A stretch of DNA of 64,000 nt from Robiginitomaculum sp. (GTDB lineage Bacteria > Pseudomonadota > Alphaproteobacteria > Caulobacterales > Maricaulaceae). The DNA lies in assembly GCA_002733495.1 (NCBI GenBank), contig NVVV01000003.1, positions 1-64,000 of the forward strand, in the 5' to 3' direction. Shown here piece by piece: positions 1-64,000 of this stretch; the first letter of the stretch is position 1, and the number at the start of each line of letters is the position of its first letter. Under the pieces are notes generated by a model. It was not told the origin of the DNA. It did not search any database and was given only the letters and a program-made list of their open reading frames with translations. The position numbers were made by a program, and so were the translations under genes.

Positions 1-275
1 ACGGTGGACAGGATGAAGCCGTAGAGTCTGAAGTGGCTAACAACCACGCTTTCGAGATGGGCTCATCCCGTTCCCTGATCACATCAAGCAGCGGCTATTA
101 TAGACGTTGACTACGGACGGAAGCACGAAGCCGACGATAGGATTCAACAAGGGGACTTGACATCACGGCGCCCATTACGGAAGCCAGACTCTCATCGTAA
201 GCAGCGTATTGTTTTTCTCTGGATTTGGAGAAGTATGCGGCACCGTCCCAGCCACGCAAAGGTGCGTTCCACTAC

Positions 276-905
276 CTAGCGACGGGGGATGACTTCAAAG
301 CCTTTTGTCGCATCTGATCGTTTGACAATTTGCATTGTCCAGCACCCGATTGTCTCCAGCTTGACCCGCAATTGCGGCCCGGCATATCCTCCCCCGGCCT
401 TCGTCGGGGCAGGCTTGGCAAAGACATGGCGCAGCCACGGGTGCGAGTGGCGGATTGATTTGAGCACATGAACGGCTCCGTCGCGATCCTGAACATCAGC
501 ACCATGAATGACAAACCCAATCAGAAAGCCAAGCGTATCGGTAACAATATGACGCTTGCGGCCTTTAATCTTCTTGCCCGCATCATAGCCGCAAACCCCA
601 CCGCTTTCAGTTGTTTTAACGCTCTGGCTGTCAATCACACCGGCACTTGGCGAGACTTCATGACCCTCTTGCTCGCGTACAGCCATGACAAGAGCATGGT
701 TGATCTGATGCAGCAGTGCGTTGTCACGCCAGTTATAGAAATAGCGCTGCACTGTGGAGGGCGGCGGAAAATCATTGGGGATCATGGCCCATTGGCAACC
801 GGTTGAGACCATGTACTGGATGGCATCCCAAACATCGCGCATTAATGTTGTGCGGGGGCGGCTCCATGTCGGGCCGGTGGAAACAAAGGCTCTATAATCG
901 CCCAT
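276..905 (-). pseudogene. IS5-family transposase remnant
   Basis: Protein contains STGCQW, DSQSVKTTESGG, GRKRHIVTDTLG, GGYAGPQL, IVKRSDATKGFEVIPRR. Frame continues past a TAG (276-278) with VVERTFAWLGR, so the ORF is broken by an in-frame stop; downstream C-terminus is degraded. Confidence 0.85.
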
Positions 906-1292
906 TCCTCGTCCGCCTCGTACTAACCATAAGACATCAATAGCCTTTATCTGTTATCTATGTCAGCCCCTTCTATAAATTGCACTTATGACATAAATGC
1001 ACAAATGCCATGAGTCTGAAAATCCGATTATTTTCGTCGGTGAAACAAAATTTGGCCCGCTACGGGAGCTTTGGGGTTGGGTGACGGGGACGCCCCCCCC
1101 GGCAATCCCAGGGCATAAGGTCGCTCCAGATGCCTCTATGGCTCAGAAAGGGACATATCAGGTTTATTATCCGTTGTTACTGAAGGTTCTGTCGGAACTC
1201 AGCGGTTAGCAACACCTCATGACCTGTGCCTTTTGCCCATGTCTGCAATCTCGGTCATTGATCCGATAAACCTCGATAAATTATCCAGCCTT

Positions 1293-1940
1293 TCAGGACC
1301 ATTTCATTGATTGAAGGGTGGGCCGCAAATTATATCCATCTTTGCTGGGCCTAAGGTCTTCGGGGTATATCCGAAATTCGTCGTTGATTTGTCTGGTTCT
1401 GTGATTTGGGCGTATCAGTTTTGTGGTGTAAGAGATCAGGTCGACAATCGCCATCCTGATATTTTTACCCCTGGGGCATTTAAACGGCTTTACTTGGATA
1501 TTGTCGCAGTCTGTTATTGACCGCTTAAACGCGCGGTATTTAGCTGATTTGAAGAGTTTCCTGAAATCATCACTTTTGCCTCGGGGTAAAATGACAATGG
1601 CATGAATATGGATGTTACCGAAATCATCGCATTCATAATTCCAACCATCATATTTAGTGCCATCAGCATCCAAAAAGGCGATGGCAAATAGTTTTGGCTT
1701 TGACTTTCGACGAAAATTTTGCCCTAATACAAACCCGCTGATAAGATTATACCAACGATGAAAATTACCTAGCTGAATTGATCCGGCTGGAAATATAATA
1801 TCTTTTTGACGACTGCATCGACGTCCTGTTTTGCTCTTTGAAAATGTCATGGTTACGTAAAAGCAATGAGTCTTTATGTAACTGGAAAACGTATCTTCAC
1901 TGGTTTTATTGGCTTTGAATACCTCTTGACGATTGATCAA
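1293..1940 (-). CDS. putative HUH-type replication initiator / Rep-like protein
   Basis: Motif 1-like FYVTMTF, HUH motif GNIHIHAIVILP, later YTTKL (Y-x-x-K) in the expected order. Confidence 0.6.
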   Translation of the reverse strand: MINRQEVFKANKTSEDTFSSYIKTHCFYVTMTFSKSKTGRRCSRQKDIIFPAGSIQLGNFHRWYNLISGFVLGQNFRRKSKPKLFAIAFLDADGTKYDGWNYECDDFGNIHIHAIVILPRGKSDDFRKLFKSAKYRAFKRSITDCDNIQVKPFKCPRGKNIRMAIVDLISYTTKLIRPNHRTRQINDEFRIYPEDLRPSKDGYNLRPTLQSMKWS

Positions 1941-2238
1941 TATGCATAATTAATCTCCTTAAATGGACTAAAAACCCCAACAAAACAACTCCATAAAATG
2001 AACGAATTATTGGAGGCAACATGTAACTCTTGCATCCCCACTTACGAAAACCGGTAGTGCAAAAACCACTTTTCACACGCCTCCTCATTGCTTCATAAAA
2101 AATGAAACAGCTTGGTCTTGTGTGATTTGCACCTTGCGGTGTGGCGATGATTTCGTTCGCCCATGGCCGTAGCTTTGCTCGGTGCAAATTGGATGTCTGT
2201 AGTTTTCTGAAAGATAGGGCGCATGCCCCGTTTTGGTT

Positions 2239-2466
2239 TTACTGACTTGAGTTCGTCCGTGTCGCCTCCTTGATGTATTGCAGAATGGTCTTGGCGGAAT
2301 ACCGAACGGCACCCCCAAGTTTTACGAACGGGATGCCATCCCCGGTCAGGCGTTTGTTCTGGAACCACTTAGTGGTTAGGTTCAAAAACCGCGCCGCTTC
2401 TTTCTCGGTTAAATAGGCCTTTCCGAAGATGGTATCTTCCGAACTTTGGCCTTGGTCTTGGTGCAT
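2239..2466 (-). CDS. AlpA/excisionase-like helix-turn-helix DNA-binding protein
   Basis: YLTEKEAARFLNLTTKWFQNKRLTGDGIPFVKLGGAVRYSAKTILQYI is a typical MerR-like/excisionase HTH. Confidence 0.75.
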   Translation of the reverse strand: MHQDQGQSSEDTIFGKAYLTEKEAARFLNLTTKWFQNKRLTGDGIPFVKLGGAVRYSAKTILQYIKEATRTNSSQ

Positions 2467-2912
2467 GTGTTCTCCAATTCTGGTTGCTGTTGTTTCAATG
2501 ATTTCCTTTACAAGATCGCGAATCCGACCCTTATCTGTACGCGCGAGGTGCTTTGCCGGTTCTGAGTTTTTTGATGTTCCACGGGGCCAAAGCTTCGGAG
2601 CTCCCGGTTTATTTGCGCAATAAGGTCACGTAGAAACGTGATTATTAACGTATTGATATAATGCGTAAATTCCATACCGTTGCCATGAAACTGTTTGCGG
2701 GGTGTGGGGCATCAAGATTCAATACAACGTAAAATTAATTGGCTCTGAAATAGGCTCTGCGTAGCCAATGCGACTAATGACACAGTCGCAAATTTACGGG
2801 ATATTTATGTAAAGTCAGATAAAATGTATACAGTAAAATAAATATGAGACCATAGTTTGACTATTGGTATTTATGTGGATATCTGTCAGTATCATATTTA
2901 TGGGAGTTTATC

Positions 2913-3494
2913 GTGGATAAAACCAAGCCGTTGCACAAAAAATCCAACCAAAAGGATGAGGTATCGATTGCAGCCAGTGGTATAATGGCAGAGGTGAAGT
3001 CCAGTTCTAGCGCCAAATCCAAAATACCGAACCGTAAAGATATTCCTGCGTGTCAGAAATACATGCGAAAAAGGATCAAAAGGGCAGTTCGATATAAAGA
3101 GAAAAACGGCAAATTCGCATCTCTTTATCGCTGCCAAAACCAGGTTATGATGCGCGTTGTTTACAAGTTTGTGCGGGCATATCTCAAAGCTGACGAAGGG
3201 GATGAATTATTTGATGAGGCGAATAGGTTCGGCGTCATGTCAAAGACCAGACCTTCAACCAATCCCTTTAACACGGGCTTTTTGCTACTTTTGGCCAAGG
3301 GCGCTATTTCAAACCAAGACCGCTTCAGATACTCAAAACAGCTTTCTTATGCCTATGAGCATGGCGTTGAGCCGAAATGGCTACCTGGTTTTCTGTCGCA
3401 AGCCGGAGGGGGCGATAGAGTTATAGCCAAGTATGAAGCTGGTAAATTTGAGCCATGGCTGAAAACCCGCCCCAAGCACCCGCTGAGAACATAG
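2913..3494 (+). CDS. hypothetical protein (accessory region)
   Basis: 193-aa Lys/Arg-rich ORF with no recognised family; 3' end runs into the 3458-3540 repeat. Confidence 0.5.
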   Translation: MDKTKPLHKKSNQKDEVSIAASGIMAEVKSSSSAKSKIPNRKDIPACQKYMRKRIKRAVRYKEKNGKFASLYRCQNQVMMRVVYKFVRAYLKADEGDELFDEANRFGVMSKTRPSTNPFNTGFLLLLAKGAISNQDRFRYSKQLSYAYEHGVEPKWLPGFLSQAGGGDRVIAKYEAGKFEPWLKTRPKHPLRT

Positions 3495-3540
3495 AGCGGG
3501 CATTGATCAGGTAGCGGCTCAGGGGCTGGCCCTTGGCATT
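3456..3540. repeat. copy 1 of ~78-bp repeat shared with the 3' end of the Cys-peptidase gene
   Basis: GCCAAGGGCCAGCCCCTGAGCCGCTACCTGATCAATGCCCGCTCTATGTTCTCAGCGGG (minus strand) aligns with GCCAAAGGCCCGCCCCTTGCCCGGTACCGGATCATCGCCCGCTCTGTGTTCTCAGTGGG at 4270-4350. Confidence 0.75.
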
Positions 3541-3634
3541 GGGGCAACAGGGTGAGCACGTCATTCCACCTCTTCCCTGATCGCCCTGGGTTGTTGGTGC
3601 CATTACCTCCCTCAGGGTTTGCCCCAGTCATCGA

Positions 3635-4246
3635 TCAGGAGCATTGGCTCTCCCACGGCATGTCTATTGTCTGATAGAAATGAACAGCGTGATCGGCGTA
3701 GGTTACAAACAGCTGATCGATCCATATTGCAAAGTCTGCCAGGCTTAGTTGGTTCAGCTTTTGCGCATTATCGGCTTTTGCAAGCTGGTATAAGTCCCCC
3801 ACATTGAAACGGCAAAAACGATCAAAGGCACAGGTGTACGTGCCTAGCCTGGGTGAGGGTTTCTCAGGCTTTGTTTGCGAAAGGCGCAGGCTGCCATCAA
3901 AAACCAACCCTGTCACATAATACCCATGCTCCTGTGCCAGATTGCAAAACGCAGATATGAAGTGCATTTCATTCAGGTTTTGCGCGGTAGCCTCTGCGAT
4001 AAGAAGGATAGCTTTAGGCCGTTGGGGCAGGCATGTAATATGGTCTATTATCCGATGGCTCAAAGCGTACTGGTTATCTGAGCCGGATATTGAAACGCTC
4101 GCGTTTTCATCGTTTGCACTCTGGGTATCGGGATTAACCAACAGTGTAGGTGTTTTCTCTGAGCCTTCGCTGACCATGTTCATATGCGCTAAGGCGGTTT
4201 TTCCCAATGTGCCAATGCCGATGATCAGGACGTTATGATGTGCCAT
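3635..4246 (-). CDS. divergent FtsZ/tubulin-like or Rossmann-fold protein
   Basis: N-terminus HHNVLIIGIGTLGKTALAHM, then VNPDTQSAN, AILLIAEATAQNLNEMHFISAFCNLAQEHGYYVTGLVF and a late FNVGDLYQLAK...LSLADFAIWIDQLF follow FtsZ order, but the GGGTGTG loop is absent. Confidence 0.4.
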   Translation of the reverse strand: MAHHNVLIIGIGTLGKTALAHMNMVSEGSEKTPTLLVNPDTQSANDENASVSISGSDNQYALSHRIIDHITCLPQRPKAILLIAEATAQNLNEMHFISAFCNLAQEHGYYVTGLVFDGSLRLSQTKPEKPSPRLGTYTCAFDRFCRFNVGDLYQLAKADNAQKLNQLSLADFAIWIDQLFVTYADHAVHFYQTIDMPWESQCS

Positions 4247-4268
4247 TTTGCTATTCCTTTTTTTGTGG

Positions 4269-4844
4269 TTAGTGAAAACCGTCTCGAACCCCCACTGAGA
4301 ACACAGAGCGGGCGATGATCCGGTACCGGGCAAGGGGCGGGCCTTTGGCTGCAAGGTTGCATGAGGTGCGGTAAATCCAATGCAACCCGTAAGAATCAAA
4401 CAAATGGTATTGGGTTTGGCTAAATCCGCAGATCACGGTGAAGTGGTCCATGGCCCCGTTCAGGGTTATGCAAACCGGTCTTTGCGCTATGATCTCGTTT
4501 TCAATGGTCTGGACATAGTTGTCCGGCATGATGCCCAGTTCTCGCATTTGCCAGGTTTGCGATAAATGGGTATTGGCATGGGTAATCAGGTGCTTTGCCA
4601 GTTTCACCCTCAACACATCGCCCATGCCTTCTGTAACGGCCCTGTGCATTTTTTTTTTGCGTTCAAGGAAGGCAAAGCCTGTATCTGCCAGCAGGTTTTC
4701 ATGGCGCGTCGTCAATGGTGTCTGTTGCGCGGCGGCAAGGCACAGGGCGTTGACGGTGGCGTAAAGGCCGCACAGGCTGTCCAGCTGGCCTTGACGATAC
4801 GGCTTAAGGGTGTTGGCAGCCTTGATGAGGATGGGTCTGGCCAT
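4269..4844 (-). CDS. papain-like cysteine peptidase-fold protein
   Basis: GQLDSLCGLYATVNAL (Cys), GAMDHFTVICGF (His), HLFDSYGL (Asp/Ser) in papain-like order. Confidence 0.65.
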   Translation of the reverse strand: MARPILIKAANTLKPYRQGQLDSLCGLYATVNALCLAAAQQTPLTTRHENLLADTGFAFLERKKKMHRAVTEGMGDVLRVKLAKHLITHANTHLSQTWQMRELGIMPDNYVQTIENEIIAQRPVCITLNGAMDHFTVICGFSQTQYHLFDSYGLHWIYRTSCNLAAKGPPLARYRIIARSVFSVGVRDGFH

Positions 4845-4985
4845 GAGGGTTTCTTTCTATGTTGACGCATTGGATGTTTAGCGGAGGTGTGGACGGCCTT
4901 TGGGGGTATGTCCTCAGGCTTCATCATTTCGCCAAAGGATGGAATGGCCAGACAGATCCACCTCTACCTACGTTAAATCGACCCT

Positions 4986-5366
4986 TTAGTATTCTGAGGC
5001 CAGCATGATGGTGAGTACCCGAATGGTGATGTCCGAGTTAGCTGGGTCTATGGAATGATATTCCATCTCCAGATCGTAATAATCGATCTTCCAGAGTATC
5101 TGCAGGTTCTGATACGCCAGCGTTCCAAAATCATGCGCGCCATGGGGATCGTTATCATTGGTAAAGCGGGTGTGTTGGGCAATCGCATACCTGATCTGGA
5201 AGAACGCACCTCGGCCTAACGCTGAAACGCCATGGGTGATGACAATACGGCCCCCTTGGCCGCTCTGGCGCAAATGATCATTTAGGGTACGGATTCTGAT
5301 AAGGGTCTGCTCTTCTGGTGTCTTGGCGCAGCTTTCCTGTTTGCTGCCTTTGGGGGCTTTGGGCAT
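4986..5366 (-). CDS. DUF3768 family protein
   Basis: RTLNDHLRQSGQGGRIVITHGVSALG ... FTNDNDPHGAHDFGTL ... WKIDYYDLEMEYHSIDPANSDITIRVLTIMLASEY matches the DUF3768 pattern. Confidence 0.85.
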   Translation of the reverse strand: MPKAPKGSKQESCAKTPEEQTLIRIRTLNDHLRQSGQGGRIVITHGVSALGRGAFFQIRYAIAQHTRFTNDNDPHGAHDFGTLAYQNLQILWKIDYYDLEMEYHSIDPANSDITIRVLTIMLASEY

Positions 5367-5432
5367 TGCTGCCTCCTATGATGGTGCTGTGGGTGTGTTT
5401 TGCCGGAAGGGGTGAGGCGTGTTGGGAGCGGA

Positions 5433-6014
5433 TTAGATCAAGGACACCAGTTTATGCTGCACGGCCCGATCTCCCTCTATATAGCGCTCTGTGGTGGTCA
5501 GTGCCCGATGGCCCGCAAGTTCCTGAATGTCACGTAAAGACCCACCAGTGTGCATCAGGGCTCTTGCCGCATTGGTTATGAAGGTCCGACGCCCAGAATG
5601 CGATGAACAACCTTTAAGCCCAAGCTGGCGATAGGTGTCATGGAACCAGTTTACTACACTACTGGCGCTCATGGCACCGCCGCGCTCTGATCTGATCACA
5701 GGGCCGGTAAGTGGGTGTTTAGCCTGTTTGTGCTATGCCTGCAGTTTCTTTGCCAAAGTCTTGTGAAGCGGGATAGGGCGGCCAGAGCGGCCTTTGGCGA
5801 TGTGTTTGCTAATCCGTAAGTTGCGTCCAACCTTGCCATTGCTGCGTAAAACCATGCTCCAGTCCAGCCCGGCGATCTCGCAAGCACGCAAGCCCGCTTT
5901 AAAGCTTAAACAGACCATGACTTGATTACGTAACGGATGGCGTTGGTGTTTGACGTGCTTGAGCACCCGGCACAGGTCTGCCGGTTCAAGCACCTTTGCA
6001 GGATGCCTTATCAT
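5433..6014 (-). pseudogene. tyrosine recombinase/integrase interrupted by in-frame TAG
   Basis: FKAGLRACEIAGLDW (Arg), HSGRRTF, AGHRALTTTERYI (His/Arg/Tyr). The two ORFs (5733-6014 and 5433-5699) are in one frame separated only by TAG at 5733-5735: LKKLQA*HKQAKHPLTGPVIRSERGGAMS. Confidence 0.85.
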
Positions 6015-6324
6015 GGATTGATTCCTAACTATGAGGGGAAAAGCGGGCCTTAGCGCAGTTAACGCGCCTTGCTCACATGCTCAAACCATAGTGCAACATA
6101 GCCGAAATGTCAAATAATGCCCTATAAACAAAATGTTAGGTGCATGCCTGTGGGGGGGCAGAGATTGATTACGAGGTGAAGAAAAGGCGTTGAGGTACAG
6201 TAAAGGCGGCACCTACCTGATTGAACTTACCCCGCATTATCCTAAAACACCCCAAGGCGTGGTTGCTAGGTGGTTGCTATTTGGATGAGCAATATCGTTA
6301 TTGTGATTAAGCCTTTGAAATAAT

Positions 6325-6400
<76 letters not shown>

Positions 6401-6488
6401 ATAACCGAATGGTTGGCGGCAACATATCTTTGGTGCCTGGATTTGCAAGTGAAGGATGCAGGTTGCTTCCTGCTTCCTGCTTCCTGCT

Positions 6489-6767
6489 TTAACCGGCGCT
6501 GCGGATGCGGATTTCACATTCACGCAACAGCATACCAAGTATACCGTATTTCGACTGTACGCTTTGAACTATATCGACAAGTGATTTGCTCATCAGCGTG
6601 CTTTCCAGGCTGCACAAGTCCATTATATGTTGAGACAGCAACAGGCGCAGGGCCTGATCGCTAAGTTTGTCCAGTTGCGGTATACTGTCGGCTTCGCGTT
6701 CAATGCGGTCCAGGCGTTCGTCCAGGGATTCCATTAATGCTCTCAAGAAAAATAAGAAGGCGCTCAT
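6489..6767 (-). CDS. hypothetical protein
   Basis: 92-aa ORF with a coherent helical composition; no recognised family. Confidence 0.4.
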   Translation of the reverse strand: MSAFLFFLRALMESLDERLDRIEREADSIPQLDKLSDQALRLLLSQHIMDLCSLESTLMSKSLVDIVQSVQSKYGILGMLLRECEIRIRSAG

Positions 6768-6884
6768 TGCAACGCCAACGCATGACCAAAACGCACAATG
6801 AAGACCGCTGATGTAGAGAGTAAAATAAGCATTTTAACCTGTCCAATCAGACAGGAGCAAGATTAACCAATTGTAAGGGAAGTC

Positions 6885-7679
6885 CTAAATTAGTATTTCG
6901 AGCTTACGGACCGCTTGAACAACCGCCTGCAAGCGTGTGGGGACACCCATTTTTTTCTTAGCATTTTCAATGTGATAGTGGACAGTTCGTTCCGAAATTT
7001 CCAAGAGTTGAGCGATTTCCCAGTCGGTTTTGCCTTGCGCAACCCAGCTCAAGGTTTCGCGTTCTCTATCTGAAAGCCCCCCAGCCGGGGCCTTGCCGCG
7101 CTGTTGTGAGTTTGTGCACAGCGCGCAGGCCCGTCGATAGAAGGCTAATATGGCAACTTCTATCTCCATGCGGGCAATGACATCAATGTCTTTAAAGTCC
7201 CCGGCGACCAGCATCAGGGTCGGCCTGCCATTTCGACCCTTCAAGGGGAAACTGTAGCCCTTATGGATACCAAATTTCATGATATGCTGAAAAACCTTGC
7301 GCCCACGTAAGGTCATGAACTTTTGGTTATATATATCCTCCAGCGGAGCCGGTTCGCAATCCTGTTGCGCGGTTCTAAACAGGGGACTGACGAAGAGACT
7401 TTTGGTTGCGAAATATTCATCCAGAAAAGCATCCGGAACAGTGCCCAAAATCAAATTCTCACGCCAGTTAGTTTTAACAATACGGACTTCTGCCAATGCA
7501 AAGGGGCCAAGAGACATTGTATCCAGATAAACGCGAAAAATTTCAACCAGTTCAGATGAATCCCTGGCATGGACAAGCTCCAGAACGACGTCTGGCAGAC
7601 AGGCATCGCTGTGTTCTGCACCGGCGCTCATGCGCTTCCCTCCGGGCAATAGACTACCACATTTCACGGTTTTAAGCAA
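6885..7679 (-). CDS. LuxR-family transcriptional regulator with autoinducer-binding-type N-terminus
   Basis: C-terminal GGLSDRERETLSWVAQGKTDWEIAQLLEISERTVHYHIENAKKKMGVPTRLQAVVQA is a LuxR HTH; N-terminal length and pattern fit the autoinducer-binding domain. Start may be internal Met at 7631. Confidence 0.85.
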   Translation of the reverse strand: MLKTVKCGSLLPGGKRMSAGAEHSDACLPDVVLELVHARDSSELVEIFRVYLDTMSLGPFALAEVRIVKTNWRENLILGTVPDAFLDEYFATKSLFVSPLFRTAQQDCEPAPLEDIYNQKFMTLRGRKVFQHIMKFGIHKGYSFPLKGRNGRPTLMLVAGDFKDIDVIARMEIEVAILAFYRRACALCTNSQQRGKAPAGGLSDRERETLSWVAQGKTDWEIAQLLEISERTVHYHIENAKKKMGVPTRLQAVVQAVRKLEILI

Positions 7680-7686
7680 AAATATT

Positions 7687-8034
7687 TTAGTCCGGCTCAG
7701 ATCCGGGCGCCATGGTCAGGTGCAAGCCATTTAAGGCTGGTGACATCAAAATCTGGCATGACAGGCGAGAATTGTTCTTCACTACAAAGGCTTCGTCCAG
7801 GCGGCCTTCCTCTTCCTCTGTGGGCGGGACCAGTTTGTCACTCCAGTCCGGGTCCACATAAACGTGACAGGTGGCACAAGCGCAGGCTCCGCCGCATTCA
7901 GCCTTGATCGGCAAGCCATAATCGCGGATGACCTCCATGGCGCGCCAGCCGGGCAGGGCGAGAAGATGGTGCTCTTCGCCCTGCATCGTCGTGATATTAA
8001 GGATGATTTCTGGGTCTTCTGGCGTCGTGTTCAT
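7687..8034 (-). CDS. 2Fe-2S ferredoxin
   Basis: AECGGACACATCHVYVDPDW ... RLSCQI motif of adrenodoxin-type ferredoxins. Confidence 0.9.
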   Translation of the reverse strand: MNTTPEDPEIILNITTMQGEEHHLLALPGWRAMEVIRDYGLPIKAECGGACACATCHVYVDPDWSDKLVPPTEEEEGRLDEAFVVKNNSRLSCQILMSPALNGLHLTMAPGSEPD

Positions 8035-8063
8035 GAGGGCCGATTAGCGCGCCTGACCCGAGG

Positions 8064-9521
8064 ATGCAAGAGGCAAAGAGGTATTCGACTTGCGTTACTT
8101 CGCCTCACAATCTAACAAGGCCTATGTCTGCTATAAAACGCGTTATAGACGAGCTGCAAAAAATATATTTGTTGTTATGTCAAAGGGCAGCAACTGTATT
8201 TCTTGTCTTTGCGCTTCCGGTGATTGTGTTTCATGCGCTGGCTGCCCCGCCACTGTTAGCACCAGATGAATGGGACCACACGGCCCGGGCCATTGGTCTG
8301 GCTCAGGGTCAGGTTTTTGCTGACAAGAGTGCAGATCAGCAAAAAACAATTTCTTTGCCAAAGGCTTATCTGGAAATTGTTTGGGATGCGCATAAGGAAA
8401 AGCTTGGCAAAGAGCAAAGGTTTACCTGGAGAGCCTATGAAGCCCAATCCGATAAGCGTTGGAAAGGGCAAAAAATACCGGCTCAATTTAACTCAATAGG
8501 CTATTTCCCATTAGCCTACACGCCGCAGGTGCTGGTTCTAAAATTTTCCATGATGGCAAATTTTAAGATCGTTGCCAGTTTGCGCTGGGGACGTTTGTTT
8601 CTTGGTGTTTTCTATGCCGGTATCGGGGCCATGCTGATCCGGTTGCTTGATAGCGGCAGATTAGGTCTGGTCGCGCTCTTGTCCCTTCCACAAGTCTTGT
8701 TTCTGTTTGCGTCATTTTCACCAGATGCTAGCGTTATTTTAACGGGCACAGCCGTTATCGTGGTGCTAAACCGCGTGATGATGAGCGATAAAAATACACA
8801 GGCCGCATGGGTGGCAGCCATGGGTGTTGCATTTTTCAGCGCTGTGAAAATTACATACCTGCCGATTGGGCTGATGATTGCGCTTATCCTTCTATTGAAG
8901 AATAAGAAATACATTTATCAATCTGTTACAGCTTTGGTTTTATCTGCATTCGCTTTGGTATGGGGTGTCTTTTTTGCCGCTGCCGGAAGCCAACCAAGGC
9001 AGGGAATTGATGCCGGAGAGCAGCTGGCATTTTTATTTGGTCACCCGGGGAGTATTTTTATTATTGCCTGGCGCACGCTTGCAACAGACGCTCTACATTA
9101 CCCGGGTGAATGGATTGATTATCTAAACGTCCCCGGCATCCACCCGGCGTATTGGTTTATAGTCTCCACGTTGGTGGTGCTGGTTGCAATTCTGGTGATG
9201 GACCCCGTGCGCAAAAGGGGCGCCTATTTTCCACAAGCGATGCAATTGGTGGCCGCGCTTGTACTAGCACTTGGGCTAAGTTTTGGGGCGTTATATCTTG
9301 CGTGGACCCCAGTAGGGTATATGGGCGGCGTGATTGGTTTTCAGGGGCGTTATTTATTACCTTTATTGCCATTTTTGCTGATTATACTTGCGCCACTGCC
9401 GGTTTCATTACGGCTGCGGCAGGCGGGTTTGGCTATTCTTATCCCGCTTTGGCTTGTTGCCGCTGCCCTAAGCGGTATATGGTTGTCGCAGGTAAATCAG
9501 CATCCGCTGTTGTTGAGCTAA
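8064..9521 (+). CDS. DUF2142 family integral membrane protein
   Basis: Multi-TM protein with APDEWDHTARAIGLAQGQ near N-terminus and QGRYLLPLLP near C-terminus. Likely start Met near 8124. Confidence 0.75.
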   Translation: MQEAKRYSTCVTSPHNLTRPMSAIKRVIDELQKIYLLLCQRAATVFLVFALPVIVFHALAAPPLLAPDEWDHTARAIGLAQGQVFADKSADQQKTISLPKAYLEIVWDAHKEKLGKEQRFTWRAYEAQSDKRWKGQKIPAQFNSIGYFPLAYTPQVLVLKFSMMANFKIVASLRWGRLFLGVFYAGIGAMLIRLLDSGRLGLVALLSLPQVLFLFASFSPDASVILTGTAVIVVLNRVMMSDKNTQAAWVAAMGVAFFSAVKITYLPIGLMIALILLLKNKKYIYQSVTALVLSAFALVWGVFFAAAGSQPRQGIDAGEQLAFLFGHPGSIFIIAWRTLATDALHYPGEWIDYLNVPGIHPAYWFIVSTLVVLVAILVMDPVRKRGAYFPQAMQLVAALVLALGLSFGALYLAWTPVGYMGGVIGFQGRYLLPLLPFLLIILAPLPVSLRLRQAGLAILIPLWLVAAALSGIWLSQVNQHPLLLS

Positions 9522-9537
9522 ATCAAAAGGCTTCCCT

Positions 9538-9897
9538 ATGACGCTCATTCAGATTGCCAAGCTCTCGCTGTTCGCATTTTTGCTGGCTGGTGGGCAGATT
9601 CTCTTTAAGAAAACAGCTCTGGGTCTTGCCGACACATCCGGCCTTGCCAATGCCGGACAATTGCTTGTCAGTAAATGGTTCATGGCTGCTTTGGTGTTGT
9701 ACGGGGCTGCCACCGTTTTATGGGTCATGATTTTGAGGGAAATTCCGCTGGCGCGCGCTTATCCGTTTACCGCGCTTGGGTTTATTCTGGTACCAACCGC
9801 AGGCGTGCTTATGTTTGGTGAAAAACTGGGTGCGGGGTATATATTCGGCGTTGTTCTTATTATTGCCGGGCTAGGTTTCATTGCTCGTGGGAACTGA
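9538..9897 (+). CDS. EamA/SMR-like small membrane transporter
   Basis: Four TM segments; LARAYPFTALGFILVPTAGVLMFGEKLGAGYIFGVVLIIAGL. Confidence 0.75.
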   Translation: MTLIQIAKLSLFAFLLAGGQILFKKTALGLADTSGLANAGQLLVSKWFMAALVLYGAATVLWVMILREIPLARAYPFTALGFILVPTAGVLMFGEKLGAGYIFGVVLIIAGLGFIARGN

Positions 9898-10861
9898 GGC
9901 GATAAAAATTTCTGGCCGTATCGCGGTTATTGTGCCGTGCTATAAACCCGGGGGCCGGGTTGTTGATGTGGTGCGATCCATAGGCAGCGAGGTTGATTTC
10001 ATTATCTGTGTTGATGACGCCTGCCCCCAAGGGTCTGCTGACTTGCTGGAACAGAACATCAAGGACACACGTCTGCATATCATACGGCATTCTAAAAATT
10101 GCGGCGTAGGCGGTGCCACCATGACGGGTTGGAAAAAGGGACTGGAGCTTGGGGCTGATATTCTAGTCAAGGTGGATGCAGACGGACAAATGGATGCAAC
10201 CAAAATTTCAGCTTTGGTCAGACCGTTGCTTGATGGCAGCGGTGATTATGCCAAAGGTAATCGGTTTTATGATCCTGCCGGGACCCGGGCCATGCCGCCG
10301 TTGCGTTTATTTGGTAACGCGGTCCTGTCTTTTTTGACCAAGCTGTCCAGCGGGTATTGGGATGTGTTTGACCCGACCAACGGGTTCACGGCCATAGAGG
10401 CACGGGTGGTCGCGCACTTGCCGCTGGACCGGATTGATGCCCGGTATTTCTTTGAATCTGATGTGCTTTTTCGCTTGTATCTGGCCCGTGCTGTGGTGAT
10501 AGATGTGCCCATGGAGGCGCATTATCAGGGTGAGCCTAGCCAGCTTGATCCGTTGCGAGTAGCCCCAGGTTTTTTTGGGAAAAACGTCAAAAATATTTTC
10601 AAGCGCACGCTCTATACATATTTTTTACGTGATTTCAGACCGGCCTCACTAAACCTGATCTTCGGCCTTCCTTTAATGATATTCGGGCTTGTCTACGGTG
10701 CCCATAGCTGGATTGCAAACGCCTTTTCGGGGCATTTAACCAGCGCGGGACAAGTCATGATTGCGGCATTGCCGATTATTCTTGGCATGCAGATGGTACT
10801 CGCGGCTCTTAATGAAGATATTGCCAATGTTCCAAAGCGGCCAATTCATCCATTTCTGTGA
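9881..10861 (+). CDS. glycosyltransferase family 2
   Basis: IAVIVPCYKPGG, VDDACPQGSADLL, KVDADGQMDATKI; C-terminal TM segments (DPM1/GtrB-like). Confidence 0.85.
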   Translation: MLVGTEAIKISGRIAVIVPCYKPGGRVVDVVRSIGSEVDFIICVDDACPQGSADLLEQNIKDTRLHIIRHSKNCGVGGATMTGWKKGLELGADILVKVDADGQMDATKISALVRPLLDGSGDYAKGNRFYDPAGTRAMPPLRLFGNAVLSFLTKLSSGYWDVFDPTNGFTAIEARVVAHLPLDRIDARYFFESDVLFRLYLARAVVIDVPMEAHYQGEPSQLDPLRVAPGFFGKNVKNIFKRTLYTYFLRDFRPASLNLIFGLPLMIFGLVYGAHSWIANAFSGHLTSAGQVMIAALPIILGMQMVLAALNEDIANVPKRPIHPFL

Positions 10862-10919
10862 ACGGTTCGCGGTTTGCAGTGCGCCGACACAGGGGGGCAA
10901 ATGCACACGCTTGCCCGGT

Positions 10920-12005
<1,086 letters not shown>

Positions 12006-12126
12006 TTACGGCGCGGTTATGCCAAGATCAAGGGGCTTTGCGGTACTGCGGCAGGGTGGCGTGCCCCCACTTGCCACCTGCGCCACATTCTGTAGGTTCC
12101 GCCACAAATGCAAAGAGAAGCCATCA

Positions 12127-12456
12127 ATGACCCAATATACTTCTGATCCGCGCCATTATACTGGTCCAGAATGCCAGTCCATGGACGATGTTCGTTATGA
12201 AATTGATCGTCTGGACCGCCTGCTGGTGGCCATGGTCAAAGAACGCCAGACCTATATGGATGCAGCGGCCCGAATCAAGCCGAGCCGTTCGGCGGTGCGC
12301 GATGAAGCCCGCATAGAGGATGTGGTGCAAAAGGTGCTGCAATGCGCAGAAAAAGAAGGGCTAAGTGCGCAAATTGCCGAGCCGGTCTGGCGCACCATGA
12401 TCGAGCAATGCATTGCCTATGAATTTTCGCGCTGGGATGATTTACGCAAGGCCTGA
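12127..12456 (+). CDS. chorismate mutase
   Basis: MDDVRYEIDRLDRLLVAMVKERQTYMDAAARIKPSRSAVRDEARIEDVVQKV; AroQ-type helical domain. Confidence 0.85.
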   Translation: MTQYTSDPRHYTGPECQSMDDVRYEIDRLDRLLVAMVKERQTYMDAAARIKPSRSAVRDEARIEDVVQKVLQCAEKEGLSAQIAEPVWRTMIEQCIAYEFSRWDDLRKA

Positions 12457-12797
12457 ATGCGCATTTTATAGGTGTGCTGATCAATAAATTTAAGGGCATT
12501 GTCGATACAGGCCTGTACCTCTTGTGCAGATACAGACCGCGCCGTTGCGCCAGCCTGACACTGATTTTCAGCATTTTCACACGCTTTGGCCAAAGCGTGT
12601 GCGCCAATGCTGCGCGCTGAGCCTTTTATGGAATGTGTTGCCGAGGCCCAGCCTTCCTCGTCTCCGGTGGGGTCCAGCAGGCGCATCCACATTTCAACTT
12701 GCTGGCGAAACATGGCAAAAACTTCGGCCTCCAGGTCCGCATCGCCGCCGCTATAACGCTTCAAATGTTCAAGATCGATGGCGGGGGCGTCGGCCAT
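12417..12797 (-). CDS. Hpt domain-containing protein
   Basis: WASATHSIKGSARSIGAHALAKACENAENQ matches the HPt phosphohistidine motif. Confidence 0.85.
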   Translation of the reverse strand: MADAPAIDLEHLKRYSGGDADLEAEVFAMFRQQVEMWMRLLDPTGDEEGWASATHSIKGSARSIGAHALAKACENAENQCQAGATARSVSAQEVQACIDNALKFIDQHTYKMRIQALRKSSQRENS

Positions 12798-12899
12798 GGG
12801 GGAATCCTTTGCTGAATGGCTTGTTCAGCTTGGCTTCAGGTTGGTTAATTTACTCTTATGATGCTATAAAGTCCCATAATCTCTGAACGGAGGTCCCCA

Positions 12900-13913
12900 A
12901 TGCGCAACCACTATTTTCTCTTCTCAGGCCTGGTCGGTATCGCCATAAGTGTTGTCGGTTTTTCGGCCACCACAGCACAGGCTGATGAAGCCGGGCGTTT
13001 CAAAGCGTCCAAGATGGCGGTCCATAATGTGGGGAATGGCCAGCAAAATCGGGGCAATCACGCCAGAAATAATCGGCGCGATGGTAATCATAATGGCAAT
13101 AGTTCAAGGCGCGGCAATCGCCATCGTGATGGGGGCAATGCGCCGCGAAATAATAACAGGACCGGCCATAATGCCTCTGGGAACAGTGGCAACACGGCGG
13201 GCCATAACAACCAGTATGCCAATAACGGCCACAATAACCAGTATGCGAATAATGGCCGTAACACCTACAATCAGAGCACACGACAGGTGCGGCGTCATGA
13301 CAGGCGAGATGCCCGTCAGGACCGTCGCCACGTCCGCCGTGATGCCAACCACAATGGTAGTACAGCCCGTCATAATCGCCATGATGGGCGCGAAGTTCGC
13401 CGTCATGATCGCCGCCATAACCGCCAGGTTGCGCGCAATTATTATCGCAATAATTACTATGGTGGCCGCAATTATTATGGCCGTCACAACCATTCCAGTT
13501 TTGGCTTTAATCTTGGTTATGGCAGCTATGGGTACGGTAATCGTTTTGGCTATCCCTATTACAGCAATTATGACCTCTACCCCTGGTGGTATGGCGACCG
13601 TTATGGCTATCGCAGCCAAACCAGCTATCGCACGGGGTATGGGCATCGGGGTCATTCAAACATTTACTGCACCGACCCCAATCACCAAAGCTATGGCGTG
13701 AACTGGAGCAATGGCTACCAAAACCAATATGCCTTCAGCCAATACACCGATGGCACCTATGGCGGCATGAATGTGCGCGATTGTCACCGCGAAAATAATC
13801 GCGGGGTGTTTGGGCGGCGCTCGGCGGTTGTTTCTTCGATGGTCTGTTATGATTCCGCAAATGCAGAATATTATGAAACGGGTGCCAAGACCTTGATCCG
13901 GTATATCAATTAG
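12900..13913 (+). CDS. exported Asn/Arg/His/Tyr-rich low-complexity protein
   Basis: Signal peptide (LVGIAISVVGFSATTAQA), repeats such as HNNQYANNG, RRHDRRDARQDRRHVRR, YYRNNYYGGRNYYGR; Cys-containing C-terminal domain. Confidence 0.8.
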   Translation: MRNHYFLFSGLVGIAISVVGFSATTAQADEAGRFKASKMAVHNVGNGQQNRGNHARNNRRDGNHNGNSSRRGNRHRDGGNAPRNNNRTGHNASGNSGNTAGHNNQYANNGHNNQYANNGRNTYNQSTRQVRRHDRRDARQDRRHVRRDANHNGSTARHNRHDGREVRRHDRRHNRQVARNYYRNNYYGGRNYYGRHNHSSFGFNLGYGSYGYGNRFGYPYYSNYDLYPWWYGDRYGYRSQTSYRTGYGHRGHSNIYCTDPNHQSYGVNWSNGYQNQYAFSQYTDGTYGGMNVRDCHRENNRGVFGRRSAVVSSMVCYDSANAEYYETGAKTLIRYIN

Positions 13914-13935
13914 GCGCAAACTCAGCGTCACCAAA

Positions 13936-13969
13936 TAAAAAGGCCAGCCCATCGGGCTGGCCTTTTTTT
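13936..13969. terminator. Rho-independent terminator hairpin between convergent genes
   Basis: aaaaaGGCCAGCCCatcGGGCTGGCCttttttt. Confidence 0.85.
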
Positions 13970-13988
13970 ATGATAATAACAAAAGTGC

Positions 13989-14711
13989 TTATTGCGCCGG
14001 TGTGATCTTAAACGTGGCGCTGACGGTGATACGGGTCGAGACCTGACCGGCCGCAATCGGCGTGGGCGCACTTTTGGACTCAGCATTCGACATAAAAAAT
14101 ACGCCTCTGGGATAGGGGGCTGCGGCAGAGCCTTCGCGCAATTCCAGTATGGGGCCAAGTGTAACGCCTGCGTTTGATGCATACACTCTGGCTTTGTCGA
14201 GCAGTTTTTCCATAGCGTCTTTACGCGCTTTGTTTTCTGCATTTTTGGCATCCGAAAGCCCAAAAGCAATGCCGCCAATGGAGTTGGCTCCGGCACCGAC
14301 CAGCGCATCTATGGCTTCGCCCAGCCCCTCCAGATCGCGTATAGTGGCTTGCACCCGATTGGAAACCCGATAGCCGGTAATGCGTTTGCCTGGTTGAATA
14401 CCCTGCTTGTAAGGGGCGTAAATTGGGTTGACGGTTAACCCTGATGTTTGAATGTCTTTTTCTTTAACTCTGGCGGCCTTTAACGCTGCAAACACCGCGT
14501 TCATTTGTTTGCGGTTGCTGGCCAACGCAGCTTTGGCTGTTACCGCTTCGCTGATCACGCCGGCATTAATGCTGGCCATGTCCGGGGTGCCGGAAACCTC
14601 GCCAACAGCGCTTAAATAAAGCTTGCCATCATTCTTGGCGCTCAAAGGTCCGGCACAGGCCGGCGGCGCAAGCAACAGGCTAAAAAGTGAAATCAGGGCA
14701 AATATTTTCAT
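13989..14711 (-). CDS. SIMPL domain-containing (DUF541) protein
   Basis: LYLSAVGEVSGTPDMASINAGVISEAVTAKAAL...VKEKDIQTSGLTVNPIY...GYRVSNRVQATIRDL. Confidence 0.9.
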   Translation of the reverse strand: MKIFALISLFSLLLAPPACAGPLSAKNDGKLYLSAVGEVSGTPDMASINAGVISEAVTAKAALASNRKQMNAVFAALKAARVKEKDIQTSGLTVNPIYAPYKQGIQPGKRITGYRVSNRVQATIRDLEGLGEAIDALVGAGANSIGGIAFGLSDAKNAENKARKDAMEKLLDKARVYASNAGVTLGPILELREGSAAAPYPRGVFFMSNAESKSAPTPIAAGQVSTRITVSATFKITPAQ

Positions 14712-14735
14712 GATCTAATCTCTTGCTTCTAGGGG

Positions 14736-15596
14736 TTATGGCGAAACTGCATAAACGGCGCAAACCCGCGCTGTCACGGTTTGGGGAACACGGTCTGAAG
14801 GCAAGTTCAGGGCCTCTATATCGGCTTGGGTGATAGTGATGGTTTTGCCATTTTTAAAACGCGCCGAGGTAATTTCAGCATCTGCCGCTGCCATGGGCGC
14901 GCTGCGGGCCATGCTATAGGCGTTTCTCGCCCGGCCGGGCTGGGACGTCCACCTACCAAGGCAGGGACCATTGCCTTCTTGCAAAACCATTAAATGGCCG
15001 AGCTTTGCCCCGGTGGCACTAGCGCTGGCCTTGGCGCGCTTGGCTGCATCCTTTACGGCGGCGCCATAGGCCTGGCGGTTGATCTCTGCGGTGCGTTCCA
15101 GATAGATGCGCATGCGTGAAGACTGTTCAGGCCCCAGCGCCAGCGCCGCCGCGCGGGCTGTGCCGGCCTTATCAACGTCCAGCATGGTGACGCGTAAAGA
15201 GACCTTGGCCGCATAGCCTTCAACCTTGTCGGCGCGATCATTTTCGATGCGATCGCCATTGCGGTCACGATATTGTTTGTAAAAGGGCTCAACCGAAACA
15301 GAACTGGTGACGCGCGCATCATCGCCGGCCACTTTTTTAACGGTGTCATAGGCCAGACGGGCGCGCTGCACGGCGGCCTGCATGGCCCCATCGGAGCTGG
15401 TGCTGGTTTCGCGAAACTCCACACTGAAACTGGCACGGTTGGGCGGCACTTCCAGTTCGGCGCGGCCCAGCACCTCAATCACCGGGCTTTTGGTCCAGTA
15501 AGGTTGCTCAAAGATGCGCTCTTGCGCGATGGCTGAGGTGCTTAGGGCCAGAATGATCGTACCGGCCATGGGTACGGTCAGGGGAAGGTGTTTCAT
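14736..15596 (-). CDS. SIMPL domain-containing protein (second, adjacent copy)
   Basis: VIEVLGRAELEVPPNRASFSVEF...VTSSVSVEPFYKQYRD...VEGYAAKVSLRVTML; signal peptide. Confidence 0.8.
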   Translation of the reverse strand: MKHLPLTVPMAGTIILALSTSAIAQERIFEQPYWTKSPVIEVLGRAELEVPPNRASFSVEFRETSTSSDGAMQAAVQRARLAYDTVKKVAGDDARVTSSVSVEPFYKQYRDRNGDRIENDRADKVEGYAAKVSLRVTMLDVDKAGTARAAALALGPEQSSRMRIYLERTAEINRQAYGAAVKDAAKRAKASASATGAKLGHLMVLQEGNGPCLGRWTSQPGRARNAYSMARSAPMAAADAEITSARFKNGKTITITQADIEALNLPSDRVPQTVTARVCAVYAVSP

Positions 15597-15790
15597 GTGC
15601 TGCCTCATTGGTTTTTCATGTCCACCATAGGCTAGTTCGCACTTGTGGCCAATCAGGGGCAATTGAGAGGCATTGTGTGACTCTGCTGCCTCTTAAATAG
15701 CCTTAAAACGACAAAAAATGAGATAAATGAGCCTTTTTTGACCCTTATTTACGCCTCAAAAGCGGGGATAAATCTATCTTTATCCTGTGC

Positions 15791-15829
15791 TCCTCATCCT
15801 GAGGTGCCGCAAAGCGGCCTCGAAGGATG
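15791..15829 (+). repeat. dispersed palindromic intergenic repeat, copy A
   Basis: tcctcatcctgaggtgccgcaaagcggcctcgaaggatg; internal GCCGCaaaGCGGC hairpin. Confidence 0.75.
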
Positions 15830-15880
15830 CGATACTGTTTGAGCACAATTTATCCCCGCTTTGCCTTTGATCCAGACTGG

Positions 15881-18142
15881 CTACTTCTCTTTGAGATATC
15901 GATCAAAAAAGGAAAAGAAGGTGTGGGTCAGGTGTTTGCGTTGCGCCTTGCCGCGAACCCCATGGCGCTGTCCCGGATAGGTCATCATCTCAAAAGGCAG
16001 ATCACGCTTTTGCAATTCGGCATAAACCTGCGTGGAATTAGCAAAAATGACATTGTCATCGGCCATGCCATGGATCATCAGCAAGGGCGAGCGCAGACCA
16101 TCAAGATAGGTCATGACCGAGCCGTTTTTGTACCCCTCCGGGTTATCTTGCGGCGTGCCCATAAAGCGTTCCGTATAATGGGTGTCATACAAGGACCAGT
16201 CTGAAACCGGCGCCCCGGCAATGGAGGCGGCAAAGGGTTCCGGCGCGCGCAAGGTGAGCATCAGCGTCATATAGCCGCCATAGCTCCAGCCGTGCAGCCC
16301 AACGCGCTTTGGGTCCACATAGGGCAGGGCACGGACAAAGTTCAGGCCCTGCAGTTGATCCTCGACCTCAACCCCGGCCATGGCATGAAAAATGGCGTCT
16401 TCAAACGCTTTGCCGCGATTGTTCGAGCCACGATTGTCCAGACGAAAATAGACATAACCGGCCTGGGGGTAGAGCTGATCGCCCGCGCCGCGCCATGCCC
16501 GGCGAACCAAATGCGTACCGGGGCCGCCATAGACATTAATGATGGCCGGATAGCGTTTGGTGGGGTCAAAATTGGCGGGCTTGTACAATTGATAATGCAA
16601 AACCGTGCCGTCCTTGGCTTTAATGGTGCCAAATTCAGGGGTGATGTGATCTTTCGCGTAAGGGAAATAAGGGTGGCCCTCGTCCAGCTTGTTTTCCTCA
16701 ACCCAGGCAATGCGCTTGCCCTTAACGCTATAAAGCGCCGTTTGTGGCGGTGTGTCCGGGTCCGAGTAACGGCCAATGTAGCGCCGGGCCGTGTCATCCA
16801 TGGTAACGCCCCAGCTGCCGCCATCGGGGGTGATCTGGCGGACCTTTGCATTTTTCTTATTTTTATAGCTGACCACAAAAAGATGCGATTCAATCGGGCT
16901 TTTCTGCCAGCCGATGAAATAGACAAGGCCGCGTTTTTCATCAACGCCGACAATGCGGCTGACCGGCCATTTGCCATTTGTGATCTGGCGGATCAGCGTG
17001 CCATCATTGGCGTAAAGATAGATATGGCGAAAACCGCTGCGTTCTGATGTCCACAAAAAACCCTTGCGCTTTTTAAGGCTATGAAAATCGCGGGAAAGAT
17101 TTACCCAGGTTTTCGCAGTTTCGCTCAGAACCGTCGTGGTTTCCCCTGTGGCCGGATCGGCGCGCAAGAGGTCCAGTGTTGTCTGGGTGCGGTTTTGGCG
17201 CTGAACCAGAAGGCCGCTGCTGTCCGTATCCCAATTGACCCGAGCCAGATAAATATCCGAATTTCTGCCAAGATCGACCTGGTGCTGGCTGCCATCTTTC
17301 AGATCAACCACGTTCAGGGTGAACACCACATTATTCATGCCAGCGCGCGGATAACGCTGGGGCACCACACGGGCAGATTTGGCCCCGATTTCCATACGGC
17401 TGATGATTTCTACCGGGCTTTCATCTGTGCGCTGAAAGGCGATATAGCGCTCATCAGGTGACCACCAATAGCCAGTGCTGCGCCCCATTTCTTCCTGGGC
17501 GACAAATTCGGCCATACCATAGGAAATGGTGCCGCCGCCATCACGGGTGATGGGGCGCTCTGTTCCGCTGGCCAGATCATAAACATAAAGATTGCGGTCG
17601 CGGATAAACGAGACCTGATTGCCAAGCGGCGAAAATCGCGCATCGGTTTCAAAGGCATCGGTTTTGGTGATGCGCCGCACGTCACCCGCCGGGATGCTGA
17701 TCGTGTAAATATCCCCGTCCAGTGGCACGAGAATGGCCTTGCCCTGCTTGTCCCAGCTATAGCGCACAATGCCCCGCGCGCGAATGCGCTGGCGCTCGCG
17801 GCGGCCCTTTTCTTCTTCGGATAGTTCGACCTCATCAGGCGATAACACCTTGGAATCAACCAGTAATGTGGCCTTGCCATCCTTCACCGACATGGCCCAC
17901 AAATCCTGTTGCAGATAGTCGCTATCTTTGCCGCGCAAAAAAGTCAGCATTTTGCCATCGGGTGAAAAACTAAGGCCACGGGGCGTTGGGCCAGAAAGCG
18001 CCGGATCAGAATAAACCCGCTCTATGGTCAGTTTTTCGCCATTTTGTGGTGTGTCTGCGGCCAGCACAGCACCGGCCATGCTGGCGAGAATCAATGTGAC
18101 GGGTAAAAGGCGCTTTACGCCCGTGAAAAATGTATTGATCAT
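15881..18142 (-). CDS. S9 family peptidase (dipeptidyl peptidase IV-like)
   Basis: WSPDERYIAFQRTDES, GPGTHLVRRAW, DNRGSNNRGKAFE, VGLHGWSYGGYMTLM (Ser nucleophile), GMADDNVIFANS (Asp), PGQRHGV (His); signal peptide. Confidence 0.93.
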   Translation of the reverse strand: MINTFFTGVKRLLPVTLILASMAGAVLAADTPQNGEKLTIERVYSDPALSGPTPRGLSFSPDGKMLTFLRGKDSDYLQQDLWAMSVKDGKATLLVDSKVLSPDEVELSEEEKGRRERQRIRARGIVRYSWDKQGKAILVPLDGDIYTISIPAGDVRRITKTDAFETDARFSPLGNQVSFIRDRNLYVYDLASGTERPITRDGGGTISYGMAEFVAQEEMGRSTGYWWSPDERYIAFQRTDESPVEIISRMEIGAKSARVVPQRYPRAGMNNVVFTLNVVDLKDGSQHQVDLGRNSDIYLARVNWDTDSSGLLVQRQNRTQTTLDLLRADPATGETTTVLSETAKTWVNLSRDFHSLKKRKGFLWTSERSGFRHIYLYANDGTLIRQITNGKWPVSRIVGVDEKRGLVYFIGWQKSPIESHLFVVSYKNKKNAKVRQITPDGGSWGVTMDDTARRYIGRYSDPDTPPQTALYSVKGKRIAWVEENKLDEGHPYFPYAKDHITPEFGTIKAKDGTVLHYQLYKPANFDPTKRYPAIINVYGGPGTHLVRRAWRGAGDQLYPQAGYVYFRLDNRGSNNRGKAFEDAIFHAMAGVEVEDQLQGLNFVRALPYVDPKRVGLHGWSYGGYMTLMLTLRAPEPFAASIAGAPVSDWSLYDTHYTERFMGTPQDNPEGYKNGSVMTYLDGLRSPLLMIHGMADDNVIFANSTQVYAELQKRDLPFEMMTYPGQRHGVRGKAQRKHLTHTFFSFFDRYLKEK

Positions 18143-18330
18143 TGGGTTTCCTACCATGTTCGGCACTTTTTGCTCTTAAGCGGCATTCATATGTGACCTT
18201 TATAAACAGAACAGTTCGCAAAGGAAAAATCAAGGATGCGTGTGGTCAGCATCTGCACTCTGATTTAGGCGCAGCCGGGCTATTCCCTTGCCCGGCAGAG
18301 CACGGTATAGAGCGCCCTCTGACTTTGTGG

Positions 18331-18407
18331 GGGCCTGTAGCTCAGTTGGTTAGAGCCGGCCGCTCATAACGGTCTGGTCGTAGGTTCGAGTCCTACCGGG
18401 CCCACCA
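18331..18407 (+). tRNA. tRNA with CAT anticodon (tRNA-Ile2 likely, tRNA-Met possible)
   Basis: gggcctgtagctcagttggttagagccggccgctcataacggtctggtcgtaggttcgagtcctaccgggcccacca. Confidence 0.9.
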
Positions 18408-18579
18408 TTTTCTTCTGTCCTATCGCGACGGCAAGCCTCGCTATATGAGCACCATTTTCTTTCATCTCACGGCACGAAGAAGCGCCTCCGACGGGGCGGC
18501 GAATGATCGCCGGGGCGCGGTCGCACCCTTGGTTTCGGTTCGAGAAAAGTTCTCTCACCTCCACCATTCGTTCTTTCTT

Positions 18580-18618
18580 CCTCACCCTGAGGTGCCGCAA
18601 AGCGGCCACGAAGGACAA
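18580..18618 (+). repeat. dispersed palindromic intergenic repeat, copy B
   Basis: cctcaccctgaggtgccgcaaagcggccacgaaggacaa, near-identical to copy A at 15791. Confidence 0.75.
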
Positions 18619-18651
18619 GGTGATGGTACCCGTATGCAAGCAAAACAGGAT

Positions 18652-18684
18652 AAAAAAACGGGGCCATAAAGGCCCCGTTTTTGC
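18652..18684. terminator. bidirectional terminator hairpin
   Basis: aaaaaaACGGGGCCataaaGGCCCCGTttttt. Confidence 0.85.
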
Positions 18685-18704
18685 AGTTCGTATTGTGTCT
18701 TTGC

Positions 18705-20023
18705 TTAATTGAACCGATAGCGCGCCCGTACGCCAACAGAACGTGGTGGCAATACGTTGGTGAGGAAGCTGCGTACAGAGGCCCCACTAATGGTCTGGTT
18801 GGACAGCCGTGTTGACTGCACGCCGGTTTCGGCAAACTCGTTAAACACATTTTTGACGTAAGTGGAGAAGGACCAATTATCCATGTCATAGACGATAGAG
18901 GCATTGGCAATGCCAAAGCTGGGTAGTGTCAGGCTGTTGCCCCGTCCACCTGCTCTTGAGAGGACATTGCCCTGCCAGGAATAACCAGCATTGAAATGCA
19001 GCTGATTGCCATTGGCCAAGGGATAGTCATAGGTACCAAAGACAGAAAATTGCGATTTTGGCGAGCCAGGAAGACGGTCACCTTTTTTACCGTCCTCAAA
19101 GCTCGAACTAAAGCCGGGAGGCGTGAAGGTACGGATCAGGGAGGGCACATCGGCGGTAAGCTTGCTTTCTGTATAGCTGTAACTTCCGCGAACCCGGAAT
19201 TGCTGGGTCATGCGCCATTGGCCATTAAGCTCTATACCCTTGGACTTAGCACCATCAGCATTAATGGTAATCGGGATGGAGGCATTAACCGTGGCCGATG
19301 ACAATTGTGGGTTTTTCCATTTCACATAGAACAGGGCACCATTAAAGGTCAGGGCCCCGTCCAGCATGGTGGTTTTTGCGCCCAGTTCATAATTTCTGGT
19401 TTTGTCCGGGCCAAAAGCACGTTCATCAAACTTGGCGAAATCATCAGGCCCCGGGCCAAATTGCTGTCCCGGTGCCAGGTTGCAATTACCTTGCGAGGCA
19501 TTGGGGTCAAAGTCAGAGCAAGCGCCGCCGCCATTGCTGCCGCCAATACGAAAGCCTTCGCTTACCGTGGCATATACCAGAGCATCATCGGTAACATGAT
19601 AGGAGGTGTTGATCTTGAACAAATTGCCATGGTCTTTTTGCTGCAGGGCCGGATCAAAAGGTCGGCCATTAAGGGTCTCAAAGTCTACGGCGACGAATCC
19701 TGGGTCAAACAGCGGGAAATCAACTGTGCTTTGCGATTGCAGATTAAATCTGAAAAACCGGCCACCTGCGGTGATTTGCCATTTATCGCTTATGTCATAA
19801 CCCACCTCACCAAACACCGCCTTTTCCACCAGACGAGATGTGCCGGCGGAGAAAAATTCCAGATTATCGGGTCGGTTAAAGCCTGCGAACTGGGAAAACT
19901 GTGGGGTAAATTCAGATGATGCGCCAACCGTTTCAAATCGGTTGTAAAAGGCACCAATAATCCAGTTATAACGCGTATCCGTGGTCGAGACGAGACGTGC
20001 TTCCTGATTGAAGAAAAGTATTA
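18705..20023 (-). pseudogene. TonB-dependent receptor, C-terminal part, 5' end missing at IS element
   Basis: Beta-barrel motifs (KTRNYELGAKT, NVFNE, terminal RYRFN). Open frame continues upstream of the called ORF to the IS boundary: FFNQEARLVSTTDTRYNWIIGAFYNRFE. Confidence 0.9.
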
Positions 20024-20730
20024 GGGGCTGACACCTAATTTTAAATAAGTTAGGAATTAGTCATGTACGTAAAGCATTGTAAATTAATGCGTTATCAGCA
20101 GTTTTAGCTACTAAAATACTTTGTAGCAGGTACCCCGGCGCGAACAGCCGTTGATTTAGTTGGCATTCACCGCAATTCTGCGATCCGGTTTTTTCACAAA
20201 TTGCGCCAACAGATTGCTTGCAAACAGGCGGAGCGTGCCGTCCAGTTTTGTGGTGAAGTCGAAGTTGACGAGAGTTATTTTGGCGGTCATCGCAAAGGGA
20301 AACGAGGGCGGGGAGCGGTTGGTAAAGTCATTGTATTTGGTCTTCTAAAACGCGGTGGCAAAGTTTATACAGTCTCTGTTTCCAACGTACAAAGAAAAAC
20401 TCTGCTGCCCGTAATTCGGCGGAAAATAAAGCCTGACAGCGTGGTCTATACTGACGGGCACACCGCATATAACGCGCTTGATGTGCCTGGATTTACGCAT
20501 TTCAGGGTCAATCACAGCCGTAAATTTGTGCGTGATCGGAACCATATTAACGGCATTGAAAATTTCTGGTCACAGGGGGAACGGCACTTGCAAAAATATA
20601 ACGGTATCCCAAAACAAAATTTTGAATTATTCTTAAAAGAATGCGAGTGGCGGTTTAATGAAGGCTCGCTAAAACAACTCTTGGAGGATCTAAAAATTCT
20701 CCTCAAACAACAATATTAGGTGTCAGCCCC
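20024..20730 (+). mobile_element. IS1595-family (IS1016-like) insertion sequence, ~707 bp
   Basis: 16-bp terminal inverted repeats GGGGCTGACACCTAAT...ATTAGGTGTCAGCCCC; encloses an IS1595-type transposase. Confidence 0.9.
20063..20719 (+). pseudogene. IS1595-family transposase with in-frame TAG near N-terminus
   Basis: EVEVDESYFGGHRKGKRGRGAVGKVIVFGLLKRGGKVY ... VYTDGHTAYNAL ... NHINGIENFWSQGERHLQKYNGI. Upstream in-frame MYVKHCKLMRYQQF*LLKYFVAGTPARTAVDLVGIHRNSAIRFFHKLRQQ, TAG at 20105-20107. Confidence 0.85.
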
Positions 20731-21208
20731 TTCTTTTTTCTATGCTGGTCTGATCCACCGTGCCTTGCCAAATGCACGGATGATTGCGCTTAGACGCGGT
20801 GCCATGGACAGCTGTCTGAGTAATTACCGTCAGTTATTTACCGTGCAATACTCTTACTACAACTACACTTTTGATCTGGAAAGCACGGCCCGGTTTTATT
20901 GCAAATACGATGATCTTATGTTGCATTGGCGTGCTCACCTTCCCCCTGACCGCTTTATGGAAGTTCGCTATGAGGACATCGTCCACGATCAGGAAAACCA
21001 GACCCGGGAACTTCTTAATTTTTGCGACCTTTCCTGGGATGAAGCCTGTTTGCGTTTTCATGAAAACGCGGCTCCTGTTTCTACGGCTAGTTCAGTACAG
21101 GTTCGTCAACCGCTGTATAGCGGATCTATCGGGCGCTGGAAAAAATATGGTGATGCGCTTCTGGTCTTACAAAATGCACTTCAAAACGCTGGTATAGCAC
21201 TGGAGTAA
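20720..21208 (+). pseudogene. sulfotransferase, C-terminal fragment fused to IS end
   Basis: FFYAGLIHRALPNARMIALRRGAMDSCLSNYRQLFT ... MEVRYEDIVHDQENQTRELLNFCDLSWDEACLRFHEN ... VRQPLYSGSIGRWKKY; the N-terminal PAPS-binding half is absent. Confidence 0.85.
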
Positions 21209-21342
21209 AACAGGGTCGCGTGCACATTTTCGCATGTGAGGCGATTGGGGAGACTAATACGGGCTTGATCAGGCGAAGCTGTGCGTATTCAATACCAAGG
21301 GGTGGATTTACCCAAGACCGCAACCAAAAGACAAGAGGTGCC

Positions 21343-21933
21343 ATGCCCCGTTTAAAAACCACGTCCAGAGAAGAGCTTGCCGCCATGGCGCCGCTTTTTG
21401 AACTGGTGGAAAGTGTCACCGGCTTTGTGCCAAACAGCATGATGCAGATGGGCATCTGGCCGGAGTTGACCAATGCCTTTACGGGTCTGGCCGCGACCAT
21501 ATTGGGGCCAGATACGCATGTGCCAGCGGATTTGAAGCAGATGATCGCTCTGGTCGCCAGTCAGGCCGCAGGGTGTCAATATTGTATGGCACATACCGCG
21601 CATTCAGCGGCCAAGGCCGGTGCTGCTTTAGAAAAAATCGAAAATGTGTGGAGCTTTGAAACCTCGCCGCTTTTTACAGAGGCAGAGCGCATTGTGCTGG
21701 GCGTCGCGCGTGATGCAGCGCAAGTGCCCAATGCGGTGACTGATGAGGCCTTTGAGGCGCTAAAGGCGCATTTTGACGACCGCCAGATTATCGAAATTAT
21801 GAGCGTGATTTCGCTCTTTGGCTTTCTTAATCGGTGGAATGATACCATGGCCACTGAACTGGAAGATTCGCCCCTTCAGTTTGGCCAGAAACACCTAGCC
21901 AAGGCGGGCTGGGACCCCAAAAAGCACCTTTAA
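21343..21933 (+). CDS. carboxymuconolactone decarboxylase / AhpD-like protein
   Basis: DLKQMIALVASQAAGCQYCMAHTAHSAAKAG CxxC motif. Confidence 0.85.
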   Translation: MPRLKTTSREELAAMAPLFELVESVTGFVPNSMMQMGIWPELTNAFTGLAATILGPDTHVPADLKQMIALVASQAAGCQYCMAHTAHSAAKAGAALEKIENVWSFETSPLFTEAERIVLGVARDAAQVPNAVTDEAFEALKAHFDDRQIIEIMSVISLFGFLNRWNDTMATELEDSPLQFGQKHLAKAGWDPKKHL

Positions 21934-22041
21934 GTTGAAAGTAAGCAGGCTAATATCATTAAGGTAACGCTCGTTTTTGAAAGGCATTGACGGCTCTGCT
22001 TTTGCCCCCTTAGATGCCTTGGAAATTATGGGAACGAGATT

Positions 22042-23301
22042 ATGAAAGCTGTAGCAGTCTTTGCCGTCCTTGTGATGGCCTTTGGCGCGTGGTGGATCAT
22101 TAACGCCCCGCCATCTTTCATCCATATCGGACCAAAGCTGGAACTGGACGCAGTATCGCAAACCGTACTGGAGGTGACGTCCAAAGAGGATGTGGTGCGC
22201 ACATCTTCTTCGCGGACCGCACCGACCTTGCCGGGCTATGATGAAGTCATTTTGTATGAGGATCGGGGCGAAGCTTACGCCACCTCGACTGATGGCTGGA
22301 TATGGAAAATTGACCTGGTAGCGGGTACGGCCAGCCGGTTTGTTGATGTGCCGCTTATGGCAGCAGGGGCACGCCGTGACCCCAGTGATGAAAACCGTAT
22401 ATATTTTTGCGCCTCCTATCTTTATGGGGCGACATACCCCAAGGGCGAACGTGTTGGGCTTTATCAACTGGACCTGCAAAGCCGCGCCGTAACGCCGGTA
22501 GTGTTGGCGGTGCCAAAGGTTGAAGGTATTGGCGGGGCGCCCCGCGTCTTTCCTGATGGTGCGGGGCCGATCAGCCGAGACATTTTGCACAGCGGAAAAA
22601 TATCGCGAGCGTTGGCATTTTGCAATGACCTGGATGTGAGCGGGGATGGCCAGCGGATTTATTTTACCGAACCATTCGCTTATGAAAATGCCAGCATGGG
22701 CGGTGGAGGCACCTATAGAGAAGCCGTTTCTATGGGACAGAACGGCTTTGTCTGGCAATATGACAGGACTGAAAAGGCGGTTTCGCTGGTGGCGCAGAAC
22801 TACACTTTTCCAGATGGGATCCTCGTCGAGGATAATGGCGCGGAGTCAGAAGAGAGCCTGCTGGTTGCGGAAACCATTAAGTTCCAGATACAGCGCCTTA
22901 TTTTACGTGGCAACCGCGCCGGGCAAAGCGAGATTGTACAGCAAAACCTGCCCGCCATGCCCGATGGCCTGGATCGTGATGCCAATGGCACCATCTGGGT
23001 GGGGATGATCAAACAGCGCTCGTCCACTGTGGACTGGATTCACCGCAATCCGTGGATCAAACATCTCTTGCTGCGCCTGCCACACACCATGATGCCTGTA
23101 TCGCGTGAAACCAGCTATATGGCCTTGTCGCAGGATGCCGCTACGCCCCTGTTCTACAGTGTACATGACGGCTCTGTACTGACGGAAATTTCGGTGGTGA
23201 TCCCGGGCCGGGATCGCCTGTTTTTGGCCACGGTGGGCCATGATTCCCGTGGGCTTTACAGCGTGCCTTATCCCGAAGGGCTAAAGCCGCCAACGCAGTA
23301 G
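22042..23301 (+). CDS. SMP-30/gluconolactonase/strictosidine synthase-like beta-propeller protein
   Basis: FCNDLDVSGDGQRIYFTEP, GILVEDNGAESEESLLVAET, PDGLDRDANGTIWVGM; N-terminal TM segment. Confidence 0.8.
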   Translation: MKAVAVFAVLVMAFGAWWIINAPPSFIHIGPKLELDAVSQTVLEVTSKEDVVRTSSSRTAPTLPGYDEVILYEDRGEAYATSTDGWIWKIDLVAGTASRFVDVPLMAAGARRDPSDENRIYFCASYLYGATYPKGERVGLYQLDLQSRAVTPVVLAVPKVEGIGGAPRVFPDGAGPISRDILHSGKISRALAFCNDLDVSGDGQRIYFTEPFAYENASMGGGGTYREAVSMGQNGFVWQYDRTEKAVSLVAQNYTFPDGILVEDNGAESEESLLVAETIKFQIQRLILRGNRAGQSEIVQQNLPAMPDGLDRDANGTIWVGMIKQRSSTVDWIHRNPWIKHLLLRLPHTMMPVSRETSYMALSQDAATPLFYSVHDGSVLTEISVVIPGRDRLFLATVGHDSRGLYSVPYPEGLKPPTQ

Positions 23302-23324
23302 CTAGGCCGTCTTGATCCGCTTTG

Positions 23325-23515
23325 TGCTCAGTTTTCAAAAGGCAGGGGCAATGCGGCGAGGCATAATGCGGCCATAAAGTTGGTGGCATTTTTGTCCCAC
23401 GGGTCAAGCTCGAGGGCAGGCTCCTTGTGTGGCAATCCGGCGAAAGTCTTTCAAGCGCCCGAACATTCTTTCGATGACATTTCAACCTTTGTAACGCGTC
23501 GTGCTCCAAAACCTC
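23325..23515 (-). pseudogene. 3' remnant of an IS5-type transposase
   Basis: Minus strand reads TTRYKG*NVIERMFGRLKDFRRIAT then, after an insertion, DKNATNFMAALCLAAL. Confidence 0.7.
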
Positions 23516-23566
23516 CATGATAAATCACAAGGCATTGAATCAGTTATATGTTAATGAGTTCTAACT

Positions 23567-23863
23567 CTAGAAAAGCCTCACGACCAGCCAGTAGATGCCA
23601 AACCAGGCGAGGGTGCAGCTCAGCGCGATAAAATTGATGGCGCGCTTGGAAGACCAACGGTCGTCATCAGTGGCATGAATATTGGCATGCTCTATGGCTA
23701 GGCGTGCCATAAGCTTGCGAGCCGGTGATGTCGTGGCCTCGATGTTCTTTGCTTCTGCAGCGTCCATAAGCCGTTTTTTTGATTCCGGTACAGGCGTAGA
23801 CGTTTTCAGAGTATTGGGCCGTTTTTTTTTAGTCTGGCCAGCCATTTTGTGTCTCTTGTTCAT
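23567..23863 (-). CDS. hypothetical protein with one C-terminal TM segment
   Basis: 98-aa ORF ending FIALSCTLAWFGIYWLVVRLF. Confidence 0.45.
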   Translation of the reverse strand: MNKRHKMAGQTKKKRPNTLKTSTPVPESKKRLMDAAEAKNIEATTSPARKLMARLAIEHANIHATDDDRWSSKRAINFIALSCTLAWFGIYWLVVRLF

Positions 23864-24102
23864 CCTCTAGACGAATCATAAACGCAAAACCTTACAGAGA
23901 AGTATCACAAATCAGTGGTATTTTACCGATAATCCCGCCCGGTATTCAGTGTATAGGGTGGGGTCAACGCGCGATAACGGTGTTGGGTCGTTAAAAATAT
24001 TTTGAGAAAAGGTCTGTATAGGGGGGCTTCTCACAGCACAGTTTTATAGGCAAGCCTGCCGACATAAAGCTTTGAGAACACGGCCATGTACATGCGTGCA
24101 GC

Positions 24103-26394
24103 TTATTCGCTATAATATTTATGGTAGTTTTTATAATAGCTACCATAGCCGTAACCATAGCCATAACTATGCTGGGCAGCTAGGTCCACTTGGGTCAGGG
24201 CAATGCCGGCAATTGGCGCATTTACGCGTTGCAGGGATTCCAGTGCGGCGCGGACAATCTCGCGCGGCGTTTTGCGCCAACGCACCAGTAACACCACAGA
24301 ATCGACCAAAGTGGCCAGGATACGCGTTTCGGCCACGGGCAGGGTAGGGGCCGTATCAATGATCACGAAGTCGTATTCTTTCTGTAATTCCTTGAGCAAG
24401 GTGCGCATGGCCGGGCGGCCAAACAGATCCAGGGTCAAGTTTTTCTCGTTATCCGTCAAAGGCAAAATATCGAGGCCCTTTTGTGCATCCGCAATAATGG
24501 CTTTATCAGAAGATTCCTTGCCCTCGATAATATCTATCAAGCCGATGACCGGGTGAAGGTGAGCCGCTTGGGTCAGCATACGCCTGCGAATGTCCGCATC
24601 AATGACCAGAGTCCTAGCGCCCATCATGGCGGAAACCCGTGCTAATGATAGGGCCATTGAGGTTTTACCCTCGCCTGGCAAGGCCGACGTAATCGCGATA
24701 ATTTTGGCACTGCCATCATTTTCGCCCCCATAAAGAAGCGAGGCGCGCAGGGTGCGCAAGGCTTCGGAAAAGCTGGACAGAGGCTTATCAACAACATAGT
24801 CCGCCGGGCTTTTCTTGCTTTTTTTTCGGTCAATCATGGGGAGGGAAGCCAGACAGGGCACCCCCATGGAATATTCAATTTCCTCAGCGGTATGCAGGCC
24901 GCGATCAAGAGATTCTGCGGCAAAAATAGCGGCACCACCAGCACCAACAGCAACAATTAAACCCATCAGGATCATCAGTATTTTGTTGGGAAAGCTTGGG
25001 TTTGCAGGGGGCGTGGCCCGTGAAATAATCCGTGCATCGGCCTCCAGAAGAGATTGTTGTTGGCTGGTCTGTTTGAAACGATCAAGAAAGGACTCATAAA
25101 GTGTCCGGTTGGCCGTGGCGTCGCGTTCCAGCTCGCGCAGGCGGACAAGTGCGGAATTGTTTGACGTCAGGGTTTTCTTTAAGCGATTGATGTCGCGTTC
25201 CAGAGAGGCAGTCCGTTGCCGCGCCACCGAAACTTCACCGCGCAAACTGGAAACAATTCGACCAATTTGTTGTTGGATCTGGTTTTCAATATCACTCAGT
25301 TCATTTTTAACTTTCAGGATTTCCGGGTGACGAGCACCATAACGGCTTTGCAATTCCCCTTGCCTACGGGTCACTTCGGATTGTTGACGGCGCAGGTCAT
25401 TAATGACAGTAGAGTCGAGAACCGCAGCAACATCACCGCCGCGTCCTGATTTGAGTTGCTGGTCCACAGTGTTCAGCCGTGCCTGCTTTTCAGCAAGTTC
25501 TGCCCGCAAAATAATGGCGGACCCGGTCAGTTCGGCAATTTGCTTTTCAGTCAGAGAAGACCCTTGGGCGTTTAACAAGCCCTGCTCGGCACGGTATAGT
25601 TCTACTGCCCGTTCCGCAGCTTGCACCTCTAAGCGCAGGGAAGACAGGCGTTCTTCAAGCCACTCGTTAGCCCGCTTTGTGGCGTCAAATTTCGATTCAA
25701 GCTGATCAACCAGATATTTGTCAGCGACAGAATTAACGATTCTCGCTGCCTTTTTAGGGCTTTCGCTTTCAAAACTAAGGGCAATCACATAGGTCAGGCC
25801 GGACCTGCGTACATTTAACCGATCAAGAAGGCTCGAAACGGCAAGGTTTCTAATTCTTTGTTGTTTTTCCTCTTTTGTCATGCGCATTGCCGGGGTCTTG
25901 CTAGGGAAAAGCGTGCGCAATATCTCGTTAAACCACGCTTTGGTATTGTGCCGCCATAAGGAAAGGCCCTTAGGCTCCACGAGACTCCCGTTAAATTCAG
26001 GGTCCTGCGTCAGATTAAGTTCGTCAACGACTTTGGCAGCCAAAGACCGTGACTTTATGATTTTGACTTCGCTTTCCACCACGGCGGTATCCGGTGTCAG
26101 GCCCGAAAGAACCTGATTGAGGTCAATAACCTGTTCCTGCCGTGGGTCGATAATGAGTTCAGTGTTGGCGCTGTATCTTGGCGTTAGCTGAAACGTGTAA
26201 ACGATAACCAGTGTGAAAACGACCATGGATATAGCTGCAAACAGAACAAACCGGCGCCTGAAAATGGTCAACAGATGCCGCAGATCCAAAAAACTGTCTG
26301 TTGTGTTGTTCTGATGCTCGTTTGTTTGCGGAGAAGTTAAAAATTGGTCCATCGTGTGCGTGCCTGTGTGATCAAAAAATAAACGCAACATCAC
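24103..26394 (-). CDS. polysaccharide biosynthesis tyrosine autokinase (Wzc/ExoP-like)
   Basis: Wzz domain, long coiled coil, Walker A SALPGEGKTSMALSLARVSAMMG, DADIRRR, VIIDTAP, Tyr-rich C-terminus YGYGYGYGSYYKNYHKYYSE. Confidence 0.93.
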   Translation of the reverse strand: MMLRLFFDHTGTHTMDQFLTSPQTNEHQNNTTDSFLDLRHLLTIFRRRFVLFAAISMVVFTLVIVYTFQLTPRYSANTELIIDPRQEQVIDLNQVLSGLTPDTAVVESEVKIIKSRSLAAKVVDELNLTQDPEFNGSLVEPKGLSLWRHNTKAWFNEILRTLFPSKTPAMRMTKEEKQQRIRNLAVSSLLDRLNVRRSGLTYVIALSFESESPKKAARIVNSVADKYLVDQLESKFDATKRANEWLEERLSSLRLEVQAAERAVELYRAEQGLLNAQGSSLTEKQIAELTGSAIILRAELAEKQARLNTVDQQLKSGRGGDVAAVLDSTVINDLRRQQSEVTRRQGELQSRYGARHPEILKVKNELSDIENQIQQQIGRIVSSLRGEVSVARQRTASLERDINRLKKTLTSNNSALVRLRELERDATANRTLYESFLDRFKQTSQQQSLLEADARIISRATPPANPSFPNKILMILMGLIVAVGAGGAAIFAAESLDRGLHTAEEIEYSMGVPCLASLPMIDRKKSKKSPADYVVDKPLSSFSEALRTLRASLLYGGENDGSAKIIAITSALPGEGKTSMALSLARVSAMMGARTLVIDADIRRRMLTQAAHLHPVIGLIDIIEGKESSDKAIIADAQKGLDILPLTDNEKNLTLDLFGRPAMRTLLKELQKEYDFVIIDTAPTLPVAETRILATLVDSVVLLVRWRKTPREIVRAALESLQRVNAPIAGIALTQVDLAAQHSYGYGYGYGSYYKNYHKYYSE

Positions 26395-26472
26395 TATAGA
26401 GCAAAAAGTTATTCTGCCCCAAAGAACAGAAAGTCAATCCGTTATGCTCGTAGTGTTGTGTAGGCGTGCCTT

Positions 26473-26736
26473 AGGTCATGAGCTCATAAACAGGGGACCA
26501 TGGCGGGTCAAAGCGCTAAATAATCCGGGGAAAAGGCGAGAAATCGTGGCAATGGCACGGTTTGGGCTTTTGACGAAGCAGGTTAAAGCGCTTTGCCCAT
26601 TTTTCAGGATATGGCCACTTTGTCCGGATAATGCGTTGCAATGCCTTGAAAGCCGTATGGTTTCCTGCGGCCTCGCGCCTGTTACCCAAACAAATTGCCT
26701 CATACCATTTTGATCCTGTTTATGAGTTCACGACCT
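26473..26736. repeat. candidate MITE-like element bounded by 22-bp inverted repeats
   Basis: Left AGGTCATGAGCTCATAAACAGG; right CCTGTTTATGAGTTCACGACCT; 20/22 complementarity. Confidence 0.55.
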
Positions 26737-28000
26737 AGCGTTGGAACTTGATGGTAAAGCCAACTTCGTTATTGGTGTAGTCTGAACCACCAGCTGTTCC
26801 ACGTGAGGTTTGGTCCGCATAAAGATAATAGAAGGTGAGGCCAACGCCGCGACGTAGCAAAACAGTGCCGCTAAATGTGCCACCAAACCGCTCATCTTCG
26901 CGATCAATGCCTTTGAAATCATCCAAACCATAGGTTAACTGGCCCGTCAGAACCAGATTGCGCAAAAGCTCGTGATCAATTTTGAAGTTGGCCTTGTTGG
27001 CTAGGAAGCCGGAGGCCCCCTGAATGCCAGAATCCTCTACAGAGCGGGAGCCTTTTACGGTTACAGTTGTCAACTGCGTAACAAACCACTCAACATTTGC
27101 CCGAACGGCAAAGCCATTGATATTGGGCAAGAATGGGCTTTGGAAGCTCTGGTCCAGATACCCGACAGACACTTCGCCCCGTATCAGATTAGTCAGGTCA
27201 AAATTTGTACCGACCAGCAATTCATAACCATCTGAATCCCTGTCCAACGCCACGACAGGGGGCTGCAAATCATAGGAACGATCATTATAAGCGGCTTCAA
27301 AAAAGACAGAGGTATCCGGGCTGACGGCGTATTCAAACCGCCCGTTCACATCCACAATCTGGCGGTCACGATCATCTTGCAAGGAAGTGCCGCCGCCAAT
27401 AATCTGTCCATTTTTGTAATTATAGTCCCGCAGGGTACTAGACAAGGCTACGCGAACCCGATTGATTTCCCGCGTAACATTCCCGTAAACCGATGCCAGA
27501 TCATAACGGATGGGCTTGGTTGTATTGGTCGGGGTGCTGGAATTGGTCCGCGGCTCGTTAAGGGCCTGAAATTCTCCACCAAAGCCAAAGCTCAGCCCAC
27601 GACCGGCATCCAGACGGGCATCACTGCCCACCGTGTAATCCGTGATGCTTTCCGAAGACACGTCCAGATATTCATTGTGATCCACACTGGCATTAAAACG
27701 TAGCGAATGCCGCGACCATTTGGATTGTATAATGGCTGCCGGGTTCACCTTGAAGATGAAATCATCAGTCGTGGCCGTGCGGCGGGCAAAAATATTATCA
27801 TTATAACGCAGGCCCGTGGTCAGTTCCGGCAGCAAAGTAAAGCCACCAAGGTCCACACCGCCAGTCTGATATTCCGGCTTAGGCCGCTCGCTAACGGATA
27901 CGTTGCGGTTGCGGTCAAAGGAACTCGATTGCGCAGCGGCTGTCCCAGCTACAATGCAAAACGTAAAGGCCAGGCCTAAAAAATTGGAAACGTGCATCAA
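26735..28000 (-). CDS. outer membrane beta-barrel protein of EPS locus
   Basis: Signal peptide; GGFTLLPELTTGLRYNDNIFAR ... alternating beta-strands ... DYTNNEVGFTIKFQR. Confidence 0.8.
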   Translation of the reverse strand: MMHVSNFLGLAFTFCIVAGTAAAQSSSFDRNRNVSVSERPKPEYQTGGVDLGGFTLLPELTTGLRYNDNIFARRTATTDDFIFKVNPAAIIQSKWSRHSLRFNASVDHNEYLDVSSESITDYTVGSDARLDAGRGLSFGFGGEFQALNEPRTNSSTPTNTTKPIRYDLASVYGNVTREINRVRVALSSTLRDYNYKNGQIIGGGTSLQDDRDRQIVDVNGRFEYAVSPDTSVFFEAAYNDRSYDLQPPVVALDRDSDGYELLVGTNFDLTNLIRGEVSVGYLDQSFQSPFLPNINGFAVRANVEWFVTQLTTVTVKGSRSVEDSGIQGASGFLANKANFKIDHELLRNLVLTGQLTYGLDDFKGIDREDERFGGTFSGTVLLRRGVGLTFYYLYADQTSRGTAGGSDYTNNEVGFTIKFQR

Positions 28001-28074
28001 TACCCCCGGTGCACATTAATACAGTGCCAGAAAATGTTGGAAAATCGTCTGCTATATATTGTACTTTATGTCAG

Positions 28075-28515
28075 CTAGTTGCCGTAATCAGAGCCGCCGC
28101 CGCCGCCGCCAGAAGAGGGCGGTGCGCCACCCGTTGTTGTGCCGCCAGATCCCCCGCTTGGGGCCCCGCTACCGCCTGTTGCTGTCGAGCCACCATTTGC
28201 AGGTTGCGCCTGTGCCACGGCTACGGCGGCAACTTGTGTCGGTGAAAGATTTGGGGAGGCAGCAACAGCCTGCAAAGCCGCTGCCGCTTGTGTCGGTGTA
28301 ACGCCAGCAGACTGGATCACGGCATTAACAACCGCCTCTATCTCGGCCTCAGTGGCATCAGCTGGCAACGCCGCCAGAGCGGCTTGAATTTGTGCCGCCA
28401 GGGCTTGCACAGCATCTTCCTGTGCCAAAGCTGGTGTTGCCAGTACCAATGGGGCACCAACAGTTGCAAGGCCGAGTGCGCTGGCTGCCAAAATGGCTTT
28501 AAGTGACTTCTGCAT
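28075..28515 (-). CDS. small exported Ala/Gln-rich protein with Gly-rich tail
   Basis: Signal peptide MQKSLKAILAASALGLATVGAPLVLATPALAQ; Ala-rich helical region; GGSGGTTTGGAPPSSGGGGGGSDYGN tail. Confidence 0.75.
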   Translation of the reverse strand: MQKSLKAILAASALGLATVGAPLVLATPALAQEDAVQALAAQIQAALAALPADATEAEIEAVVNAVIQSAGVTPTQAAAALQAVAASPNLSPTQVAAVAVAQAQPANGGSTATGGSGAPSGGSGGTTTGGAPPSSGGGGGGSDYGN

Positions 28516-28933
28516 AGTTAATCTCCACGTTTAGAATCAATATACATACTTAACGTAGTTAATCCAGCAAAAAACACTATTTTATTTAGCTCCAAAGCTT
28601 TATTCTTGCATGTTGCTTTTTCACAACAAATCACCATTTGTTGAGGGGGGCAAGAAAGTGGTGAAAAGTCAATAAAAACAATGGATAATTGCCATACTAA
28701 AATGAGAGATGGGGGCGGAAAGTGCTTTTGGAGCTTCGCATAATTTCTTCGCCGGGTAGTTTTAAGGTGTGAAGAACTGGGTGCGGCAAAAAATAACTTT
28801 TAAATACTTGATTATCCTGTAACCGTTAACGTCGTCATGAACATTCGTGTGTTCATCCTGTGAGGGATGTGTTTTGCAGGGAAACAGGGGCAATGAACTC
28901 TACGTGTTAAAGCAGGTTTCAATCCGCGAAATT

Positions 28934-30199
28934 ATGAACACGATATTGATGCGCTTGCGTTTTCAGTTTGCATTTGGTCTGGTTATAATTGCCGGGCTGC
29001 CTTTTTTGCTGCTCCAGAATTATTCGCTACGGTATACGAGTAGTCGGGATGACTCAGTTTTTGTTGCTATTCTTTCGCTGATTTTCTGTCTTTATGTTTT
29101 TCGTCGACTGACGGCATATTCCAGCGTGCTTGGCAGTGCCTTTATTATCCCGACATCATCCCTGGTCTATGGCCTTAGTCTTATTGTGCTCATGTTGTTG
29201 CGGCTTGATTACAGCCGTTTTTTTCTGGGGATGAGCTATGCTCTGAATGTTTTCTGGTTTTATACCCTCTATTATTTCACCGTTATTGCCAAACGCCATG
29301 CCTTTGCCCTTGTCCCTGTTGGGCAGGTAAAAACCCTGGCGCGTATCAATAAGGCGGACTGGGTGTTGTTGACTGAGGCCGCAGGCGACCCGAGGCAAAT
29401 GGACAAGCCTTGTGACGCGGTAATCACAGATTTTAGCGCTGACATGAGTGATAACTGGCAACGTTATCTGGCCCGGTGTGCCTTACTAGGCATTCCGGTT
29501 TTTGATTACCGTCATGTCCGTGAAATGCTGACTGGTAAAGTACGAATTACACATATTTCAGAAAACACATTGGGGACACTGACCCCAAATATTTTTTATA
29601 TGAAATTAAAAACCATAGTCGACTTCCTGATCGCTATTCTGGTGCTGGTCGTTCTGGCGCCGGTCCTTATTCTTGCGGCCTTGTTAATTAAGCTGGACAG
29701 TCCCGGTCCCGTTTTATTCCGCCAGAAACGCATTGGCTATCACGGCCTGCCTTTTCATTGTTACAAATTCAGGACAATGGAGGAGGATGAAGCCAGTGCA
29801 GGTGTAGAAGAGGATGTTTTGGAATCTGCAAAAACGAAACCGAATGATCCACGGATTACGCGTCTGGGGCGGTTTTTACGCAAATGCCGTATTGATGAAC
29901 TGCCACAAATATTCAACATTCTGAAAAGTGAAATGAGCTGGATCGGGCCACGTCCCGAAGTTTGTGTGCTCTCAGAATGGTATGAAGGCGAGCTGCCGTT
30001 TTATAGCTATCGCCATGTGGTGAAGCCGGGTATTAGTGGCTGGGCTCAGGTCAATCAGGGGCATGTGGTCGAGGTTGGTGATGTCCATGAAAAACTGCAA
30101 TTTGACTTTTATTATATCAAGAATTTTTCTCTATGGCTGGATGTGAGCATCTTGTTTCTTACCATAAAAACAATCTTTACCGGCAGTGGGGCCAAATAA
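28934..30199 (+). CDS. exopolysaccharide biosynthesis polyprenyl glycosylphosphotransferase (sugar transferase)
   Basis: KLDSPGPVLFRQKRIGYHGLPFHCYKFRTM, RLGRFLRKCRIDELPQIFNILKSEMSWIGPRPE, KPGISGWAQVNQG. Confidence 0.93.
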   Translation: MNTILMRLRFQFAFGLVIIAGLPFLLLQNYSLRYTSSRDDSVFVAILSLIFCLYVFRRLTAYSSVLGSAFIIPTSSLVYGLSLIVLMLLRLDYSRFFLGMSYALNVFWFYTLYYFTVIAKRHAFALVPVGQVKTLARINKADWVLLTEAAGDPRQMDKPCDAVITDFSADMSDNWQRYLARCALLGIPVFDYRHVREMLTGKVRITHISENTLGTLTPNIFYMKLKTIVDFLIAILVLVVLAPVLILAALLIKLDSPGPVLFRQKRIGYHGLPFHCYKFRTMEEDEASAGVEEDVLESAKTKPNDPRITRLGRFLRKCRIDELPQIFNILKSEMSWIGPRPEVCVLSEWYEGELPFYSYRHVVKPGISGWAQVNQGHVVEVGDVHEKLQFDFYYIKNFSLWLDVSILFLTIKTIFTGSGAK

Positions 30200-30251
30200 A
30201 CCCTGACCGCAAAGCCGGGGTGAAATGGCGTACCGTCATGGGCTTTCTGGT

Positions 30252-30830
30252 CTAGAAAAACCGCTCGCCTATGCGAATTGTGTCGCCAGGTTGCACCGGG
30301 GTTTCCGTCGTCAGTGTATAGGCATATTCGCCAATTTCACCGGCGCGCTTGATATACACTTTACGTGTGTCGGCGCGATAGGTGAAACCTTCGGCAGTGG
30401 CCACGGCATTCATCACCGTCAGGCCACTTAGATAAGGGTATTCACCAGGGGATTTAACCTCGCCAAGAATATAGAAGGGGCGAAAGTTCAGGACCTCTGC
30501 ACTGACCCGAGGGTCAGTCAAATAGCCCTCTTTCAGTTTGGCTTCGACGGCGCGTTGAAACTGGCGCACGGTTTTACCCTTGGCGCTGACTTCGCCAACC
30601 AGCGGCAGCGAGACCTGGCCCCCACCATCAACAACAAACTCACCAGAGAGATCCTCTTCGCCAAAAACGATGACGCGCAATTGGTCTCCAGAGCCAAGAT
30701 GATAATCTGCGCCCGTACGGATCTGGCTGGGGGCGCCCGGCCCACGTGCGGCGCTGGGGGCAGGCCCGGAGGCACAAGAGGCTAGTCCCATGACAAGGAA
30801 CATGCCGATTAAATAGGTCAATACACGCAT
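30252..30830 (-). CDS. polysaccharide export protein (OPX/Wza-like)
   Basis: YHLGSGDQLRVIVFGEEDLSGEFVVDGGGQVSLPLVGEV, YILGEVKSPGEYPYLSGLTVMNAVATAEGF, VQPGDTIRI; lipobox-like LASCAS. Confidence 0.93.
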   Translation of the reverse strand: MRVLTYLIGMFLVMGLASCASGPAPSAARGPGAPSQIRTGADYHLGSGDQLRVIVFGEEDLSGEFVVDGGGQVSLPLVGEVSAKGKTVRQFQRAVEAKLKEGYLTDPRVSAEVLNFRPFYILGEVKSPGEYPYLSGLTVMNAVATAEGFTYRADTRKVYIKRAGEIGEYAYTLTTETPVQPGDTIRIGERFF

Positions 30831-30917
30831 AGGGGCTTACTCGCTCACAATCTGCATTCAGATAAACAGACTTGTTAAATGCCATGCGTGACAAAGGGGC
30901 GCAACCCCGGCGCGGCT

Positions 30918-31715
30918 CTATTCTGGTGCATTAGAGTCTGGGGCTTTTGCGCCGGTTTGTAAAAAGCTTATCTTTTCATCTTCTAGGCGTACTGCCGTTA
31001 AAACGCCGGTAATATAAGCACCAGTATCAACACCGATGCGCCGCCCATCATCGTAAGGTTGTTTTTTGGGGGTATGGCCGTGTACCACCTTTTTCTCAAA
31101 CTGGTTTGTGGCGTCCAGAAAGTCCCCACGTATCCACAACATATCCTGCTCCGTCTGCTGTGTGATCGTTTTTCCGGGGCGCAGGCCCGCATGGACAAAG
31201 ACATAGTCTCCAGCCTCCATGCAGAGGCGTAAATGCCGCAGAAATGCAATGTGGTCTTTGCCCAATGCGTGTTTCAAGTCTTCTGCCGTTTTTTTCCAGA
31301 CCGCTTTTCCTGTGCGTTTGACGGCGGCGTCAACCCCATAAGAGATCAGCGTTTCCGTACCGCCATGCTCTAGCCACTTTCTTCCAAACTCCGGCTCTTC
31401 CAGAAAATGCAAAAGCGCTTCTTCGTGATTGCCTTTTAAAAAAATAGTATTGCGCCATGCCCCATTGGTTTCGGCTTCTAAAATCAGTAGAGTATCAATG
31501 ACGGCTTTCGAGCCAAGACCGCGATCCACATAATCGCCCAGAAAGACCATGCATGTTTCTTTGCTATTGCATGTGGCGCTCAGATCCTTGTTGATGAGGG
31601 CAATCAGTTCGGCCAGCAAATCATCACGGCCATGAATATCTCCAATGGCATAGATGACCGTCCCCTTGGGCGTAAGGGGGCGTTTTTTCTTGCGCTTGAG
31701 CCATGAAAACAGCAT
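30918..31715 (-). CDS. metallophosphoesterase, PPP-type Ser/Thr phosphatase-like
   Basis: YAIGDIHGRDDLL, FLGDYVDRG, FLKGNHEEALL, VHAGLRPG, VVHGHTP. Confidence 0.9.
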   Translation of the reverse strand: MLFSWLKRKKKRPLTPKGTVIYAIGDIHGRDDLLAELIALINKDLSATCNSKETCMVFLGDYVDRGLGSKAVIDTLLILEAETNGAWRNTIFLKGNHEEALLHFLEEPEFGRKWLEHGGTETLISYGVDAAVKRTGKAVWKKTAEDLKHALGKDHIAFLRHLRLCMEAGDYVFVHAGLRPGKTITQQTEQDMLWIRGDFLDATNQFEKKVVHGHTPKKQPYDDGRRIGVDTGAYITGVLTAVRLEDEKISFLQTGAKAPDSNAPE

Positions 31716-31932
31716 CCACAGTTTGCCTTTCGCCTTCGCCTTGTGCGCGTGCAGAGCATACTGGCACGAATATCCTAACAGGGCGGTAAGGCGACCAGGT
31801 CAAGCCGTTAAGGCCCACCCCACAGAATAAACAGATATTCCTGTTTTGATTATCTTCAGAAAATGGCGAAATTTGGGACAGGCTTCGGATGCCAAGAGGC
31901 GCCGCATGCTGTCGTGCTTTATCTGCTTCTGA

Positions 31933-32376
31933 TTACATCTTATGCTTGCGATAGAAGATGCCGTTGGCTTCCTGCGTTTCCCGAATGAAGCGTATAATGC
32001 TGGCAATATCTTCATTGGTGACGTTTGTTTGCGGGGGCATGTTTCCAAACCGCCAATGGTGCTGAGGGGTTCCAGATTTTGCCGCGCGGTAGAATGCCAG
32101 ATCCCCGTGGTGCCCCGGATTATAAATCGTGTGGATCAAGGGCGGCCCTTTATCCGATCCGGTTGCATTTACGCCGTGACATTTAGCGCACGTGCCATTG
32201 AAAACTTTCTGCCCCTTGGCCGCCGTCGCCGATAGCTTTGGAATTTTTATGACAGGTGCCTGGTTTGGGGCGACCTGGCTTAGCGCAATGGGGGAGAGCA
32301 GGCCCCAGGCAAGAATGGAAATGCTGACAAATAATGTCGCGCTCATCAGGGTTTGTGCTGTTCTTGTTTTTTTCAT
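31933..32376 (-). CDS. c-type cytochrome (monohaem)
   Basis: GQKVFNGTCAKCHGVNATG (CxxCH), GNMPPQT distal Met; signal peptide. Confidence 0.88.
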   Translation of the reverse strand: MKKTRTAQTLMSATLFVSISILAWGLLSPIALSQVAPNQAPVIKIPKLSATAAKGQKVFNGTCAKCHGVNATGSDKGPPLIHTIYNPGHHGDLAFYRAAKSGTPQHHWRFGNMPPQTNVTNEDIASIIRFIRETQEANGIFYRKHKM

Positions 32377-32416
32377 GATTTTCTTTCTGTTTTCAAGTTC
32401 GCGCTAATCGATACAC

Positions 32417-32710
32417 CTATGCTCTGCCAGTGAAAAAATTATAGACGGGCACGAATACCAGAGCGATATACCACCCGTAGGCGAAGGTCTCAACCAAACC
32501 CAATAAAAAACTGGGAAGGCTGATCCACGTTACGCCCGGTAAAAGAGGCAACCAGCTTTCATACATGTGTGCGCCAGGGACCAGCACGCCAAGGGCGACG
32601 CAAAGGGCAAAGGAAATTGCCAGAAATATTCCCAGGCTCATGCCCAGGCGATAAATGCGAACAGAGGTGGCCGGTTTTTCTGAAACTGTTGTCATGATAT
32701 GTGCTCCCAC
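32417..32710 (-). CDS. small two-TM membrane protein (DUF5676-like)
   Basis: LLPGVTWISLPSFLLGLVETFAYGWYIALVFVPVYNFF. Confidence 0.65.
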   Translation of the reverse strand: MGAHIMTTVSEKPATSVRIYRLGMSLGIFLAISFALCVALGVLVPGAHMYESWLPLLPGVTWISLPSFLLGLVETFAYGWYIALVFVPVYNFFTGRA

Positions 32711-32812
32711 ATAATATAATACGTTCGCAGCATTGATGTCCCTCAGGAAAATGCGCGCATGAGGTCAAACTCTTCACCGTACCGATGAAGTTTTGAGGGG
32801 TGCGTAGCCAGC

Positions 32813-33010
32813 ATGCGTATCATTAGTGAACTCAACCAATGCACAGGACGATACCTTACTGGCCAGCCATATTACCGACGTATTCCGGGCGGTTTTGAGT
32901 ATGCAGGTTCAGCCGTGCCCATGTGGACCAAAGGTAGCAATCTGGATTTGCTGGATGAGCGCATCAATAATATCTTGCCCCTAGCCCAAGAGGAAAGGGA
33001 ACATTCATGA
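32813..33010 (+). CDS. possible small ORF translationally coupled to the Rieske gene
   Basis: 65-aa ORF ending in an ATGA overlap with the Rieske start (33007); no family recognised. Confidence 0.35.
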
Positions 33011-33540
33011 GCGCTAAAGCGATAACACAACCCGGGCGACGGGATTTTCTGTACATTGCCACGGGCAGTGTGGCGGCCATTGGCACGGGCCTTGTTGGCT
33101 GGCCTTTTATCGACAGCTTAAACCCCTCTGCTGATGTGATGGCCATGAGCAAGATCGAGGTTGACCCGAGCAGTATAGAGGTCGGCCAGCGCATTACCGT
33201 GAAATGGAACAGCAAGCCGGTGTTTATTTGCCGCCGCACCCCCAAGGAAATCGCTGAGGCCGAGGCCGATGATCATGCCAAACTGATCGACCCGGCAACG
33301 GATGATGAACGCGTGCAGACCAAGGAATGGTTGATCGTTATTGGTATTTGCACCCATTTGGGCTGTGTGCCAATCGGCCAGCGTATCCCGCAAAATCGCG
33401 GGCCGTGGCACGGTTGGTACTGCCCCTGTCATGGCTCCATATACGATACCGCCGGACGTGTGCGCCGGGGGCCGGCACCGCGCAATCTGGATCTACCTCC
33501 CTATGCCTTTGGTGCCAATGGCACCGTGCAAATCGGGTGA
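33007..33540 (+). CDS. Rieske iron-sulfur protein (ubiquinol-cytochrome c reductase FeS subunit type)
   Basis: Tat-like [28 protein letters not shown] and [27 protein letters not shown]. Confidence 0.93.
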
Positions 33541-33571
33541 ACTCATCACATAAAAAAGAAAGGAAGCGAAA

Positions 33572-33889
33572 ATGGTCTATAATGAAATCACCGCCACAGT
33601 GGATGTGCTGGCCATGAAACGTGTGCGTCTCAGCCTGCAACAAATTGGCGTTCCTGGCATTAGCGTGTTTCAGGTTCGAGGCTATGGCGAGCGTAAAAAT
33701 TTCTTCCGGCCAAGCTGGATGCAACAGTATAATTGCGTCCGGGTCTTTGCCCCCGAAGATCAGACCGAGCGCATTGTAAACACCATTATGGATGCGGCTC
33801 ATGCGGGTATGGAGGGCGATGGGATTATCGCCGTTAACCCGCTTTCGCACTTCTACAGTATTCGCGATAAAAAACGTATCGATCAGTGA
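33572..33889 (+). CDS. P-II family regulator-like protein
   Basis: ATVDVLAMKRVRLSLQQIGVPGISVFQVRGYGER...VRVFAPEDQTERIVNTIMDAAHAGMEGDGIIAVNPLSHFYSIR. Confidence 0.85.
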   Translation: MVYNEITATVDVLAMKRVRLSLQQIGVPGISVFQVRGYGERKNFFRPSWMQQYNCVRVFAPEDQTERIVNTIMDAAHAGMEGDGIIAVNPLSHFYSIRDKKRIDQ

Positions 33890-34029
33890 GGTGTTGCCGG
33901 CCGGTCAGGCCGCCCCGTCGGAGGCGCATCTTCGCGCTGTGAGACAAAGATAATGGCGGCGCGTTCGGAACGGAGTTCGAACGTGCCGCTACGCGCTCAA
34001 GCAGCGAGGCTTGCCGTCGCGATAGCGCA

Positions 34030-34053
34030 AGAAAAATGGCGGAGAGGTAGGGA
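34030..34053 (+). repeat. direct repeat of the tRNA-Ser 3' end (candidate att site)
   Basis: agaaaaatggcggagaggtaggga vs 41417-41440 agaaaagtggcggagaggaaggga, 22/24 identical. Confidence 0.7.
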
Positions 34054-34393
34054 GAGGATTCCCATAGCGTTACCTTTTCCAACCTATTGTTATAATTAAA
34101 TATTATATTTCATGGGGGCGTTGTCCAATGAAGTTGGAGCGGTTAATGGGGATGTTTTGAATAACATGGTGCATTATTTGTATGCGTAAAGCCCCACCGA
34201 TAAGATCACCCTTTATACGGGAGATTATTCTTCCGGGGTGAGAATCAAGTGCGTGATGATGATCGAACGGGGCCAATGACAAAGAAAACCTGAGGTTCTG
34301 TCAGGTGCTACAGTTCAATCTTCTGAAAGGGACTCGACACGCGGACTTCATCAGGGCCAGCGGTCATCAACACTGCGTCAACAGGCTGGACAC

Positions 34394-35008
34394 ATGACCT
34401 CATCCCGCGCGATCAAATATCACTCAAAAAACTCTTGCAAAACCGGATCGTCCACACATGATAGCCCCCATGTATCACATGATTTTCAATTTGTCGTGAG
34501 TGTAGTCTTTCGGAGGTTTTCACTCATTGACAATCGCTATTCGCGTGTGCAGGCTTATCCGGTGATAACTCAGAAAAATATTAACACCGGGCTTTTCCGG
34601 CGTCTGTCGCAGCTCATGATGCTGGTGGTAGTTTCAGCATGGATGCTGGCAGTTCAGGCTTGTATGCTACACGATGAAGCTGGGGAAACCGGGTTCGTAC
34701 AGGTCGCACAGACACACGTGTCCGGTGATGCTGTATCGAACCATCAGGACCATGAATTTTGCGAAGCAAGTCTGCGGTCACGGACCAATACGGGGCACCA
34801 GTTTGTGGCCGTGGCGGGCCAAAGTATCAAAATAAAAGTGACGCAGACCAATTCGTCTAACCCGGGGTTCATGATTGCAGCACAGCAATTTGATGTGTCC
34901 TTCAACCGGCCTGAAACGATACGCGCCTGTGTCGACACGAATTCATGCCGCTCTGGTCGTAGCTTCGTCTCTTTCTGGTCTCACGCTCCACCCACTGACA
35001 TTGCTTGA
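34394..35008 (+). CDS. hypothetical protein upstream of CzcCBA module
   Basis: Open frame with hydrophobic LMMLVVVSAWMLAVQAC; true start may be internal (~34616). Confidence 0.45.
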   Translation: MTSSRAIKYHSKNSCKTGSSTHDSPHVSHDFQFVVSVVFRRFSLIDNRYSRVQAYPVITQKNINTGLFRRLSQLMMLVVVSAWMLAVQACMLHDEAGETGFVQVAQTHVSGDAVSNHQDHEFCEASLRSRTNTGHQFVAVAGQSIKIKVTQTNSSNPGFMIAAQQFDVSFNRPETIRACVDTNSCRSGRSFVSFWSHAPPTDIA

Positions 35009-35057
35009 TGCTGGCCGGGTGCCTTTGGCATCACTGGCCTTTGAGTAGAAAAGTCAG

Positions 35058-36455
35058 ATGAACCCCGCGCACGGGTTGTGCGCTGCCGGGTTCGACCATC
35101 CAGGGTGGAGAATTCTTATAATGTTATTTCTCTTGCGTCAGTACGGCTGTTGCCGTGCGACAGTGATGCTATTGGCGCTTGTCAGTGCATCGACAATACC
35201 TCAGCGGTCAACGGCCGCAACGGATATGATCCTCAGCGAAGTCATGCAAGCAGCGCTGATCCGTAATCAGGATCTGGAAGCGGCGCGCTCGCAGGTAAAT
35301 GCGGCAATGGGCCGGTTAAAACAGGCCGGACGGTGGCCAAACACACGCCTTGACCTTAGCAACCAGTCAAACAAGGTACTGAGCACTGGCGGCGAATTTA
35401 CGCGGTCCATAGGCTTCTCACAGAATTTCCCCATTGCTGGCCGGATTAATCGGTCCATGGACGTTGCCCGCGTAGATGTGGCCAGCGCATTGACCGAGGT
35501 CAACGAAGCCGAGCGCACGCTGCTCGCTGATGTTGCCAGGGCGTATTATGATATCGTTGCAATCGATCAACAAATTTCCCTGCGAGAGAAGTTGATCACT
35601 ATTGATAAGGCGCTGGTTCGTGCTTCTGCGGCGCGCCAGAAAATGGGCGAAGTTTCTGAAATTGATGTCAATACGGCCAGTTTAGAGCTGGAACGATTGC
35701 GCCAGCAGCAGACGGTATTGGCTGGCAAACGGGCCGCTGTGCTGAAAACCCTCGCCGGTTTGTCCGGGTTTGGCGTAGAAGAGGGGTTGGCCGTCAATAC
35801 GACGCTTCCTGCCATTGTGCCGCCGCCGCCGGTGGAAGAGCTGCGTCGTCAAGCCCTCAGCCAGCGGCCGGATCTGCGTCTGCTTTCTCTTGCCGCCAAT
35901 CGGGCGCGAGGCGAACAATTACTGGCCAAGGCCTCGGCCTGGGAAGACTGGACTGTATCGCTGGGTATCGAACGCGACAAGCTGGTGATCACCGGCCTGC
36001 CACGTCAGTCCACGGATACTGCTCTGTTGCTCAGGTTAAGCGTGCCGATTCCGATATTAAACCGCAATCGTGGTGCCCAGTCTGCCGCCGCAGCGGATGC
36101 CATGACCGCTCACTACAAGCGCTCGGCGCTTCAAATGCGGATCGAAAATGAAGTCACGGGTCGGCACGCGCAGGTCATGCGTCTGCTTGACGCGCTGACG
36201 GCGTACCGGGACCGAACGCTGCCACTTAGCCGCCGCACCGCCGAACTGGCACGCCAGGCCTATCGCATGGGGCAGTTGTCCATTGCCGACGTTGTTCAGG
36301 CCCAACGCCAGGAGATCGATCTCAACGCAAGCTATATCGACACACTGGCTATGTATCTGCAGGCCCGTGCCGATTTAAAAACGGCTACGGCAGGCTGGAC
36401 GACGCTTATGACTCACCCGGTGGACACCTCCACCGATCAAACAGGAGGACGCTGA
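35058..36455 (+). CDS. TolC family outer membrane protein (CzcC-like)
   Basis: Two repeated helical domains: EVMQAALIRNQDLEAARSQVNAAMGRLKQAGRWPNTRLDLS; RQALSQRPDLRLLSLAANRARGEQLLAKASAWEDWTVSLG. Confidence 0.9.
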   Translation: MNPAHGLCAAGFDHPGWRILIMLFLLRQYGCCRATVMLLALVSASTIPQRSTAATDMILSEVMQAALIRNQDLEAARSQVNAAMGRLKQAGRWPNTRLDLSNQSNKVLSTGGEFTRSIGFSQNFPIAGRINRSMDVARVDVASALTEVNEAERTLLADVARAYYDIVAIDQQISLREKLITIDKALVRASAARQKMGEVSEIDVNTASLELERLRQQQTVLAGKRAAVLKTLAGLSGFGVEEGLAVNTTLPAIVPPPPVEELRRQALSQRPDLRLLSLAANRARGEQLLAKASAWEDWTVSLGIERDKLVITGLPRQSTDTALLLRLSVPIPILNRNRGAQSAAAADAMTAHYKRSALQMRIENEVTGRHAQVMRLLDALTAYRDRTLPLSRRTAELARQAYRMGQLSIADVVQAQRQEIDLNASYIDTLAMYLQARADLKTATAGWTTLMTHPVDTSTDQTGGR

Positions 36456-36456
36456 C

Positions 36457-37410
36457 ATGCTGTCCAATTGTCGCAATTACATTTCCATAGTGATGCTGGT
36501 GCTTGCCGCCATCGTCGTCTCTGCCCCCTTGGCATTTGCCCATGGCGAACAAATCAATGTCGGCAATAACAGAGCCAGTGGGCCTGTGTCACTGACATCA
36601 GCACAAATCAAGGCTCTTGGCCTGCAAACCGAGATGGCCGATATGCGTCCAATTGCCCGTCTGCTTGGGGTTAATGGCGCTGTGGCTACCCTTCCCGATG
36701 CACAGGCCAATGTCAGCCTGCGGATCAGCGGTAATGTTAACGCCGTTTATGTCAATCTGGGCGATGCCGTACGCAAGGGGCAAAAACTGGCACTGGTCAT
36801 GGCGCGCGCCGTCGGCAATCCGCCACCAACAGTGGCCGCCCGGGCACCCATAGATGGTATCATTGATGCCCGCAACATTATTGTCGGCCAGAGCGTTGGG
36901 CCGGACACCGCCTTGTTTCACCTTAGTAATCGTCGCCGCATGCTGGTGATTGGTAATGTCTATGAGGAGGATCTGGGTCTTGTTAAGGTCGGGCAAGCGG
37001 CAAAGGTTTCTTTGCTGGCCTACCCCGATAAAACCTTTAGCGGGACCGTCAGCTTCATCGGAACCATGCTGGACCCTGACACGCGCACAGTTGCCTTGTG
37101 GGTATTGTTGGACAACCCGGACAATCTTTTGAAACCAAACCTGTTTGCCCGCGCCGACATTGTTCTGGGGCAAAAAGAAGCCGCATTAACGGTTGCCAAT
37201 GCCGCCGTCCTTGAAGCCAATGGCGACAAGTTTGTATTCATACGCGACGGCGACAACTATGACCGCATCGAGGTCGGAACGGGTACGGAAGATAGCCAAT
37301 ACACCGAAATTACATCCGGGCTTGTGCCTGGCGACGAGGTCGTCACCCAGGGGGCAAGAGAGATTTATACCCTGTGGCTTACCGGCGGCAAACTTGAGGC
37401 GGAGGAATAA
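36457..37410 (+). CDS. efflux RND transporter periplasmic adaptor (CzcB-like)
   Basis: ARAPIDGIIDARNIIVGQSVGPDTALFHLSNRRRMLVIGNVYEEDL; GTVSFIGTMLDPDTRTVALWVLLDNPDNLLKPNLFARADI. Confidence 0.92.
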   Translation: MLSNCRNYISIVMLVLAAIVVSAPLAFAHGEQINVGNNRASGPVSLTSAQIKALGLQTEMADMRPIARLLGVNGAVATLPDAQANVSLRISGNVNAVYVNLGDAVRKGQKLALVMARAVGNPPPTVAARAPIDGIIDARNIIVGQSVGPDTALFHLSNRRRMLVIGNVYEEDLGLVKVGQAAKVSLLAYPDKTFSGTVSFIGTMLDPDTRTVALWVLLDNPDNLLKPNLFARADIVLGQKEAALTVANAAVLEANGDKFVFIRDGDNYDRIEVGTGTEDSQYTEITSGLVPGDEVVTQGAREIYTLWLTGGKLEAEE

Positions 37411-37413
37411 GCC

Positions 37414-40400
37414 ATGTTTAATATGCTAATTGCCTGGTCGCTCAACAACCGGCTGCTGGTGCTGGCCATCACCGTCGTTGCCTTCATCGCTGGCGGCAAT
37501 ATTCTTGGACAAATGAAGGTGGATGTGTTCCCCGAATTTGCGCCGCCCCGGGTGGTCGTCCAGACCCAGACACCGGGGCTGGCCCCAAAAGACGTCGAGG
37601 CGCTGATTACCTACCCGCTGGAAAGCTCCATTAATGGCACGCCGGGGGTGACCGTTGTGCGCTCAAAAAGCTCGGTAGGACTGTCCACCATTACGGTGGT
37701 TTTCGAAGCCGGTACCAACATCTATCTGGACCGTCAATTGGTCAATGAACGCATCATGGCCGTGGCTGGCGATTTGCCGCCGGGTACCACGCCCCCGGTG
37801 ATGCTGCCGGTGACCTCGGCGGTTGGCTGGTTGGTGAAATATTCGCTGACCAGCGATACCGTCTCGCCAATGGAATTGCGGACCATTTCCAACTGGCAGA
37901 TCCGCCCACGTATCCTCTCCCTGGGCGGCATTGCTTCGGTGGTCTCCATTGGCGGCGAGATCAAACAATATCAGGTTCGCCTCGACCCGACGCGGATGCT
38001 GGCTTACCGGATCAGCGCCGACGACATACGCCAGGCGTTAGATGACGCCAATGTCAATGTGCCCGGCGCCTTTCAACAGCGCGGCGCTGAGGAGTTGATC
38101 GTCAGCGGGCAAGGGCGGGTACAGTCGCTCGATGATTTAAGACGTACAGTGATCACCGTCCGTAAAGGAATTCCTATCACGCTGGCCAATGTCGCCACCG
38201 TGGGACTGGGCGGTGAAATCAAGCGCGGCGACGGTGCCTTTGGCATGAAATCAGCGGTGATTGGAACGGTTTCCAAAATCTATGGAGCCGACACGCTGAC
38301 CACTACGGCCAAGGTCGAAAAGGCACTGGCTGAAATCAGGCTGGATCTGCCACCCGGCATCGACATGAACACCAAAATATTCCGCCAGGCCAATTTCATT
38401 GAGGCGGCGATCAGCAATCTCAACAAGTCATTGCTGGAGGGGGCGCTGATCGTGATCGTTGTCCTGTTTGTGTTTCTGATGAATATTCGCGCCTCGTTCA
38501 TCACCTTCTTGTCCATGCCAACATCGTTCGTTGGTGGCATTCTGGTCATGAATGCGCTGGGTATTGGCATCAATGCCATGACCCTGGGTGGTCTGGCCAT
38601 CGCCATTGGTGAGGTGGTGGATAACGGCATCATTACGGTCGAGAATGTGGTCCGTCGCCTGCGGCTCAACCGCAACACGGCACAACCCGTGCCGGCGATG
38701 GAAGTGGTCTTTGACGCGGTACAGGAAATTCTCAACTCCGTTGTCTATGCAACCATCATTGTCAGCATGATTTTTGTCCCCATCTTCCTTCTTCCAGGTC
38801 TGGCAGGGCGGATATTTTCTCCTCTGGGCGTTGCGTATATCGCTTCGGTCCTGGCCTCGCTTGTCGTTGCCGTGACGGTGGTTCCGGCGTTGTGTTACAT
38901 GGTGCTGGTTCGTCGCAAGGAAAAACGCGAGGGTGACAACGTCGCCCTGCATGCCATGTCGCCGGCGGAATTGCGCGCTGATACCGAGGGTTCTGCCGAA
39001 GAAAAAGAGCACGAGACCCGCTTTGTAGTTGTGCTAAAAGCCGGGTTTCTCAAACTTCTCCACCTCAGTCTTGGCCATCCGATACTGGTTGTGACGCTTT
39101 CCCTGGCTTTGCTGGCTGGTGCCCTTGGGACCTTGCCATTTTTTGGGCGCTCGTTTCTGCCAGAATTTCATGAAGGCAATTACATTATCGCCATGACCAC
39201 ATTGCCGGGCACAAACCTGAAGGAAAATATGCGGTTGGGGGCGCAAATTCGCCAATCGCTGCTGCAATACAAACAAGTGGTTTCCGTGGCTCAGCGCGCT
39301 GGCCGTGCCGAGCTGGACGAGGATGCCCAGCCGCCCAATTTTGCCGAATTTGACGTGCGGCTGGATTTTGACAAGGACCCGGATATGACCGCAAACGAGC
39401 TTCTTCGCCGCATTCGCGCCGATCTGGCCAATATTCCGGGTGCCGTGTTCAATGTAGGCCAGTTCATTGCCCACCGCATGGACGAGGTGCAATCAGGTAT
39501 CCGCGCCCAGGTGGCCATCAAGATATTTGGTGACAATCTGGACCAGCTCTATGGACTAGGCCAGAAAGTGCAAGACATTCTGGGCAGTGTAGAGGGCGCT
39601 GTGGATGTCAATCTGGAGCAACAAATCCGGGTGCCCCAAGTCAGTATACAAGTCGATCGCGAACGGGCCGCACGCTATGGTGTGGGCGTTGGCGACGTGC
39701 TTCGCGATGTGCAGATGTATCTGAATGGTGAAGCCATATCGAAAGTGCTGGAAGGTCAAAAGACCTTCGATTTGTTCGTTCGCATGAACAAACCAGGGCG
39801 GGTCGATGTGGCCGCTGTTCGTGATTTGCTGATCGATGCCCCGGCGCTTGGCAGTGGCGGTAAAATTCCCCTGCGCCAGTTGGCCAGTGTTGAGGTCAGG
39901 GATGAACCCTATGTCATCAACCGCGAAACCGCCAAGCGGCGCATTGTCGTGAGCTTTAATGTCCAGGACCGGGATCTGGGCAGCGTTATTGGCGAAACCC
40001 AGGCCAGGGTGGCAAAGGATATTCAACTGCCAGCGGGTTATTACATTGAATATGGCGGTCAGTTCCAGAGCCAGCAGGATGCCAACAAGGTTCTGGGCGG
40101 GTTTGGCTTGATAGCAATATTCGCCGCCCTGATGTTGCTCTACAAGGTGTTTGGAAACTTTCGCGAGGCGCTTTTGGTGCTGATCAACCTGCCGCTGGCG
40201 ATGATCGGCGGTGTTTTCAGCCTCTACCTTGCTGGCGCAGAAATGAGCGTCGCTGCGGTGATTGGCTTTATTACCCTGTTTGGTATTGCCGCCCGCAATG
40301 GCATCATCCTGGTAACCCACTACAACCAGCTTCGCCGCGAAGGCAAACCGCTGAATGAAGTGGTGGTCGAGGGCACGCTGGATCGTCTGGTGCCGGTGCT

Positions 40401-40638
40401 GATGACCGCCGCCACAGCGGCCCTTGGCCTGATCCCGCTATTGTTGGGCTCGCCGGTGGGCAAGGAGCTGGAACGGCCGCTTGCCCTGGTGGTGCTGGGC
40501 GGTTTGTTTACCTCGACGTTTTTGAACATGGTCGTGATACCCACACTGTTCAACCAGATCGAGCTTTTTCGTGAAAGGCGCGCTGCGCGTCGTGCTGCCG
40601 CTCATCCAGAATTATCAACCCAAGGAGAACCAACATGA
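37414..40638 (+). CDS. efflux RND transporter permease, CusA/CzcA heavy-metal type
   Basis: 1074 aa; KVDVFPEFAPPRVVVQTQTPGLAPKDVEALITYPLESSINGTPGV; multiple TM segments. Confidence 0.95.
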   Translation: MFNMLIAWSLNNRLLVLAITVVAFIAGGNILGQMKVDVFPEFAPPRVVVQTQTPGLAPKDVEALITYPLESSINGTPGVTVVRSKSSVGLSTITVVFEAGTNIYLDRQLVNERIMAVAGDLPPGTTPPVMLPVTSAVGWLVKYSLTSDTVSPMELRTISNWQIRPRILSLGGIASVVSIGGEIKQYQVRLDPTRMLAYRISADDIRQALDDANVNVPGAFQQRGAEELIVSGQGRVQSLDDLRRTVITVRKGIPITLANVATVGLGGEIKRGDGAFGMKSAVIGTVSKIYGADTLTTTAKVEKALAEIRLDLPPGIDMNTKIFRQANFIEAAISNLNKSLLEGALIVIVVLFVFLMNIRASFITFLSMPTSFVGGILVMNALGIGINAMTLGGLAIAIGEVVDNGIITVENVVRRLRLNRNTAQPVPAMEVVFDAVQEILNSVVYATIIVSMIFVPIFLLPGLAGRIFSPLGVAYIASVLASLVVAVTVVPALCYMVLVRRKEKREGDNVALHAMSPAELRADTEGSAEEKEHETRFVVVLKAGFLKLLHLSLGHPILVVTLSLALLAGALGTLPFFGRSFLPEFHEGNYIIAMTTLPGTNLKENMRLGAQIRQSLLQYKQVVSVAQRAGRAELDEDAQPPNFAEFDVRLDFDKDPDMTANELLRRIRADLANIPGAVFNVGQFIAHRMDEVQSGIRAQVAIKIFGDNLDQLYGLGQKVQDILGSVEGAVDVNLEQQIRVPQVSIQVDRERAARYGVGVGDVLRDVQMYLNGEAISKVLEGQKTFDLFVRMNKPGRVDVAAVRDLLIDAPALGSGGKIPLRQLASVEVRDEPYVINRETAKRRIVVSFNVQDRDLGSVIGETQARVAKDIQLPAGYYIEYGGQFQSQQDANKVLGGFGLIAIFAALMLLYKVFGNFREALLVLINLPLAMIGGVFSLYLAGAEMSVAAVIGFITLFGIAARNGIILVTHYNQLRREGKPLNEVVVEGTLDRLVPVLMTAATAALGLIPLLLGSPVGKELERPLALVVLGGLFTSTFLNMVVIPTLFNQIELFRERRAARRAAAHPELSTQGEPT

Positions 40639-41075
40639 AATACGCAATATTAAAGCATATCACCGCTGCCGTACTGATTAGTGCCACGCCCGTGCTGGCC
40701 ACTGGCATTGCCTTGGCCAGCGAAGCGAAAACAGAGGCTAAAACGGCCATTCCCGCTACCTCTGAGGGAATATGGCAGGCCATTGACGGTCATGTTTTGG
40801 ATATGCAGGCCATGATCACCACGGGCAAGATGGAGGACATCCATCTGCACGCCTATGCCGTGGGTGATCTGGTGCGGGAATTGCCCGGACATTCCCTGGC
40901 ATTGTCAGACACCGAGCGTGCCAAGGTCGCCGGGCAAGGCAAGTTCATCGATACCCTTGCCGAGCGGCTGGACGAAGCCGGTGATGGCGCAAACAAGAAC
41001 GCCGCAGCATCCAGTCTGGGCAAGCTGGAAAAAGTGCTGAAAATGATCCGTGCCAACTATGCGCCCCGGCCATAG
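40635..41075 (+). CDS. small periplasmic helical protein of the efflux operon
   Basis: Overlaps czcA-like stop by 4 nt; signal peptide; helical DGHVLDMQAMITTGKMEDIHLHAYAVGDLVREL. Confidence 0.75.
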   Translation: MKYAILKHITAAVLISATPVLATGIALASEAKTEAKTAIPATSEGIWQAIDGHVLDMQAMITTGKMEDIHLHAYAVGDLVRELPGHSLALSDTERAKVAGQGKFIDTLAERLDEAGDGANKNAAASSLGKLEKVLKMIRANYAPRP

Positions 41076-41120
41076 CCGAATTGGACTTATCGTAAACAGC
41101 ACAAACATTATCACCGCAAG

Positions 41121-41396
41121 GTGGATAATTTCTGGAGAGGTTTTGAAACAGCGAAACGGGTTTGTTATTTCTACGCACTGTGGTGCGGTCGCTGGTCTTC
41201 AGGGACCAGCATAATTCTTTTCTCCCCACCCGCCAGTGCAGGTCCTTGGGGACAACAAGGCAAATTTGGAACTGATCCCCCCGTCGCGACAGATACCGCA
41301 GTCCTAAATGTGCCAAATCACCCTCCAACCGCTAAGGATTGGAACAGTGAATGGGAACAATACGGAAAGTGCCGGGAAGCCGCTTTATCTAAGTGA
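41121..41396 (+). CDS. hypothetical protein
   Basis: 91-aa ORF with hydrophobic segment ending PASAG; no family recognised. Confidence 0.35.
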   Translation: MDNFWRGFETAKRVCYFYALWCGRWSSGTSIILFSPPASAGPWGQQGKFGTDPPVATDTAVLNVPNHPPTAKDWNSEWEQYGKCREAALSK

Positions 41397-41423
41397 TTGC
41401 TATATAGTCACTTTATAGAAAAG

Positions 41424-41514
41424 TGGCGGAGAGGAAGGGATTCGAACCCTCGAGACGGGAACACCGCCTACTCCCTTAGCAGGGGAGCGCCTTCAACCAC
41501 TCGGCCACCTCTCC
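41424..41514 (-). tRNA. tRNA-Ser (GCT)
   Basis: ggagaggtggccgagtggttgaaggcgctcccctgctaagggagtaggcggtgttcccgtctcgagggttcgaatcccttcctctccgcca; anticodon GCT, long variable arm. Confidence 0.95.
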
Positions 41515-41732
41515 GTTGGCGGGAATATCTATAAGTCACAGAAGGTTCAAGTGTTTTATCCGTATGCACTGATTTTTTATTCAGAAATGACGACTTTTAA
41601 AGGGAGCGGCCTGCTTGTAACCATTAATCTTCCGGTGCGGTCATGCTGATTTTTACCTTTGGCTAAGCACGTCTTTTAACCTGATCTTGAGCGTAATCAG
41701 GCATAGTGGGGGCTGTGTAAGGGAACCCGGTT

Positions 41733-43274
41733 ATGCTGGCAAAAGAAAACAATAAAAACCATAAAATGTCGGTCGACCGGACTGCCAAGGCCGGGGAGGC
41801 CCCGCCCGCCCGCATTTCTGAGTACGTACCGTCCATGCAAACTATTGCTGTACCACGTCGGGCGCGTTCACATGGCTCGTCAGTAAACAAGACCGTGGCC
41901 GTGCGCACATTTCAAAGCGTGGATGCGCTGATCATCGCCATGGCGGCGGTTATGGGGTGCGCCGGGGCCAGTGATGTGCCGCTCAGCCAGACTGCTTTTG
42001 GTGTTGCCACGCCGTTTATGGTGCTGCCGTTTTTCCTTTTGTGGGGACTGGCCGCTTTTGGGGCCTATCGGTTTGATTATAGTAAAAAACCTGCACTGCG
42101 CTGGGTGAAAACCGCAGGCATTTTGTTCAGCATGGGGGGGCTGGTGCTGCTGTTTGCCATGGCGATTGGCATGCCGGACTATGCCTATGGCGCTTTACTG
42201 AATGCCGTGGCCATTGCGTTGGGCACTACACTGGTTGCCCATGGTATTTATAACGCGCTTGTGCAGGTCTGGGCCAGCAGCGGCGCACTGGCCAGTAATG
42301 TTGTGATTGTCGGAGCCACAGAAAATGCCCGCCGTCTGGTTCGCCAGAGCCAAGTTTGCAAGGAACTAAACGTGGTGGCAATTTTTGATGATCGCGCCTC
42401 CCGCCGTCCGGGCGATATAGAGGATGTGCCAGTCGCCGGTGGTATTAAGGATTTGTTGGCTTGGGATGATCTGGACCGCATTGATAAAATCATTATCACG
42501 GTCACGTCCACTGCGTCGCGCCGGGTGAATGAGCTGATCGACCAATTGCGCGCCTTGCCGCAAGATGTGGTATTGTTTATGGATCTGGACGGGTTTGCCC
42601 CTGAACAGGCCAAGCTGACCGAGATAGCCCGTGCCCCCATGGCGTATGTCTCTGGTGCGCCGCGTGATGAGTTCAGGCTGTTTCTCAAGCGTGTGCAGGA
42701 TCTGTTTTTTGCGTCGGCCATGCTGATTGTTTTTGCGCCGGTTATGGCGTTAATTGCAGTGCTGATCCGTCTGGATAGTCCGGGGCCGGTTCTATTTCGC
42801 CAAAACCGCCACGGCTTTAACAATCGCGTCATTAATGTGTTGAAATTTCGCACCATGCGCGTGGGCAGCGACAAGGGGGTGATGCAGCAGGTGCGACAAA
42901 ATGATAGCCGTATCACGCGTCTTGGCGGTTTTTTGCGCCGCACCAGTCTGGATGAACTGCCACAGCTATTTAATGTACTTGGCGGGTCCATGTCCCTGGT
43001 CGGGCCGCGCCCCCATGCGGTGGGCATGCGCACCGGCGAAGTGGAAAGCTGGAAGCTGGTGGCACATTATGCGCACCGTCACCGGGTCAAGCCGGGCCTG
43101 ACGGGCTGGGCACAGATAAATGGCTCACGCGGGCCGCTGGATAATGCGGAACAGGTCCGGACACGGGTGCGTCTGGATATTGAGTATATCCGCCGGGCCG
43201 GGTTCTGGTTTGACCTGATGATTATGCTGAAAACCGGGCCGTGCCTGCTGGGCGATAAAGAGGTGGTGCGCTAG
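41733..43274 (+). CDS. undecaprenyl-phosphate sugar phosphotransferase (second sugar transferase)
   Basis: RLDSPGPVLFRQNRHGFNNRVINVLKFRTMRV, LGGFLRRTSLDELPQLFNVLGGSMSLVGPRPHAV, KPGLTGWAQINGSRG. Confidence 0.93.
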   Translation: MLAKENNKNHKMSVDRTAKAGEAPPARISEYVPSMQTIAVPRRARSHGSSVNKTVAVRTFQSVDALIIAMAAVMGCAGASDVPLSQTAFGVATPFMVLPFFLLWGLAAFGAYRFDYSKKPALRWVKTAGILFSMGGLVLLFAMAIGMPDYAYGALLNAVAIALGTTLVAHGIYNALVQVWASSGALASNVVIVGATENARRLVRQSQVCKELNVVAIFDDRASRRPGDIEDVPVAGGIKDLLAWDDLDRIDKIIITVTSTASRRVNELIDQLRALPQDVVLFMDLDGFAPEQAKLTEIARAPMAYVSGAPRDEFRLFLKRVQDLFFASAMLIVFAPVMALIAVLIRLDSPGPVLFRQNRHGFNNRVINVLKFRTMRVGSDKGVMQQVRQNDSRITRLGGFLRRTSLDELPQLFNVLGGSMSLVGPRPHAVGMRTGEVESWKLVAHYAHRHRVKPGLTGWAQINGSRGPLDNAEQVRTRVRLDIEYIRRAGFWFDLMIMLKTGPCLLGDKEVVR

Positions 43275-43795
43275 GTGCTTTTATCTGCCTCTGGTTTCGT
43301 GTTTTTTTGCTTTTCGGCATAGAACAATTCCCGTTTTGGGTAATTGGCAATCAGGTCATCTACAAATGCCTGAAACCGGGTGTTAAAATGATGGCGTCGC
43401 GTTTGCCAGAACGCCATATACGCTTGCGATAAAAGCAGGTCAGCCAGATGGTTTTGCGTATTTTCCCATAATTCAGCATCAAAAATACGCTTGCGCGCCT
43501 GATAATGCAGCACCTGATAACCACGCGTCATGACCGCATAAAAAGCAAATAACCGGGTACGTTCATTCAGGGTAAGTAATTTATAGTCCTCAAATCCCTT
43601 GAGGAATAATTTCGTCCCTTCTTCAGTATTCGAAAACGCCATATGGTCCCGGTATATTTCATAATAGCCAGTACTGGCAGAAATGCGCATTTGTTCACTG
43701 TTGTGACGCAATTGCAGGCCCACAAATATCAGAGAGACCACGACGGCCACCGAGGCGAGAATTTGCGCGATGAGGTAGGCTTGCTCTAATGTCAT
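43271..43795 (-). CDS. hypothetical membrane-anchored protein
   Basis: N-terminal TM (AYLIAQILASVAVVVSLIFVGLQLRHNSEQMR) plus soluble helical domain. Confidence 0.7.
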   Translation of the reverse strand: MTLEQAYLIAQILASVAVVVSLIFVGLQLRHNSEQMRISASTGYYEIYRDHMAFSNTEEGTKLFLKGFEDYKLLTLNERTRLFAFYAVMTRGYQVLHYQARKRIFDAELWENTQNHLADLLLSQAYMAFWQTRRHHFNTRFQAFVDDLIANYPKRELFYAEKQKNTKPEADKST

Positions 43796-43847
43796 GATAT
43801 TGCCTTTCCCTTATACTTAAAATAGAAATAGCAAAGGGGGAAGCCAA

Positions 43848-44777
43848 ATGAAATCACAAAATTTACCGCAAAAGACACGGGACTATGATAATCACCCGAT
43901 TATCGATGGCAAACGCTGGCGGGCTTATAATCACCGTCCCGACGATATCATTATTTCCACTTCCTATAAGGCGGGCACCACATGGATGCAAACCATTGTG
44001 GCCAATTTGCTCTACCAGGATGGTGAATTTCCAGCACCCGTGAGCATGATGGCCCCCTGGCTGGATATGGGTTTGTTGCCGCTTGAAGACGTCTCAGCCG
44101 GCCTTGAGGCACAGACCAACAGACGGTTTATTAAATCCCATCTGCCACTGGACGGCACCTCGTTTTTTGAGGGCAATAAATATATCGTTGTCGGGCGCGA
44201 TGGCCGTGATGTGTTCATGTCGCTGTGGAACCATCACATGAACTATACAGGGCCGATCAAAGAGGTCATCGCCGCGTTTGAACAGCGTGCCGGGCGCACA
44301 TTCCCCACTGATTATCCTGATATTCAGTCCTTCTGGCAGGACTGGATTTCCAAAAGCTGGTATGACTGGGAAAGCGACGGCTTTCCCTATTGGTCGCACT
44401 TTCATCATATGAAAACCTGGTGGGAATATCGCCATCTTCCCAATATCCATTTTGTCCATTTTGCCGATTTGCTGAACAATCCCGGCTCTGAAATCAGGAA
44501 AATTGCCAGGCATTTAGGTGTTGAGATTGATGAAGAACAGTTTCCCGGCATTCTAGAGCGCATCACCTTCAAGGGTATGAAAAAGGATTTTGGCAAGATC
44601 ATGCCCGAAGCCGGTGAAATCTGGAAAGGCGGTGGCAACACCTTCATGAACAAGGGCACGAATGGTCGCTGGCGAGACGTTTTGACCGAAGAAAATCTGG
44701 CCGAGTATGCGGCGGCAGCAGCAAAAGAGATACCGGCTGATTGTGCGCGCTGGCTGGAAAATGGTGGCGAGGTTTAA
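43848..44777 (+). CDS. sulfotransferase domain-containing protein
   Basis: DIIISTSYKAGTTWMQTIVANLL (PAPS loop), YIVVGRDGRDVFMSLWNH, NKGTNGRWRDVLT. Confidence 0.93.
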   Translation: MKSQNLPQKTRDYDNHPIIDGKRWRAYNHRPDDIIISTSYKAGTTWMQTIVANLLYQDGEFPAPVSMMAPWLDMGLLPLEDVSAGLEAQTNRRFIKSHLPLDGTSFFEGNKYIVVGRDGRDVFMSLWNHHMNYTGPIKEVIAAFEQRAGRTFPTDYPDIQSFWQDWISKSWYDWESDGFPYWSHFHHMKTWWEYRHLPNIHFVHFADLLNNPGSEIRKIARHLGVEIDEEQFPGILERITFKGMKKDFGKIMPEAGEIWKGGGNTFMNKGTNGRWRDVLTEENLAEYAAAAAKEIPADCARWLENGGEV

Positions 44778-45090
44778 TCCTGTTTTTCCAGGGTTCCCGG
44801 GCGTAGACCCTGGATCCAGGAAGAGTTTTATTTAATTATGGACCCCGGACTAAATCCGGGGACCCTCGGTTTGTGCTTATTCGTTTTTATTAGCCTTTTG
44901 GTGCGGGCTGGCTGGAAAATGGTGGCAAGGTTTAATTCAGTTTTTCCAGGGCTCCCGGGCGAAGACCCGGGATCCAGACAGCGTTTCATTTAATTATGGA
45001 CCCCGGACTAAATCCGGGGACCCTCGGTTTGTACTTATCTGGCTTTATTGACTTTTCTCGGCATCCTCTGGCTGGAAAATTGTGGCAGCA
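44750..45090. repeat. ~158-bp tandem direct repeat (two copies plus a third partial start)
   Basis: CTGGCTGGAAAATGGTGGC starts at 44750 and 44908, CTGGCTGGAAAATTGTGGC at 45068; both full copies contain ggaccccggactaaatccggggaccctcggtttgt. Confidence 0.9.
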
Positions 45091-45197
45091 TATAGGGGCT
45101 GTCCCCTCATTCCCCAAAGGCCTCGCGAAAATGTGTTTTGTCGCCGCTCTATGATCTGGCCTATGGTGCGGCAAAATTTGGGGTATTGGGGTCCATC

Positions 45198-46055
45198 ATG
45201 AATTTTCTGAAATCCGTTTTTGTAATGGCGTTTATCACCATGGCGATGGTGTTTAGCATTTATGCGGTCATGCAATTGGCAAAGGGCGGCAATGTGATGG
45301 CTTGGGGCGGGGTCTTGCTGGCCAATGCGCCCTTTATGATCCGGCTTAGCTGGATCATGCTGATGAAGAACACCGCGCGCACCAGTGCGCGTTTTCCGCT
45401 GTTCATTGCCTTGGGTGTGATCGGGTTGCTCCTGAGCAGCTATGCGTGGCGCAATGGCGCGGATATTCACGCCATGGATATGGCCGTGGCCGGCCTGGTT
45501 GGTTTTTTCCTGTACAGCTATTGGTATTCGTCCTTTTCGGGCCGGGGTAGCGATATGCTAAAAACCGGCCAGACACTAGCGCCGTTCAGCCTACTTTCGG
45601 CCTCTGGCAATAAAGTCAACTCAGCCGATATGCGCGGACGGCCACACATTTTGATGTTCTTTCGTGGCAATTGGTGCCCCTTGTGCATGGCGCAAATCAA
45701 GGAATTGGCCAAGACCTACCAACAGATCGAAGCCTGCGGCGCCCGCGTGGCGCTGATTGCGCCGCAACCGCATAACAATACCAAGGCGCTGGCTAAAAAA
45801 TTTGATGTAGATTTTGATTTCTACACCGACAAAGGCAATAAGGCCGCCCGGGCGCTGGGCATCGCCAATGCCTGGGGCATACCTTTTGGTATGCAGGTTT
45901 TAGGCTATTCCAGCGAAACCGTTTTGCCCACGGTGATCATCACCGACCCGGATGGCAAAATCCTTTGGGCCCATGAAACCGACAATTATCGCGTCCGGCC
46001 AGAGCCAGAAACCTTTTTGGCTGTTTTGCGCGATAACGGCTATTGCCCGGCCTAG
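45198..46055 (+). CDS. AhpC/TSA-type redoxin domain membrane protein
   Basis: N-terminal TMs; PHILMFFRGNWCPLCMAQIKELAKTYQQI; VIITDPDGKILWAHETDNYRVRPEPE. Confidence 0.88.
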   Translation: MNFLKSVFVMAFITMAMVFSIYAVMQLAKGGNVMAWGGVLLANAPFMIRLSWIMLMKNTARTSARFPLFIALGVIGLLLSSYAWRNGADIHAMDMAVAGLVGFFLYSYWYSSFSGRGSDMLKTGQTLAPFSLLSASGNKVNSADMRGRPHILMFFRGNWCPLCMAQIKELAKTYQQIEACGARVALIAPQPHNNTKALAKKFDVDFDFYTDKGNKAARALGIANAWGIPFGMQVLGYSSETVLPTVIITDPDGKILWAHETDNYRVRPEPETFLAVLRDNGYCPA

Positions 46056-46693
46056 ACCGCGTCTGGCTGGTTGGCCGGGTGAGCGCTCTCAAAGGCTGGC
46101 AGGGCTGCACAGGCCGCATCAATGGCGGTGATAGCGGGATAAGGGGCCAGGTCAACATCAAAGCGCCGGGCGGCATAAACCTGTGGGATCAGATTGCATT
46201 CCACCAGGCCCGGCGCTTTGCCAAAGCAAAATTCCCCTCTGTTGTGATTGGTGTTTAGCAGCGTTTCCAGCGCTGAAAACCCATCCGTGGTCCAGCGGGT
46301 AATCCAGCCAAGCACGGCATCGTGATCCGCGCCAAAATCCTGCTTCAAAGCATTCAGAATGCGCAGATTGTTGATCGGGTGAATGTCGCAGGCAATCAGC
46401 GCCGCCATGGCCCGCACCCGCGCCCTGTCAAAACGATCTGTGGGTAGAAGCGGCGGCTCGGGCCAGCTTTCCTCTATCCATTCCAGAATCGCCGGTGATT
46501 GGGTCAGAACATGGCCATCTACTTCCAATGCCGGGGCTAACCCTTGTGGATTCAGGGCCAGATAGGCTTCTGATTTATGCGCCTTCTCTAGAAGGTTGAG
46601 CGGGACATACTCATAGGAAACCTTCTTTAAATTCAAGGCAATACGCACACGGTGCGAGGTGCCACTCCGGTAATAGTTATGCAGCCTGATCAC
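46052..46693 (-). CDS. maiA: maleylacetoacetate isomerase
   Basis: LHNYYRSGTSHRVRIALNLKKVSYEYVPLNLL, NPQGLAPALEVDG, QSPAILEWIEE, CDIHPINNLRIL. Confidence 0.93.
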   Translation of the reverse strand: MIRLHNYYRSGTSHRVRIALNLKKVSYEYVPLNLLEKAHKSEAYLALNPQGLAPALEVDGHVLTQSPAILEWIEESWPEPPLLPTDRFDRARVRAMAALIACDIHPINNLRILNALKQDFGADHDAVLGWITRWTTDGFSALETLLNTNHNRGEFCFGKAPGLVECNLIPQVYAARRFDVDLAPYPAITAIDAACAALPAFESAHPANQPDAV

Positions 46694-46800
46694 AATTGTC
46701 TCCTGAGCGTAAAAAATAGTTGCATTTGTTACTAATTACAAGCATCTTGTCGGCAACAATGGCGCATTATGGCGTCCTTTTGCAAGATGGAGCAAAAAAA

Positions 46801-47865
46801 ATGGCTGATCTCTTTGAAAATCCTTTGGGAACACGCGGATTCGCCTTTGTTGAGTTTTCTTCGCAAGACCCGGATGCACTGGCCTTGTTGTTTGAAAACA
46901 TGGGCTTTACCGCCGTTTCCAAACATAAAGTCCGCGATGTTATCCGTTACAAGCAAGGCAATGCAGATTTTCTTTTAAACCGGGAAGCTGGCGGCCAGGC
47001 CGATCGTTTTAACGCGCTGCACAAGGGCGGCGCTAACGCCATGGGGTTTTTGGTTGATGATGCCGAAATTGCTTTTGAAGGGGCGTTGGAACGGGGTGCG
47101 ACCTCAGCAAATGATGGCATGTGGACTGAAAAACTGCCAGCCATTGAGGGCATTGGCGGATCGTTGATCTATCTGATGAGCGTATCGGATCGCGAGGCCT
47201 TCTTTGCCGAAGAATTTACCGCCTTTGCTGGCGTAGATGAAGGCCTGAATGATCTTGGTTTCACCTATATCGACCATCTTACGCATAATGTGCATCGCGG
47301 CCAGATGGAGGTTTGGGGCAAGTTCTATGAGAATGTTTTCGGTTTTCGCCAAATCCGTTATTTCGATATTGAAGGCAAACTGACCGGGCTGATTTCCAAG
47401 GCGATGACCTCGCCGGATGGAAACATCCGCATTCCGCTCAACGAATCCCGCGATGACAAGTCCCAGATCGAGGAATTCCTGCACGAATTCAATGGTGAAG
47501 GCATTCAGCACATTGCCATTGCCTCTGACCATATTTTTGATTCTGTAGACGGATTGCTGGCCAATGGACTGGATTTACAGGACACGCCAGACAGCTATTT
47601 TGACGGGATTGACGAGCGCCTTCCCGGCCATGGCGAAAATGTTGATGAGCTGCGCAAGCGCCGCATCCTGATTGATGGCGCCCCCACCGAAGGGCAGGGA
47701 CTATTATTGCAAATCTTCTCCAAAACTGTGATTGGCCCGGTGTTTTTTGAATTTATCCAGCGCAAGGGCAATGACGGCTTTGGCGAGGGCAATTTTCAGG
47801 CTTTGTTTGACTCCATTGAACTGGATCAGGTGCGCCGCGGCGTTCTGGAAGATGCCTCTGCCTGA
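46801..47865 (+). CDS. hppD: 4-hydroxyphenylpyruvate dioxygenase
   Basis: NPLGTRGFAFVEFSSQDP, YIDHLTHNV, FYENVFGFRQIRYFDIEG, GEGIQHIAIASD, LLLQIFSKTVIGPVFFEFIQRKGNDGFGEGNFQALF. Confidence 0.95.
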   Translation: MADLFENPLGTRGFAFVEFSSQDPDALALLFENMGFTAVSKHKVRDVIRYKQGNADFLLNREAGGQADRFNALHKGGANAMGFLVDDAEIAFEGALERGATSANDGMWTEKLPAIEGIGGSLIYLMSVSDREAFFAEEFTAFAGVDEGLNDLGFTYIDHLTHNVHRGQMEVWGKFYENVFGFRQIRYFDIEGKLTGLISKAMTSPDGNIRIPLNESRDDKSQIEEFLHEFNGEGIQHIAIASDHIFDSVDGLLANGLDLQDTPDSYFDGIDERLPGHGENVDELRKRRILIDGAPTEGQGLLLQIFSKTVIGPVFFEFIQRKGNDGFGEGNFQALFDSIELDQVRRGVLEDASA

Positions 47866-47877
47866 ATGGAGACCGCT

Positions 47878-48411
47878 ATGTCGATCAACCTTAAACGCAT
47901 TCACCACGTGGCCTATCGGTGCAAGGATGCCAAGGAAACCGTTGAGTTCTATCAGCGCGTGCTAGATATGGATTTCGTGCTGGCCATTGCCGAAAACGAG
48001 GTGCCCTCAACCGGCGCACCTGACCCCTACATGCATATTTTTATGGATGCGGGCATGGGCAATGTTCTGGCGTTTTTCGAACTGCCGACCCAGCCGGATA
48101 TGGATCGTGATCGCAATACCCCGGATTGGGTGCAGCATATCGCCTTTGAGCTTGAATCTGTTGAGGCCTTGCTGGCCGCCAAGGCAAAGATCGAGGCCGA
48201 GGGGCTGGACGTGATCGGTCCCACCAATCACGGTATTTTCAAATCCATTTATTTCTTTGATCCCAATGGGCACCGACTGGAACTGGCGGTCAACACCCAT
48301 ACAGTCGAACAGATGGCCGAGCTGCACAAGGTCGCGCCTGACATGCTGGAAGAGTGGTCGCGCACCAAGAAGGCACCACGCCATGCCGCCTGGCTGCATG
48401 AAGATAAGTAA
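47878..48411 (+). CDS. VOC family (glyoxalase/dioxygenase-fold) protein
   Basis: IHHVAYRCKDAKETVEFYQRVLDMDF ... VQHIAFELESVEALLAAKAKIE ... SIYFFDPNGHRLELAV. Confidence 0.9.
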   Translation: MSINLKRIHHVAYRCKDAKETVEFYQRVLDMDFVLAIAENEVPSTGAPDPYMHIFMDAGMGNVLAFFELPTQPDMDRDRNTPDWVQHIAFELESVEALLAAKAKIEAEGLDVIGPTNHGIFKSIYFFDPNGHRLELAVNTHTVEQMAELHKVAPDMLEEWSRTKKAPRHAAWLHEDK

Positions 48412-48513
48412 TGGGCAGACAAAAGGCCTAGAACGGTATAGATACCTTGCACTTGAGGGCATTTTGGCGCACCAATACGGTAACATTTGTTACCCATGCG
48501 CAAAGGCTGTTCC

Positions 48514-49527
48514 ATGAAACTTGCATCCCTTAAATCAGGCCGTGATGGCAAACTGGTCGTCGTATCCAAAGACCTGACCCGCTATACCGATGCCGGGCGT
48601 ATTGCCCCGACCATGCAGGCCGCTTTGGATGATTGGGCCGAGGCCGGTCCACAATTAGAGGCTCTGTCGCAAAGTCTTGAGGTGGGCGCGGTGCCGGTGG
48701 AGCGTTTTCACGAACGCGACTGTGCCTCGCCTTTGCCACGCGCCTTTCAGTGGGCTGATGGGTCGGCCTATGTCAATCATGTGGAACTGGTGCGCAAGGC
48801 CCGCGGCGCGGCCATGCCCGAAACCTTCTGGACTGATCCACTGATGTATCAGGGTGGCTCTGATACGTTTTTGGGGCCGCGCGATGATATAGAAATGACA
48901 AACGATCAGGAGTGGGGCATCGATATGGAGGCCGAAGTGGCCGTCATTGTCGATGATGTGCCGATGGGGGCCAGCCCAGACGAGGCGGCCAGTAAAATCC
49001 GCCTGATCATGCTGGTCAATGATGTATCTTTACGCGGTTTGATCCCCGGCGAGTTAAGCAAGGGCTTTGGCTTTTTCCAGTCCAAGCCTTCATCCGCCTT
49101 CTCGCCAGTGGCAGTAACACCTGATGTACTGGGTGATTCCTGGAAAGATAATAAATTACATTTGCCCATGCTGGTCGGCCTGAATGGGCAAAGCTTTGGC
49201 CGCGCCAATGCCGGGGTGGATATGACCTTTGATTTTGGTCGGATCATCGCCCATGCCGCCAAAACCCGACCCCTTGGTGCCGGGGCCATTATTGGTTCGG
49301 GAACGGTGTCCAACAAGCTGGATGATGGGCCGGGCAAGCCGGTCGCCGAGGGCGGCGCAGGCTATTCCTGTATCGCGGAAATTCGCATGATTGAAACCAT
49401 AGAGGGCGGCGCGCCCAAAACGCCCTTCATGAAATATGATGACCATGTGACAATCGAGATGAAAGACACCGAAGGGCACTCGATTTTTGGTCGTATTGCG
49501 CAAACTGTGAAGCCATATAATGGCTAA
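48514..49527 (+). CDS. fumarylacetoacetate hydrolase family protein
   Basis: MYQGGSDTFLGPRDDIEM, GIDMEAEVAVIVDDVPMG, LVNDVSLRGLIPGELSKGFGFFQSKPSSAFSPVAVTPD. Confidence 0.92.
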   Translation: MKLASLKSGRDGKLVVVSKDLTRYTDAGRIAPTMQAALDDWAEAGPQLEALSQSLEVGAVPVERFHERDCASPLPRAFQWADGSAYVNHVELVRKARGAAMPETFWTDPLMYQGGSDTFLGPRDDIEMTNDQEWGIDMEAEVAVIVDDVPMGASPDEAASKIRLIMLVNDVSLRGLIPGELSKGFGFFQSKPSSAFSPVAVTPDVLGDSWKDNKLHLPMLVGLNGQSFGRANAGVDMTFDFGRIIAHAAKTRPLGAGAIIGSGTVSNKLDDGPGKPVAEGGAGYSCIAEIRMIETIEGGAPKTPFMKYDDHVTIEMKDTEGHSIFGRIAQTVKPYNG

Positions 49528-49987
49528 TTCGCCGCCAGATACACTTCATCTGGATGATTACTTGCCCTATCGATTGTCCGTGGCCTCTAATCGGGTCAGT
49601 CGCCTGATTGCCAGGCTGTATCAGGACCGCTTTGGACTTTCGATCTGGCAATGGCGGGTGCTGGCCATATTGGGTGCGCAAAACGAATTGACGGCGGGAC
49701 AGGTGGCAAAGCGCGCCGCGATGGACAAGATGGCGGTCAGCCGCGCCGTTTCTGCACTGTTGGCGCGGGGGCTGATTGTGCGTGAAACCTCAAAACACGA
49801 TGCCCGAGCGCGCATACTGTCCCTGACGGAAACTGGCATGGGAATTTATACGGAAATTGCCCCATTGGCGCGTGAGCAGGAACAACATTTGCTGGGTGGT
49901 TTCAGCGCAGACGATATTAAATTCGGTATGCAGTTTTTACAGGCGCTGGAAACCCGCGCAGCGGCACTGGCTGGCGAAGAGAGCTGA
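49520..49987 (+). CDS. MarR family transcriptional regulator
   Basis: GLSIWQWRVLAILGAQNELTAGQVAKRAAMDKMAVSRAVSALLARGLIVRETSKHDARARILSLTETG. Confidence 0.92.
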   Translation: MANSPPDTLHLDDYLPYRLSVASNRVSRLIARLYQDRFGLSIWQWRVLAILGAQNELTAGQVAKRAAMDKMAVSRAVSALLARGLIVRETSKHDARARILSLTETGMGIYTEIAPLAREQEQHLLGGFSADDIKFGMQFLQALETRAAALAGEES

Positions 49988-49989
49988 CG

Positions 49990-51342
49990 TTAAGCCAGAA
50001 CGCGTTTCAGGATAGCAATAAAGGCGTTCTCAATGCTTTCACGCGCCCCATGGCATCCGTTTTCGACAACCTTTTTGCCCTTGGCGTAGACATCGCGGAC
50101 GGGGCTGCGTCCGGCACCATAAAGCCAGCCATCTAGCCATAAATCCCCAGTGCGGGTGGCCAAGGCCGGGTGCGTCATGTCCAGGGTGACCATGTCTGCA
50201 CGCATGCCGACGGCCAGTGCACCCGATTTCTGGGCAAGGGCCTGCGCGCCACCTTTCAGAGCTTGGTCAAACAAAGTACGCCCACTGGATGCGTGGGGGT
50301 GGGCCAGCGGCGTGCGGCTTTGGCTTTGCAGGCGCTGGCCATAATCCAAAAGGCGTAATTCTTCGGCCAGATCAATACGAACGCAACTATCTGATCCAAT
50401 GCCGAAACGGCCATTTTGTTGTAAGAATTTGCGGGCCGGGAAAAACCCATCGCCCAGATTGGCCTCGGTAATGGGGCACAGGCCAGCCACCGCGCCAGAT
50501 CTCGCCAGATCGCGGATTTCATAATCATCCATATGGGTGGCGTGCACCAGGCACCAGCGTTCATCTACATCCATATGGTCCAGCAGCCAGCGTACGGGTG
50601 GTGCCCCCAGATGCTGGCGGCAGTCCTTAACCTCGCGTGTTTGCTCGGCAATGTGGATATGCACCGGGCCTTGGGGGAAGGCATTGATCAATGCAGTTAA
50701 CTGCTCTGGGCTGGCGGCGCGCAGGGAATGCGGCGCAATCCCCAATTGCGTTTGCGGATATTGCGTTTGTAACGCAGACATCAGCGCCACAAAGCTATCC
50801 AGCGCATGGCCAAAGCGTTTTTGACGCGGCGATAAGGCGCCGCCTTCAAAGCCGCCTTGGGCGTAAAAAACCGGCAACAGGGTTTGGCCTATGCCGGTTT
50901 GCGCTGCGGCTTCAATCACCTGTGTCGCCATCTCAGCAGGGTTGTCATAGGGCGTGCCATCGGGTGCATGATGGATATAGTGAAATTCGCCGACACTGGT
51001 GAAGCCGCTTTCCAGCATGTCCATATAGGCCATGGCGGCAATAGCGCTCAGGGCTTCGGGGTCTATATTTTCGGCAATCTGGTACATGGTTTCGCGCCAC
51101 GTCCAGAAACTGTCATCGCCGGGGCCAGCCCGTTCGGCCAGACCGGCCATGGCACGCTGAAATGCATGGCAATGCAAATTGGCCATACCGGGCACAAGTA
51201 TCTCAGTCCTTTCATCGCTGGCCTGCGCTTTTGCTGCAACGCTTATGGCCTTAATCTTCCCTGATGAGGAAAATGTCAGGCGAACATTTTTAGCCCAACC
51301 CTCTGGCAAGAGGGCGTGTGTTGCAAAGAGTACCGTTTCCAT
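49990..51342 (-). CDS. hutF: formimidoylglutamate deiminase
   Basis: MANLHCHAFQRAMAGLAER, WTWRETMYQ, GEFHYIHH, GLCPITEANLGDGFFPAR, GSDSCVRIDLAEELRLLDYGQRL. Confidence 0.93.
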   Translation of the reverse strand: METVLFATHALLPEGWAKNVRLTFSSSGKIKAISVAAKAQASDERTEILVPGMANLHCHAFQRAMAGLAERAGPGDDSFWTWRETMYQIAENIDPEALSAIAAMAYMDMLESGFTSVGEFHYIHHAPDGTPYDNPAEMATQVIEAAAQTGIGQTLLPVFYAQGGFEGGALSPRQKRFGHALDSFVALMSALQTQYPQTQLGIAPHSLRAASPEQLTALINAFPQGPVHIHIAEQTREVKDCRQHLGAPPVRWLLDHMDVDERWCLVHATHMDDYEIRDLARSGAVAGLCPITEANLGDGFFPARKFLQQNGRFGIGSDSCVRIDLAEELRLLDYGQRLQSQSRTPLAHPHASSGRTLFDQALKGGAQALAQKSGALAVGMRADMVTLDMTHPALATRTGDLWLDGWLYGAGRSPVRDVYAKGKKVVENGCHGARESIENAFIAILKRVLA

Positions 51343-51424
51343 AGCTTCTCATATCGCGAATGGGCACATGAGGCGAGCACCAAAAAAGACTTGGCAGACC
51401 GGGCCGCGCTGGTTAGCCAAGGGT

Positions 51425-52663
51425 ATGGGAAACGCCGCGCAAAAAATAACACGCCAATGGGTGCTGGACGGGGTGAGGCTGGCCAGCATGGCCAGCGGTA
51501 CAACGGCCTATGGGCTGGTCGAACAGGCGGCCATTGCCATGGATGGCGCAAAGATTGCCTGGGTTGGTGAAGTCGTCGATTTACCCGCGCTTTATGCGAA
51601 CTGGCCCCGTGAAACCTTGCCCGGTGGGCTGATCACACCGGCTTTGATCGATTGCCATACCCACATTGTCTATGGCGGAAACCGAGCCAGTGAGTGGGAA
51701 ATGCGCTTGCAAGGGGCCTCTTACGCCGAAATATCCCGCGCTGGCGGTGGTATTCGCGCGACCGTAGCGGCCACGCGCGCCGCCAGTGAAGCTGAATTGG
51801 TGCAAAGCGCCCGCACGCGCCTTGATGACCTGATTGGTGAAGGGCTGGGCACCATAGAGATCAAGTCCGGCTATGGGCTGGATACACAAACCGAGTGCAA
51901 AATGCTAAGCACAGCCCGCGCGCTGGGGCAAATGAGTGGCGTACAGGTCAAAACCAGTTTTCTGGGCGCACACGCTTTGCCGGAGGCGTTTGAGGGGCGT
52001 AGCGACGCCTATATTGATCTGGTGGTTGAGGAGATGCTTCCGGCTATCGCCGCGCAAAATCTGGCTGATTATTGCGACGGGTTTTGTGAGGACATTGCTT
52101 TTAGTGTCAAGCAAATGCGCAAAGTGCTGGAGAAAGCCAAAGACTTGGGTCTTGGCCTGCGCTTGCACGCCGAACAATTATCCAACCAAAGCGGGGCGCA
52201 GATGGCGGCAGAGCTTGGCGCGCTATCGTGCGATCATCTGGAATATATTGACGAGGCCGGGGTGAAGGCCATGGCGGATGCAAGCACAATTGCGGTTTTG
52301 CTGCCCGGTGCATTTTACTTTTTAGGGGAACCCAAAAAGCCCCCCATCGCCATGCTGCGCGATTATGATGTGGGCATGGCGCTGGCCAGCGATTGTAATC
52401 CAGGCTCATCGCCGCTGACCTCGTTATTGCTGACGATGAATATGGGCTGTACGCTGTTTGGTCTGACGCCCGAAGAGGCGCTGGCAGGTACTACGCGCTT
52501 TGCGGCGGCGGCTTTAGGGCTAACGAAAACGCACGGGACTATAGAAAGTGGTAAAATCGCGGATTTGGCATTGTGGGATGTCGCGTATCCCGGGCATCTT
52601 GCCTATGCCATGGGGGCAAATCCACATATTGGCCAGATCAGGGCCGGGCAATGGGTGACATAA
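51425..52663 (+). CDS. hutI: imidazolonepropionase
   Basis: [102 protein letters not shown]. Confidence 0.96.
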
Positions 52664-52664
52664 T

Positions 52665-54209
52665 ATGCGTATAGAGATTGAGCCGGGGCAGGCCCGCCAC
52701 GAAGACTGGAAAAGCATCCGTGACGGCGCTGCTATGGGCTTGCCGGGTGCGGTCTGGCCTGATGTTGAGCGCGCTCACAAGACCATAACCGACATGCTGG
52801 CGGATGGGGCCACGGTTTACGGTGTGAACACAGGCTTTGGCAAATTGGCCAATACGCGCATTGCCCCGCAAGACCTTGGGGATTTGCAACGCCGCATTGT
52901 GCTGTCCCATTGTGCCGGTATCGGCGCGCCGCTGGCGGACGAAGTGGTGCGTCTTATTCTGGCAATGAAAGCGGCCAGTCTGGCGCGTGGCCATTCCGGT
53001 GTTCAGCCCGAGACGATCCGCCTGTTGCTGGCCATGCTGGAACGGGGCGTGTTGCCGGTCATTCCGGGGCAGGGGTCCGTGGGGGCCTCTGGTGATCTGG
53101 CCCCGTTGGCGCATATGTCGGCGGTGCTCATTGGCGAGGGGAGTGCCCGTTTTGACGGGCAGGACATGCCAGGGCTGGCCGCCTTGCAACAGGCCGGGCT
53201 GGCGCCGTTAAAGCTACAGGCCAAAGAGGGGCTGGCCCTGTTAAACGGCACACAGGTTTCCACCGCTTTGGCGCTGGAGGGGCTGTATCGGACCGAGAGC
53301 GCCTTTCAGGCGGCAATGATCGCGGGCGCATTGTGTGTAGAGGCCATTCGCGGTAGCCACGCGCCCTTTGATGCGCGCATTCATGCTTTGCGGGGCCAGC
53401 CGGGGCAGGTCGAAGTGGCCAAGGGGTATCAGGCTTTATTGGACGGCAGCGCGATCGTAAAATCCCATGTGGATTGTGAAAAGGTGCAAGACCCGTATTG
53501 TCTGCGCTGTCAGCCACAGGTGATGGGCGCGATCCTTGATATGTTGCGCTTTGCGTCCCAAACACTGGGGCGCGAAGCCAATGGCGTGACGGATAATCCC
53601 CTGATTTTTCCTGATGAGGCCGAAGCGCTTTCGGGTGGAAATTTCCACGCCGAACCTGTGGCCTTTGCCGCTGACCAGATTGCCATGGCGCTGTGTGAAA
53701 TTGGCTCCATGAGCGAGCGGCGCACAGCCATGCTGGTTGATCCGGTCCTATCCGGCTTGCCCGCATTTTTAACCCCGGATCCGGGGTTAAATTCTGGCTT
53801 TATGATTGCCCAGGTCAGTGCCGCCGCTTTGGTTTCAGAAAACAAACAACGGGCCATGCCGGCCAGTGTGGACAGCATTCCCACCTCGGCCAATCAGGAG
53901 GACCATGTCTCGATGGCGACCCATGGGGCAAGGCGCTTGCTGGCTATGGCCGAAAATACCGCCAATGTGGTGGGCATAGAGTTGATGTCCGCTACCCAAG
54001 GTCTGGATTTGCATCCGGGATCAGAAAAAAGTTCACCACAATTAGAGGCCGTGATTGCGCGGTTCCGCGCCGATATACCAACACTGGGCGATGATCGTAT
54101 GATGTCGCCGGATATTGCTGCGGCAAAGGTGTTGGTCAGCACCGGGGCCTTGCAAGCCTTGAACGGGGTGGGGTCGGCTTTGCCGGATATTTGCGACCAT
54201 GAGCTTTGA
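52665..54209 (+). CDS. hutH: histidine ammonia-lyase
   Basis: [38 protein letters not shown] (MIO triad), [29 protein letters not shown]-type motif. Confidence 0.97.
53768..53791. repeat. 24-bp perfect palindrome inside hutH
   Basis: TTTAACCCCGGATCCGGGGTTAAA. Confidence 0.9.
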
Positions 54210-54990
54210 TCTTTTTGAGGGGGATAGCCCCCTTATCCTCAGCTTTCCGCATTCGGGCACAGATATTCCGGGTGATATTGCCAGAGGCCTTGTTTCAAAG
54301 ACACAAGCGCTTGCGGATACGGATTGGTATGTGCCGCGCCTTTATGGGTTTGCCCGTGATCTGGGGGTGAGCTGGGTCGAGGCAAAAACATCGCGGACCG
54401 TGATTGACCTGAACCGGGACCCGGACGGCCATTCGCTTTATCCGGGGCAAACAACAACGGGACTTTGCCCGTTGGAGAGCTTTGATGGCGTGCCGCTTTG
54501 GCAAAAAGGGGAGGGGCCAACTGGCGCAGAAATAGAGCGGCGGAAAAACACACACTTTATACTCTACCATAAGGCCATATCTGATCAAATCGCCCGTGTT
54601 AAGGCGCGCCATGGCTTTGCTGTTCTTTATGATTGTCATTCCATTCGCGGCACTGTTCCCAGACTGTTTGATGGCGATCTTCCTGTTTTAAACCTTGGCA
54701 CAAATTCAGGGCAGTCCTGTGCGCCTGATCTGGAAAACCGTGTGGGTGGTATGATGGCGCGTTGTTCTTATACACATGCCATAAACGGGCGTTTTAAGGG
54801 GGGCTGGATCACCCGCCATTATGGACGGCCAGATGAGAGCGTGCATGCTTTGCAGATGGAAATTGCGCAACACGCCTATATGGATGAGGCCCCGCTCTGC
54901 GTCTGGCACGATGATCGCGCACAGGGCCTTCAAAATGCACTGAATGATGTTCTTGAAACGATTGTTGACTGGGCTGCCAGGCACGCTTGA
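54199..54990 (+). CDS. hutG: N-formylglutamate deformylase
   Basis: [91 protein letters not shown]. Confidence 0.93.
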
Positions 54991-57345
54991 TTAGGCCGTC
55001 TTTTTTATTGCTTTTTCTGTTTCTCTTGGTTTTTCCATGGCCTTGAACAGTGTGACCAGCAACATGCGCTGATCAATGGGCTTGGCCAGATAACCATCCA
55101 GACCCATGGCCATATATCGTTCTTTATCGCCCAGCATGGCATCAGCCGTGACCGCAATAACCGGGATGTCGTGCCATAGCTCGCCATCATTACGGATATG
55201 GGCAATGGTTTCAGGCCCACTCATGACCGGCATGTGCATGTCCAGCAGGACCAGATCAAAGGCCTCGGCATGGAGGCAATCCAGCGCCTCTTGCCCGTTT
55301 TCAGCTTCGGTAATCTGAATGCCGGTCGCCGACAACAGTGTGCGGATCACTTTGCGGTTAATGGGGCTGTCATCAACCAGCAGGAGGTTGCGGGCGCCAA
55401 GGCTATTCCCTGTGGGTTTGGACACCTTTAGATCGGGCGCAATGGTTTGCTCGGTCTGTTCAGCCTCAAAAGTGAACGTAAAGACGGAGCCTTGGCCGCA
55501 AGTGCTTTGCACGGTGATATCGCCGCCCATCATGCGCGCCAGCTCATGGGAGATGGCCAGGCCCAGGCCTGTGCCCCCAAATTCTCGCGAAATAGAACTA
55601 TCGGCCTGGATAAAAGGTGAGAAGATGCGTTGGCGGGTTTCCTCATCCATGCCAATCCCGCTATCGCTAACCCGAAGGGCGACGGTGTTTATTTTGCCCG
55701 TTGTTTTTTCCAAAATGGCTTCGATGTGCACCGCGCCTTTCGTGGTAAATTTCAGGGCATTCGAGATCAGATTTGTCAGGCATTGACGGACGCGTACGGG
55801 GTCAATGCGCAATGTTTCTGGGATCTCCGGGCTGATAGAAATTTCAAAATCCAGACCTTTGTCATCGGCCTGCGCCGAGAACAGTTTATGCGTATGGGTG
55901 ATTAATGTTCTCAGGCTGGATGGCACTTTGGACAATTGCATTTGTGATGCGCCGATTTTGGAAATGTCCAGAATGTCATTCAGGATCGTCATCAGCATAT
56001 CGCCAGACTCGATAATCGTATCCACCTTATCGGCGTCATCTGACGGCAACGCACTAGCATTCAGCGCCTGCGCCATGCCCAGCATGCCGTTAAGTGGTGT
56101 GCGAATTTCGTGGCTCATGGTGGCCAGAAAGGCGCTTTTGGCCTCACTGGCACTTTCGGCCTCGCGTTGTGCAGCCTCAAGTTCGCGCCTTTGCGCCACA
56201 ATCTCGGACATGTCCCGAACATAGAGCATGGTTGACCGGCCCTCATCGTCCGGAACATCAACACCAACAATAGAAACCGGGATAATTTTATCAGCCAGCT
56301 TGCAGGAAAGGTTATCAGCACGGGCGTGGCCGTTGGCACGGATTTCTTTCAGAAACTGCTCAAGTTTTTCAACTTCGTGTTTATGGAAATCAAAAGCCGA
56401 GAATTGCGTGAAATCCTTGTCACCAACATCCAGCATAGCCATGGTCGCCGGATTGCAATCAACAATATTTGTTGTGTCCTGGTTGATGAGAATTATGGCA
56501 TCAGGAGAAAGATTAAATATGGCGCGCCAGCGGGCTTCCGAGCGCTCGGCAATTTCAGCTTGGGAACGGGCGTCGTGCAAAGCGTTTTCTGTTGCATCCA
56601 GCAATGAGTTTAAAGCCCTTGCCGCCTGCGCAATTTCACCACTTCCCTGTTGCTGAAGTCGATATTTTTTAGAATTTTGTGGTGCGTCTGCAGCCTTGCC
56701 AAGCGCAATAACAAAATTCTGGATGGGTTCGATGGTCTTGCGAAAAATCAGAAAAAACAAAACACCGCAATTGATAAAAATAAATAGCACGAGCAGGGCA
56801 ATGCCAGTGCTAATATGTCTGTTGGTTTCGATAACCTCGCTTTCAATGGCTTCCAGTTCTGCAAAGCGCGCAGCCTGGTTTTCCAGAACCCGTTGCTGCA
56901 GATCCTGAGACAGGCTGCGCACATTTATCATTATCGCATCGCCAGCCACACGGTCATTTTTAATATAATGACCCATGGCCTTTAACGAGCCAGCCGAAAT
57001 ATTTTCCGTCGTATTGCGAATAAAAATGGTCAGGTTTTGTTCGGCCAAATCTATTGACAGATTTTCCAGGCTTTTCCGGGCATGGACAAAATCATCCAGC
57101 GCAACATCAGAAAGGCTATTTAATAAATCAGCACTTCGGTACAAAAGCTCGTGTACGGCACCGCTTAAGTTAAAGGCGAGTTTATACCGTTCCAGAAGTA
57201 TATCCTGTTGAACAAACGCACGGCGTGTGGTGTTGGAAGCGCTAAACGTAAAGGCGCATATTGCCGCCGTTGATACAATGAACACCCCCATAATTATCAG
57301 AAAATTAGTTTTCAGGGTGCTTTTATGGCGTGGATTGCGTTTCAT
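54991..57345 (-). CDS. hybrid sensor histidine kinase/response regulator with PAS domain
   Basis: [46 protein letters not shown], receiver [16 protein letters not shown]...[15 protein letters not shown]. Confidence 0.95.
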
Positions 57346-57559
57346 GTTTTCCTCTTTGGGGGCATGTAATCACAGCTTCCTTAAATGCGCGTAAAATTTA
57401 CCTTAAGCTAAAGTAAACGCGTTTGCTTTAGCTGTTCTGTGAGGCATTCCTTGCTGATGCCCCAGAAATTCAGACACCAAATCAGCCTTCGACAAGCCGC
57501 CGTCTAGCCGCTAGAAATGTCCAGACCCTAATTAAAACTATCAGGACAGGACCCCAGAC

Positions 57560-59218
57560 ATGAGTGACCGTTTGGATAATTCACGCCAGATTAAATCGCC
57601 CACGGGGACGGTTTTGAATACCAAAAGCTGGCAAACGGAGGCACCCTTGCGCATGTTGATGAATAATCTGGATGCTCAGGTTGCGGAAAACCCGCAAGAG
57701 CTGGTGGTTTATGGCGGTATCGGGCGTGCGGCGCGGGACTGGGACAGTTTTGACCGGATTATCGCCGCCTTAAAAGCGTTGAACGATGATGAAAGTCTGC
57801 TGATACAGTCCGGCAAACCTGTGGGTGTTTTTCGCACGCACCGGGAGGCGCCGCGCGTATTGATTGCCAATTCCAATCTGGTCGGCAAATGGGCCAATTG
57901 GGACCATTTTCACGAATTGGATAAAAAAGGCCTGATGATGTACGGCCAGATGACCGCCGGGTCGTGGATTTATATCGGCTCTCAGGGGATCGTGCAGGGC
58001 ACCTATGAAACCTTTGTCGAGATGGGGCGCCAGCATTTTGGCGGGGACCTTGTCGGCAAATGGATACTCACCGGCGGCCTTGGCGGTATGGGCGGTGCAC
58101 AGCCGCTGGCGGCAACCATGGCGGGGGCGCACATGCTGGCGGTGGAATGCCAGCCTTCGCGCATTGAAATGCGCCTGGCCTCTGGCTATCTGGACAAAAG
58201 CACAGATGATCTGGACGAGGCTTTGGCGATCATTAAAGAAAGCAAAACCCCGGTGTCCGTGGGCTTGCTCGGCAATGCCGCCGATGTATTTCCAGAGCTG
58301 GTGCGCCGGGGCATTCGCCCGGATGCCGTGACCGATCAGACCTCGGCCCATGACCCCTTAAATGGCTATCTGCCCCAGGGGTGGAATTTGGCTGAATGGG
58401 AGGCGCGCCGGCAAAGCGCCCCCAAGGCCGTGGAGCGCGCCGCTATGGACAGCATGCGCACTCAAGTTGAGGCCATGCTGGCCTTTCATAACATGGGCAT
58501 CCCCACTTTTGACTATGGCAATAATATTCGCCAGATGGCGCTGGAGGCTGGCTGCGAGAACGCCTTTGATTTTGAAGGGTTTGTTCCGGCCTATATCCGC
58601 CCGCTGTTTTGCCGGGGTGTTGGTCCGTTTCGCTGGGTTGCCTTATCGGGTGACCCAGAGGACATTTATAAAACCGATGCCAAGGTGAAGGCGCTGATCC
58701 CCGACGATCCGCATTTGCACAACTGGCTGGATATGGCGCGCGAGAAAATTCAGTTTCAGGGCCTGCCCAGCCGTATTTGCTGGGTCGGACTGGGCCAGCG
58801 CGATAAACTGGGCGTGGCCTTTAACGAGATGGTGGCCTCTGGCGAATTATCCGCCCCGGTGGTGATTGGCCGCGATCATCTGGATGCTGGCTCGGTCGCC
58901 AGCCCCAATCGCGAAACCGAAGGCATGAAGGATGGCTCGGATGCCGTGGCAGACTGGCCCTTGCTGAACGCGCTTCTGGCCACGGCGTCGGGGGCCACAT
59001 GGGTTTCCATGCACCATGGCGGCGGCGTGGGGATCGGCTATTCACAACATTCTGGTCTCGTCATTGTCGCCGATGGCTCATCCGAGGCAGAGGAACGTCT
59101 GCGCCGTGTCCTGTGGAACGACCCGGCCACCGGCGTCATGCGCCATGCCGATGCGGGCTATGACGAAGCCATTGATTGCGCCCGCGAACATGGCCTGAAT
59201 TTGCCGAGCATGGAGTAG
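57560..59218 (+). CDS. hutU: urocanate hydratase
   Basis: [99 protein letters not shown]. Confidence 0.97.
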
Positions 59219-59230
59219 GGCGCTATCGCT

Positions 59231-59420
59231 AAATACGTTTTGTCATTACCCGATTTATTCGGGTAATCCAGCCATGTTTGGTTGTGGCTCTGGGTTGCCG
59301 GGACAAGCCCGGTAATGACAGTATATTTAGAATACGGCTTGCCTCAGACCTATCGGATATCCCCTAAAGCTTGAAACTTCTCCGCTCCGTCACCCCGATG
59401 AAAATCGGGGTCCAGTGATC
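59231..59420. repeat. cluster of palindromic intergenic repeats
   Basis: tgtcattaCCCGatttattCGGGtaatcc; tgccgggacaagcccggtaatgaca; caCCCCGATgaaaATCGGGGtccagtg. Confidence 0.75.
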
Positions 59421-59478
59421 ATTCATGACTGGATTTCGGCCTACACCGGAATTACTCTAATTTACGGTTGCTTGCCCC

Positions 59479-60438
59479 CTACAAATAGCCCTCTTCCAGA
59501 AGGTCTTTCAGGTGCATGGCGGCGACGGGTTTGCCGCTCTCCAGCACAAACACATTGGCGATGCGCCGGGTGGTTAAATGGGCGATAACGTCGCTGATCC
59601 TGTCCTGCGGGGTAACGCAATAAGGATCAATGCTCATCATATCGGCGGCGGTTTTATCAAAAAAATCCTCTGTGAGGGCGCGGCGCAAATCCCCATCGGT
59701 AATCATGCCGGCCAGTGTGCCATTGGTGTTAATGACGGCGGCGCACCCCATGCGGCCCTCTGTAATGGTGCCAAGAACATCCCGCGCTTTGGCTTCTGGC
59801 GATACTGTTGGCGGCGGCGCGTTGTGGATCTGCATCCAGTCGCCGACATGTTGCAATTGCAGACCTAATTTTCCGCCCGGATGGCGATCGCCAAAGTCTG
59901 CAGCGGTAAAGCCCCGGGCCTGCATGGCGGCAATCGCCAGCGCGTCGCCCATGGCCAGCGTCATCGCCATGGAGGTGGTCGGCACCAGACCGTTTGGGCA
60001 GGCCTCGGGCACATTGGGCAGGGCCAAAACAATGTTGGCAGCCTTGCCAAGGGTAGAGCCTGCGCGGCAGGTGATGGCAATAACCGGGATGGCGTTTTTG
60101 TTGCAATAACGCAAAACATCCACCAGCTCGCGGCTTTCGCCGGAATTGGAGATAGCCAGCACGCACGACCCCGGTGTCACCATGCCCAGATCACCGTGGC
60201 TGGCCTCGGCGGGATGGACAAAGAAAGAGGGGGTGCCGGTGGAGGCCAATGTCGCGGCGATTTTACGCCCGATATGGCCGGACTTGCCAACGCCCAAGAC
60301 AATGCAATGACCTTTGGTGGCCAACAGGGTATCAACCGCGCGTGCAAAAGCATCGCCATCCAGCGCCTCGGCCAATGTGCCCAGCGCCGCCGCTTCGGCC
60401 AAAATGACCGTGCGGGCCGTGTCCAATTGCTTACTCAA
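59479..60438 (-). CDS. kdsD: KpsF/GutQ family D-arabinose-5-phosphate isomerase
   Basis: CIVLGVGKSGHIGRKIAATLASTGTPSFFVHPAEASHGDLGM + two CBS domains. TTG start (SKQLDTA) overlapping the glmS stop. Confidence 0.92.
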   Translation of the reverse strand: MSKQLDTARTVILAEAAALGTLAEALDGDAFARAVDTLLATKGHCIVLGVGKSGHIGRKIAATLASTGTPSFFVHPAEASHGDLGMVTPGSCVLAISNSGESRELVDVLRYCNKNAIPVIAITCRAGSTLGKAANIVLALPNVPEACPNGLVPTTSMAMTLAMGDALAIAAMQARGFTAADFGDRHPGGKLGLQLQHVGDWMQIHNAPPPTVSPEAKARDVLGTITEGRMGCAAVINTNGTLAGMITDGDLRRALTEDFFDKTAADMMSIDPYCVTPQDRISDVIAHLTTRRIANVFVLESGKPVAAMHLKDLLEEGYL

Positions 60439-62254
60439 CGGTGACAGACTTTGCCAGATTGCGCGGCTGGTCCATATTCGTGCCAAGGGTCAACGCCGTA
60501 TAATAAGCCAGCAATTGCAAGGGGATGGCCGTAACAATGGGGCCGGTCAGGCCGGTCATATCTGGCAAAATGATGATATTCTCTGTCCGGTCGGTAAAGT
60601 GTTCTGCTCCGGCGGCATCGGTGATGGCAATCACATTTGCGCCGCGCGCGGCCATTTCCTCGACATTGGAAATAGTCTTTTCCATCAACACATCTGTGGG
60701 GGCGATAACCACCACGGGGGTGCCCTCTTCGATCAGGGCGATAGGGCCGTGTTTCAACTCGCCCGCTGCATAGCCTTCGGCAGGCAGATAGGTGACTTCT
60801 TTGAGCTTTAGCGCGCCTTCGAGCGCCAGCGGGTAATATACGCCGCGCCCGATAAAAAAGATCTGTTTGGCGCGTGCCAATGTGGGCGCAATGGCTTCGC
60901 ATTGGTCCTTGGTTTGCAATGCCTGTTGCACCAGCTTGGGCAAAGCGTTCAGCGCCGAAATATGAGCCTTGACCTCATCCTCGCTCAGGCGTCCACGGAT
61001 ATGGGCCGTGCCAAGGGCACACATGGCCAGAACCGCCAGTTGCGCGGTGAAAGCCTTGGTCGAGGCAACGCCGATTTCCGGCCCGGCCAGGGTGCGCAGA
61101 ACCGCGCTGGTTTCGCGGGCAATGGAGGATTCCGGCGCGTTTAAGACGCCAATTGTGTCCATGCCAGCGCGCTTGCAATAGCGCATGGCGGCCAAAGTGT
61201 CTGCGGTTTCGCCAGATTGCGAGATGAAAAGCGCTGCCCCATGATCGGGCAAAGCGGGGGTGCGATAACGAAATTCCGAGGCAATATCGGTTTCCACATG
61301 GAGACCGCACAGGGCCTCGAACCAGTATTTGGCTACCGAAGCGGAAAGAAAAGCGGTGCCACAGGCAATGGCGACCAGACGATCAGCACTTTTCAAAAAG
61401 GGCGCGGCATCGCCCAGCATGGGCAGGTTGGTATCGCTATCCACATAGGCGGCCAGCGTGCGGGCCAGCGCCTCGGGCTGCTCGTGGATTTCTTTTTCCA
61501 TAAAGTGGCGATAATTGCCCTTGTCAGCCATAACGGCGGAAATATTGGCGGTCATCACTTCGCGTGTAACCAGTGCGCCGGCTTTGTCGCGCACACAGAC
61601 ATCATTGATTTTAACAACGGCGCTGTCGCCTTCTTCCAGATACAGCACACGCTTGGTAAAGGGGGCCAGTGCAAACGCATCCGAGCCGATAAACATTTCC
61701 CCGTCGCCAAAGCCAACCACCAGTGGGCTGCCATGACGGGCTGCGAACAGTGTTTGATTGCTGTCCCCCACAAGGGCGGCAACGGCATAGGCACCTTCCA
61801 GTCGCTCAACGGCGGCAAGAAAGGCGGCTTCTTCGCTCAGCCCCTTGTCCAGATGGTACTGTATCAAATGAGCGATAACCTCAGAATCTGTCTGTGTGGC
61901 AAAAACATGCCCACATTTGGCCAGTTCCTCTCGCAAGGGTTTGAAATTTTCGATAATACCATTGTGCACAATGGCGACGCTGCCAAACTGGTGTGGATGG
62001 GCATTTTCCTTGTTCGGGCGACCGTGGGTGGCCCAGCGCGTATGGGCAATGCCGCACGTGCCATCTATCGGGGCGCTGTTTAGTTCACTTTGAAGGTTGA
62101 CGATCTTGCCAGGTGCGCGGCGGCGCACAATGCCTTGGCCATTGACCACCGCGATGCCCGCAGAATCATAGCCGCGATATTCCAGCCGGATCAGCCCTTC
62201 AACAAGGCGTGCACTTACGGGGCGATCACTTACAATACCTACTATACCACACAT
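60431..62254 (-). CDS. glmS: glutamine--fructose-6-phosphate aminotransferase (isomerizing)
   Basis: CGIVGIVSDRPVSARLVEGLIRLEYRGYDSAGIAV, TRWATHGRPNKENAHPH, FISQSGETADTLAAMRYCK, PRNLAKSVTVE. Confidence 0.97.
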   Translation of the reverse strand: MCGIVGIVSDRPVSARLVEGLIRLEYRGYDSAGIAVVNGQGIVRRRAPGKIVNLQSELNSAPIDGTCGIAHTRWATHGRPNKENAHPHQFGSVAIVHNGIIENFKPLREELAKCGHVFATQTDSEVIAHLIQYHLDKGLSEEAAFLAAVERLEGAYAVAALVGDSNQTLFAARHGSPLVVGFGDGEMFIGSDAFALAPFTKRVLYLEEGDSAVVKINDVCVRDKAGALVTREVMTANISAVMADKGNYRHFMEKEIHEQPEALARTLAAYVDSDTNLPMLGDAAPFLKSADRLVAIACGTAFLSASVAKYWFEALCGLHVETDIASEFRYRTPALPDHGAALFISQSGETADTLAAMRYCKRAGMDTIGVLNAPESSIARETSAVLRTLAGPEIGVASTKAFTAQLAVLAMCALGTAHIRGRLSEDEVKAHISALNALPKLVQQALQTKDQCEAIAPTLARAKQIFFIGRGVYYPLALEGALKLKEVTYLPAEGYAAGELKHGPIALIEEGTPVVVIAPTDVLMEKTISNVEEMAARGANVIAITDAAGAEHFTDRTENIIILPDMTGLTGPIVTAIPLQLLAYYTALTLGTNMDQPRNLAKSVTVE

Positions 62255-62354
62255 AACACTCTCTTTAGATGGCCCATTTGGGACATTTCATCTTATTTTC
62301 GCAAGCTTTGTACCATGTTTGCCGTAATAATTACAATGAAATAGACGCGTTTTT

Positions 62355-63578
62355 TCAGATAAAGGCGCGGCTGGCAAACCAGTAAATTCCCATTGTAAAG
62401 ACAATGGCACTGATCAGAATTTGGGTTTGTCCAGTACGGGCCGGTCCGACAATACGCTGCAGTATGGCAAACGCTATTAGCCAGGCCGCAATCACCGACA
62501 ATTGCCCAATCTCCACGCCAATATTAAAGCCAGCCAGTGCCGCAAGGTATTGCCCGGATGGCAGATCGGCTTCACCAAGGACGCTGGCAAACCCCGCACC
62601 ATGCACCAGCCCAAAAGCGGTGGTCAGGGCCAGGCTGGCTCGCAAGGCCATTTTGGCCGATGTGACCAATTTCCCATAGCTGAACACAAATAGGGCCAGA
62701 CCAATCCAGATAACAGGTGATAATGCCCCAAAACCCAACAGAGAGGCCCCAGTGATGAGCAGGAATAAAAATGCAATCGCTCTGGTCGCGCGTCGCCAGT
62801 CGCGGCTGGACGGGGAGAGGAGAATCTCCATAGCAATAAAAGCAATGGAAAAGCCAATCAGGGCCTCAATGGCCGGGCCATTGGGCTGTATGATCTTTAG
62901 TGCGGCCAAACTGAGGGTGATGCTGTGCCCCAGCGTAAACCCTGTGACCAGAAGGGCCACATCCTTATAGCTGCGGGCCAGCAGGATCAGGCCTGTTACG
63001 AAAGCCAGATGATCATACCCGGACAAAATATGGGTGATGCCCAAGTGAATATAAGTTGTGAAATTGTCCCAAAATCCGCGTCGATCTTGCCCATTTTTAA
63101 CATTGGCAGGGGAACGCATAACATGCTGGCGTTGGGCATTGGTAAAAATAAATTCACGCGCCTCGGCATCATTTTCAATCTGCGCGATATGAATATGGGT
63201 CGAAGCCAGATCAAAAAAAGCACCATTGCGCAAAGTCCAGCCCGCAGCATTCAGGGGGGCCGGGCAGGTAAACGCCATCTGGATTTGCAACGCGCCGCCA
63301 GAAGAGGGGACCTGTGTGGGAAGCGAAGCGCTACAGGGTTGGCCATTCTGGCTGACATGTATGCTGGCCGCCAGATGCCCGCCCAGCAAGTTGGACAGGG
63401 CGGTTTGTTTTTCCTGCAAGGGGATCAGCAAGGTCGCCTGAACCTGATCAATGGAATACACCATGTGAACGGTGCGCTCGCTCTCCGACCATGTGGAGAA
63501 AGACCGGCTGGCCGAATGAGCTTGTGCAAAATGGCTGCACGCGGCCCAGAGCAATAGCGCCAGAAGCCAGCGGATCAT
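62355..63578 (-). CDS. HupE/UreJ family membrane protein
   Basis: FTTYIHLGITHILSGYDHLAFVTGLILLARSYKDVALLVTGFTLGHSITLSLAAL; GLVHGAGFASVLGE. Confidence 0.88.
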   Translation of the reverse strand: MIRWLLALLLWAACSHFAQAHSASRSFSTWSESERTVHMVYSIDQVQATLLIPLQEKQTALSNLLGGHLAASIHVSQNGQPCSASLPTQVPSSGGALQIQMAFTCPAPLNAAGWTLRNGAFFDLASTHIHIAQIENDAEAREFIFTNAQRQHVMRSPANVKNGQDRRGFWDNFTTYIHLGITHILSGYDHLAFVTGLILLARSYKDVALLVTGFTLGHSITLSLAALKIIQPNGPAIEALIGFSIAFIAMEILLSPSSRDWRRATRAIAFLFLLITGASLLGFGALSPVIWIGLALFVFSYGKLVTSAKMALRASLALTTAFGLVHGAGFASVLGEADLPSGQYLAALAGFNIGVEIGQLSVIAAWLIAFAILQRIVGPARTGQTQILISAIVFTMGIYWFASRAFI

Positions 63579-64000
63579 TGGGGGGCATCCGCGCTAAGCT
63601 CAATCTTGGCGCTGCGTTTCAAACGATCAATATAGGTGCGCAAAGCGTCGTCATCGCGCTCGTCCAGATAGGCCGCCTCTATTTGATCGCGGACGCTTTC
63701 CAGCTCCGGTACGCGCGCGCGGGTGCGGTTAACCAGATAGAGCCGCCAGAGGCCGCCTGTGCCCTTTATCCAGGCGGTCCATTGCCCCGGGCGCAGGCCT
63801 TTCAGCGCTGCGATCGGCGTCACGCCAACATAGTCTATGAGTTTTCGAACCGGCAACAGGCCGTTTGGCACGGGGGGCGTTTGTTGGCCAAAGCGTTTCA
63901 CCAGATCCCCGGCCTTCGCCCCCTTGCGCAACGCTGCATCAAAGGCGGGTTTTTCCTGCTTTGCGGTTGCTGAGGGCAAAAAGATCGCACGAACAAACAC
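63575..64000 (-). CDS. PpiC-type peptidylprolyl isomerase, C-terminal part (gene continues beyond window)
   Basis: ALRKGAKAGDLVKRFGQQTPP...LIDYVGVTPIAALKGLRPGQWTAWIKGTGGLWRLYLVNRTRARVPELESVRDQIEAAYLDERDDDALRTYIDRLKRSAKI; SurA/PpiC-like tail. Confidence 0.55.
   Translation of the reverse strand: MFVRAIFLPSATAKQEKPAFDAALRKGAKAGDLVKRFGQQTPPVPNGLLPVRKLIDYVGVTPIAALKGLRPGQWTAWIKGTGGLWRLYLVNRTRARVPELESVRDQIEAAYLDERDDDALRTYIDRLKRSAKIELSADAPQ

Follow-up and report, generated by a model that had tools for sequence, protein, structure and literature searches.

A probable tRNA-Ser(GCT) genomic island with an acquired heavy-metal efflux operon and without an integrase in Robiginitomaculum sp.

Results

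A repeated tRNA end brackets an efflux operon

Within the window, i.e., the 64,000-nt stretch of DNA that was analysed, about 7.4 kb (roughly 34.04-41.42 kb) can with considerable confidence be read as a genomic island at tRNA-Ser(GCT). It carries an acquired operon for a heavy-metal efflux pump of the RND type, its integrase was most likely deleted, and what is left would be a CIME-like remnant. The features of the region are listed in Table 1.

The original prediction of a tRNA-targeted island started from a 24-base direct repeat, which proved correct in coordinates, orientation and identity: positions 34030-34053 and 41417-41440 lie on the same strand and agree in 22 of 24 bases. No further copy with up to three mismatches was found in the 64-kb window, and shuffled sequences give an expectation of 0. 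The second copy had been taken for the 3' end of tRNA-Ser(GCT), with which the ARAGORN annotation agrees. Since this gene is on the minus strand, position 41424 is the tRNA 3' end, and this end faces the efflux operon as expected from island geometry. The tRNA character of the left copy holds for 17 of its 24 bases only, namely TGGCGGAGAGG[A/T]AGGGA at 34037-34053, because the first 7 bases (AGAAAAA) are part of a dispersed repeat present behind several tRNA genes.

We also searched the 3.2-Mb genome for these 17 bases, allowing for up to two mismatches. The three matches are tRNA-Ser(GCT), the 34037 copy (one mismatch) and a site on contig C13 that is tRNA-Ser(CGA) (two mismatches). That is, 34037-34053 is the sole copy of the tRNA-Ser end in the genome outside a tRNA gene, and about 0.02 such matches are expected at random (up to one mismatch, 3.2 Mb).

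Table 1. Features at and within the tRNA-Ser(GCT) island (window coordinates)
Start	End	Strand	Feature	Basis
33900	34036	-	two-part dispersed repeat (tRNA tail); same two parts after tRNA-Met at 18412	
34037	34053	-	copy of the tRNA-Ser(GCT) 3' end; putative outer left attachment-site relic	repeat search of window and genome
34081	34145	+	relic that looks like a right-arm end, a degenerate core (TGGGGG) and a left arm	85% identical to G000:C21:119-184
34325	34461	+	remnant of an IS110-family downstream end	73-80% to the region immediately behind IS110 transposase genes of plasmids
34394	35008	+	hypothetical ORF; 5' part overlaps the IS110 remnant	
35058	36455	+	outer-membrane efflux protein (CzcC-like; OEP)	PF02321
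36457	37410	+	periplasmic adaptor (CzcB-like; HlyD)	profile match
37414	40638	+	CusA/CzcA-family RND permease	TIGR00914, 823 bits; ACR_tran
40635	41075	+	small partner protein, after the permease also in L170 and Legionella plasmids	conserved neighbourhood
41091	41169	-	N-terminal remnant of an IS6/IS240-type transposase gene	
41187	41423	+	right end (arm) of the element, also at tRNA-Ser(CGA) of G006; TTGGAAC-type pair at 41339 and 41352	
41424	41514	-	tRNA-Ser(GCT), attachment site	ARAGORN

The locus is variable among relatives

We compared the locus among 13 relatives of the genus. On its 5' side, tRNA-Ser(GCT) has the same sugar-transferase gene in all 13 of them, while the 3' side differs from one to the next, except for a related end common to G012, G013 and G014. 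The efflux genes of the window are absent from this locus in every relative examined. Convergent tRNA-Met and tRNA-Ser genes bound the whole 18.4-41.4 kb stretch, which is a variable zone in the genus; the same two genes, 23 kb apart in the window, also delimit a zone in G010 (26.8 kb) and G003 (3.2 kb).

A comparison with empty sites had been proposed to check the island. Cargo absence and a variable tRNA 3' side are indeed observed, but a strict empty site, i.e., both flanks intact with nothing between, was not found in the relatives compared. The short zone of G003 comes with incompletely conserved flanks, as do G004, G017 and G005, in which tails of the dispersed repeat family are directly joined to the tRNA-Ser(GCT) 3' end. 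This arrangement in relatives without the module agrees with the prediction, and neither of the two observations named beforehand as refuting it was made. Two contigs of G004 end in the same 141 bases, which occur identically nowhere else in that genome, though they are a member of a repeat family. Given this 141-bp contig-end overlap, on which the adjacency rests, a Rieske-PII gene pair, an unrelated cargo of about 7.9 kb and tRNA-Ser(GCT) most probably follow in a row in G004, which would be the same slot with other contents.

In the window, the Rieske iron-sulphur protein gene and the divergent PII-like protein gene after it occupy 33007-33889, and several genus relatives keep the pair in differing surroundings. 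The PII-like gene was considered as a partner of the pump and rejected, since relatives have Rieske-PII without a pump.

An autonomous element lies at the same tRNA gene

G010 carries TAGTGGCGGAGAGGAAG 6.4 kb to the left of its tRNA-Ser end, and this copy brackets an independent 6.4-kb element. Just inside the left repeat, the element has a gene for a tyrosine recombinase of 426 aa, which comprises an arm-binding, a central and a catalytic domain (Arm-DNA-bind_3, Phage_int_M and PF00589). An integrase-bearing element between repeats of the tRNA-Ser end implies that tRNA-Ser(GCT) very probably serves as an attachment site in the genus.

The island under study has no PF00589 match between 34.0 and 41.4 kb, so that the claimed absence of an integrase holds. 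Where the integrase of G010 is located, i.e., just inside the left repeat, we find only IS110 debris and an attachment-site relic, which argues that the integrase was most likely lost by deletion.

Two observations concern recombinases elsewhere in this genome (G000). A tyrosine-recombinase match with an internal TAG (window 5475-5993, minus strand) is located near the tRNA-Lys(CTT) 3' end at 6325, which suggests a second, decayed tRNA island. Furthermore, G000:C59:10676-12738 contains a pair of adjacent genes for tyrosine recombinases (274 and 431 aa), with similar clusters in G005, G008 and G013; the pair is possibly a recombinase-in-trio element.

The right end recurs at another serine tRNA

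A copy of the 237 bp that touch the tRNA (41187-41423) is present, with 85% identity, at tRNA-Ser(CGA) of G006, where it likewise ends 1 bp from the tRNA, and a third copy (G006:C20) stops at TGGCGG. The tRNA-Ser(CGA) of G000 itself has a different end, which is 75% related to the end of the G010 element. Thus, both types of element end occur at both serine tRNAs, and the 237-bp arm appears to behave like the end of a mobile element. The arm type of the present island shows TTGGAAC-type pairs spaced by 13 bp, which may be arm-type integrase sites. Its right-arm sequence has no match in viral contigs. Folding of 41187-41300 gave no signal, and folding of the arm yielded a modest hairpin near the core (z of -2.5).

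A related junction is located at G000:C21:119-284 (L127). It consists of a right arm, TGGCGG and a left arm with a 13-bp-spaced TTGGAAC pair, shows no tRNA in the stretch read, and resembles an attachment site without an element.

Recurrence of the arm could also be explained by a non-autonomous family that never had an integrase and moves by an integrase acting in trans on the tRNA-Ser core and on the 237-bp arm that the members have in common. The arm adjoins tRNA-Ser(CGA) in G006, its third copy terminates at the core, and in none of the copies did we find an integrase beside the arm. But the only other copy abutting a tRNA is on a truncated contig, such that an integrase at the far end would go unseen. 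G000 has no close relative of the G010 integrase, and the candidate for an arm motif common to the present arm and the G010 element did not rise above shuffles. The IS scars, in turn, fit decay. We therefore consider movement in trans rather unlikely and favour loss of the integrase. The wider notion of an integrase-less family in the genus, whose members share the ~237-bp arm with its 13-bp-spaced TTGGAAC pairs, move with differing cargo from one tRNA-Ser isoacceptor gene to another and have their integrase encoded elsewhere, seems unlikely as well.

The left copy looks like a displaced tRNA end

Left of the 34037 copy lies the two-part dispersed repeat. Its first part has 8 near-consensus copies in the genome and none in the reversed control; five of the eight come after a tRNA gene (Met, two Thr, Val, Arg), and two have no adjoining recognised tRNA. 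At tRNA-Met (18331-18407), both parts come after the CCA, ordered as at 33900-34036 and with about equal spacing. Given this shared order of the same two parts, the 34037 copy looks like a former tRNA-Ser end that was displaced from its gene together with its usual tail. In G004, the counterpart of 33992-34053 still runs into tRNA-Ser(GCT) (80% identity).

More generally, many tRNA genes have the two-part repeat immediately behind their CCA, far above chance frequency. We see it at 18412-18500 and 33900-34036 of the window, on C9, C40, C63 and C81 of G000, and at tRNA loci of G003, G004, G005 and G017. It could represent termini of integrative elements or else small repeats that target tRNA genes; a literature search on tRNA-tail repeats in Alphaproteobacteria yielded nothing within the terms tried.

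Such a dispersed tail opens another explanation, in which it brought the 34037 copy independently of the island and the operon came by IS-mediated transposition or homologous recombination. The two tail copies away from recognised tRNAs and the IS110 and IS6 remnants on either side of the operon are in line with this. Yet the tail copies away from tRNAs lack a tRNA-Ser end, and the 17-base match is specific to tRNA-Ser(GCT), i.e., the very neighbour of the operon, with correct side and orientation. Furthermore, the right end is common to an insertion at another tRNA-Ser. An unrelated origin of the left copy is thus quite improbable.

Under the island reading, the left end is still not simple. 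The second attachment-like relic at 34081-34145 may point to two elements that were once in tandem, such that the outer 34037 copy would bound the older one and the present island would start near 34113.

Concerning gene content, six ORFs had been proposed. Those from the hypothetical ORF through the small protein can be kept, the former with its 5' end in IS110 sequence. The last one (41121-41396) was rejected as protein-coding, since its frame is not conserved: it is interrupted in a G006 copy, and the DNA consists of the IS6-type remnant and the non-coding element end.

The efflux operon is of distant origin

CzcC, CzcB, CzcA and a small protein had been named as cargo, and this content agrees with the annotation given in Table 1. 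As in known CusA/CzcA heavy-metal RND systems (TIGR00914), the genes follow the CBA order, and the permease scores above the curated cut-off (701 bits). A difference is the small partner protein after the permease, which is found after it also in a distant MAG locus (L170) and in two Legionella plasmids. Another is that the methionine triad of the E. coli CusA metal site is not conserved in the alignment to CusA, where the aligned residues are A, F and E. Copper genes (cupredoxin, copper-type ATPase, multicopper oxidase) are present at related loci, but in this alignment the permease lacks the triad of a CusA-type Cu(I)/Ag(I) exporter, such that copper is no more than a possible substrate.

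Proteins of two Gammaproteobacteria MAGs share 80% (partial match) and 77% identity with the permease, one of an alphaproteobacterial MAG shares 75%, and the Legionella plasmid copies share 66%. In contrast, CzcA identity does not exceed 42% among 398 genomes of its own order, and no genus relative has a close CzcA relative. This discrepancy indicates that the operon was horizontally acquired from distant bacteria. The suggested shift in GC or codon usage across 34.05-41.4 kb does not stand out: GC3 of the island is slightly richer (0.63 vs 0.59), a difference too slight to be diagnostic.

An operon that is ancestral at the locus, with the repeat due to chance or an old duplication, would fit the absent composition shift but is extremely improbable, given that the module is missing in all genus relatives, its closest CzcA proteins are from distant bacteria, and the chance expectation of the repeat is very low.

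Discussion

The island interpretation is supported by the unique repeat, the variable tRNA 3' side, the foreign pump and the G010 element with the same bracketing repeat. Since the island has a tRNA gene on one side and the directly repeated 3' end of this gene on the other, and since its cargo is missing from the same locus in close relatives, the assignment to tRNA-Ser islands, an ordinary and known kind of genomic island, is well supported. It differs from an intact one by the lack of its own integrase. Both attL and attR are kept, the left site in partly degraded form, and integrase and transfer genes are absent, which makes it CIME-like.

We propose that site-specific recombination at the tRNA-Ser(GCT) 3' end brought the island into the chromosome. 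Recombination in the last tRNA bases would have moved the original tRNA end, together with the repeat tail, to 34037, and the tRNA at 41424 would have been made complete again by the incoming element. The integrase was most likely lost by a later deletion, probably linked to the IS insertions. The outcome would be a CIME-like remnant with a presumably functional pump in an active tRNA-Ser hotspot.

CIMEs, i.e., cis-mobilizable elements, are decayed ICEs or IMEs that keep attL and attR (PMC5704250). The present island shares with them the attachment-site copies that bracket it at a tRNA 3' end, the lack of integration and transfer genes and signs of stacked attachment relics. It differs in its left end, which is degraded by IS remnants; as a CIME, it would be mobilised together with a neighbouring element. 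The ssrA islands of Dehalococcoides, some of which have no integration module (PMC3146451), are similar in that an adaptive operon lies in a highly plastic region, with an RNA gene on one side and the directly repeated 3' end of that gene (20 bp, compared with 17 in our case) on the other. The Dehalococcoides islands target tmRNA, and their recombinase belongs to the serine type; in our case, tRNA-Ser is the target, and the neighbouring autonomous element encodes a tyrosine recombinase.

For the genus, the comparison documents a tRNA-Ser integration hotspot in which an autonomous and an integrase-less form occupy the same tRNA gene in different species, and in which a metal-efflux operon from distant proteobacteria is lodged. 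A further suggestion is that former tRNA ends, once displaced, can be recognised by tRNA-tail repeats, which would aid finding decayed islands from sequence alone.
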